DNA from: Brachyspira hyodysenteriae ATCC 27164
Lineage (GTDB): Bacteria; Spirochaetota; Brachyspiria; Brachyspirales; Brachyspiraceae
Assembly: GCF_001676785.2 (NCBI RefSeq)
Contig: NZ_CP016085.2
Span: forward strand, 1 to 32,598
DNA: 32,598 nucleotides
Reading direction: 5' to 3'
The translations under genes were made by a program, and so were the position numbers. The notes under the pieces were generated by a model. The model worked only from the letters and a program-made list of their open reading frames with translations. It did not search any database and was not told where the DNA came from. Below, piece by piece: positions 1-32,598 of the stretch; the stretch's first letter is position 1; each line of letters opens with the position of its first letter.

Positions 1-421
1 TTATACCTTTACTTATAGCAACACTTGCTGTAGAATGTGTTGGTTCTATTCCAATACATGGAATATCTTTCATTTTAAAATATTGCAATAAATATCCATC
101 ATTACTAGCTATTTCTGTAACCAATGATTTATTGGTTAATCCTAATCTTGGTATAATATCATCAACATATGTTTTAGCATGTTCTAACCATGTCTTAGAA
201 TATGAACTAAAATATGCATAATTAGAATTAAAAATTTCATTACTCTTTTTATATTCATCTATTTGAACTAAAAAACATTTATCACATACATATATTTTTA
301 ATGGATATAACACTTCTGGTTCATTTAATTCTTTATCTATTAAGAATGAATTAGATGGAGGAGAATTATATAAGTTTATAAACTCATATTTTAATTCATT
401 ATTACAATGTCTACATTTCAT
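1..421 (-). CDS. Sugar C-methyltransferase-type SAM enzyme, N-terminal part (gene continues across the window junction)
   Basis: Residues 1-140 of a class I SAM-dependent methyltransferase of the NovU/TylC3-like sugar C-methyltransferase type. The N-terminus has a zinc-binding module with two CxxC pairs (CRHC near residue 3, CDKC near residue 46). These are followed by the SAM-binding stretch TEIASNDGYLLQYF and the acidic IGIEP strand end. The ATG at 421 follows AGGA with 8-nt spacing and lies 3 nt after the stop of the RmlC-like gene, so the two are probably translationally coupled. The reading frame is open to base 1. Base 1 plus bases 32598-32597 form the next codon (Asn), and the protein continues at 31805-32598, giving 404 residues in all, the usual family length. 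Likely role: methylation of a keto-sugar nucleotide, possibly CDP-linked because rfbF lies upstream. The exact substrate is an inference. Confidence 0.88.
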   Translation of the reverse strand, partial: MKCRHCNNELKYEFINLYNSPPSNSFLIDKELNEPEVLYPLKIYVCDKCFLVQIDEYKKSNEIFNSNYAYFSSYSKTWLEHAKTYVDDIIPRLGLTNKSLVTEIASNDGYLLQYFKMKDIPCIGIEPTHSTASVAISKGI

Positions 422-424
422 ATA

Positions 425-964
425 TTAAATCCTACTATTAAAATTAGGCATATTTTTATCTTTTTCACTTATGGTAATATTATATTTAAAAGGCCAACTT
501 ATATTAAAAAATGGATCTTCCCAATTAAATCCTATAGAGGCTTCTGGTACAAAAGAAGTATCCATAAAATAACAAACTATAGTATTATCTTCTAAAGTTT
601 GAAATCCATGAGCTAAATATGGTGAAATATATATCATTTTTCCATCATTTTCATATAATTCTATATTAAATTTTTCTCCAAAAGTAGGAGAATCCTTCCT
701 AATATCTGCTATAACATCAAATATTTTACCTTTTATACATCTTACTAATTTTATTTCACCATATGGATAATTTTGATAATGCATACCTCTTACTGTATAT
801 TTTTTATTATTATAACTAATACTAGATTGCTTAATGTTAAAATCTAAATGATACTTTTTTAAAGTATCATTACAAAATATTCTTAAAAAATAACCTCTTT
901 CATCTTCAAAAGAATTATTTTTTAATAAATACAATCCTTCTATATTTGTTTTTTCTATAGTCAT
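425..964 (-). CDS. RmlC-like nucleotide-sugar 3(,5)-epimerase
   Basis: A 179-residue cupin protein of the dTDP-4-dehydrorhamnose 3,5-epimerase family. It is clearly diverged from the second RmlC in the window (14708-15286). Family signatures are VRGMHYQ with the catalytic His, the LVRCIKGKIFDVIADIR strand, DSPTFGEKF, and a C-terminal NWEDPFFNISWP. Where RmlC has a Tyr-rich KCSDFYHPEEE segment, this protein has YFMDTSFVPEAS, with Phe in place of one Tyr, so it may be a 3-epimerase or act on another sugar. I place the start at the ATG at 964 because AAGGAA lies about 8 nt upstream. The longer frame to 997 would overlap the upstream gene and has no good ribosome site. It sits between a radical SAM gene and the C-methyltransferase in the rfbF operon, so a CDP-4-keto-sugar is the likely substrate (inference). 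Confidence 0.85.
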   Translation of the reverse strand: MTIEKTNIEGLYLLKNNSFEDERGYFLRIFCNDTLKKYHLDFNIKQSSISYNNKKYTVRGMHYQNYPYGEIKLVRCIKGKIFDVIADIRKDSPTFGEKFNIELYENDGKMIYISPYLAHGFQTLEDNTIVCYFMDTSFVPEASIGFNWEDPFFNISWPFKYNITISEKDKNMPNFNSRI

Positions 965-984
965 AATATTAATTTCCTTCAGAT

Positions 985-2088
985 TTATTTTTCCCACTCA
1001 GGAGCAAATTGCTGATTTATTTGTATAAAAGATAATTCATTATTCCAATTAGCATGAGAAGATTGAAAACATCTTTTACATTCATCACACATATTATCTT
1101 GGTCATTAACATTTTTTCTAAACTCTTGGAATTCTTTTCCATTCCACATATCATCAAAATTATCATAATTTTCAAAGTTTAAAAATTTAACCGCAGTAGA
1201 TTGACAAGGACGTACCCAACCATCAGAGGCTAAGAAAAAATCTCTCCAAGCTACAAAACAGTCTTTATGATATTTATTTTCTGCTATATCTTCACCCTGA
1301 ATGTAAGGAAGTTTTAATTTAATATTTAATTTTTTAGCTAATTCTTCAGATTCATTAAATATTTTTATTACTTTATCCTGCTTGTTATATAAAGTTTCAT
1401 TTAATAAATTATTTGTAAAAACAGTTAAATACACGCCTTTAACTTCTTCAAGTCCTATATCTGAAGTTAATTCTATTAATTGAGGTAATTCTTCTATATT
1501 CGAATCCATTAATGCCATAACAAAATTCATATAAGGATAATTTACACCTCTGTTTTTTCTTTCTTTAACTATATCTCTTATATTTTTTACTATAAGATTA
1601 AAATTACCCCCAAATCTTATTCTATCATTAGTTTCTGCTTTTGCTCCATCTAAACTAATTGCCATAATATCAACTTGATAATCAAATAAGGCATTTTTTA
1701 TTTTGTCTAATCTCATACCATTAGTAACAAAATATTTTCTTACAGGAAAATTATTTAAATATTCTAATATTTCTATGAAATTTGGATGCATAGTAGGTTC
1801 TCCCCATCCAAAAAGAGTAACCTCTTCTATTGTGTCCAATAATTTTTCCATTTTTTTTAAATAATCTAATTTAAAAACTGTTGGTGCAAACTCAGCTTCA
1901 TCTCGTCCGCACATTATACATCTCAAATTACAGGCATTTGTAAGTTCCAAAACTAATCTTTGAGGATAAGATTTAAGTATTATAGCTTTTTTATCCATTT
2001 CTTCTTTATTAAGTTTTGTATTATTTATTTGTTTTTCTGTAAGTGTTCTAGTTTGTAATAGTTCTTTAGTTTTTGATCTTAAAATCAT
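985..2088 (-). CDS. Radical SAM/SPASM-domain protein
   Basis: A 367-residue radical SAM enzyme. The iron-sulfur motif CNLRCIMC (CxxxCxxC) lies near residue 53, after the strand LVLELTNA. LFGWGEPTMHP is the family's GGEP-type SAM-binding motif. The C-terminal 90 residues form a SPASM/twitch-type region with further cysteines: CFVAWRDF, RPCQST and CDECKRC. The start is ATG 2088 with AAGGA upstream. It lies 18 nt downstream of rfbF and 20 nt upstream of the RmlC-like gene, so it belongs to the same operon. Radical SAM proteins of this kind recur in polysaccharide clusters, but their reactions are mostly unknown. A modification of the sugar made by the rfbF branch is possible. I cannot name the substrate. 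A second, distantly similar radical SAM gene lies at 26535-27564. Confidence 0.85.
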   Translation of the reverse strand: MILRSKTKELLQTRTLTEKQINNTKLNKEEMDKKAIILKSYPQRLVLELTNACNLRCIMCGRDEAEFAPTVFKLDYLKKMEKLLDTIEEVTLFGWGEPTMHPNFIEILEYLNNFPVRKYFVTNGMRLDKIKNALFDYQVDIMAISLDGAKAETNDRIRFGGNFNLIVKNIRDIVKERKNRGVNYPYMNFVMALMDSNIEELPQLIELTSDIGLEEVKGVYLTVFTNNLLNETLYNKQDKVIKIFNESEELAKKLNIKLKLPYIQGEDIAENKYHKDCFVAWRDFFLASDGWVRPCQSTAVKFLNFENYDNFDDMWNGKEFQEFRKNVNDQDNMCDECKRCFQSSHANWNNELSFIQINQQFAPEWEK

Positions 2089-2106
2089 TTTATATCCTTT
2101 TAATTA

Positions 2107-2892
2107 TTACCATACTTTCCATGGAGCATTTCCTTTAGACCATATTTCTTCTAATAAATATTTATCTCTTTGTGTATCCATGCATTGCCAAAATCCATCA
2201 TGTTTAAAAGCCATAAGTTCTTTATCTTTGGCTAAATTTCTTAAAGGTTCTTTTTCAAAAATAGTTGAATCATCATTTAAATAATTAAATATTTTTTTAT
2301 TTAAAATAAAAAAACCGCCGTTAATGTATGCATTATCTCCTCTTGGTTTTTCTATAAAATTTGTTATCATATCATCTTTATTGATACTTATAGCTCCCCA
2401 TCTAGCTGGAGGAAATACAGCTCCCATTGTAGCTATTTTACCATGTTTTTTATGAAATTCTAATTCTTTTAATATGTCAATATTAGATACTCCATCACCA
2501 TAAGTAAGAAAAAAACTTTCTTCATCTTTTAATAAATGCTCGGCTCTTTTTATTCTTCCTCCTGTCATAGAATTTTCTCCAGTATCTATTAAATCTATAC
2601 TCCAATTTTCCATATCAGCATGATTTTTCTTTTCCAAAAAACTTGAAGTGTTTTTTGAAAAATCTATTTTCATATCATATAAATGCATCCTATAATTATT
2701 GAAGAACTCTTTTATCATATAGCCTTTATATCCTAGTAATACAACAAAATCATTTATTCCAAAATGAGAATAGTATTTCATTATATGCCATATAATAGGA
2801 CGACCTCCAATTTCTACTAGGGGTTTAGGTCTTACTATTGTCTCTTCACCTAACCTTGTTCCAAGTCCACCAGCTAAAATTACTAATTTCAT
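2107..2892 (-). CDS. rfbF: Glucose-1-phosphate cytidylyltransferase
   Basis: A 261-residue nucleotidyltransferase that makes CDP-glucose from CTP and glucose-1-phosphate, the first step to CDP-linked deoxysugars. Evidence is the N-terminal signature ILAGGLGTRLGEET followed by RPKPLVEIGGRPI, the WSIDLIDTGENSMTGGRIKR segment typical of RfbF, the metal-binding TYGDGVSNID, FIEKP, and the C-terminal FWQCMDTQRDKYLLE. These distinguish it from the RmlA thymidylyltransferase at 12960-13823. Length matches the family (about 257). The ATG at 2892 has AAAGG six nt upstream. It follows the partition genes directly (9 nt after the ribbon-helix-helix gene) and heads the run of sugar genes that crosses the window junction. 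Its usual partner, CDP-glucose 4,6-dehydratase (RfbG), is not encoded in this window. Confidence 0.93.
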   Translation of the reverse strand: MKLVILAGGLGTRLGEETIVRPKPLVEIGGRPIIWHIMKYYSHFGINDFVVLLGYKGYMIKEFFNNYRMHLYDMKIDFSKNTSSFLEKKNHADMENWSIDLIDTGENSMTGGRIKRAEHLLKDEESFFLTYGDGVSNIDILKELEFHKKHGKIATMGAVFPPARWGAISINKDDMITNFIEKPRGDNAYINGGFFILNKKIFNYLNDDSTIFEKEPLRNLAKDKELMAFKHDGFWQCMDTQRDKYLLEEIWSKGNAPWKVW

Positions 2893-2901
2893 AAAAAACC
2901 T

Positions 2902-3138
2902 TTAAATTAAATTATTTTCTTTCATATATTCAAAAATTATTTGTCTTATACCACTAGATAAGGCTAATCCTTTTTCATTTTTAAAATGATTTTCTAGTAT
3001 TTTTTTGTGATCTTCATTTATTTTTATTACAATAGTGCTTTCTAATTTCTTATTATTAGATATTTTATCACTGTCCTTAAATAAATTTGAATTTTGTACT
3101 TGTTCTAATAAAGTATTATTACTTTTATTTATAGGCAT
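2902..3138 (-). CDS. Small ribbon-helix-helix protein, probable ParA partner
   Basis: A 78-residue protein with a polar, probably disordered N-terminus (residues 1-32) and a C-terminal domain. In the latter, a short strand (ESTIVIKI) is followed by two helices with a GLALSSGIRQIIFEYMKE segment, the layout of ribbon-helix-helix DNA-binding proteins such as ParG/Omega-type centromere binders. The ATG at 3138 is preceded by AGGAG, which lies inside the last codons of parA. The two genes are one nt apart, so translational coupling is very likely. By position and size I infer the centromere-binding, autoregulatory partner of the ParA ATPase. There is no sequence-level proof of this role, and an antitoxin or other transcription factor cannot be excluded, though no toxin gene is adjacent. 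Confidence 0.7.
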   Translation of the reverse strand: MPINKSNNTLLEQVQNSNLFKDSDKISNNKKLESTIVIKINEDHKKILENHFKNEKGLALSSGIRQIIFEYMKENNLI

Positions 3139-3139
3139 A

Positions 3140-3883
3140 TTATGCTCCTATTATATCATTTGCTATTTTATTTAATTCTTCTATTGTAGTGCTTTTAGGA
3201 TAGTATTCATAAATTGTTTGATTGTATTTTTGGCTGTCAGCTATTTTTCTGTCCTGTCCTACTTTGTATATATTGTATTTTTTTAAATCTTGAAGAATGT
3301 TTAAATATTGTTTATGTGTTTCAAATGATTTATTAATTAAATTTATTATAATTTTATTATATTTTATATTTTTTCTATAAGACTTATTTATTTTTTGAAG
3401 TTCATTATAAAATAATTCGATACCATCAAAAGAAAAGTATTCAGGTGTTATTGGTGTAATAACTTCATTTATTGCTAGAAGTATACATCTTTCTAATTGA
3501 CTTATAGAAGGACTTAAATCATATATTGCATATTCAAATCCTAGTTTTTGTAATTCTGTGTTTAAATCTTCAAATATAAAAGGCTCTTGAAAAAGTTTTG
3601 TTTCAGCATAATTTTTTAATAAACTATCTTTTGATTTTGTAGGTATAATATATAAATTGTCTTTTATTTTTTTTATAGCATTTCCTAAAGGTATTCCTTG
3701 CAGACAGTCTGCTAATTCGTAATCAGCTTTCTCTTTTAAAAACCAATTACTTGTATTTGCTTGTATATCACAGTCTATTATTATAGTTTTTGCTGTTTGG
3801 CTTATTTTATATGCTATATTTCCTGAAAGTGTAGTTTTTCCTACTCCTCCTTTTAATATATGAAAAGCTATAGATTTTAACAT
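3140..3883 (-). CDS. parA: ParA-family partition ATPase
   Basis: A 247-residue Walker-type ParA/Soj ATPase that segregates plasmid copies. The deviant Walker A motif KGGVGKTTLSGNIAY starts near residue 12. Switch I is IIIDCDIQANTSNWF, and the Walker B-like segment YAIYDLSPSI with ITPITPEYFSFDGI follows. The protein lacks an N-terminal helix-turn-helix, so it is a short type Ib-like ParA, which fits pairing with a small ribbon-helix-helix partner. The start is ATG 3883 with AAGGA nine nt upstream. The gene begins about 160 nt from the iteron array, so its promoter lies in the AT-rich stretch between them and may be controlled by its partner. Confidence 0.93.
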   Translation of the reverse strand: MLKSIAFHILKGGVGKTTLSGNIAYKISQTAKTIIIDCDIQANTSNWFLKEKADYELADCLQGIPLGNAIKKIKDNLYIIPTKSKDSLLKNYAETKLFQEPFIFEDLNTELQKLGFEYAIYDLSPSISQLERCILLAINEVITPITPEYFSFDGIELFYNELQKINKSYRKNIKYNKIIINLINKSFETHKQYLNILQDLKKYNIYKVGQDRKIADSQKYNQTIYEYYPKSTTIEELNKIANDIIGA

Positions 3884-4044
3884 GTCTTCCTTAAATTAAA
3901 AAAGTATTAGTTTATTATATATTTTTAATATAATATATAATATATATAATATAATGTTATATATTTTTAATCAATACTTATTATAAATTTGTTTTAAATT
4001 TTTAATAAATGTTAAATTTAAATAAATTTATAATAAATAGGGAA

Positions 4045-4172
4045 ACCTTACAAAATGGATTACTGATTCAATATAACGTTACAAAATAGACTACTAAACG
4101 TTTCAAAACAAACTATAAAACGTTACAAAATAAACTACAAATTCTTTATAACGTTACAAAATAAACTACTAA
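4045..4172. repeat. Iteron array, five copies, consensus ACGTTACAAAATAAACTACTAA
   Basis: Five imperfect direct repeats share the core CGTTACAAAATAAACTACT. Their equivalent C bases are at 4046, 4077, 4099, 4121 and 4152, so the spacings are 31, 22, 22 and 31 bp. Copies 1 and 3 are the most diverged (CCTTACAAAATGGATTACT and CGTTTCAAAACAAACTATA). The last two are nearly identical. 22 and 31 bp are close to two and three helical turns, so all copies would face the same side of the DNA, as expected for binding sites of a plasmid initiator. The array lies just downstream of the probable rep gene. Confidence 0.88.
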
Positions 4173-4274
4173 TTTATGAAATTAATGATTAATGCACAGA
4201 TCGATTTTAAGACTATCTTTTTTAATTTTAGGTATAAATACTAGTGTATTTTATTATGATTTTTTATATTGTAT

Positions 4275-4301
4275 AACTATATTATACAATATAATATAGT
4301 T
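4275..4301. repeat. Inverted repeat, 12-bp arms, 3-nt loop
   Basis: AACTATATTATA at 4275-4286 pairs perfectly with TATAATATAGTT at 4290-4301, leaving the 3-nt loop CAA. It lies between the rep stop codon (4352) and the iterons. There is no T-run after it on either strand, so it does not look like a standard terminator. A protein-binding operator or a weak hairpin at the end of the rep transcript are possible. Confidence 0.5.
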
Positions 4302-4351
4302 AATATATATTATATAATAAATGTATTACTTTTTATATATAATATAATACT

Positions 4352-5362
4352 TTAATTTATCAATTCAAAGTTAGGTATATTGGTTTTTTCTCTGTGAAGC
4401 GATACTATAATGCTGTCGCTTTTTATTTTTAAAGCATAAGGTAAAACATTGATTTTATCTATTAATCCGTCTTTAGCCATTTGATTAAATAATTCTAAAC
4501 CTTTCTTTATGAAATTATAAGCTTTACTTTTATCTTTTAGAAATATACTATCCCCTTTTAATTGAGTGTTTTGTCTGAAACATTTTTTTATAATATCTTT
4601 AAAATCATATTCTATTTCATGACTTCTTCCATTATCATGAAGACATAAATATAAAAATAACTGCCTATAATTAATAGATTTTCCAAAATTACCATATTTA
4701 GTAAATTTAGGATTATCTTTATATCTATTAATGCTATGCACTATTTTTGCCTGCAATTGTGAAGGGATTCTTATATATCCTTCAGTTCCCTTACTTCCAA
4801 ATAAACAATTCCAAATAGGCTTCAAAAACTCTATAGCATAATAATAAACTTCTCCATTTATATTTTTCAAGTTCTGTATTTGACTATTCATATCTTTATT
4901 AATTATGCTGAACCTTATGGCATCTGTATGTATTGAATGTTTGGCATCCAATGGGTATATTTTAGGTTTAACAGGCATTCCATCTTTATCTATTTTATTA
5001 AGAGTCCTATAAACATCTACTTCAAGTATTTTTCTTTGTTCCTGAAATTCCCCCAAAGTTGCATTGAAAAAGCTTTCTTTTGAAGTATATATTAAATAAT
5101 GAGTTTCTAAATTATTATTAGCCCTATGTATGTATTTATCATTTTTATAAAAAGTACACATATAATTAATAAAATCTATAACATAAGGATAAGCACCGTT
5201 TAAATTGAAATATTCATCCTTCAAAATACCTAATTTTTTTTCTATTTCTAATCTTTGCATTTCTGAAAGATCATATTTAGTAAAAGTTTCAGCTTTTGCA
5301 ATTAATCTAGGAGCATTAATAGGGCTATTAATAAATTTCTTTTTTGATATATTTTTATTCAT
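4352..5362 (-). CDS. Probable plasmid replication initiator protein
   Basis: A 336-residue basic protein that I do not recognise as a named Rep family. The call rests mainly on context: it is encoded directly beside the five-copy iteron array and upstream of parA, and downstream of plasmid-encoded helicase and primase genes. Visible features are a lysine-rich N-terminus, a middle section with alternating helices and strands (residues 150-260, including EGYIRIPSQLQAKIV and NYRQLFLYLCLHDNGR) that could be a winged-helix DNA-binding unit, and a C-terminal lysine-rich KKGLELF/KIKSDSI stretch. Length is typical of iteron-type initiators (about 300-350). The ATG at 5362 has AAAGG eight nt upstream. 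A structural model should show tandem winged helices if the call is right. Confidence 0.6.
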   Translation of the reverse strand: MNKNISKKKFINSPINAPRLIAKAETFTKYDLSEMQRLEIEKKLGILKDEYFNLNGAYPYVIDFINYMCTFYKNDKYIHRANNNLETHYLIYTSKESFFNATLGEFQEQRKILEVDVYRTLNKIDKDGMPVKPKIYPLDAKHSIHTDAIRFSIINKDMNSQIQNLKNINGEVYYYAIEFLKPIWNCLFGSKGTEGYIRIPSQLQAKIVHSINRYKDNPKFTKYGNFGKSINYRQLFLYLCLHDNGRSHEIEYDFKDIIKKCFRQNTQLKGDSIFLKDKSKAYNFIKKGLELFNQMAKDGLIDKINVLPYALKIKSDSIIVSLHREKTNIPNFELIN

Positions 5363-5445
5363 AATAAGTGCCTTTTACCTTATTAATAATATATCAAAAA
5401 AAATAATTTTTGTCAAAATGAAATGCTGTATATATAATATATTAC

Positions 5446-5523
5446 AATATTATACTTTATTGTATTAATATTATATAATATATATAAAAAGTATAATATT
5501 GTTATAATAATATTATACTTTAT
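5446..5523. repeat. AT-rich direct and inverted repeats upstream of rep
   Basis: AATATTATACTTTAT occurs at 5446-5460 and again at 5509-5523. AAGTATAATATT (5489-5500) forms a perfect 12-bp inverted repeat with AATATTATACTT (5509-5520) around an 8-nt centre. The 160-nt gap between the helicase stop (5523) and the rep start (5362) therefore holds a palindrome about 130 nt upstream of rep. It could be an operator for rep or a weak hairpin ending helicase transcription. There is no G+C-rich stem. Confidence 0.45.
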
Positions 5524-6617
5524 TAAAATATGAAATTATCAATACTCTCTTCGCTGTAAGATTCTTCTATATAATTATTATCAATATTTTCTTCTTTATT
5601 TTGAATAAAAGAAGATGCATGATAAATATTAAATTTGCTGAATCTGTATTCATTTCTTAAACTGGTAAATATTTTATTTTTTTCACCGTCTTTGTTTTTT
5701 ACAATATATAATTTAGTATTATAGCTTTCCTGATTATTAATGCTTTCTAAATTTATACATAAATCAGATATATTTTCTATTTCGCTTGTCTCTCTATATC
5801 TTATTAATGTATTAATATTAGTTTCTTTTGATCTGTTAAATTGGCTTAAAAGTATCATCATACAATTTAATTTTTTTTGTATATCTTTTAAATATGAACA
5901 AACTTTATTTAATCCCTCACGTAAATTACTGCTGTCATGATCTATAATTTGTAAATAATCTATGACTACAATGATTCTAGGTTCTTTAATATTTAATTTG
6001 CTTGAAGCATTTTGTTTTAATTTAAGCAATTGATTATGTAGATTATATATATTTAATTTTTCAAATATAGCAATACGGCTGCTAAATAATATACTTAGAA
6101 GATCATTTTTATGTTTATTAATTAATTTTATAAAATCAGTATTATTTTTCTTTTTATTATTAGATATTAATTGTAATATCATTTTTTTTGTTAAAAATGC
6201 TTTACTATCATCTAAAGAATAGAAAGCAAGTATAGTATTATCATTTTTTTGAAGTATTTCTAAAGCAAGCTGACTTACAAAAGATGTTTTTCCTACAGAA
6301 CTTTCAGCTCCTATTGTAATTAAATAGTCTTTTAAAAAGTCTTTTAATACTTCAAATGAGGTATCTTCTAAATTATATGGTTTTGTATTTACTATTGTAT
6401 TTATTAAATATTCTATTGTGTTATCATTTAATATATTTTCTTCTATATTTAGATTATCTTCATTTAGAATACTGAATTCTTTTAAAATATTTTTTATTTC
6501 AAGTATAGAATTATCTATATTACTTTTATTTATTTCATTTAATTTTTCTCTAAGCGAATTAATAAGTTCATTTTTTAAATAATCTTCTTTATCTACAATT
6601 AAGTCTTTGTCAATCAA
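5523..6617 (-). CDS. DnaB-type replicative helicase, short form
   Basis: A 364-residue RecA-fold helicase related to the C-terminal domain of DnaB. Walker A is GAESSVGKTSF near residue 98 and Walker B is IVVIDYLQII near residue 218. LSQFNRS corresponds to the DnaB sensor segment LSQLNR. Residues 1-85 are charged and helical and do not look like the normal DnaB N-terminal domain. The protein is about 90 residues shorter than chromosomal DnaB. The start is TTG at 6617: GGAG lies 7 nt upstream, and TTGA overlaps the stop of the primase gene. The next in-frame Met is far inside the ATPase fold, so TTG is the only sensible start. It probably unwinds the plasmid origin together with the adjacent primase and Rep. 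Confidence 0.88.
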   Translation of the reverse strand: MIDKDLIVDKEDYLKNELINSLREKLNEINKSNIDNSILEIKNILKEFSILNEDNLNIEENILNDNTIEYLINTIVNTKPYNLEDTSFEVLKDFLKDYLITIGAESSVGKTSFVSQLALEILQKNDNTILAFYSLDDSKAFLTKKMILQLISNNKKKNNTDFIKLINKHKNDLLSILFSSRIAIFEKLNIYNLHNQLLKLKQNASSKLNIKEPRIIVVIDYLQIIDHDSSNLREGLNKVCSYLKDIQKKLNCMMILLSQFNRSKETNINTLIRYRETSEIENISDLCINLESINNQESYNTKLYIVKNKDGEKNKIFTSLRNEYRFSKFNIYHASSFIQNKEENIDNNYIEESYSEESIDNFIF

Positions 6618-7825
6618 ATTAATTCTCCGTATTTTTTTATATATTCTTCTTCAGTTAATTTTTTTTTATCTTCTGTAAGTAAATATAAAGTTCTTTCAAA
6701 ATCATTTGATTTTTTTATATATTTTAATTCATTTTTTGTAAAAATGTAATAGTCTAAAATACAGATTTTATCATTTTTTAATTCTAAGTATTTGTATTCT
6801 ATATTATTAATATTGAATTTTTTGACTTGAGATTTTATTAATAATTCATTAATGTCTTTTACTTCTTTATCATCAGAAAAATTACTTATTAAAAATGTTC
6901 CTTTATAATTATTGAAATTATATATATCTTTAATTAATTTTTTTCCTGCTTTATCATTGTCTGAAAAGCTGTATATATTATATTTTTCTAAAATAGGGTA
7001 ATCTCTTAATATATTAATTTTTGTAGCTCCGGATAAAGCAATAGCATTGTATCCTAAACGTTCTAATGATAGGCAGTCTATAACACCTTCGCATATAATA
7101 ATATCTTTTATATCTCCAATCTTGTCTATATTATAAATAGAATCATTAGCATTTTTATTAAATAAATATTTAGGTTTTATATCTTCATCTATAGTTCTGC
7201 CTTGAATAGAATTGATAGTTTCACCATCTATATTAAAATATGGTATAATAAGCCTATGTTTATAATGGAATAAATATAAATTATTATATTCTTTGCTTTT
7301 TGATATTATTCCGCTGTTTATTAAATCTTTTTCATTATATACTTCTAATAATTTTTTTATTATTAAGAATTGTTCTTTTTTATCTTTAGGTATATTTTTT
7401 ATTTTATGTTCTATTACTTGATTTTTAGTTATGCATCTTTTTTCTAAATATTGAAAAGCTTCTTCATTATTAAGTAAATCTACAAAAGTTTTATATATAT
7501 TAGAATAATCGATCTTAAATTTATCATTTGTGATTTCTTTTTTTATATTTGATTTATTTATATATTGATAATTATTTCCTGTTATAAAATTAATAGCTTC
7601 ATTAAAGCTGCAATGTAAAACTTCTTGAACTAATTTTATATTATCTCCGCTAGCTCCGCAGCTGAAGCAATGATAATAATTATCTTTTATATTAAAAGAT
7701 AGGCTAGGATTTGTATCATTATGAAAAGGACATATTGCTTTATTATTTCTATCTATTTCAAAACCAAGACGTTTTGCTATATCAATTATAGAATAATATC
7801 TTTTTATATCATCTATTTTATTCAT
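6614..7825 (-). CDS. DnaG-type DNA primase, short form
   Basis: A 403-residue primase. The CHC2 zinc-binding domain occupies roughly residues 30-60 (CPFH then CFSCG, after SIIDIAKRLGF). The catalytic core follows, with a TOPRIM domain around residues 240-300: the Glu-bearing IICEGVIDCLSLERLGYNAIALSG and the acidic SFSDNDKAGKK. It lacks most of the C-terminal helicase-interaction domain of chromosomal DnaG (about 600 residues). The gene overlaps the helicase start by four nt, so primase and helicase are made together, as in phage and plasmid replication modules. The ATG at 7825 has only a weak ribosome site (AAGTC about 10 nt upstream). Confidence 0.92.
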   Translation of the reverse strand: MNKIDDIKRYYSIIDIAKRLGFEIDRNNKAICPFHNDTNPSLSFNIKDNYYHCFSCGASGDNIKLVQEVLHCSFNEAINFITGNNYQYINKSNIKKEITNDKFKIDYSNIYKTFVDLLNNEEAFQYLEKRCITKNQVIEHKIKNIPKDKKEQFLIIKKLLEVYNEKDLINSGIISKSKEYNNLYLFHYKHRLIIPYFNIDGETINSIQGRTIDEDIKPKYLFNKNANDSIYNIDKIGDIKDIIICEGVIDCLSLERLGYNAIALSGATKINILRDYPILEKYNIYSFSDNDKAGKKLIKDIYNFNNYKGTFLISNFSDDKEVKDINELLIKSQVKKFNINNIEYKYLELKNDKICILDYYIFTKNELKYIKKSNDFERTLYLLTEDKKKLTEEEYIKKYGELI

Positions 7826-7877
7826 TTAATTTGACTTTTTATTTTTATTTATCGATATTTTTATGATATTATATATA

Positions 7878-8726
7878 TCAAAATTTTATTAGATCTTTTA
7901 TAGATAATTCATCATGAATATAAAAATCGCTAGTTATAGCAGTAGAGCTATGACCTAAATATTTACTTACAGCCTTTAGACTTTTATTGTCTTTTATAAG
8001 TAATTCAGTAGCAAAACTATGTCTTAAGGTATGTGGATGCACTTGTCTTGTTCCTAATGCTTTAAGGCCCGCAGTATTAACAATTTTGTATATATATTGT
8101 CTTGTGAAGGCTCTTTTATTTTTAGTTTCAAATAAATATATTTTACTGTTGAATGTATTTATTATTTTATAATATAATTCTATTTTTAATTTTATTTTTC
8201 TTTCTTTATTTCCTTTACCAATAACTGATACTGACATATATGTTATATTATCTTCAATAGTTTTTTTGCAGTCTTTTTTCTTTATATTAATAAGTTCAGA
8301 TACTCTTAAACCTGTTGCATAAAGTGTTTGTATGATTAGTTTATTTTTTTCATTAGATAATTTCATCATTTGATTAATTGTATCTTTAGAAACTATTTTT
8401 TCTTTTGTGATTGTTTTATCTGGTTTGGTTACTTTTATCTCTGAGAAAGCAGTATCTATTATAGCTTTTTTATTTAAATCTTTTATTTTATGTTTAATTA
8501 ATTTTTTTAAAGCTGCCTTGTAAATTGCAATTGTAGAATTTGATTTAGTTTTTTTATTTTCTTTTAAAAACTTTATAATATTCTCATAAGTTAGAGAGTC
8601 ATTGCTTTTATAATATTGTCTGATGACATTAGTATATGCTTGACCAAATACAATTTCTAAATCTAGTATCTGTCTTTTAGTTAACATAAGTTTATTATTC
8701 ATAGTCAAATTATACTTTTTTTGCAT
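7878..8726 (-). CDS. Tyrosine recombinase (XerC/XerD/phage integrase family)
   Basis: A 282-residue site-specific recombinase with every catalytic residue visible: Arg in ATGLRVSEL, Lys in VIGKGNKERKIKL, HTLRHSFAT (His-x-x-Arg), LGHSS, and the nucleophile Tyr in AITSDFYIHDEL near residue 272. The N-terminal 110 residues are a helical SAM-like DNA-binding domain. It could resolve plasmid multimers or mediate integration or exchange. The neighbouring 8727-8931 stretch is a natural place for its site, but I cannot recognise one. It is the first gene of the replication module, 52 nt before the primase. The ATG at 8726 has a poor ribosome site. ATG codons at residues 9 and 13 are alternatives without better ones. 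Confidence 0.93.
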   Translation of the reverse strand: MQKKYNLTMNNKLMLTKRQILDLEIVFGQAYTNVIRQYYKSNDSLTYENIIKFLKENKKTKSNSTIAIYKAALKKLIKHKIKDLNKKAIIDTAFSEIKVTKPDKTITKEKIVSKDTINQMMKLSNEKNKLIIQTLYATGLRVSELINIKKKDCKKTIEDNITYMSVSVIGKGNKERKIKLKIELYYKIINTFNSKIYLFETKNKRAFTRQYIYKIVNTAGLKALGTRQVHPHTLRHSFATELLIKDNKSLKAVSKYLGHSSTAITSDFYIHDELSIKDLIKF

Positions 8727-8931
8727 ATTTTTTCAATATTATCTTTAATATAAAATATATACAAAAGATAAGTTATGTATATATTTTTTTATTATAAATG
8801 ATTTTGAATTAGTCTAGATGTTAATATAATTTATTAAAAAAGATAATAATATATAATGATATGTTTTTATATTTTAATTTATATATTGTAATTTATTTAT
8901 TTTGTAATATAGTATATTATATATGTATTCT

Positions 8932-10803
8932 TTACATATTAGGTCTGGTCTGGTCTGGTCTGGTCTGGTCTGGTCTGGTCTGGTCTGGTCTTATAAATTT
9001 ATTTTTGAAATTTTCTCTTAATTTTTTTATAGGTATCCACCAAGATATACTATTAATTAATTTATTATGTTTATCTATTATATTTTCTATTTTAGAAATA
9101 TGTATTTGATTTTTGGAATAAAAATTATTTTTTTGGTTTTTATAATATTGTTTTTCATAATTAATAATATTATTTTCTATGTTAAAGATTATATAATTTG
9201 AATATTCTATATCAAATTTATCCTTCATATATTGCTTTAAATTATTTAACCTAATGTATGACATATCTAAATCAAAATAATTATAATAATCATTTCTGTT
9301 ATCTATTAATTTATTCATAAAAAATTTATTTATATAACCATCATATTCTATAACAGATATTTTTTTTATTATATTTAATAATTCTTGTTTCTTTATTTTT
9401 ATATATCCGATATTGTCATATTCATTTGTATTAAAATTATAAAATTGATTTTTTTCTCCATTAAACATATTAAATATACAATAACTTCCAGAATAATATT
9501 TACCACTTATAATATCATTAAATACTATTATGATTTCTTCTTTCATAAATGGAAATAAGTATATTAAATAAATGAATACTAGAGGATTAGAATTTTCTTT
9601 TGTAAAAAAGATAAAATCTATATTTTTTATATTAAAAGAATTATCTATATCTAAAGGAGACTGTTCTATATATAATGTAAATAGTTTTTTTTCATTTTCT
9701 GTTAAATTTTTTAATTCTATTCCAACTATATCTCTTTCATTATTTTCAAAACATAATAAATTAAAACAGTTATTATTGTCTGCTGAATATTTTAATAGAG
9801 TATGAGTTTCTAAACCGTCTAGCAAGCCTATTTGACATATATTCTTTATATTATTTTTTTCAATTAAGTCTAGTATATATATCATATTATTTTTTGATAT
9901 ATATGTTTTTATATTATTATATTCTTCATAAATTATGTTGCAGTATTTTTCACAAATATTTTTATAGAAATATTCTTTTTTCAAATTATAAATATTGTCT
10001 GTATCTATAAATATTTTATTTTCATTTTTTATAAATTTAAAAGCTACTTTTGCAAATTTTCCTAATGAAGATATTATATGCTTACATTTAGTCATTAAAT
10101 AAAAATCTATATATTCAGGATTATCTTCTATAATTTCAAAATTAATATTATTATTTTGAAAAATTGGTATTAAATTATTTTTTATATATTTTTTATTATT
10201 AGAAAATATATAAAATTTTATATTTTTATTTTCTAAAGTATTATTTAAATATTTTATTGATGTATATATATAGTCTAAAGAAGCATTATTCTTTCTTCCA
10301 TCTATTTTTAACGCATACATATAATCTCCTCGTCTTATATGTATAGCAACACTTTCAAAAGATGACATGTCATTTAATATGTTTTTATGTTTTTCATTTA
10401 ATAAATTAATAAAATATTTGTCAAGATTGAAAAAAGAAGAAATATTAATATGTCCATAGTAAAATAAAGTATGTCCAACATATGGTCCAACATATATATG
10501 TTTATTGGATTTTAATATTTTATCTATATTTTCATATCTACCATCTATAAAAATAGACTTTAAAGCTATATCTATTTCTTTTTTTGTAGCTATTTCAAAA
10601 TTAAAGTCATTAAATATATTTAGTACTTCCAGGTTACGTTTTTCTATTCCCAAATAATCTGTATTTTCATAAACAGAAAACCATGATATATCTAATTTTA
10701 CATTTTTTTTATATTTTTCTCTAATATATATTGCTGTAGCAAAATTTATGAGTTGATCTGTAAATCCTGTTGTAATTGAACATATAACATATTTATCATT
10801 CAT
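8932..10803 (-). CDS. GT11-like glycosyltransferase fused to a methyltransferase-like domain, with repeat-encoded tail
   Basis: A 623-residue two-domain protein. Residues 1-275 resemble GT11 alpha-1,2-fucosyltransferases: a GxxDQLINFATAIYI segment near residue 13, the nucleotide-sugar motif HIRRGDYM at 155-162, FYIFSNNKKYIK, and an MTKCKHIISS stretch, although the usual NSSFSWWGAWL is changed to SSLGKFAKVAF. Residues 305-440 look like a class I methyltransferase fold (ICQIGLLDGLETHTLL, IDFIFF, then FMKEEIIIVFND). Near 587-600 is the WWIPIKKLRENFK motif also seen in three other proteins here. The last 19 residues are encoded by the AGACC tract at 8942-8991 (RPDQT repeats, then RPNM). Acceptor and sugar are unknown. 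Changes in tract length would give either an immediate stop or a 23-residue tail. The ATG at 10803 has only a weak upstream site. Confidence 0.8.
   Translation of the reverse strand: MNDKYVICSITTGFTDQLINFATAIYIREKYKKNVKLDISWFSVYENTDYLGIEKRNLEVLNIFNDFNFEIATKKEIDIALKSIFIDGRYENIDKILKSNKHIYVGPYVGHTLFYYGHINISSFFNLDKYFINLLNEKHKNILNDMSSFESVAIHIRRGDYMYALKIDGRKNNASLDYIYTSIKYLNNTLENKNIKFYIFSNNKKYIKNNLIPIFQNNNINFEIIEDNPEYIDFYLMTKCKHIISSLGKFAKVAFKFIKNENKIFIDTDNIYNLKKEYFYKNICEKYCNIIYEEYNNIKTYISKNNMIYILDLIEKNNIKNICQIGLLDGLETHTLLKYSADNNNCFNLLCFENNERDIVGIELKNLTENEKKLFTLYIEQSPLDIDNSFNIKNIDFIFFTKENSNPLVFIYLIYLFPFMKEEIIIVFNDIISGKYYSGSYCIFNMFNGEKNQFYNFNTNEYDNIGYIKIKKQELLNIIKKISVIEYDGYINKFFMNKLIDNRNDYYNYFDLDMSYIRLNNLKQYMKDKFDIEYSNYIIFNIENNIINYEKQYYKNQKNNFYSKNQIHISKIENIIDKHNKLINSISWWIPIKKLRENFKNKFIRPDQTRPDQTRPDQTRPNM
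8942..8991. repeat. Pentanucleotide tract, 10 x GGTCT (sense AGACC)
   Basis: Ten perfect units at the 3' end of the GT11-like gene, read in the sense strand as RPDQT repeats. In the present frame translation ends as RPNM-stop (TAA at 8932-8934). One other frame stops at once (TAA at 8939-8941) and the third adds about 23 residues. Perfect tracts with a non-triplet unit are classic slipped-strand (phase-variation) substrates. Confidence 0.95.
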
Positions 10804-10886
10804 ATTTTATACCAATTTATTTGTGTATAAATATTATATATTATAAATACTATAATATCAATTGTATTGTAAATCATTTAGTTTCA

Positions 10887-11867
10887 TTATATTTCTAATA
10901 AAAAATTAAAATCTTTATAGTCAGTTTCTATGTATGAATCTTTAATTGGTTTGTCTATTGATATAGTTAGAAAATTAAAAAATTTATATACGGTTTGATA
11001 TTTACCTGATGGTGAATATCTGGTAAATAAGGAGAAAATTTTTTCATGAATAAATGTTTTTTTATATGGTTTATATTTTTGAAATAAATATTTAATTTGT
11101 TCTTTATCAGCAACTCTATTTAAATGATTAACTATTAATTTTATATCGTAATTATTTTTTATTATTTTTATAATATTTGTTAGTTCATCTATATTTAAAG
11201 GAACAGTTACTTTTTTTTCTAGTACATGTTTTTTTAAAAAAGGATATCCTTCTTCTATTAGAGCTAATGGATTAAAGTATGGTCTGTTAAATTCTCCATT
11301 ATCATTAAATAAGCCTTTTAATTCTATATTATTATCAAGCATTAGTTTTGAAAGTCCAAATTCATATTTTTTTATGATATCCATTTTATCTTCTTCTTTT
11401 TTTATATCATAAATAAAATCATTAAAGAAATCTTTATTAAATATGTTTTTGTTTATGTATATAAAAAAGCTAGTTATATAATTATGATTTGCTATTTTTA
11501 AATCTTTACTAATAGATATGCCTCCAAAATCATAATCATTCATTTTATTTATTATGTTTTCCAAATCAAATAAAGGTCCATAGCAAGAATCATTACAAAG
11601 TATTAAATAATCATAATTTTGAAGTATATTATTTTCTTTGGCATATAGATATCCTCTTTTATATGATCCGAAATCATATTCTTCATGCCTTCCATTTATG
11701 ATATGTATGCAGTAATCATTAATTTTTTTTAATTCATTATCTGACATATTGCAATCTGATACATAGATTATATCAGATATTTTTTTTAATTCTTTAATAT
11801 AATATACAACATAATCATCAATTATATTGTCTTTGTCATATCCTGCAAATACGGCTAATCTTTTCAT
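10887..11867 (-). CDS. RgpF-like rhamnan-synthesis-F family protein
   Basis: A 326-residue protein of the rhamnan synthesis protein F family (RgpF, Pfam PF05045), associated with building rhamnose-containing polysaccharide. Signatures are AVFAGYDKDNIIDDYVVYY at the start, the NGRHEEYDFGSYKRGY motif near residue 58, and DYLILCNDSCYGPLF near 85. The C-terminal part ends in YKDFNFLLEI, a tail shared with the paralogue at 21093-22094. It is the last gene after rmlC-D-A-B, eight nt after rmlB, so it is likely co-transcribed with the dTDP-rhamnose genes and may use that donor. The N-terminal 100 residues are nearly identical to the paralogue while the middle differs, which suggests different acceptors. 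The ribosome site is weak. Confidence 0.82.
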   Translation of the reverse strand: MKRLAVFAGYDKDNIIDDYVVYYIKELKKISDIIYVSDCNMSDNELKKINDYCIHIINGRHEEYDFGSYKRGYLYAKENNILQNYDYLILCNDSCYGPLFDLENIINKMNDYDFGGISISKDLKIANHNYITSFFIYINKNIFNKDFFNDFIYDIKKEEDKMDIIKKYEFGLSKLMLDNNIELKGLFNDNGEFNRPYFNPLALIEEGYPFLKKHVLEKKVTVPLNIDELTNIIKIIKNNYDIKLIVNHLNRVADKEQIKYLFQKYKPYKKTFIHEKIFSLFTRYSPSGKYQTVYKFFNFLTISIDKPIKDSYIETDYKDFNFLLEI

Positions 11868-11875
11868 ATATCTAT

Positions 11876-12946
11876 TTATTTAGACGAGTAGTTTAACTCA
11901 ATCCATTTTTTATATTCTCCGCTTTTAATATTATCTATCCATTGTTTGTTATTTAAATACCAATCTATAGTTATATCAATGGCTGTATTGAAATCGTATT
12001 TTCTTTCCCATCCTAATTCTTTTTTTATTTTATCGCAGTTTATAGCATATCTTCTGTCATGACCGGCTCTGTCTTTTACAAATTTGATTAATTTTTTATA
12101 ATAATCTTTTTCTTTATTCATTTTAGCAGATAATTTCTCACATAAAATATTTACCATATCAATATTAGTAATCTCGTTTTCTCCGCCGATATTGTAGGTC
12201 TCTCCTACCCTGCCTTTATGTATTATATCAATTACTGCATTATTATGATCTTCAACAAATATCCAATCTCTTATATTTTTTCCATCTCCATAAACAGGAA
12301 GATCTTTTTCTTCTACTATATTAGAAATCATTAAAGGTATTAATTTTTCAGGGAATTGATAAGGGCCATAATTGTTGCTGCAATTAGATATTGTAACAGG
12401 CAGATTATAAGTATGATAATATGCTTTTACAATATGATCACTTGAAGCTTTTGATGATGAGTAAGGACTTCTAGGATCATAAGGAGTAGTTTCATAAAAA
12501 TAACCTGTTTCACCTAAAGATCCGTAAACTTCGTCTGTACTTATATGATGAAATAGTTTATTTTCTTTATTATTTTCCCATAATTTACGAGCAGCTTCTA
12601 ATAAAATAAAAGTTCCCATTATATTAGTTTCAAGAAAATCTTTTGGTCCGTATATTGAACGGTCAACATGACTTTCTGCAGCAAAATGCACTATACAATC
12701 AGGATTATATTTTGAAAATATTTCATTTATTTTTTTATCATCACAAATATTAACTTTTTCAAAGAAATATCTATCTTTATATTTTTTTTCTATATCTATT
12801 AAATTTTCTCTGTTTCCTGCATAAGTTAAGGCATCTATATTTATAATATTGCCTTTATAATCAGATTTTTCTAATATGTATCTTATAAAGTTTGATCCTA
12901 TAAAACCGCATCCGCCAGTAACTAAAATATTATTAAAATTTCTCAT
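11876..12946 (-). CDS. rmlB: dTDP-glucose 4,6-dehydratase
   Basis: A 356-residue short-chain dehydrogenase that converts dTDP-glucose to dTDP-4-keto-6-deoxyglucose, step 2 of dTDP-L-rhamnose synthesis. The NAD-binding motif is TGGCGFIGSNFIR. HFAAESHVDRS and TDEVYGSLGE carry the Asp-Glu catalytic pair typical of RmlB, and YSSSKASSDH is the YxxxK. NYGPYQFPEKLIPLMI and the C-terminal DRAGHDRRYAINCDKIKKELGW are diagnostic. Length is normal. It lies 13 nt after rmlA. AGGA lies 11 nt before the ATG at 12946. Its product could also feed other 4-keto-sugar enzymes in the window. Confidence 0.97.
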   Translation of the reverse strand: MRNFNNILVTGGCGFIGSNFIRYILEKSDYKGNIINIDALTYAGNRENLIDIEKKYKDRYFFEKVNICDDKKINEIFSKYNPDCIVHFAAESHVDRSIYGPKDFLETNIMGTFILLEAARKLWENNKENKLFHHISTDEVYGSLGETGYFYETTPYDPRSPYSSSKASSDHIVKAYYHTYNLPVTISNCSNNYGPYQFPEKLIPLMISNIVEEKDLPVYGDGKNIRDWIFVEDHNNAVIDIIHKGRVGETYNIGGENEITNIDMVNILCEKLSAKMNKEKDYYKKLIKFVKDRAGHDRRYAINCDKIKKELGWERKYDFNTAIDITIDWYLNNKQWIDNIKSGEYKKWIELNYSSK

Positions 12947-12959
12947 TATTTTATAATTC

Positions 12960-13823
12960 CTATTTAATTAAATTAATTAAGTATTTACCATATTCTGAGT
13001 TTTTCAATTTTGATGCAGTCTCTTCTATTTTTGAAGCATCAATCCATTTATTATTATAAGCTATTTCTTCTAAACAAGCTATCTGCATACCTTCGATATT
13101 TTCTACAGCAGATACAAATTGAGAAGCCTGAAGAAGACTATCTCTTGTACCGGTATCAAGCCAAGCAAATCCGCGTCCTAGTACTTCAACTTTAAGTTTT
13201 TTGTTTTCTAAATATACTTTATTAACATCTGTTATTTCAAGCTCCCCTCTTGCAGAAGGCTTAATATTTTTTGAAATATTAACTACATCATTATCATAAA
13301 AATAAAGACCTGTAACAGCATAATTAGACTTTGGATTTTTAGGTTTTTCTTCTATAGATAAAGCATTATAGTCTTTATCTATTTCAACTATACCGAAACG
13401 TTCAGGATCTTTTACTTGATAAGCAAATATAACAGCCCCATTATCTATCTTAGCACTTTTTTCTAATACAGAAGAAAAGCTTTGTCCAAAAAATATATTA
13501 TCACCTAATATCATAGAAACATTATCTTTTCCTATAAAACTTTCTCCTATTATAAATGCTTCTGCAAGTCCATTAGGTGCTTTTTGCACAGCATATTCAA
13601 TATTGCATCCCCATTGACTTCCGTCTTTTAATAATTTTTTAAAAAGCGGTGTATCATTTTCTGTAGATATTACAAGTATATCTTTAATTTTTGAAAGCAT
13701 TAAAACTGATAATGGATAATATACCATTGGTTTATCGTATATTGGCAAAAGCTGTTTTGATATAACATTTGTCATTGGATAAAGTCTTGTTCCGCTTCCG
13801 CCTGCTAATACGATTCCTTTCAT
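12960..13823 (-). CDS. rmlA: Glucose-1-phosphate thymidylyltransferase
   Basis: A 287-residue nucleotidyltransferase for step 1 of dTDP-L-rhamnose synthesis. The signature is [16 protein letters not shown] followed by [64 protein letters not shown] and [16 protein letters not shown] complete the RmlA pattern. I choose the ATG at 13823, which has GGAG nine nt upstream. A TTG five codons earlier (13838) overlaps that ribosome site and is unlikely. Length agrees with the family (about 290). It lies between rmlD (18 nt upstream) and rmlB. Confidence 0.97.
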
Positions 13824-13841
13824 ACTAATAAACTCCAAAAA

Positions 13842-14702
13842 TTATTTATTTTTTTGATATATGTTAAAAAAACTATTTAAGCTATCTTCATAATTATATA
13901 TTTTAACATATCTTTTTATTTTTTCTACAGATAAAACACTGTATTTAGGTCTTTTAGCTTTGGTTGGATATTCTTCTGTAGTACATGGATTTACTTTGCA
14001 ATCATTATTTATAATATTATACTCTTTTCCTTTATTATATATAGTTTTAGCAAAATCATACCATGATATATTACCTTCATTAGTATAATGATAAAGTCCG
14101 TAATCAAAATTGTTATTTTTTATAATATCATATATTACCATAGCAACATCTTCTGTATATGTAGGAGATCCAAATTGATCATTAACTACTTTTATGCTTT
14201 CTTTACTATTCATCAAATTAATCATAGTATATACAAAATTTTTTCCATAAATTCCATATAGCCAAGATACTCTAATAACTATTGCTTTATTATAAAATAA
14301 AGCATATTTTTCACCCTCTAATTTACTTTTGCCGTAAATATTTATTGGATTAGTTTTATCTTCTTCATTGTATGGTTTGTTATTTTCTCCATCAAATACA
14401 TAATCAGTAGAAAAATGAATTAAATCTGCATTTATATTAGAAGCTATTTCTGTTATATTTTTTACACCTTCTCCATTAACTTTATAGCAAATATCTTTTT
14501 CATCTTCTGCTAAATCTACTTTTGTATATGCAGAACAATTTATTATTGTTTTAATATTTTTATCTTTTATAAAGTTATTAAGTATATCAATATTAGTAAT
14601 ATCTATATTAGAAGCTGTTGAAGTATATTCTATATTATTTTTATTGAATGCTTTGAGTATATCTTGAGCAAGCATTCCATTTTTACCAATTACCCAAATC
14701 AT
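13842..14702 (-). CDS. rmlD: dTDP-4-dehydrorhamnose reductase
   Basis: A 286-residue SDR that reduces dTDP-4-keto-L-rhamnose to dTDP-L-rhamnose with NAD(P)H, the last pathway step. The N-terminus VIGKNGMLAQDI is the nucleotide-binding loop. CSAYTKVDLAEDE, FSTDYVFDGENNKPYNEED and NIYGKSKLEGE (YxxxK) are family motifs, as are RVSWLYGIYGKNFVYTM and QFGSPTYTEDVA. GGTGA precedes the ATG at 14702. It lies 5 nt after rmlC. The order rmlC-D-A-B is contiguous with gaps below 20 nt, so all four should be one transcript. Confidence 0.97.
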   Translation of the reverse strand: MIWVIGKNGMLAQDILKAFNKNNIEYTSTASNIDITNIDILNNFIKDKNIKTIINCSAYTKVDLAEDEKDICYKVNGEGVKNITEIASNINADLIHFSTDYVFDGENNKPYNEEDKTNPINIYGKSKLEGEKYALFYNKAIVIRVSWLYGIYGKNFVYTMINLMNSKESIKVVNDQFGSPTYTEDVAMVIYDIIKNNNFDYGLYHYTNEGNISWYDFAKTIYNKGKEYNIINNDCKVNPCTTEEYPTKAKRPKYSVLSVEKIKRYVKIYNYEDSLNSFFNIYQKNK

Positions 14703-14707
14703 AAAAA

Positions 14708-15286
14708 TTATTCACCAATCCAATTTCCATCTAATGAAAAATATTTTTTATTTTTGTCAAACTCTGGTAATTTTAAATCTTTATCAGATACTAATACATC
14801 TTTAGTATCGCAAGTCCAATCTATATTAATATTTTTATCATTATATATTATACCACCCTCTTCTTCAGGGTGATAAAAGTCAGAACATTTATAAGCAAAA
14901 ACAGCTGATTCGCTTAAAACAATAAATCCATGTGCAAAACCTTTAGGAATAAAGAACTGCTTTTTATTTTCTTCTGTTAATAAAACACCATAATATTTTC
15001 CAAAAGTTGGAGAATCATTTCTCAAATCTACTGCAACATCAAATACTTTACCTTCTAATACTCTAACCAATTTAGCCTGACAATATTTTTTCTGATAATG
15101 AAGTCCTCTTAATACATTTTTTGTTGATTTAGATTGATTATCTTGTACAAATTTTTCTTTGATTCCAGCTTCAAAAAAATCTTTCTCAGAATATGTTTCT
15201 AGGAAATAACCTCTTGAATCTCCAAAGATACGAGGTTCTGCTATAAAAAGTCCGTTTATATCAAGTTTTTTAAATGTAAAAGGCAT
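14708..15286 (-). CDS. rmlC: dTDP-4-dehydrorhamnose 3,5-epimerase
   Basis: A 192-residue cupin epimerase, step 3 of dTDP-L-rhamnose synthesis. It has the canonical motifs: IFGDSRGYFLETY, NVLRGLHYQ with the catalytic His, CQAKLVRVLEGKVFDVAVDLR, DSPTFGKYYGV, IPKGFAHGFIVLS, and KCSDFYHPEEEGGI with the conserved Tyr. It is closer to textbook RmlC than the paralogue at 425-964, which supports two separate deoxysugar routes in this replicon. The ATG at 15286 has GAGAAT upstream. It starts 7 nt after the glycosyltransferase gene at 15294-16481. Confidence 0.97.
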   Translation of the reverse strand: MPFTFKKLDINGLFIAEPRIFGDSRGYFLETYSEKDFFEAGIKEKFVQDNQSKSTKNVLRGLHYQKKYCQAKLVRVLEGKVFDVAVDLRNDSPTFGKYYGVLLTEENKKQFFIPKGFAHGFIVLSESAVFAYKCSDFYHPEEEGGIIYNDKNINIDWTCDTKDVLVSDKDLKLPEFDKNKKYFSLDGNWIGE

Positions 15287-15293
15287 AATATTC

Positions 15294-16481
15294 TCATTTT
15301 ACAGTAATAATAGTTTTTCCATATAAATTTACTAATTCATCATTGTTTTTTATAGCATAGTCAAGTGGTTTTGTCAAGTATTTATTATAAAAAACATTAT
15401 TAAGGTATTTTTTATCCTCATCAAAATATTTTATAAAAGTATTATCTCTTATATATTTTTCTATTTTATCATCATTATCAATATTTTTCATTTTATGAGA
15501 AAAATTTTCTACTTTAGAATTTTTTATATCATTATATTCTAGTAAATAAAAAGAATCATCATATTGAAAATTATGTTTAATATTTCCAAAATGTACCCAA
15601 AACATCCCTAAAATTATTCTATTATGAGGAGTTTGATTTACTTCAAATATTTCATTCATAAAATATTTATTAGAATAAGATGCTTGATACAGCACATGAT
15701 CAAAACGTCCGCCATTCATAGGCCAATATATATCTAAATATAATTTATTATTATGTAATATTAGATTGAATCCTGCAAGATCATAACTGATATTTTTATC
15801 TGAATGTCTTTTCCTAGATAATAAAATGAAATCATCTAATGATAATATATTTTCATCACCATTATAAATATAATTTTTATCTTTATTGAAATACTTTCTA
15901 ATACAATATGTTCTAAATTTATTTCGTAATTTTTTGATAGGTATGCACCAAGCTATTTTATTTATTAATAATAATTTATTTATATTATTGCTTAATTTTA
16001 TTTGATTTATATCTAATATTAATAATTCTCTTAATTTTAATAATTTATCTGTGAAATAAATTTGATCAGCATCTATTTTAACATAATATTTGTATTTTAT
16101 TTTAATTAGTCCATAATTGTAATAATTATCTAAATAGTGTATTTGTGAATATTTTGTATTATACTCATCTTTATTGTATCTTATAATATTAGGTTTATAA
16201 TGAAATAGTTTAATTTTTTCAGGATATTTTTTTTCGTAGTTTTTTAATATTTCTTCTGTGTTATCTGAAGATGTGTTATAAGTTATTATAAGTTCATCTA
16301 AAAAGTCTATGCATGAATCAATGCATTCAGCTAAACTCATAGCTTCATCTTTAACTCTTAAATGTCCTGATATTCCTAGTGGTCTTTCATTATCTAAAAT
16401 TTTCAAGTCATCTTCAAGAACCAAATATTCTGATATATCATATTCTCTATTTTTGCATTGACTGCATTCACATTTATTCAT
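15294..16481 (-). CDS. GT2-like (GT-A fold) glycosyltransferase
   Basis: A 395-residue protein with an N-terminal cysteine cluster (residues 4-11, CECSQCKN, possible zinc site). The GT-A type start is LGISGHLRVKDEAMSLAECIDSC, with DELIITYNTSSDNTEEIL and the metal-binding YVKIDADQIYF (DxD as DAD). Between the two halves of the transferase region, around residues 175-200, sits the motif AWCIPIKKLRNKFR that recurs in three other proteins of the cluster. The C-terminal half includes a histidine-rich segment (GMFWVHFGNIKHNF). I choose the ATG at 16481, which has AAAGG six nt upstream. A Met ten codons earlier overlaps that ribosome site. Donor and acceptor are unknown. It is the first gene after the TupA1 terminator and leads into rmlC. 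Confidence 0.78.
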   Translation of the reverse strand: MNKCECSQCKNREYDISEYLVLEDDLKILDNERPLGISGHLRVKDEAMSLAECIDSCIDFLDELIITYNTSSDNTEEILKNYEKKYPEKIKLFHYKPNIIRYNKDEYNTKYSQIHYLDNYYNYGLIKIKYKYYVKIDADQIYFTDKLLKLRELLILDINQIKLSNNINKLLLINKIAWCIPIKKLRNKFRTYCIRKYFNKDKNYIYNGDENILSLDDFILLSRKRHSDKNISYDLAGFNLILHNNKLYLDIYWPMNGGRFDHVLYQASYSNKYFMNEIFEVNQTPHNRIILGMFWVHFGNIKHNFQYDDSFYLLEYNDIKNSKVENFSHKMKNIDNDDKIEKYIRDNTFIKYFDEDKKYLNNVFYNKYLTKPLDYAIKNNDELVNLYGKTIITVK

Positions 16482-16512
16482 TTTATACCTTTTATTTAAA
16501 TAACTTATCATT

Positions 16513-16518
16513 ATTATA
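16513..16518 (-). promoter_or_regulatory. Candidate -10 box upstream of the GT2-rml unit
   Basis: On the minus strand a perfect TATAAT lies about 30 nt before the ATG at 16481, in a 117-nt gap downstream of the TupA1 terminator. No good -35 element is visible, and such boxes are common by chance in DNA this AT-rich. It is offered only because a promoter is expected here if the upstream terminator works. Confidence 0.25.
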
Positions 16519-16628
16519 CAATATTAATGCAATTATTAATAGTATCATAAAATATAAATCTTTTATACAATTAAATATAAGCATATCATAATTGGAATAT
16601 AATAGTATTTTTATTATTTATAGATCAA

Positions 16629-17915
16629 TTATTTAAAAAATGAAATAAAAAAACTATGCTGCAATTGGGTATTGCAACATAGGTTGTAATTTCTTATATT
16701 TTGTATTATTATAAAGTAATATGTAATCGCTACATATGTAAATATTAGGTCTGGTCTGGTCTGGTCTGGTCTGGTCTGGTCTGGTCTGGTCTGGTCTGGT
16801 CTTACTTTGTGTTTAAATACTATTTTTATACCTAATATGGTCAATATAAAATATTCTTTGTTAGAAGTAAAACTTAATATATCTATATTAAAAATAGTAA
16901 ATAAATTAAACTTTTTAGAATAAAGTTTAATTTTTTCTTCTAATGGTTTTAATTTATTGTAATCTTTTTCTATATCTATGTATTGTTTAACTATAGGTTC
17001 TAAATTAGCAGCCTGATTAACTAAAGTATCTCTATCTATAAAATTATATTCTAATTTTTTTTCTTTAGGCAGTTCTAATGATTCTCCAAATTTATAATCC
17101 CATTCTTGAGGATAAAATTTAGCAGTACCATTTTGATGATAAAAAGTTAGTTCTCCTATTATTGGTTTATCTTTTATGATATAAAAATCTACTCTTACAT
17201 GTATAAAATTTTTAGAGATTTTTTCTGAGATATATAATATTTCATCAATACAATATGGTTTTTCTATTATTGGTTTATAAATAGGATGATATATTTGTAT
17301 ATCTAATTTTTCCCAATTTCTATTGTATACACTTCTTAAATACTTTGCATTTACCCCAAATATTTTTGCATTATGGTCTACAATAATATAATTAGCTATT
17401 CCATTAAAACAAAATACTCTATAATCAACTAAATTAGAATCTATTTGCTCTATATATTTTTCACATGTTATTTTAGGTTTTATATTTTTGTAGCACCATT
17501 CATAATAATAATAATAATGATTAGAAGTAGGTTTCATCCAATATTCTAATTTATTTTTAGTTTCTTCTATATTTAATGTAGATTTATCTTTTACTATAAT
17601 ATTTTGACCGCTACCCCAATTAACTTTTAGTACAAATTGATTAGGTAATGAATCAAAATCTATATCTTCTACTCTATCCCATACTCCTATTAATGGTACT
17701 AAATATTCTTCACCTATTTTTTCTTTTACATAATCTCTAACTAAGTATTTATCAGCACATATAGTCATTAAAGGATCATGATAGTATAGTTTCAGCCATT
17801 GCAGCTTTTCATTAAATGTTTTTGGGTTTTCTAAATTAAGTTCATATCCTAAAGCATTTTTAAATTGCTCTTTAATTATTTTTTCTTTAAATCTGATATT
17901 TTCTTCTGGTGTCAT
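16629..17915 (-). CDS. TupA-like ATP-grasp polysaccharide protein, copy 1, with repeat-encoded tail
   Basis: A 428-residue protein: about 371 residues of TupA-like ATP-grasp core (PF14305-type), then a tail from the AGACC tract. Core motifs are ENPKTFNEKLQWLKLYY, ADKYLVRDYVKE, VLKVNWGSGQNI (ATP-binding), and RVDFYIIKDKPIIGELTFYHQNG (metal and ATP site). TupA-like proteins ligate glutamate or amino acids in teichuronopeptide, or act in capsule assembly, so an amide-forming role is possible. The core ends in LTILGIKIVFKHKV. The tail is RPDQT x3, then a hydrophobic stretch IFTYVAITYYFIII, then a polar end that runs through the terminator hairpin. Other tract lengths give an immediate stop (16745) or a tail ending PIAA at 16654. 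GAGGA lies 9 nt before the ATG. It is a mosaic duplicate of the gene at 17887-19188. Confidence 0.82.
   Translation of the reverse strand: MTPEENIRFKEKIIKEQFKNALGYELNLENPKTFNEKLQWLKLYYHDPLMTICADKYLVRDYVKEKIGEEYLVPLIGVWDRVEDIDFDSLPNQFVLKVNWGSGQNIIVKDKSTLNIEETKNKLEYWMKPTSNHYYYYYEWCYKNIKPKITCEKYIEQIDSNLVDYRVFCFNGIANYIIVDHNAKIFGVNAKYLRSVYNRNWEKLDIQIYHPIYKPIIEKPYCIDEILYISEKISKNFIHVRVDFYIIKDKPIIGELTFYHQNGTAKFYPQEWDYKFGESLELPKEKKLEYNFIDRDTLVNQAANLEPIVKQYIDIEKDYNKLKPLEEKIKLYSKKFNLFTIFNIDILSFTSNKEYFILTILGIKIVFKHKVRPDQTRPDQTRPDQTRPDLIFTYVAITYYFIIIQNIRNYNLCCNTQLQHSFFISFFK
16654..16682 (-). terminator. Intrinsic terminator hairpin after TupA copy 1
   Basis: Reading the minus strand, CTATGTTGCAAT, loop ACCCA, ATTGCAGCATAG makes a 12-bp stem (one G-U pair) followed by seven T. 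It lies 65 nt downstream of the pentanucleotide tract. The present reading frame of TupA copy 1 passes through it and stops at 16629-16631. Another frame stops at its last stem bases (TAG, 16654-16656). The third stops before it (16745-16747). Confidence 0.85.
16748..16802. repeat. Pentanucleotide tract, 11 x GGTCT (sense AGACC)
   Basis: Eleven perfect units inside the 3' end of TupA copy 1, preceded in the sense strand by GTA and followed by TAATATT. In all three frames the tract is stop-free and encodes RPDQT repeats. Copy number mod 3 selects one of three C-termini. The unit count differs from the tract in copy 2 by exactly three, so both copies are now in the same frame. Confidence 0.95.
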
Positions 17916-19188
17916 ATTTTTTATTCCTCAAAATGCAATAAAAAAACCTATGCTGCAATTGGGTATTGCAACATAGGTTGTAATTTCTTATATTTTGTAT
18001 TATTATAAAGTAATATGTAATCGCTACATATGTAAATATTAGGTCTGGTCTGGTCTGGTCTGGTCTGGTCTGGTCTGGTCTTACTTTATGTTTAAATACT
18101 ATTTTTATACCTAATATGGTGAATATAAAATATTCTTTGTTAGAAGTAAAACTTAATATATCTATATTAAAAATAGTAAATAAATTAAACTTTTTAGAAT
18201 AAAGTTTAATTTTTTCCTCTAATGGTTTTAATTTATTGTAATTTTCTTCTAAATCTCTATATTGTTTAACTATAGGTTCTAAATTAGCAGCCTGATTAAT
18301 TAAAGTTTCTCTGTCTATAAAATCATATTCTATTTTTTTATTTTTGGGTATTGTCATTATGTTTCCAAGTTTTATATCCCATTCTTCAGGTTCAAATTTT
18401 GCTATTCCTGCATCAGAATAAAATGTATACTCACTAAAATATATTTTTTCATTTATTTGATAGAAATCAATTCTTATGAAATATGGAAAATCTTTAGATA
18501 TTTTTTTAGCAATATCAATCATCAAATTTAATGCTTCTGGTTTTTTTAAATCATAATCAAAATTTTGATAATTCTGTTTTAAAATTAATTTATTCCAATT
18601 TAAATCATAATAATTAATTTTTTCATCTGGTGTTTTGTCATTAATAATTACCTGAAATAGATATGGTTCACTATTAAAACAAAATGTTTTATATACTGTT
18701 AAGTTATTTAAATTTTCATCCATAACATATTTTTCAGCTAATATTTTAGGTTTTATATTTTTATAAGGCCATTCATATATATAATAATAATGGTTGGAAG
18801 TAGGTTTCATCCAATATTCTAATTTATTTTTAATTTCTTCTATATTTAATGTAGATTTATCTTTTACTATAATATTTTGTCCGCTACCCCAATTAACTTT
18901 CAGTACAAATTGATTGGGTAATGAATCAAAATTAATATCTTCTACTCTATCCCAAACTCCTATTAAAGGTATTAAATATTCTTCTCCGATAGTTTCTTTA
19001 ATATATTCTCTAACAGCATATTTATCAGCACATTTAGTCATTAAAGGATCATGATAATATAGTTTCAGCCATTGTAATTTTTCATTAAATGTTTTTGGAT
19101 TTTCTAAATTAGGTTCATATCCAACATGTGATTTAAATATATTTTTAGTAATAGTTTCCCTGAATTTTATATTTTCTTCTGGTGTCAT
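17887..19188 (-). CDS. TupA-like ATP-grasp polysaccharide protein, copy 2, with repeat-encoded tail
   Basis: A 433-residue paralogue of the gene downstream. Residues 1-140 and about 295-369 are nearly identical to copy 1. Residues 145-290, the part carrying the second half of the ATP-grasp fold, are strongly diverged: RIDFYQINEKIYFSEYTFYSDAG has Ser-Glu in place of the usual Gly-Glu. The N-terminal motif VLKVNWGSGQNI is intact. Eight AGACC units encode RPDQT repeats, then the same hydrophobic IFTYVAITYYFIII tail as copy 1. In the present frame it reads through the terminator and 29 nt into the start of copy 1, ending at 17887. The ATG at 19188 has AAGGA upstream. The different centre suggests a different acceptor or amino donor (inference). 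Confidence 0.82.
   Translation of the reverse strand: MTPEENIKFRETITKNIFKSHVGYEPNLENPKTFNEKLQWLKLYYHDPLMTKCADKYAVREYIKETIGEEYLIPLIGVWDRVEDINFDSLPNQFVLKVNWGSGQNIIVKDKSTLNIEEIKNKLEYWMKPTSNHYYYIYEWPYKNIKPKILAEKYVMDENLNNLTVYKTFCFNSEPYLFQVIINDKTPDEKINYYDLNWNKLILKQNYQNFDYDLKKPEALNLMIDIAKKISKDFPYFIRIDFYQINEKIYFSEYTFYSDAGIAKFEPEEWDIKLGNIMTIPKNKKIEYDFIDRETLINQAANLEPIVKQYRDLEENYNKLKPLEEKIKLYSKKFNLFTIFNIDILSFTSNKEYFIFTILGIKIVFKHKVRPDQTRPDQTRPDLIFTYVAITYYFIIIQNIRNYNLCCNTQLQHRFFYCILRNKKYDTRRKYQI
17945..17979 (-). terminator. Intrinsic terminator hairpin between TupA copies
   Basis: On the minus strand AACCTATGTTGCAAT, loop ACCCA, ATTGCAGCATAGGTT forms a 15-bp stem (one G-U pair) running into a T-rich tail. 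It lies about 30 nt before the copy 1 start codon, in the only gap between the two genes. If it works, copy 1 depends on read-through. The present frame of copy 2 is translated through it. Another frame stops inside its 3' arm (17948-17950) and the third stops before it (18039-18041). Confidence 0.85.
18042..18081. repeat. Pentanucleotide tract, 8 x GGTCT (sense AGACC)
   Basis: Eight perfect units at the 3' end of TupA copy 2, with flanks nearly identical to those of the 11-unit tract in copy 1. The identical flanks and differing unit number are direct evidence that tract length changes while the surrounding sequence stays the same. Confidence 0.95.
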
Positions 19189-19200
19189 AAATATCCTTAT

Positions 19201-20151
19201 TTATTTTTTAATATACCAATCTACAAATTTTTTTATACCATTTTCAAAACTTGTAGAAGGATTATAGTTTAAAAGATTTCTTGCTTTTGTAATATCTGCT
19301 ACTGTTTTGTCTACATCTCCTTTTTGCATTTCCATTCTATTAATAATGGCTTTTTTTCCTAGTACAGTTTCTATAGTTTTTATCATTCTTTCTAAATTAA
19401 TAGGCTCTCCTCCGCCTAAATTAATTATTTCATAATTTGTTTTATTATATTCAATTGCTGAAATTATTCCTGATACTATATCTTCAATATATGTATAGTC
19501 ACGCATAGTAGAACCATCTCCGAATACAGGTATAGGATTATTTTCAAGTATTAGTTTAGTGAATTTTGATATTGCTAAGTCAGGTCTCTGTCTTTTTCCA
19601 TATACTGTAAAAAATCTTAATGCTATAACTTTTATATTATAGAGCTTATGATAAGTGTAACATAATTCTTCACATGCTTTTTTAGTCATTGCATAAGGTG
19701 ATATAGGTTCGCTTACATTTAATGTTTCTTTAAATATATTTTCTTTTGAATTACCATAAACACTGCTTGATGATGCATATACTAATTTTTGTATTTTGTG
19801 ATTTTTCATGCATTCTAATATATTTAGAGTAGCTACTATATTATTATCTATATAAAGTTTAGGATTTTCTATAGAAGGTCTTACTCCTCCATATCCTGCT
19901 AAATGTATTACATTGTCTATTTTATTATTTTCAAATATTTTTTTTAATTCTAAAGTATTTAATAAATCTATATTGTAGAAGATGAAATTTTTATTATTAA
20001 TATTATTTTTTATATTATTTTGTTTTATTAAAGGATCATAAAAATCATTTAAATTGTCTATTCCTATAACAGTATGATCTTTATTTTGTAATAATTCATC
20101 TAATAGATTAGATCCTATAAATCCAGCAACTCCAGTTAATAATATATTCAT
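19201..20151 (-). CDS. NAD-dependent nucleotide-sugar epimerase (UDP-glucuronate/galactose 4-epimerase-like)
   Basis: A 316-residue extended SDR. The dinucleotide motif is LLTGVAGFIGSNLLDEL. The active-site Ser is in YASSSSVYGNS and the YxxxK in SPYAMTKKACEE. RFFTVYGKRQRPDLAISKFTKL and GDGSTMRDYTYIEDIV match UDP-glucuronate 4-epimerases and relatives, as does the early IGIDNLNDFYDPLIKQ segment. It probably supplies a UDP-hexuronic acid or hexose for the polysaccharide. Substrate specificity cannot be read with certainty. Its start overlaps the upstream gene's stop by four nt (ATGA), so translation is coupled. It lies 12 nt before the TupA-like pair. A uronic acid would offer a carboxyl group that ATP-grasp enzymes could amidate, which is a tempting but unproven link. 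Confidence 0.88.
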   Translation of the reverse strand: MNILLTGVAGFIGSNLLDELLQNKDHTVIGIDNLNDFYDPLIKQNNIKNNINNKNFIFYNIDLLNTLELKKIFENNKIDNVIHLAGYGGVRPSIENPKLYIDNNIVATLNILECMKNHKIQKLVYASSSSVYGNSKENIFKETLNVSEPISPYAMTKKACEELCYTYHKLYNIKVIALRFFTVYGKRQRPDLAISKFTKLILENNPIPVFGDGSTMRDYTYIEDIVSGIISAIEYNKTNYEIINLGGGEPINLERMIKTIETVLGKKAIINRMEMQKGDVDKTVADITKARNLLNYNPSTSFENGIKKFVDWYIKK

Positions 20152-21068
20152 ATTCCTACTATTTTTTTACCTTCCTCTATTAATGTACTGTCTGATTTTT
20201 TATGGTCAAAAAATTTAAAATTATTTGTATCAAATCTAATAGGTACTTCAGTTAAATATTTTAATTCTTTATTATGCTTCCATAATACATAAGACAGACT
20301 TAATTGATCTCTTTTAGAGTAATTTTTTACCCAATACCACCAATCTTCCATTATAGAAATAATTTCCTTGTTATTATGTTTTCTATATATACAATTGTTT
20401 TCAGAAAGCCCATAATGCTCAGGAAAGTTATCTTCTTTAAAAATTTTTATTTGTTTTTCTATAATAGAAATGTCATCTATATTATTTTTAGATACAAAAT
20501 CGGATTCTTCATATAAGCAATCCCGTATAAAATGTTTTGAAATGGATATATCTGTATCTTGCATTGCTTCTATACATTTAAATAAATAACTTGTTTTTAT
20601 ATCTATATTAGAATCTATATAAATACTTTCTTCATAATTATTTAAAATTACATGAGGATGGAATTTATGCCATCTATTATTTCTTGTATTGTCTAATTCT
20701 TCAAAAGCAAGAGGTTTTATTATCCAGTTACCGTATGTTTTTTTTTCTATTAGAATATTGTCATCAGTAAAACAAATATAATCCCAATCATTATTTATAT
20801 ATGAATGTATAATAAGATTATCATATCCATTAGTAATGCATGTATAAATTGCTTTTTTATTTAAAGATTTATTTTCTTTTATTTCAATTATTTCTTTTTT
20901 TAGGGAATTGATAGAATGTTCTATATACTTTAATTCTTCTAATTGATGCTTTATGTTGTTTTGTTCTTCTATTAAATGAGATAAAAAATTTCTTATAGCA
21001 TCTCTTTTTTTTCTAAATGGTATGAACCATACTAATTTATTTATTAGTTCTTTTTGTATATCTGTCAT
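20148..21068 (-). CDS. TOD1/MUCI70-like (DUF616) glycosyltransferase-type protein
   Basis: A 306-residue protein. Residues 90-300 match the TOD1/MUCI70 glycosyltransferase-like family: AIYTCITNGYDNL, DWDYICFTDD, NNRWHKFHPHVIL, SIYIDSNIDIK with acidic residues likely binding metal, HYGLSENNCIYRKH, and KRDQLSLSYVLWK. The N-terminal region starts with the recurring VWFIPFRKKRDAIRNFL motif followed by a coiled-coil-like helix (residues 28-70). I choose the ATG at 21068. The GTG at 21086 adds only six residues. Neither start has a strong ribosome site. It overlaps the epimerase gene by four nt. Substrates are unknown. Confidence 0.8.
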   Translation of the reverse strand: MTDIQKELINKLVWFIPFRKKRDAIRNFLSHLIEEQNNIKHQLEELKYIEHSINSLKKEIIEIKENKSLNKKAIYTCITNGYDNLIIHSYINNDWDYICFTDDNILIEKKTYGNWIIKPLAFEELDNTRNNRWHKFHPHVILNNYEESIYIDSNIDIKTSYLFKCIEAMQDTDISISKHFIRDCLYEESDFVSKNNIDDISIIEKQIKIFKEDNFPEHYGLSENNCIYRKHNNKEIISIMEDWWYWVKNYSKRDQLSLSYVLWKHNKELKYLTEVPIRFDTNNFKFFDHKKSDSTLIEEGKKIVGI

Positions 21069-21092
21069 TTTATTATTATATATCACATAATA

Positions 21093-22094
21093 TTATTTTT
21101 CTATATATTTTAATAAAAAATTAAAATTTTTATATGATGTAAAAGATATAAATTCTGGTACATTTATTGTAATTTTAATCTTATTAAAAAATATAAGTAT
21201 TAATTGATATTTTTGATAAAGAGAATACATAGAAGATACATTAAATAATTTTTTATGAATAATACTACAATTGAATACTTTAAACCTTCTAAGTGTTAAA
21301 GATTTATTATCTGACATTGTTCTGTTTAAATGATTAATAATCATTTTTACATTGTATTTATCTTTTATAAAAGAAACTAAATTTATTAAATCTTTAAGAT
21401 ATATTCTTTTAAGAGGTATTTCTTTAAAAAAAGCTATTTTTAAAAAAGGAAAACCATTACTTATTGCTAATAAAGGATTATCAACTACTACATTATTATC
21501 ATCATTTGTATTAGCTTTTATAGAAGAGTCTAAAAAATACTTTATAATTAAATTATGTTCTTTTAGTAGAATACCAAATCCTATCTCATACTTGTTAATA
21601 ATAAGCCTTTTATCATTTTCTTTTTTTATAGAATAAATGAACTCTTTAAAATAATTTTGAATAAATACTTCTTTTTTTATAGAAATGAAATAGCTTTGTA
21701 AATGTTCTTTATAATTTTCATCTTCTAAATATTTAAATATTCCCCATATATCAGATTGAGCAGTTTCTATATTATTGACTATCTTATTAAGATTAAATAA
21801 AGGGCCATAAACAGAATCATTGCAAAGTATCAAATAATCATAATTTTGTAATAAGTTATTTTGTTTAGCGTAAATATACCCTCTTTTATATGATCCAAAA
21901 TCATATTCTTCATGACGTCCATTGATAATATGAATACAATAATCAGATATTTTATTTAATTCATTATCATTCATATTACAGTCAGATACATAAATAATAT
22001 CTGCTACTTTTTTTAATTTTTCAATATAAAAAACAACATAATCATCTATAATGTTATCTTTATCATAACCAGCAAATAATGCCAATATTTTCAT
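21093..22094 (-). CDS. RgpF-like rhamnan-synthesis-F family protein
   Basis: A 333-residue paralogue of the protein at 10887-11867. The first 105 residues are nearly the same (ALFAGYDKDNIIDDYVVFY, NGRHEEYDFGSYKRGY, DYLILCNDSVYGPLF). The centre is different, and the end converges again on YKNFNFLLKYIEK. By family knowledge it takes part in synthesis of rhamnose-containing polysaccharide, acting in the cytoplasm as a probable transferase. AGGA precedes the ATG at 22094. It sits 8 nt after another RgpF-like gene, within a run of four probable transferases. Convergent ends with a divergent middle again suggest recombination between paralogues. Confidence 0.82.
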   Translation of the reverse strand: MKILALFAGYDKDNIIDDYVVFYIEKLKKVADIIYVSDCNMNDNELNKISDYCIHIINGRHEEYDFGSYKRGYIYAKQNNLLQNYDYLILCNDSVYGPLFNLNKIVNNIETAQSDIWGIFKYLEDENYKEHLQSYFISIKKEVFIQNYFKEFIYSIKKENDKRLIINKYEIGFGILLKEHNLIIKYFLDSSIKANTNDDNNVVVDNPLLAISNGFPFLKIAFFKEIPLKRIYLKDLINLVSFIKDKYNVKMIINHLNRTMSDNKSLTLRRFKVFNCSIIHKKLFNVSSMYSLYQKYQLILIFFNKIKITINVPEFISFTSYKNFNFLLKYIEK

Positions 22095-22102
22095 TTTTTA
22101 TC

Positions 22103-23131
22103 CTATTTCTTTATTCTCAAAGTGATTTTTAATCCGAATAAAATTATTACCAAATTTGGTCCATATAAATAAAGATTAAATAAGGAAAAAGAACCTATTT
22201 CAAATATATTAAATATATTACGTTTTACACGTATATCATAATCTATAAATATATCTTTAAATTTTCCTTTGTCTAAATATTTTTTTATATAGTATTTATC
22301 TGCTGTTTCATCATATAAAGCGAAAGTATTATTAATGTAACTATTGTTATTGATATAAAATTTAAATTTGTAATTAGATTGTTCACAAATAATGCCAATT
22401 ATTCTTTCAATAGCATGTGCTATTGTACCTGTGTTTGGAATTGGTTCCGGAGGAAAATCAGTATATTTTAAATTTAAATCAAATAAAGGTTTTAATACTT
22501 TAGGTCTATACCATAACATACTTCCAACTGGAAATACAAAGTTCTCTGGTTTAGGTTCAAAATTAATGTTTAATTTCTTTAATAATAATTTGATATGATA
22601 CATATCATCTTTATCTATATCTAATATGTAAGGGAATAAATGATAATAAATATGAGGAGATATAATACCTATATTGTCATCTAAAATAAAATTACTTAAT
22701 ATATTATTAATAGCTTCTTCGCTAATTAAATTTTCTATTAAATACTCTCCCCATTCATTAATACTGTCACAATGCAAAGATTTTTTTGTATGTAAATGAC
22801 AGAATAAATCATAATTATTTTGAATATTATTGCACTCTATAATCCAAGGAGCTATATCTCTGCCTATATTTTCTACTATAAAAATAGTAATATTTTTTAA
22901 TTTTGGTAATTTGTTAAAGGCATTTAAACATATATCTTTATTTTCTTCTTTACTTGTAGTTATAAATAAATCAAATTCTATAGGGCTATCTTTTAAATAT
23001 TTCATAAACATATCTATCATATCAATATAATATAGATGTATATGTATACCTATTTTTAACTTTTTAATTTCTTCTGTATAATTTTTTTTAATTAAATAAT
23101 TTTTATCAGCAAATTTTGTATTGTACTTCAT
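22103..23131 (-). CDS. RgpF-like protein, second subtype
   Basis: A 342-residue protein matching the other half of the rhamnan synthesis F family pattern: KIGIHIHLYYIDMIDMFMKYL, FDLFITTS, IFIVENIGRDIAPWI, YDLFCHLHTKKSLHCD, WGEYLIENLIS, and FPVGSMLWYRPKVLKPLF. It has no close resemblance to the GYDKDN subtype beside it. The two together look like the two domains that are fused in longer RgpF proteins, so they may work as a pair. The C-terminus ends with LFGLKITLRIKK, similar to the end of the TupA-like cores (ILGIKIVFKHK). The ATG at 23131 has GAAAGAAAG upstream. Donor and linkage are unknown. Confidence 0.82.
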   Translation of the reverse strand: MKYNTKFADKNYLIKKNYTEEIKKLKIGIHIHLYYIDMIDMFMKYLKDSPIEFDLFITTSKEENKDICLNAFNKLPKLKNITIFIVENIGRDIAPWIIECNNIQNNYDLFCHLHTKKSLHCDSINEWGEYLIENLISEEAINNILSNFILDDNIGIISPHIYYHLFPYILDIDKDDMYHIKLLLKKLNINFEPKPENFVFPVGSMLWYRPKVLKPLFDLNLKYTDFPPEPIPNTGTIAHAIERIIGIICEQSNYKFKFYINNNSYINNTFALYDETADKYYIKKYLDKGKFKDIFIDYDIRVKRNIFNIFEIGSFSLFNLYLYGPNLVIILFGLKITLRIKK

Positions 23132-23150
23132 ATTCTTTCTTTCAAAATAA

Positions 23151-24980
23151 TTAATTTTTAGAATTGTATAATTTATCTCTAAATTTTATTCTCCAGCTTT
23201 TAAAAGGTATCCACCAAGCTATTTTATCTACAACTTTTCTTATTGAAAATAATTCTTTTTTATATTCCATTAATTGTAAGCTTAAAATATCGTATTTTAT
23301 TAAAGTTCTTAAATAAATATCTTTATCTAATGTTAAATATTCATTTTGTATATTAGGAATTTTTATATAACTTCCCCACTCTAAGTCATATTTTTTGTTA
23401 TTTATTGGATGTAATAATTCCTCTGAATAAAAGTCAAATTTATCAAAATAAAATTTTTCATTATTACCAATAAAATCTACAGAAACAAAAATATGAAATT
23501 CATTAGATAACTTTTCAGCTATATTTATCATTTCTTTTAAATATGGTGGTTTTTCTATATATTCTATATTAGTAAATTCTTGAATTATATCTAATTTATC
23601 CCATTCTAAATTATAAAAATTAGCATATGCATTATTATTTTGTTTTGATATAACTTTAATAACAGATGGTTTAGAATTAAAACAAAATATTTTATAATGA
23701 ATTCCTTGATCATATATGTGATATTCATCTTTATATATTAATAAACGAGGTTTAATATATTTATACTGCCATTCTAAACTACTAAAATATTTACTATTTT
23801 CAAAATTCATTAAATGAAGTAATTGTATATAATTAATATTCTTATTAAAATATATTTTTGTATCATTTATTATAGAGCATAATAGTGTATTATTATCTAA
23901 TTTATCCAAATCTAAATTAGATAAAATTTCAATTTCATTATTATATACTCCTAATAAAGGCATTAATAATTGATTATCTATTTTATCTTTTAAACATTCT
24001 CTAACTGTATATTTATCGCTATATTTAAGTATTTTTTCTGTTTGATAATTTAATTTTAGCCAAATAAGTTTTTCAATAAAAGTTTGCACTTCTAAAAACT
24101 CTAAAGGATAATTATATTCTTCTCTATATTTTTGATCTAAAATATTTTGTTTTTTTTCTATGTTTTTTCTAATTTCAGGATATTCCATATTAATATAAAG
24201 AATATCCTTAGAAATAGTTCTATCAATATTTTTTTGCATGTTATCAAAACATTCTTTAGGTATAATATTTTTTAATTTTAAATAATCTTTAATATTTTCG
24301 ATAAGAAGATAATTCTTTGTAAATAATGTTTTCCTTACAAAAGGATATCCTTTTTCAATCATTTCCACAAATGCTGGTTTTACAGGTTCATATTTTGTAT
24401 AATTTGGATCAATATCATCAAACATACCTTCTAATTTAAATCCTAAATTTTTCAATATTTGAGAAAACTTAATTTCACCATATACAACAGCATCAGATTT
24501 ATTTTCTAATTTATCCAAATTAATTAAATGTTCATATATCTCTTTCGATAAAAAAGCTTTCTTTGGCATAGCTAAAAATGTACCTTGAATATGTTCATTT
24601 TCTGTATTAACCATAGCTTTTGTAAAACCATAGCATATATTTTCTTTTTTTTCTTTTTCTATCATATAAGGTTCTATATCAAAAAAAGGTCCGTATATAG
24701 AATCACCAATTATTATTAACCAATCATATTGTTCTAATACATGATTCTTGTATGCATATTCATAAGCTATTTTTATACTTTTCTCTCCTTTTCCTCCATG
24801 ACTTCCTATAAAGTGTTTTAACACTAATTTTTCTACTTTTTTATATTCTTCTATTGGTAAGTTATTATTGGATACTAATATTATATCAGATAATTTATTC
24901 ATATATTTTAACCAATATATAACGTAATCATCTATTATATTATCTTTATCATAATGGGCAAATATAGTAAGACGTTTCAT
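23151..24980 (-). CDS. Fusion: RgpF-like domain plus degenerate TupA-like ATP-grasp domain
   Basis: A 609-residue protein. Residues 1-260 are RgpF-like (LTIFAHYDKDNIIDDYVIYW, DWLIIIGDSIYGPFF). Residues 270-570 follow the TupA-like layout (FIEKLIWLKLNYQ, SDKYTVRECLKDKI, PLLGVYNNEIEI, KPRLLIYKDE, VSVDFIGNNEKFYFDKFDFYSEE). The ATP-binding LKVNWGSG of the other copies is missing and the GELTFY motif has become DKFDFY, so this ATP-grasp domain is probably inactive or has a binding role. The C-terminus carries AWWIPFKSWRIKFR. I choose the ATG at 24980 because GAGGG lies six nt upstream. A TTG 18 codons earlier lacks support. It opens polysaccharide block 1. The tail motif ends about ten residues before the stop and there is no pentanucleotide tract. 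Confidence 0.78.
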   Translation of the reverse strand: MKRLTIFAHYDKDNIIDDYVIYWLKYMNKLSDIILVSNNNLPIEEYKKVEKLVLKHFIGSHGGKGEKSIKIAYEYAYKNHVLEQYDWLIIIGDSIYGPFFDIEPYMIEKEKKENICYGFTKAMVNTENEHIQGTFLAMPKKAFLSKEIYEHLINLDKLENKSDAVVYGEIKFSQILKNLGFKLEGMFDDIDPNYTKYEPVKPAFVEMIEKGYPFVRKTLFTKNYLLIENIKDYLKLKNIIPKECFDNMQKNIDRTISKDILYINMEYPEIRKNIEKKQNILDQKYREEYNYPLEFLEVQTFIEKLIWLKLNYQTEKILKYSDKYTVRECLKDKIDNQLLMPLLGVYNNEIEILSNLDLDKLDNNTLLCSIINDTKIYFNKNINYIQLLHLMNFENSKYFSSLEWQYKYIKPRLLIYKDEYHIYDQGIHYKIFCFNSKPSVIKVISKQNNNAYANFYNLEWDKLDIIQEFTNIEYIEKPPYLKEMINIAEKLSNEFHIFVSVDFIGNNEKFYFDKFDFYSEELLHPINNKKYDLEWGSYIKIPNIQNEYLTLDKDIYLRTLIKYDILSLQLMEYKKELFSIRKVVDKIAWWIPFKSWRIKFRDKLYNSKN

Positions 24981-25330
24981 TAGATACCCTCTAAAATATT
25001 TGCATATTATACCATTTTTTATATTTATTTTCAATTTTTATAAATTAATTTTATGTTAAGTGTAATATATTAAACTTTAATATAATTTATATACTTCATT
25101 TATTACTAAAAGCTGATATTCATTTTCTATTTCTTTATTAGGTAAATAAGATTATTTCTACATATTAAAAAATATGATGTATATGTAATACAGTTTATAC
25201 TATTATAGGACATTAATTAATTATTCAATCTATAGTATGAAAAAAGTACATAAAAACCTAACATATAAAAATTAAAATTGTTGTTTAAACTTAATTTAGG
25301 TAATACTTGATTTTTATAAAATATAATAAC
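24981..25330. other. 350-nt gap between the two polysaccharide blocks
   Basis: AT-rich, with no complete gene. It should contain the end of the ATP-grasp transcript and the promoter for the RgpF-TupA fusion gene, but I see no strong hairpin. At 25077-25145 on the minus strand a short frame (SYLPNKEIENEYQLLVINEVYKLY, stop at 25077) has protein-like composition and could be the end of a decayed gene. The upstream part is full of stops. Confidence 0.5.
25077..25151 (-). pseudogene. Possible remnant of a gene 3' end
   Basis: A short minus-strand frame without a start reads NKEIENEYQLLVINEVYKLY and ends at TAA 25077-25079. It follows two stops just upstream. The composition is like the C-termini of transferases in this cluster, but the match is too short to assign. 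It may be chance in AT-rich DNA. Confidence 0.2.
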
Positions 25331-26530
25331 TTATTCTGTTATAACTTTGATATATTTATCCATGTTATCCATTTTTTCAAGCATTTCATCCATAGATGAA
25401 AATTTTAATATTGCTGTACCTATAGTTCCACCGGAATTATCAAAAGATAAAATCTTATCATTTATTTTAGATAAAATATTATACTCTATAATATTATTTT
25501 CTCTAAGCTTGTCAGATATTTTTACTTCTTTTAATATACCATTATTTTTACTATGTATCATAAAACATGACCAATATCCATTTACTTCTTTCATTTGTAA
25601 ATCATTGCAATTTTCACCTAAAGAAGCCTTTATTGTATATTCTGCTGTATCTACATTTGTAGCATATTTTATAACTTCAGCTATTAAATTCCCTCCATTT
25701 CTAGGACCTAGTTCCATTAGTATAACTTCATCATTTTCATTGACTCTAACATCAAAATTATAAGCTCCAGTTTTCATATTCAATAAATCAAGTAATTTTT
25801 GAGTTTCTTTATCTACCTTATGGCAAGTATATTCACTTATAGGTTTATATGGAAAACTTTCCCCTATTGGAACAATTGAATTTGGATTAAAATGTTCATT
25901 AGCAAAACACCTAAATACTAATTTTCCATTTACAGAAAAACCATCCCCAGCTATTTGATATCCATTTTTTTCTACATATTCTTCAATAATAAATCTATTA
26001 TTACGTGAAAATGATAGTGCATATTTTATTTTTTCTTCTAAGTCTTCTTTATTTACAACTTTAGAAACACCTTTGCTCCCTGCCGAATCTACAGGTTTAA
26101 CCATAACTGGTTTTTTAAATATATCCCAATCATTTATAGCTTTATATATATTAGTAGAAGTATATCCTTTAGCTTTAGGACAATTAAATCCATTATCTAA
26201 TAAAAATTTTCTAAATAAATCTTTATTAGTTAATATCTCTACTGATTTTAGAGGCTGTCCTGGGAGTCCCATTTTTTCAGCTACATAGGAAGCTGTAACA
26301 GCTGCTGTATCAGCTGCATAGCAAACTATACCATCTATTTTTAGTTCTTTAGCTAATTTTAATACCGCTTCTTTATCCAAAGCACTTACTTCATGATATT
26401 CATCAGCAAATTTATGTCCTGGATTATTAGGATTATAATCACATGTTATTGTATAATGACCTAATCTTTTACATGCTTTTATAGAATTAATTTGAAAATG
26501 TGTACCACCTAATAATAATACTTTTTTCAT
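25331..26530 (-). CDS. ATP-grasp ligase (carboxylate-amine/thiol ligase type)
   Basis: A 399-residue ATP-grasp enzyme. The N-terminal pre-ATP-grasp Rossmann-like part (KKVLLLGGTHFQINSIKACKRLGH, residues 1-90) resembles PurK/PurT and carbamoyl-phosphate synthase-like ligases. The central domain has KPVMVKPVDSAGSKGVSKV (ATP lysines and glycine loop) and RFIIEEYVEKNGYQIAGD. The metal-binding end is EVILMELGPRNGGNLIAEVI. It probably activates a carboxylate as acyl-phosphate and forms an amide, perhaps attaching an amino acid or acyl group to an amino sugar. It is unrelated to the TupA-like ATP-grasp proteins. The ATG at 26530 has AAGGA inside the end of the upstream radical SAM frame. It is the last gene of block 2. 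Confidence 0.88.
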   Translation of the reverse strand: MKKVLLLGGTHFQINSIKACKRLGHYTITCDYNPNNPGHKFADEYHEVSALDKEAVLKLAKELKIDGIVCYAADTAAVTASYVAEKMGLPGQPLKSVEILTNKDLFRKFLLDNGFNCPKAKGYTSTNIYKAINDWDIFKKPVMVKPVDSAGSKGVSKVVNKEDLEEKIKYALSFSRNNRFIIEEYVEKNGYQIAGDGFSVNGKLVFRCFANEHFNPNSIVPIGESFPYKPISEYTCHKVDKETQKLLDLLNMKTGAYNFDVRVNENDEVILMELGPRNGGNLIAEVIKYATNVDTAEYTIKASLGENCNDLQMKEVNGYWSCFMIHSKNNGILKEVKISDKLRENNIIEYNILSKINDKILSFDNSGGTIGTAILKFSSMDEMLEKMDNMDKYIKVITE

Positions 26531-26534
26531 AAAA

Positions 26535-27564
26535 TTATCCTTGTTTTATATATTTTTTAAGTAATTCTTTTCTATACTTATCTATATTGTCTATTGCTTC
26601 ATACTTTACAAGCTCACAGTTTTTGCATACTTCATTATTTACATTTGTTCTACCATTTTTCTAAAAACTCTTTTTGAAGGCTATATAAGTTATCTCCATT
26701 CCATACATCTACAATATTATCCGTATTAGCATTTCCTATAATAATTTCTCTTTTCCAATCTGCACAGCACGGAGAGATTTCTCCACTGGAGTGTATAACT
26801 ATATTATAAAAAATAAAAGGACATATATTTTTATCTACTAATTCTTGATTGAATAAACCTCTATTTTTATTTGCTTCTATACTTTTAAATTCAAAATCTG
26901 GCCATATGTTACCAAAAGATTCTATAAAAATTTGATCTGATATATCATAAAAAGTATTATAAAAAATTTCTTTTTCATTTTCTGTTAAATTATCTCCAAA
27001 TATTTTTATATAGACCTTACATTGTTTTCTATTTTTATAGAAGAAAGTTATATCATTAACCAATTTATTAAAATCTACACTAACATTTGATATTTCTTTA
27101 TATTGTTGTTCATTAATACCTTCTATAGAAATACAAATTTGATCTAATCCAGAATTTATAATTTTTAAACTTAGCTCATTTTTTAACAAAAATGCATTAG
27201 TTGTGAATTCTATATGGTTAAATTTTTTTGAATCTTTTGCATACTTTATCATATTAGGTAATTCTGGATTTAATAAAGGTTCTCCATGTTCATATAATCT
27301 AAGAGCTTTTATATCGTTTTTAAATCCAGATATATCATCTACTATTTTTTTGAATAATTCAAAATTCATATTTCCATAATGCCTTCCCCTAGTGTTTTTC
27401 ATAAGCTCCACATCCCCAGTTGGACAGAAGTTACATTTAAAATTACATTTATCTGATGGTTCTATAACTATAACAAATGGAGTATTTAATGGTATTACTG
27501 TTTCTAAAGGAGTTCTATTCTTAGGATCAGTTTCAATTTTTGGCTTTATTTTGTTTTTATTCAT
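26535..27564 (-). pseudogene. Radical SAM/SPASM protein gene with a one-base frameshift near its 3' end
   Basis: The intact frame from ATG 27564 gives 304 residues: CNFKCNFC near residue 40, LYEHGEPLLNPE, FTTNAFLL, and a SPASM-like CPFIFYNIVIHSSGEISPCCADW. It then stops at TAG 26650-26652, in the middle of the SPASM module. Directly downstream, in another frame, is a clear continuation NNEVCKNCELVKYEAIDN...KQG ending at TAA 26535-26537. It supplies the missing CxxC pair and overlaps the ribosome site of the next gene. Adding one A to the A5 run (T5 at 26656-26660 on the plus strand) joins the two as FLEKNGRTNVNNEVCKNC. Either the gene is broken, or it is phase-variable, or this is a sequencing error. 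Its role is probably sugar or substituent modification with the neighbouring ATP-grasp and methyltransferase genes. Confidence 0.85.
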
Positions 27565-27606
27565 GATTTATTTTCCTATATTATTTTTTATAAAATACGA
27601 TAATAA

Positions 27607-28785
27607 TTATGCTGCTATTCTAACAGGTTCTGTTCTGTTCTGTTCTGTTCTGTTCTGTTCTGTTCTGTTCTGTAAGAAAGCTATATCATTTTTTAAATTT
27701 AATTCTTGAACTTGATTCAAAATACCTTCATAATATAAATCTGGCAAAATTAATATTATTGCTTCTTTATCTGTTATATCATCAGGATTAATAATCTTAT
27801 TATTAAAAATAATTTTTCCATGTTTTTTAGATGCTGTATCTACTATATGAACAATATTAAGTTTTTTTAATTTTGGAAGTATAGGTAATATACTTAACCC
27901 TATTCCCCATAATATTACTTTTTTTTGAGATTTTTCTAGTTCATTTATTAATTCATAATTTATATTATTATATGATTCATTTATAAATTTTTTGAAATCA
28001 TATATAATCTTTTGGTTAGAGTCAAAGTCTATCTTTTTTAAGATAACATATATTTCTTTTTCCTTATCAAAATAAGAGTCACCAAATTCCATTATTTCTA
28101 AATTATATTCTAATGCTAGATATGTAAATGCTCTTTTTGAAAAATGGTTAATATGTTCAATAGATAAACAATGTCTTTCTTTATAATAGGGTATATATGG
28201 AGTTTTTATATATACAATTCCATTTTCATTTAAACAATCTATAACATTTTTTATTAAAATTTTTAAATTAAATATATGTTCTATAACATCTGATAATATA
28301 ATCAGATCAAATTTTTTATTAAAAAGATTATTAACATCAAATATATTACCATTTATATAATCTATTTTATCTTTATATCTATTGCTATTGATAGCATTAG
28401 ACACATCTATGCCATGAAGATTATTATAACCTTTATCATATAATTTTGACAGTAAATATCCTGCACCACATGCTATATCCAATATACTAGAATCTTGATT
28501 TATATATTTACTTAATATTTGTACTGTTTTATCTAAACAATTGTAATGTTCAATTATATTAGTTCTTGTATAAGAATAATCATATAGTGAATTATTTTTA
28601 TAGTAATTATCAAATTCTTTTTGAGAAGAAAACATATCATTATATACTAATGAACATTTTTTACATAAAACAAAATCAATATTTTCAGGTAAATCATTAA
28701 TTGTTCTATTATAGATATAATGTAGAGAATGTATTAAATCAACATCTTCATTATGACACAATGGACATTTTCTTTTTGCTATCAT
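27607..28785 (-). CDS. Class I SAM methyltransferase with repeat-encoded tail
   Basis: A 392-residue methyltransferase with an N-terminal zinc-ribbon-like part (CPLCHNE, CKKCSLVYND). The SAM-binding motif is ILDIACGAGYLLSKL near residue 100, with LIILSDVIEHI and VYIKTPYIPYY following. The C-terminal Rossmann-like part VILWGIGLSILPIL and IVHIVDTASKKHGK matches the C-terminal domain of sugar C-methyltransferase relatives. The last 20 residues come from the AGAAC tract at 27627-27671 (RTEQN repeats) and the end VRIAA. The other two frames stop 3-5 residues after the tract. I choose the ATG at 28785, which has AGGAG five nt upstream. A GTG two codons earlier overlaps that site. It ends 42 nt before the radical SAM gene. 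Confidence 0.85.
   Translation of the reverse strand: MIAKRKCPLCHNEDVDLIHSLHYIYNRTINDLPENIDFVLCKKCSLVYNDMFSSQKEFDNYYKNNSLYDYSYTRTNIIEHYNCLDKTVQILSKYINQDSSILDIACGAGYLLSKLYDKGYNNLHGIDVSNAINSNRYKDKIDYINGNIFDVNNLFNKKFDLIILSDVIEHIFNLKILIKNVIDCLNENGIVYIKTPYIPYYKERHCLSIEHINHFSKRAFTYLALEYNLEIMEFGDSYFDKEKEIYVILKKIDFDSNQKIIYDFKKFINESYNNINYELINELEKSQKKVILWGIGLSILPILPKLKKLNIVHIVDTASKKHGKIIFNNKIINPDDITDKEAIILILPDLYYEGILNQVQELNLKNDIAFLQNRTEQNRTEQNRTEPVRIAA
27627..27671. repeat. Pentanucleotide tract, 9 x GTTCT (sense AGAAC)
   Basis: Nine perfect units at the 3' end of the methyltransferase gene. The unit differs by one base from that of the GGTCT tracts. It encodes RTEQN repeats with no stop in any frame. 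The present frame ends RIAA-stop at 27607. The other two frames stop at TAG within 17 nt of the tract. Confidence 0.95.
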
Positions 28786-28793
28786 ATTCACTC

Positions 28794-29813
28794 CTATTTT
28801 ATTAATGAATCTAATATGGAATCCAATTCATTATTAAATCTTCTTCTAATATTTTTTTCAAACATCCAATTGATAGTATCCCTGATTCCTTTTTTGAAAG
28901 AAATACTTTGTTTCCAATTTTTAGCAATACTTTTTATTTTTGAATTATCAAAAATATTACAATATATTCTTTCTGACATTACACCATTGCCGAAACAGGC
29001 AGAATTTTTTAAATTGTCAGATATAGAAATATTAATATTTATCAAATCATTTGCTGGTATGTGTATGAAATCTGTATTTTTTATATTTAAAGCTTCTAGT
29101 AAATATTTACTTATATCAATCCAAGTTAATAATTCATCACCAGATATATTAATTTCTTCTCCAATTAAATCATAATTACATACTAAATAATTAAATGCTT
29201 TTGCAAAATCTTTAGAATGCATCATAGTACATAAACTAGTACCATCACCTGCTATTAAAATAGGCTTACCATCTAAACATCTTTGTGGAACTGTGAAACA
29301 ATTATGACCAACTGAAACAGGTATTATAGTATCATAAGTGTTTGCTGGTCTTACTATTGTTATTGGAAAACCATAATTTTTATATGCCTCTATAAATGTA
29401 TTTTCTGCTTTAATTTTATTATACGCATAAGAATATTTTGAGTTTATATCTTTTGGAGAATTTTCTTTATAAGGTAAATATTTTGTTTCTTTTTTGTATA
29501 CAGAAACAGTACTTATAAATATAAATTGTTTAGTATTATTTTTAAATAAGTTTAAATCATTTTTTGCATGTTCTTCATTGTAACATATAAAATCTATTAC
29601 GCAATCAAAAATTATATTATTAATTGTTTTTTTAGTATTTTCTATATTCCTTATATCTGATTTTAGTTTTATAATATTTGGTTGTATTTCTCTTCTTGTT
29701 AATAAAGTTTCTTCCCTATTTAATATATATACTTCATGACCAGAATTTATAGATTCTTGTACACAATGCCAACTTATATTTCCATTTCCACCTATATATA
29801 AAATTTTTTTCAT
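28794..29813 (-). CDS. SDR-type NAD(P)-dependent sugar epimerase/reductase
   Basis: A 339-residue atypical extended SDR. The nucleotide-binding loop is YIGGNGNISWHCVQE. CVIDFICYNEEHA and FIFISTVSVYKKE form the central sheet, and YAYNKIKAEN carries the YxxxK. IVRPANTYDTIIPVSVGHNCFTVPQR and AGDGTSLCTMMHSKDFAKAF are typical of nucleotide-sugar epimerases and reductases. It may reduce or epimerise the CDP- or other keto-sugar of this block, but I cannot name the substrate. AAGGA lies six nt before the ATG at 29813, directly after the T-run of the terminator hairpin at 29832-29866, so expression requires read-through or an internal promoter. Confidence 0.82.
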   Translation of the reverse strand: MKKILYIGGNGNISWHCVQESINSGHEVYILNREETLLTRREIQPNIIKLKSDIRNIENTKKTINNIIFDCVIDFICYNEEHAKNDLNLFKNNTKQFIFISTVSVYKKETKYLPYKENSPKDINSKYSYAYNKIKAENTFIEAYKNYGFPITIVRPANTYDTIIPVSVGHNCFTVPQRCLDGKPILIAGDGTSLCTMMHSKDFAKAFNYLVCNYDLIGEEINISGDELLTWIDISKYLLEALNIKNTDFIHIPANDLININISISDNLKNSACFGNGVMSERIYCNIFDNSKIKSIAKNWKQSISFKKGIRDTINWMFEKNIRRRFNNELDSILDSLIK

Positions 29814-29831
29814 TGATATTCCTTAAAATAA

Positions 29832-29866
29832 AAGCAGCTGCCTAAACTAAGTTTAGGCAGCTGCTT
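29832..29866 (-). terminator. Intrinsic terminator hairpin between acyltransferase and SDR genes
   Basis: The minus strand has AAGCAGCTGCCTAAACT, one central base, then the exact complement AGTTTAGGCAGCTGCTT: a 17-bp perfect inverted repeat, followed by TTATTTT. It is the most G+C-rich stem in the window. The stop codon of the acyltransferase in its present frame (TAA, 29853-29855) lies inside the 5' arm, so a terminating ribosome would cover and open the stem. Confidence 0.88.
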
Positions 29867-30575
29867 GACTTTTATAAAATAATAAATTAATATATAAATC
29901 TATATTAGAACTGTTCTGTTCTGTTCTGTTCTGTTCTGTTCTGTTCTGTTCTGTTCTGTTCTGTTCTGTTGCAGGTATTCCGTATACTATTTTATTATCA
30001 TTTATATCTTTTGTTACCACAGCACCCGCACCTACTATTACATTTTTTCCTATTTTTATTCTAGGTAAAATTGTAGCACCTGAGCCTATAAAGCTATAAT
30101 CTCCAACTTCTATACAACCACTTAAAGTTGCATTAGGAGCTATATGAACACCTTTTCCTATATTACATTCATGATCTATAGAAGCCGATGTATTAATAAT
30201 TGAATATTTACCTATTGTAACTCTTGGCATAATTGTAGCATTTGGAAGTATTTGAACGCCGTCCATTATACATGATGATTTAGAAATATAAGCATTTTTA
30301 GATATAATACTAATAGACTTAAATCCTAAGTTCAATAACATTTCTGATATACTAACTCTATCTTTTCCGTTAGTTCCACCTATAGCAACTGAAAAGTATT
30401 TATTTTTGAAAGCTAGTAAATTATCTTTATTATAAAATATAGGTATATTATCAAATGGTGATTTTACTTTTTTATTTCTATCAAAAAAAGCAACTATGTT
30501 TAGTCCCATATCAGATATTATTTCTTCTAAGACTATAGCCTGTCCAGTAGCTCCCCATATTATAATATCTTTCAT
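29853..30575 (-). CDS. PglD/NeuD-type sugar acyltransferase with repeat-encoded tail
   Basis: A 240-residue left-handed beta-helix acyltransferase. The N-terminal Rossmann-like part (IIIWGATGQAIVLEEII, AIGGTNGKDR) is typical of PglD/NeuD. Hexapeptide repeats fill residues 90-205: ILPNATIMPRVTIGKYSIIN, ASIDHECNIGKGVHIAPNA, GSGATILPRIKIGKNVIVGAG. The His in SIDHECNIG is the expected catalytic base. It probably transfers an acyl group from a CoA donor to the 4-amino group made by the DegT enzyme encoded 8 nt upstream. The normal C-terminus would follow YGIPA. Here the AGAAC tract adds RTEQN repeats and then a 20-residue end, KSQAAA, whose stop lies in the terminator stem. The other two frames stop 1-5 codons after the tract. 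AAGGA precedes the ATG. Confidence 0.9.
   Translation of the reverse strand: MKDIIIWGATGQAIVLEEIISDMGLNIVAFFDRNKKVKSPFDNIPIFYNKDNLLAFKNKYFSVAIGGTNGKDRVSISEMLLNLGFKSISIISKNAYISKSSCIMDGVQILPNATIMPRVTIGKYSIINTSASIDHECNIGKGVHIAPNATLSGCIEVGDYSFIGSGATILPRIKIGKNVIVGAGAVVTKDINDNKIVYGIPATEQNRTEQNRTEQNRTEQNSSNIDLYINLLFYKSQAAA
29913..29970. repeat. Pentanucleotide tract, 11.6 x GTTCT (sense AGAAC)
   Basis: Eleven full units plus GTT at the 3' end of the acyltransferase gene, beginning right after the codons for YGIPA, where family members normally end. Stop-free in every frame. Frame choice decides whether translation stops just after the tract (TAG or TAA within about 15 nt) or 60 nt further on in the terminator stem. 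Confidence 0.95.
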
Positions 30576-30583
30576 GATTATCC

Positions 30584-31708
30584 TTATAAAACTTTTTTAA
30601 TACAATTAACTACCCTATTAATATCATCTTCAGTTATATCATGATAACAAGGAAGATTTATAGCCCTATTATAAATAGAATATGAAACAGATGTATGTTC
30701 TTTAAGTATTATTTTTTTGGCATCTATACTATCTTTGAATATTAATGATAAAGGCCAGAAAAATACTCTTCCGTCAATATTATTATTTTTAAATTCTTCT
30801 AACAATTTATCTCTATTAAAATTTATTTTTTCATCAAATATAGCAGTAGTCATCCAATAACCATTCTTACAATCATTTGGAGTATAGTTCAATTTTAATG
30901 GTAATCCTTGTAATTTTTCTTTATATAAATTAAATATTTCTATTTTTCTATTAATTAATTCATCTAATCTTTCCATTTGAGCACAGCCTATAGCTGCTTG
31001 TATATTTGACATTTTATATTTAAAACCTATAACATCAGACCAAAATTGTTTATTTTGATTTTTATTTCTTCCATGATTAGACAATGTTAATACTTTATTA
31101 TATAATCCATCATCATTAGTAGCAAACATTCCACCTTCACCAGTGGTTAAGGTTTTTGCACCATGAAAAGAAAATGTTGAAAATACCCCCATAGAACCAG
31201 CAACTTTATTTTTATAAATTGAACCTAAAGCTTCTGCGGAGTCTTCTATCACTGGTATATTATATTTTTTGGATATATTTAAAAGTTCATCCATATTACA
31301 TAAATTACCATAAAGATGTACAGCTATAATAGCTTTTGTTTTTTCTGTTATAGTTTCTTCTACTTTCTTAGGATTAATACACCAATCATCCACATTTACA
31401 TCAACAAGTACAGGAGTAGCTCCCAAATATGTTACTGGAGCAATAGAAGCAACCCAAGTTATATCAGGGGCTATTACTTCATCTCCAGGTCCAATTCCTA
31501 AAGCTGAAAGTCCCATGTGTAAAGCACCTGTACAACTGGAAGTGGCTATTGTATATTTAACATTTAAATATTCTCTGAATTTGTTTTCAAATTTATATAT
31601 ATATTCATAACATTTATTTCCCCAACCATTAGTAGCAGCATCTGTAGCATAATCTATTTCTTTTTGAGTTATAGAAGGCTTTGAATAATAAATTTGACCT
31701 AATTGCAT
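30584..31708 (-). CDS. DegT/DnrJ/EryC1/StrS-type sugar aminotransferase (perosamine-synthase-like)
   Basis: A 374-residue PLP enzyme that aminates a 4-keto-6-deoxy nucleotide sugar. Signatures are ATSSCTGALHMGLSALGIGPGDEVIAPDITWVAS, VDVNVDDWCINPKKVEE, AVHLYGN, IEDSAEALGS, and the PLP-lysine segment FSFHGAKTLTTGEGGM. FKYKMSNIQAAIGCAQMERLDE and NGYWMTTAIF follow. The WxIxP and HLYGN features resemble GDP-perosamine synthases, but the nucleotide in this cluster could be CDP or dTDP. I choose the ATG at 31708 with GGA nine nt upstream. A Met six codons earlier has a poorer site. It is followed 8 nt later by the acyltransferase, the usual aminotransferase-acyltransferase pair. Confidence 0.9.
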   Translation of the reverse strand: MQLGQIYYSKPSITQKEIDYATDAATNGWGNKCYEYIYKFENKFREYLNVKYTIATSSCTGALHMGLSALGIGPGDEVIAPDITWVASIAPVTYLGATPVLVDVNVDDWCINPKKVEETITEKTKAIIAVHLYGNLCNMDELLNISKKYNIPVIEDSAEALGSIYKNKVAGSMGVFSTFSFHGAKTLTTGEGGMFATNDDGLYNKVLTLSNHGRNKNQNKQFWSDVIGFKYKMSNIQAAIGCAQMERLDELINRKIEIFNLYKEKLQGLPLKLNYTPNDCKNGYWMTTAIFDEKINFNRDKLLEEFKNNNIDGRVFFWPLSLIFKDSIDAKKIILKEHTSVSYSIYNRAINLPCYHDITEDDINRVVNCIKKVL

Positions 31709-31804
31709 ATATAATATTCCAATCATAAATCTTAAATTATATTATATTTTATAATAATATAAATGTCAATTGTTAAAAATATTTATATTCTAATTTTTAT
31801 TAAA

Positions 31805-32598
31805 TTATTCTAAAACCAAATTTGGAATTGCTGTAATAAACTTACAATTCCATTCTCTAACGTACGAAAGTTGTTTTATAATCTCTTCCTTCAGATTCCA
31901 AGGTAATATTAAAATATAATCAGGCTTATATTTTAAAATATTATCTTCAGATAATATTGGTATGTGACTTAAAGGCATATATTTACCTTGTTTATGTGGA
32001 GATAAATCAACAACAATATCTATTAAATCTGATTTTATTCCGCAATAATTTAATAATGTATTCCCCTTAGCAGCAGCTCCATAAGCTATAACTTTTTTAT
32101 TTTCTCTTTTAGCTTTCAATAAAAAGTCTAATAATTCAAATTTTATTTCTTGAACTCTTGATTCAAAATTACTATATCCTTCTATTTTATCAAGTTTGAA
32201 TTTTTTTTCTTTATTAATTAAATATTCCACACTATTGCTAATTTTAATATTATTATTATTTTTATGAGAAATAAATATCCTTAAGCTTCCACCATGTGTT
32301 TTTAATTCTTTAACATCATATATTTTTAAATCAAATTTTTCAAAAATAGTCTTTACTGCTATTAAAGATAAATATGAAAAATGTTCATGATATATAGTAT
32401 CAAATTGATTTTCATTAATTAAATTTAGTAGATGAGGAAATTCAAAAGTTGCTGTACCATTCTCTTTTAATAAATTTTTCACTCCCATAACGAAATTATT
32501 AATATCAGGAACATGGGCAAGCACGTTATTCCCTAATATCAAATCGGATTTTTGTAATTTTTTAGATAATTCAAAAGAAAAAAAATCTTCTATAACAT
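31805..32598 (-). CDS. Sugar C-methyltransferase-type SAM enzyme, C-terminal part (gene starts at 421)
   Basis: Residues 142-404 of the methyltransferase that begins at 421. From base 32596 downward the frame reads VIEDFFSFELSKK, then KSDLILGNNVLAHVPDINNF, the LxxNVLAHVPD motif of Methyltransf_13/14-type sugar C-methyltransferases. NGTATFEFPHLLNLI, YHEHFSYLSL with the catalytic-region His-Glu-His, and GGSLRIFISH follow. The C-terminal Rossmann-like domain contains KVIAYGAAAKGNTLLNYCGI and IVVDLSPHKQGKYMPLSHIPI. It ends at TAA 31805, 96 nt before the aminotransferase start. The start lies outside this segment only because the window was cut inside the gene. Family members add a methyl group at C-3 of 4-keto-deoxysugars. 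That substrate is an inference here. Confidence 0.9.
   Translation of the reverse strand, partial: VIEDFFSFELSKKLQKSDLILGNNVLAHVPDINNFVMGVKNLLKENGTATFEFPHLLNLINENQFDTIYHEHFSYLSLIAVKTIFEKFDLKIYDVKELKTHGGSLRIFISHKNNNNIKISNSVEYLINKEKKFKLDKIEGYSNFESRVQEIKFELLDFLLKAKRENKKVIAYGAAAKGNTLLNYCGIKSDLIDIVVDLSPHKQGKYMPLSHIPILSEDNILKYKPDYILILPWNLKEEIIKQLSYVREWNCKFITAIPNLVLE

Follow-up and report, generated by a model that had tools for sequence, protein, structure and literature searches.

Repeat number as a putative switch for translation-controlled transcription attenuation at gene 3′ ends in Brachyspira surface-sugar operons

Control of downstream genes by translated repeats that position a stop codon relative to an intrinsic terminator has been described at the pil1 locus of Streptococcus gallolyticus, where the array consists of GCAGA units, the genes behind it encode a surface structure, and translation ends either 39-49 bp ahead of the terminator (OFF) or at or in it (ON) (Danne et al. 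2014, PMC3894217). Chloramphenicol and mutations of the start codon and the stem acted there as such a mechanism predicts (PMC3894217). For rph-pyrE of E. coli, moving a stop codon relative to the intercistronic attenuator has been reported to control pyrE, according to the account in PMC2784333, which cites Jensen 1993 and Bonekamp 1985 on this point. The locus described here, the 3′ end of a Brachyspira acyltransferase gene, shares with pil1 and pil3 a T-free translated pentanucleotide array, a frame-set stop before or within a terminator, natural variation in unit number, and surface-structure genes behind the terminator; like rph-pyrE, as portrayed in that account, it would couple a frameshift late in the preceding gene to a shifted stop at an intergenic attenuator and to altered downstream expression; and, as in simple-sequence contingency loci, the classical case of phase variation in 5′ coding frames, slipped-strand mispairing would shift the frame at random.

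There are also differences. The acyltransferase locus has neither the dedicated leader peptide nor the promoter of its own that pil1 has, features that other Brachyspira copies do have, and most Brachyspira arrays are located at enzyme-gene 3′ ends within operons rather than in dedicated leaders. The setting is a different phylum with dozens of copies, built on AGACC, AGAAC, AAGAC, AACAC, ACAGG or poly-G repeats, for which function is predicted from sequence. Whereas rph-pyrE, again as that account presents it, involves a single fixed mutation and a UTP-responsive attenuator, the repeat here is reversible, and unlike in contingency loci the repeat-bearing gene stays functional, the predicted target being the genes behind it. 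Translation-set attenuation by repeats is no new principle, as it has already been demonstrated for S. gallolyticus pili; what is new is its apparent occurrence in a second phylum, in many copies per genus, at enzyme 3′ ends in surface-sugar operons and with several repeat types. Literature searches combining Brachyspira with pentanucleotide repeats returned nothing, those combining it with phase variation returned nothing on such repeats, and the literature searched contained no such phase-variation mechanism for Brachyspira surface sugars.

The window, meaning the whole stretch of DNA analysed (32,598 bases), is the complete second contig of a Brachyspira genome; its closest named records are Brachyspira hyodysenteriae plasmids, with 97.5-99.5% identity around the locus, and its genes lie nearly all on the minus strand, many of them in surface-sugar synthesis. 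The acyltransferase gene (29853-30575, minus strand), which carries PglD_N and hexapeptide-repeat domains, ends in an array of 12.0 perfect AGAAC units (29911-29970, minus). In the Pfam assignment its Hexapep region ends at residue 189 and the array begins near residue 204, so that the array lies after the catalytic fold and the enzyme should be complete in every state. Because the coding strand of the array is T-free, it holds no stop codon and all three frames are open across it. Two of them, the short frames, then close at +6 and +11, counted from the end of the array (positions 29905 and 29900, within 29900-29907, minus), while the third, the through frame and the present one, reads on to a TAA at +58 (29853-29855, minus), inside the 5′ arm of an intrinsic-terminator hairpin (29832-29866, minus) that spans +45 to +79. 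The short-frame stops thus precede the present stop by 52 and 47 nt and the stem by 38 and 33 nt. An earlier sequence-only reading had placed the TAA in the 5′ arm and the other stops 40-60 nt upstream of it, as is indeed the case; the stem, which it counted as 17 bp, measures 16 bp, with a 3-nt loop (TTA), and is followed by TTATTTT, stem and T-run together covering 29866-29825. The 96-nt terminator region folds at -35.3 kcal/mol (z = -7.25; none of 200 shuffles as stable), the hairpin by itself at -26.4 kcal/mol, and a terminator scan located few sites of this kind, this hairpin among them. The window gave no Rfam match at the gathering threshold.

Immediately past the terminator, the Shine-Dalgarno sequence AAGGA (29820-29824, minus) adjoins the T-run and serves an SDR gene (NAD-dependent epimerase by Pfam; 28794-29813, minus), which is followed by methyltransferase, radical SAM and ATP-grasp genes (25331-28791, minus; named from the annotation of related plasmids) on what is presumed to be a shared transcript. 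Both the contact between ribosome site and T-run and this gene order agree with the sequence-only reading, which had also named a separate SDR promoter between 29832 and 29813 as one finding that would refute attenuation; the scan detected none there, and the 20-bp gap fits none.

Unit number at the acyltransferase array varies in nature: the window has 12 units and five related plasmids have 13, 11, 7, 7 and 9, with near-identical flanks. All three frames therefore exist among isolates, the 12- and 9-unit arrays being through and those with 13, 7, 7 and 11 units short, which leaves the 9-unit plasmid as the only one of the five relatives in the window's frame. We consider it likely, from this anatomy and from the comparisons below, that repeat number sets a phase-variable attenuator at this locus, one that controls transcription through translation. 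As slipped-strand mispairing adds or removes AGAAC units, the frame in which ribosomes exit the acyltransferase gene would change. If the count is 9 or 12, or any other number divisible by three, the ribosome would enter the stem and stop within its 5′ arm, thereby blocking the hairpin and letting polymerase proceed into the SDR, methyltransferase, radical SAM and ATP-grasp genes (ON); with other numbers it would leave 33-38 nt ahead of the stem, the hairpin would form and most transcripts would terminate (OFF). That termination in Brachyspira depends on frame, and in this direction, is what we infer from the comparative analysis.

The window contains five perfect pentamer arrays, each at a gene 3′ end: AGAAC in the acyltransferase (12 units) and a methyltransferase (9.4 units), and AGACC in two ATP-grasp genes (8 and 11 units) and a fucosyltransferase (10 units). 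No terminator follows the methyltransferase and fucosyltransferase arrays (two of the five), which for that reason are not examples of the putative attenuator. The first ATP-grasp gene, TupA-like, has (AGACC)8 near its 3′ end (18042-18081, minus), with the present frame through, a terminator hairpin behind it (17943-17981, minus) and the next gene 27 nt on, at 17915; the second shows the same arrangement, with (AGACC)11 at its 3′ end (16748-16802, minus) and a hairpin at 16654-16682 (minus). The first array and its homologues have 8, 13, 11, 8, 10 and 8 units in six isolates, and all six are through, which is weak evidence of bias (0.09 by chance) because two of the three frames are through there. 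As a separate observation, the tandem ATP-grasp genes (16629-19188) have arrays and 3′ ends in common, and in BHZ755 and BHZ526 the second copy has only three AGACC units and a different sequence downstream, the BHZ755 gene being annotated as two reading frames; this suggests that recombination has taken place at the arrays.

Across the genus, 20 of 26 Brachyspira genomes contain AGACC arrays and 8 of 26 contain AGAAC arrays, and a terminator lies about 30-62 nt past the array in 39 cases from 16 of the 26 genomes. Each of these 39 has one or two frames that run into the stem and one or more that stop ahead of it, whereas shuffled spacers would be expected to give a through frame in 14.4; the copies being mostly homologous, counts over the 39 are not independent. 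For an estimate free of this relatedness we hand-picked eight unrelated hairpin families, since single-linkage clustering merged nearly all cassettes, and the frame pattern by itself then gives P ~0.01. Short-frame stops lie a median of 44 nt upstream of the stem (range 11-59), close to the 39-49 bp of the pil1 OFF state, and through-frame stops fall inside the stem or just beyond. In 26 of the 39 a co-directional gene with a Shine-Dalgarno sequence starts 15-40 nt past the stem, usually at about 30 nt, against none within 60 nt at 21 background terminators drawn from 200 kb of chromosome in the same genome, where no ORF ends inside a stem either (Fisher 1.6e-7 for the spacing, with the same caveat of homology). 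Because the next gene follows so closely, these terminators are placed mid-operon, without room for a promoter behind them. Matches to the cassette seed are confined to Brachyspira save one, L196 (labelled Gynuella), which lacks an array and was set aside as a chance match.

A neutral origin, in which microsatellites grow where they do no harm, past a catalytic domain and before an ordinary terminator, and spread as gene conversion copies 3′ ends from one glycan gene to another, would be in keeping with arrays that lie beyond the enzyme fold, with the relatedness of the copies, and with present frames that are close to random (21 of 39 through, 18.3 expected, hence no bias). It accounts poorly for the gene spacing, given that ordinary terminators have no closely following gene, and for the presence of both frame types in every copy; moreover, AGACC, AAGAC, AGAGC and poly-G all precede one and the same cassette, and some versions carry their own promoter. 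We therefore regard neutrality as very improbable. The poly-G form was observed at L158 (G003:C130) and L202 (Brachyspira catarrhinii), where poly-G10 replaces the pentamer array before the same tail and terminator.

Leader versions, among them those with a promoter, place the array in a short ORF instead of an enzyme gene, at seven loci: L097, L130 and L098 with AAGAC, L111 with AGACC, and L096 (twice) and L120 with AACAC. At L097 and L130 a TTGACA-16-TATAAT promoter is followed by an array of 17-19 units with an ATG at it, then by the hairpin and, 31 nt later, a gene start, the gene behind the L097 hairpin encoding a family 2 glycosyltransferase (Pfam); promoters of such versions match up to 12 of 12 consensus positions, and L096 shows a Shine-Dalgarno sequence, ATG CTA and then the AACAC array. 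These leader copies (L097, L130, L098, L096 and L111) share the anatomy of pil1 and pil3.

They also bear on an alternative in which the array toggles a tag at the enzyme's C-terminus, a signal for degradation or docking that resembles ssrA, and its overlap with a terminator is incidental. Most gene-end arrays have one frame ending in -(A/V)A, with conserved one-frame tails such as LQPMLQYKIAA, YKSQAAA and IFNNYCKEAA. The tail of the first hairpin class (class I) approximates YNNSKYKKLQPMLQYKIAA, and because its end resembles the tmRNA tag of this genome, ADEYALAA, which is also the Brachyspira tag, a C-terminal tag is a real rival. Some copies (L124, L129 and L117) keep the tail frame although the hairpin has decayed, which also counts against attenuation, and the AGAGC class and the window's methyltransferase end in EAA, EVA or IAA without any terminator. 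In L097, L130 and L111, however, the hairpin is kept while stops close the class I peptide frame and another frame crosses the same hairpin; as such leader copies have no enzyme to tag and no open peptide frame, translation into the hairpin is the one feature left there that can have been conserved.

Codon-level comparison points the same way. Where class I tails lie upstream of the stem and are free of the hairpin, changes in the peptide frame pile up at the first position of codons, with a synonymous fraction of 0.07 where permuted columns give 0.22; with a fraction below the permuted null, the tail peptide shows no purifying selection. The other class I through frame shows a weak synonymous excess, at about 0.40, a level reached by 16 of 400 permutations, and the IAA that closes class I tails is imposed by the hairpin's 3′ arm. 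A conserved C-terminal degron or tag switch, considered for the -AA ends and their likeness to ADEYALAA, was accordingly rejected, since the peptide does not look conserved as a protein, and tagging in general appears to us unlikely. The sequence-only reading had suggested that repeat number may affect both the downstream genes and the enzyme's tail; the comparisons support the former, while the change of tail is probably a by-product of the switch.

The hairpin, by comparison, is maintained. In class I, 91.4% of stem cells are paired and double changes occur at 7 of 15 pairs (none of 500 shuffles); in the window's own class (class II), one pair appears as C-G, T-A or A-T among genomes with the stop codon kept, TAA in five of six aligned relatives and TAG in the sixth. 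This compensatory change, which conserves hairpin and T-run, weighs against an explanation by frame-dependent polarity, in which the hairpin is not the sensor but just a leaky terminator or 3′ end stabiliser, and either an early stop leaves RNA open to attack by Rho or nucleases, or ribosomes that reach the intergenic region aid initiation at the next gene. Through-frame ribosomes do end closer to the next start, and in an ATP-grasp copy the through frame even ends beyond the next ATG (17887 vs 17915). Yet through-stops are placed in the stem or just past it, and the frames differ by only about 50 nt in the length of the untranslated gap, a short distance for Rho; we judge polarity decidedly unlikely. 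Attenuation set by repeat number is the reading that the recurrence at 39 loci, the tight gene spacing, the covariation, the leader versions and the S. gallolyticus precedent jointly favour.

Repeats also occur in other arrangements. At L095 (3172-4883, minus; G002:C5), a gene for an N6/N4 DNA methylase that also has an Mrr-like nuclease domain carries (AGACC)11.8, which begins 7 nt past the A of its start ATG; the gene looks OFF because the present-frame ORF ends after 26 codons, making it a candidate phase-variable methylase. At L089, L091, L092, L093, L101, L104, L105 and L127, AGAAC arrays follow short 5′ ORFs without a terminator, and in several of these loci one frame runs 190-250 nt to the next gene start (L104: stop +199, ATG +195; L101: stop +248, ATG +247), which suggests a separate design of repeat-set translational coupling at L101, L104 and their like. 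Arrays without a GC-rich terminator at 27607-27673 of the window and at L097, L099 and L122 (AGAGC class) have tails ending in IAA, EAA or EVA, and an inverted repeat made up of A and T only surrounds ATCGTA or TTCGTA and adjoins the Shine-Dalgarno sequence; arrays of this form are possibly a translational version.

For the genus as a whole, we lean towards the view that Brachyspira carries a combinatorial switchboard, in which dozens of independent repeat-set attenuators in surface-glycan operons, mostly on the 3′ ends of working enzyme genes, would each let a gene's tail decide expression of the next pathway segment, the unit being a portable cassette of slippery repeat, one open frame, terminator and next gene. 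If this is true, the repeat counts of a few arrays, which are readable from any genome, would foretell which portions of the surface-sugar operons are switched on, a mechanism so far known from a single streptococcal species would become a design that recurs in an unrelated phylum, and the arrays would offer a test of transcription-translation coupling in spirochaetes.
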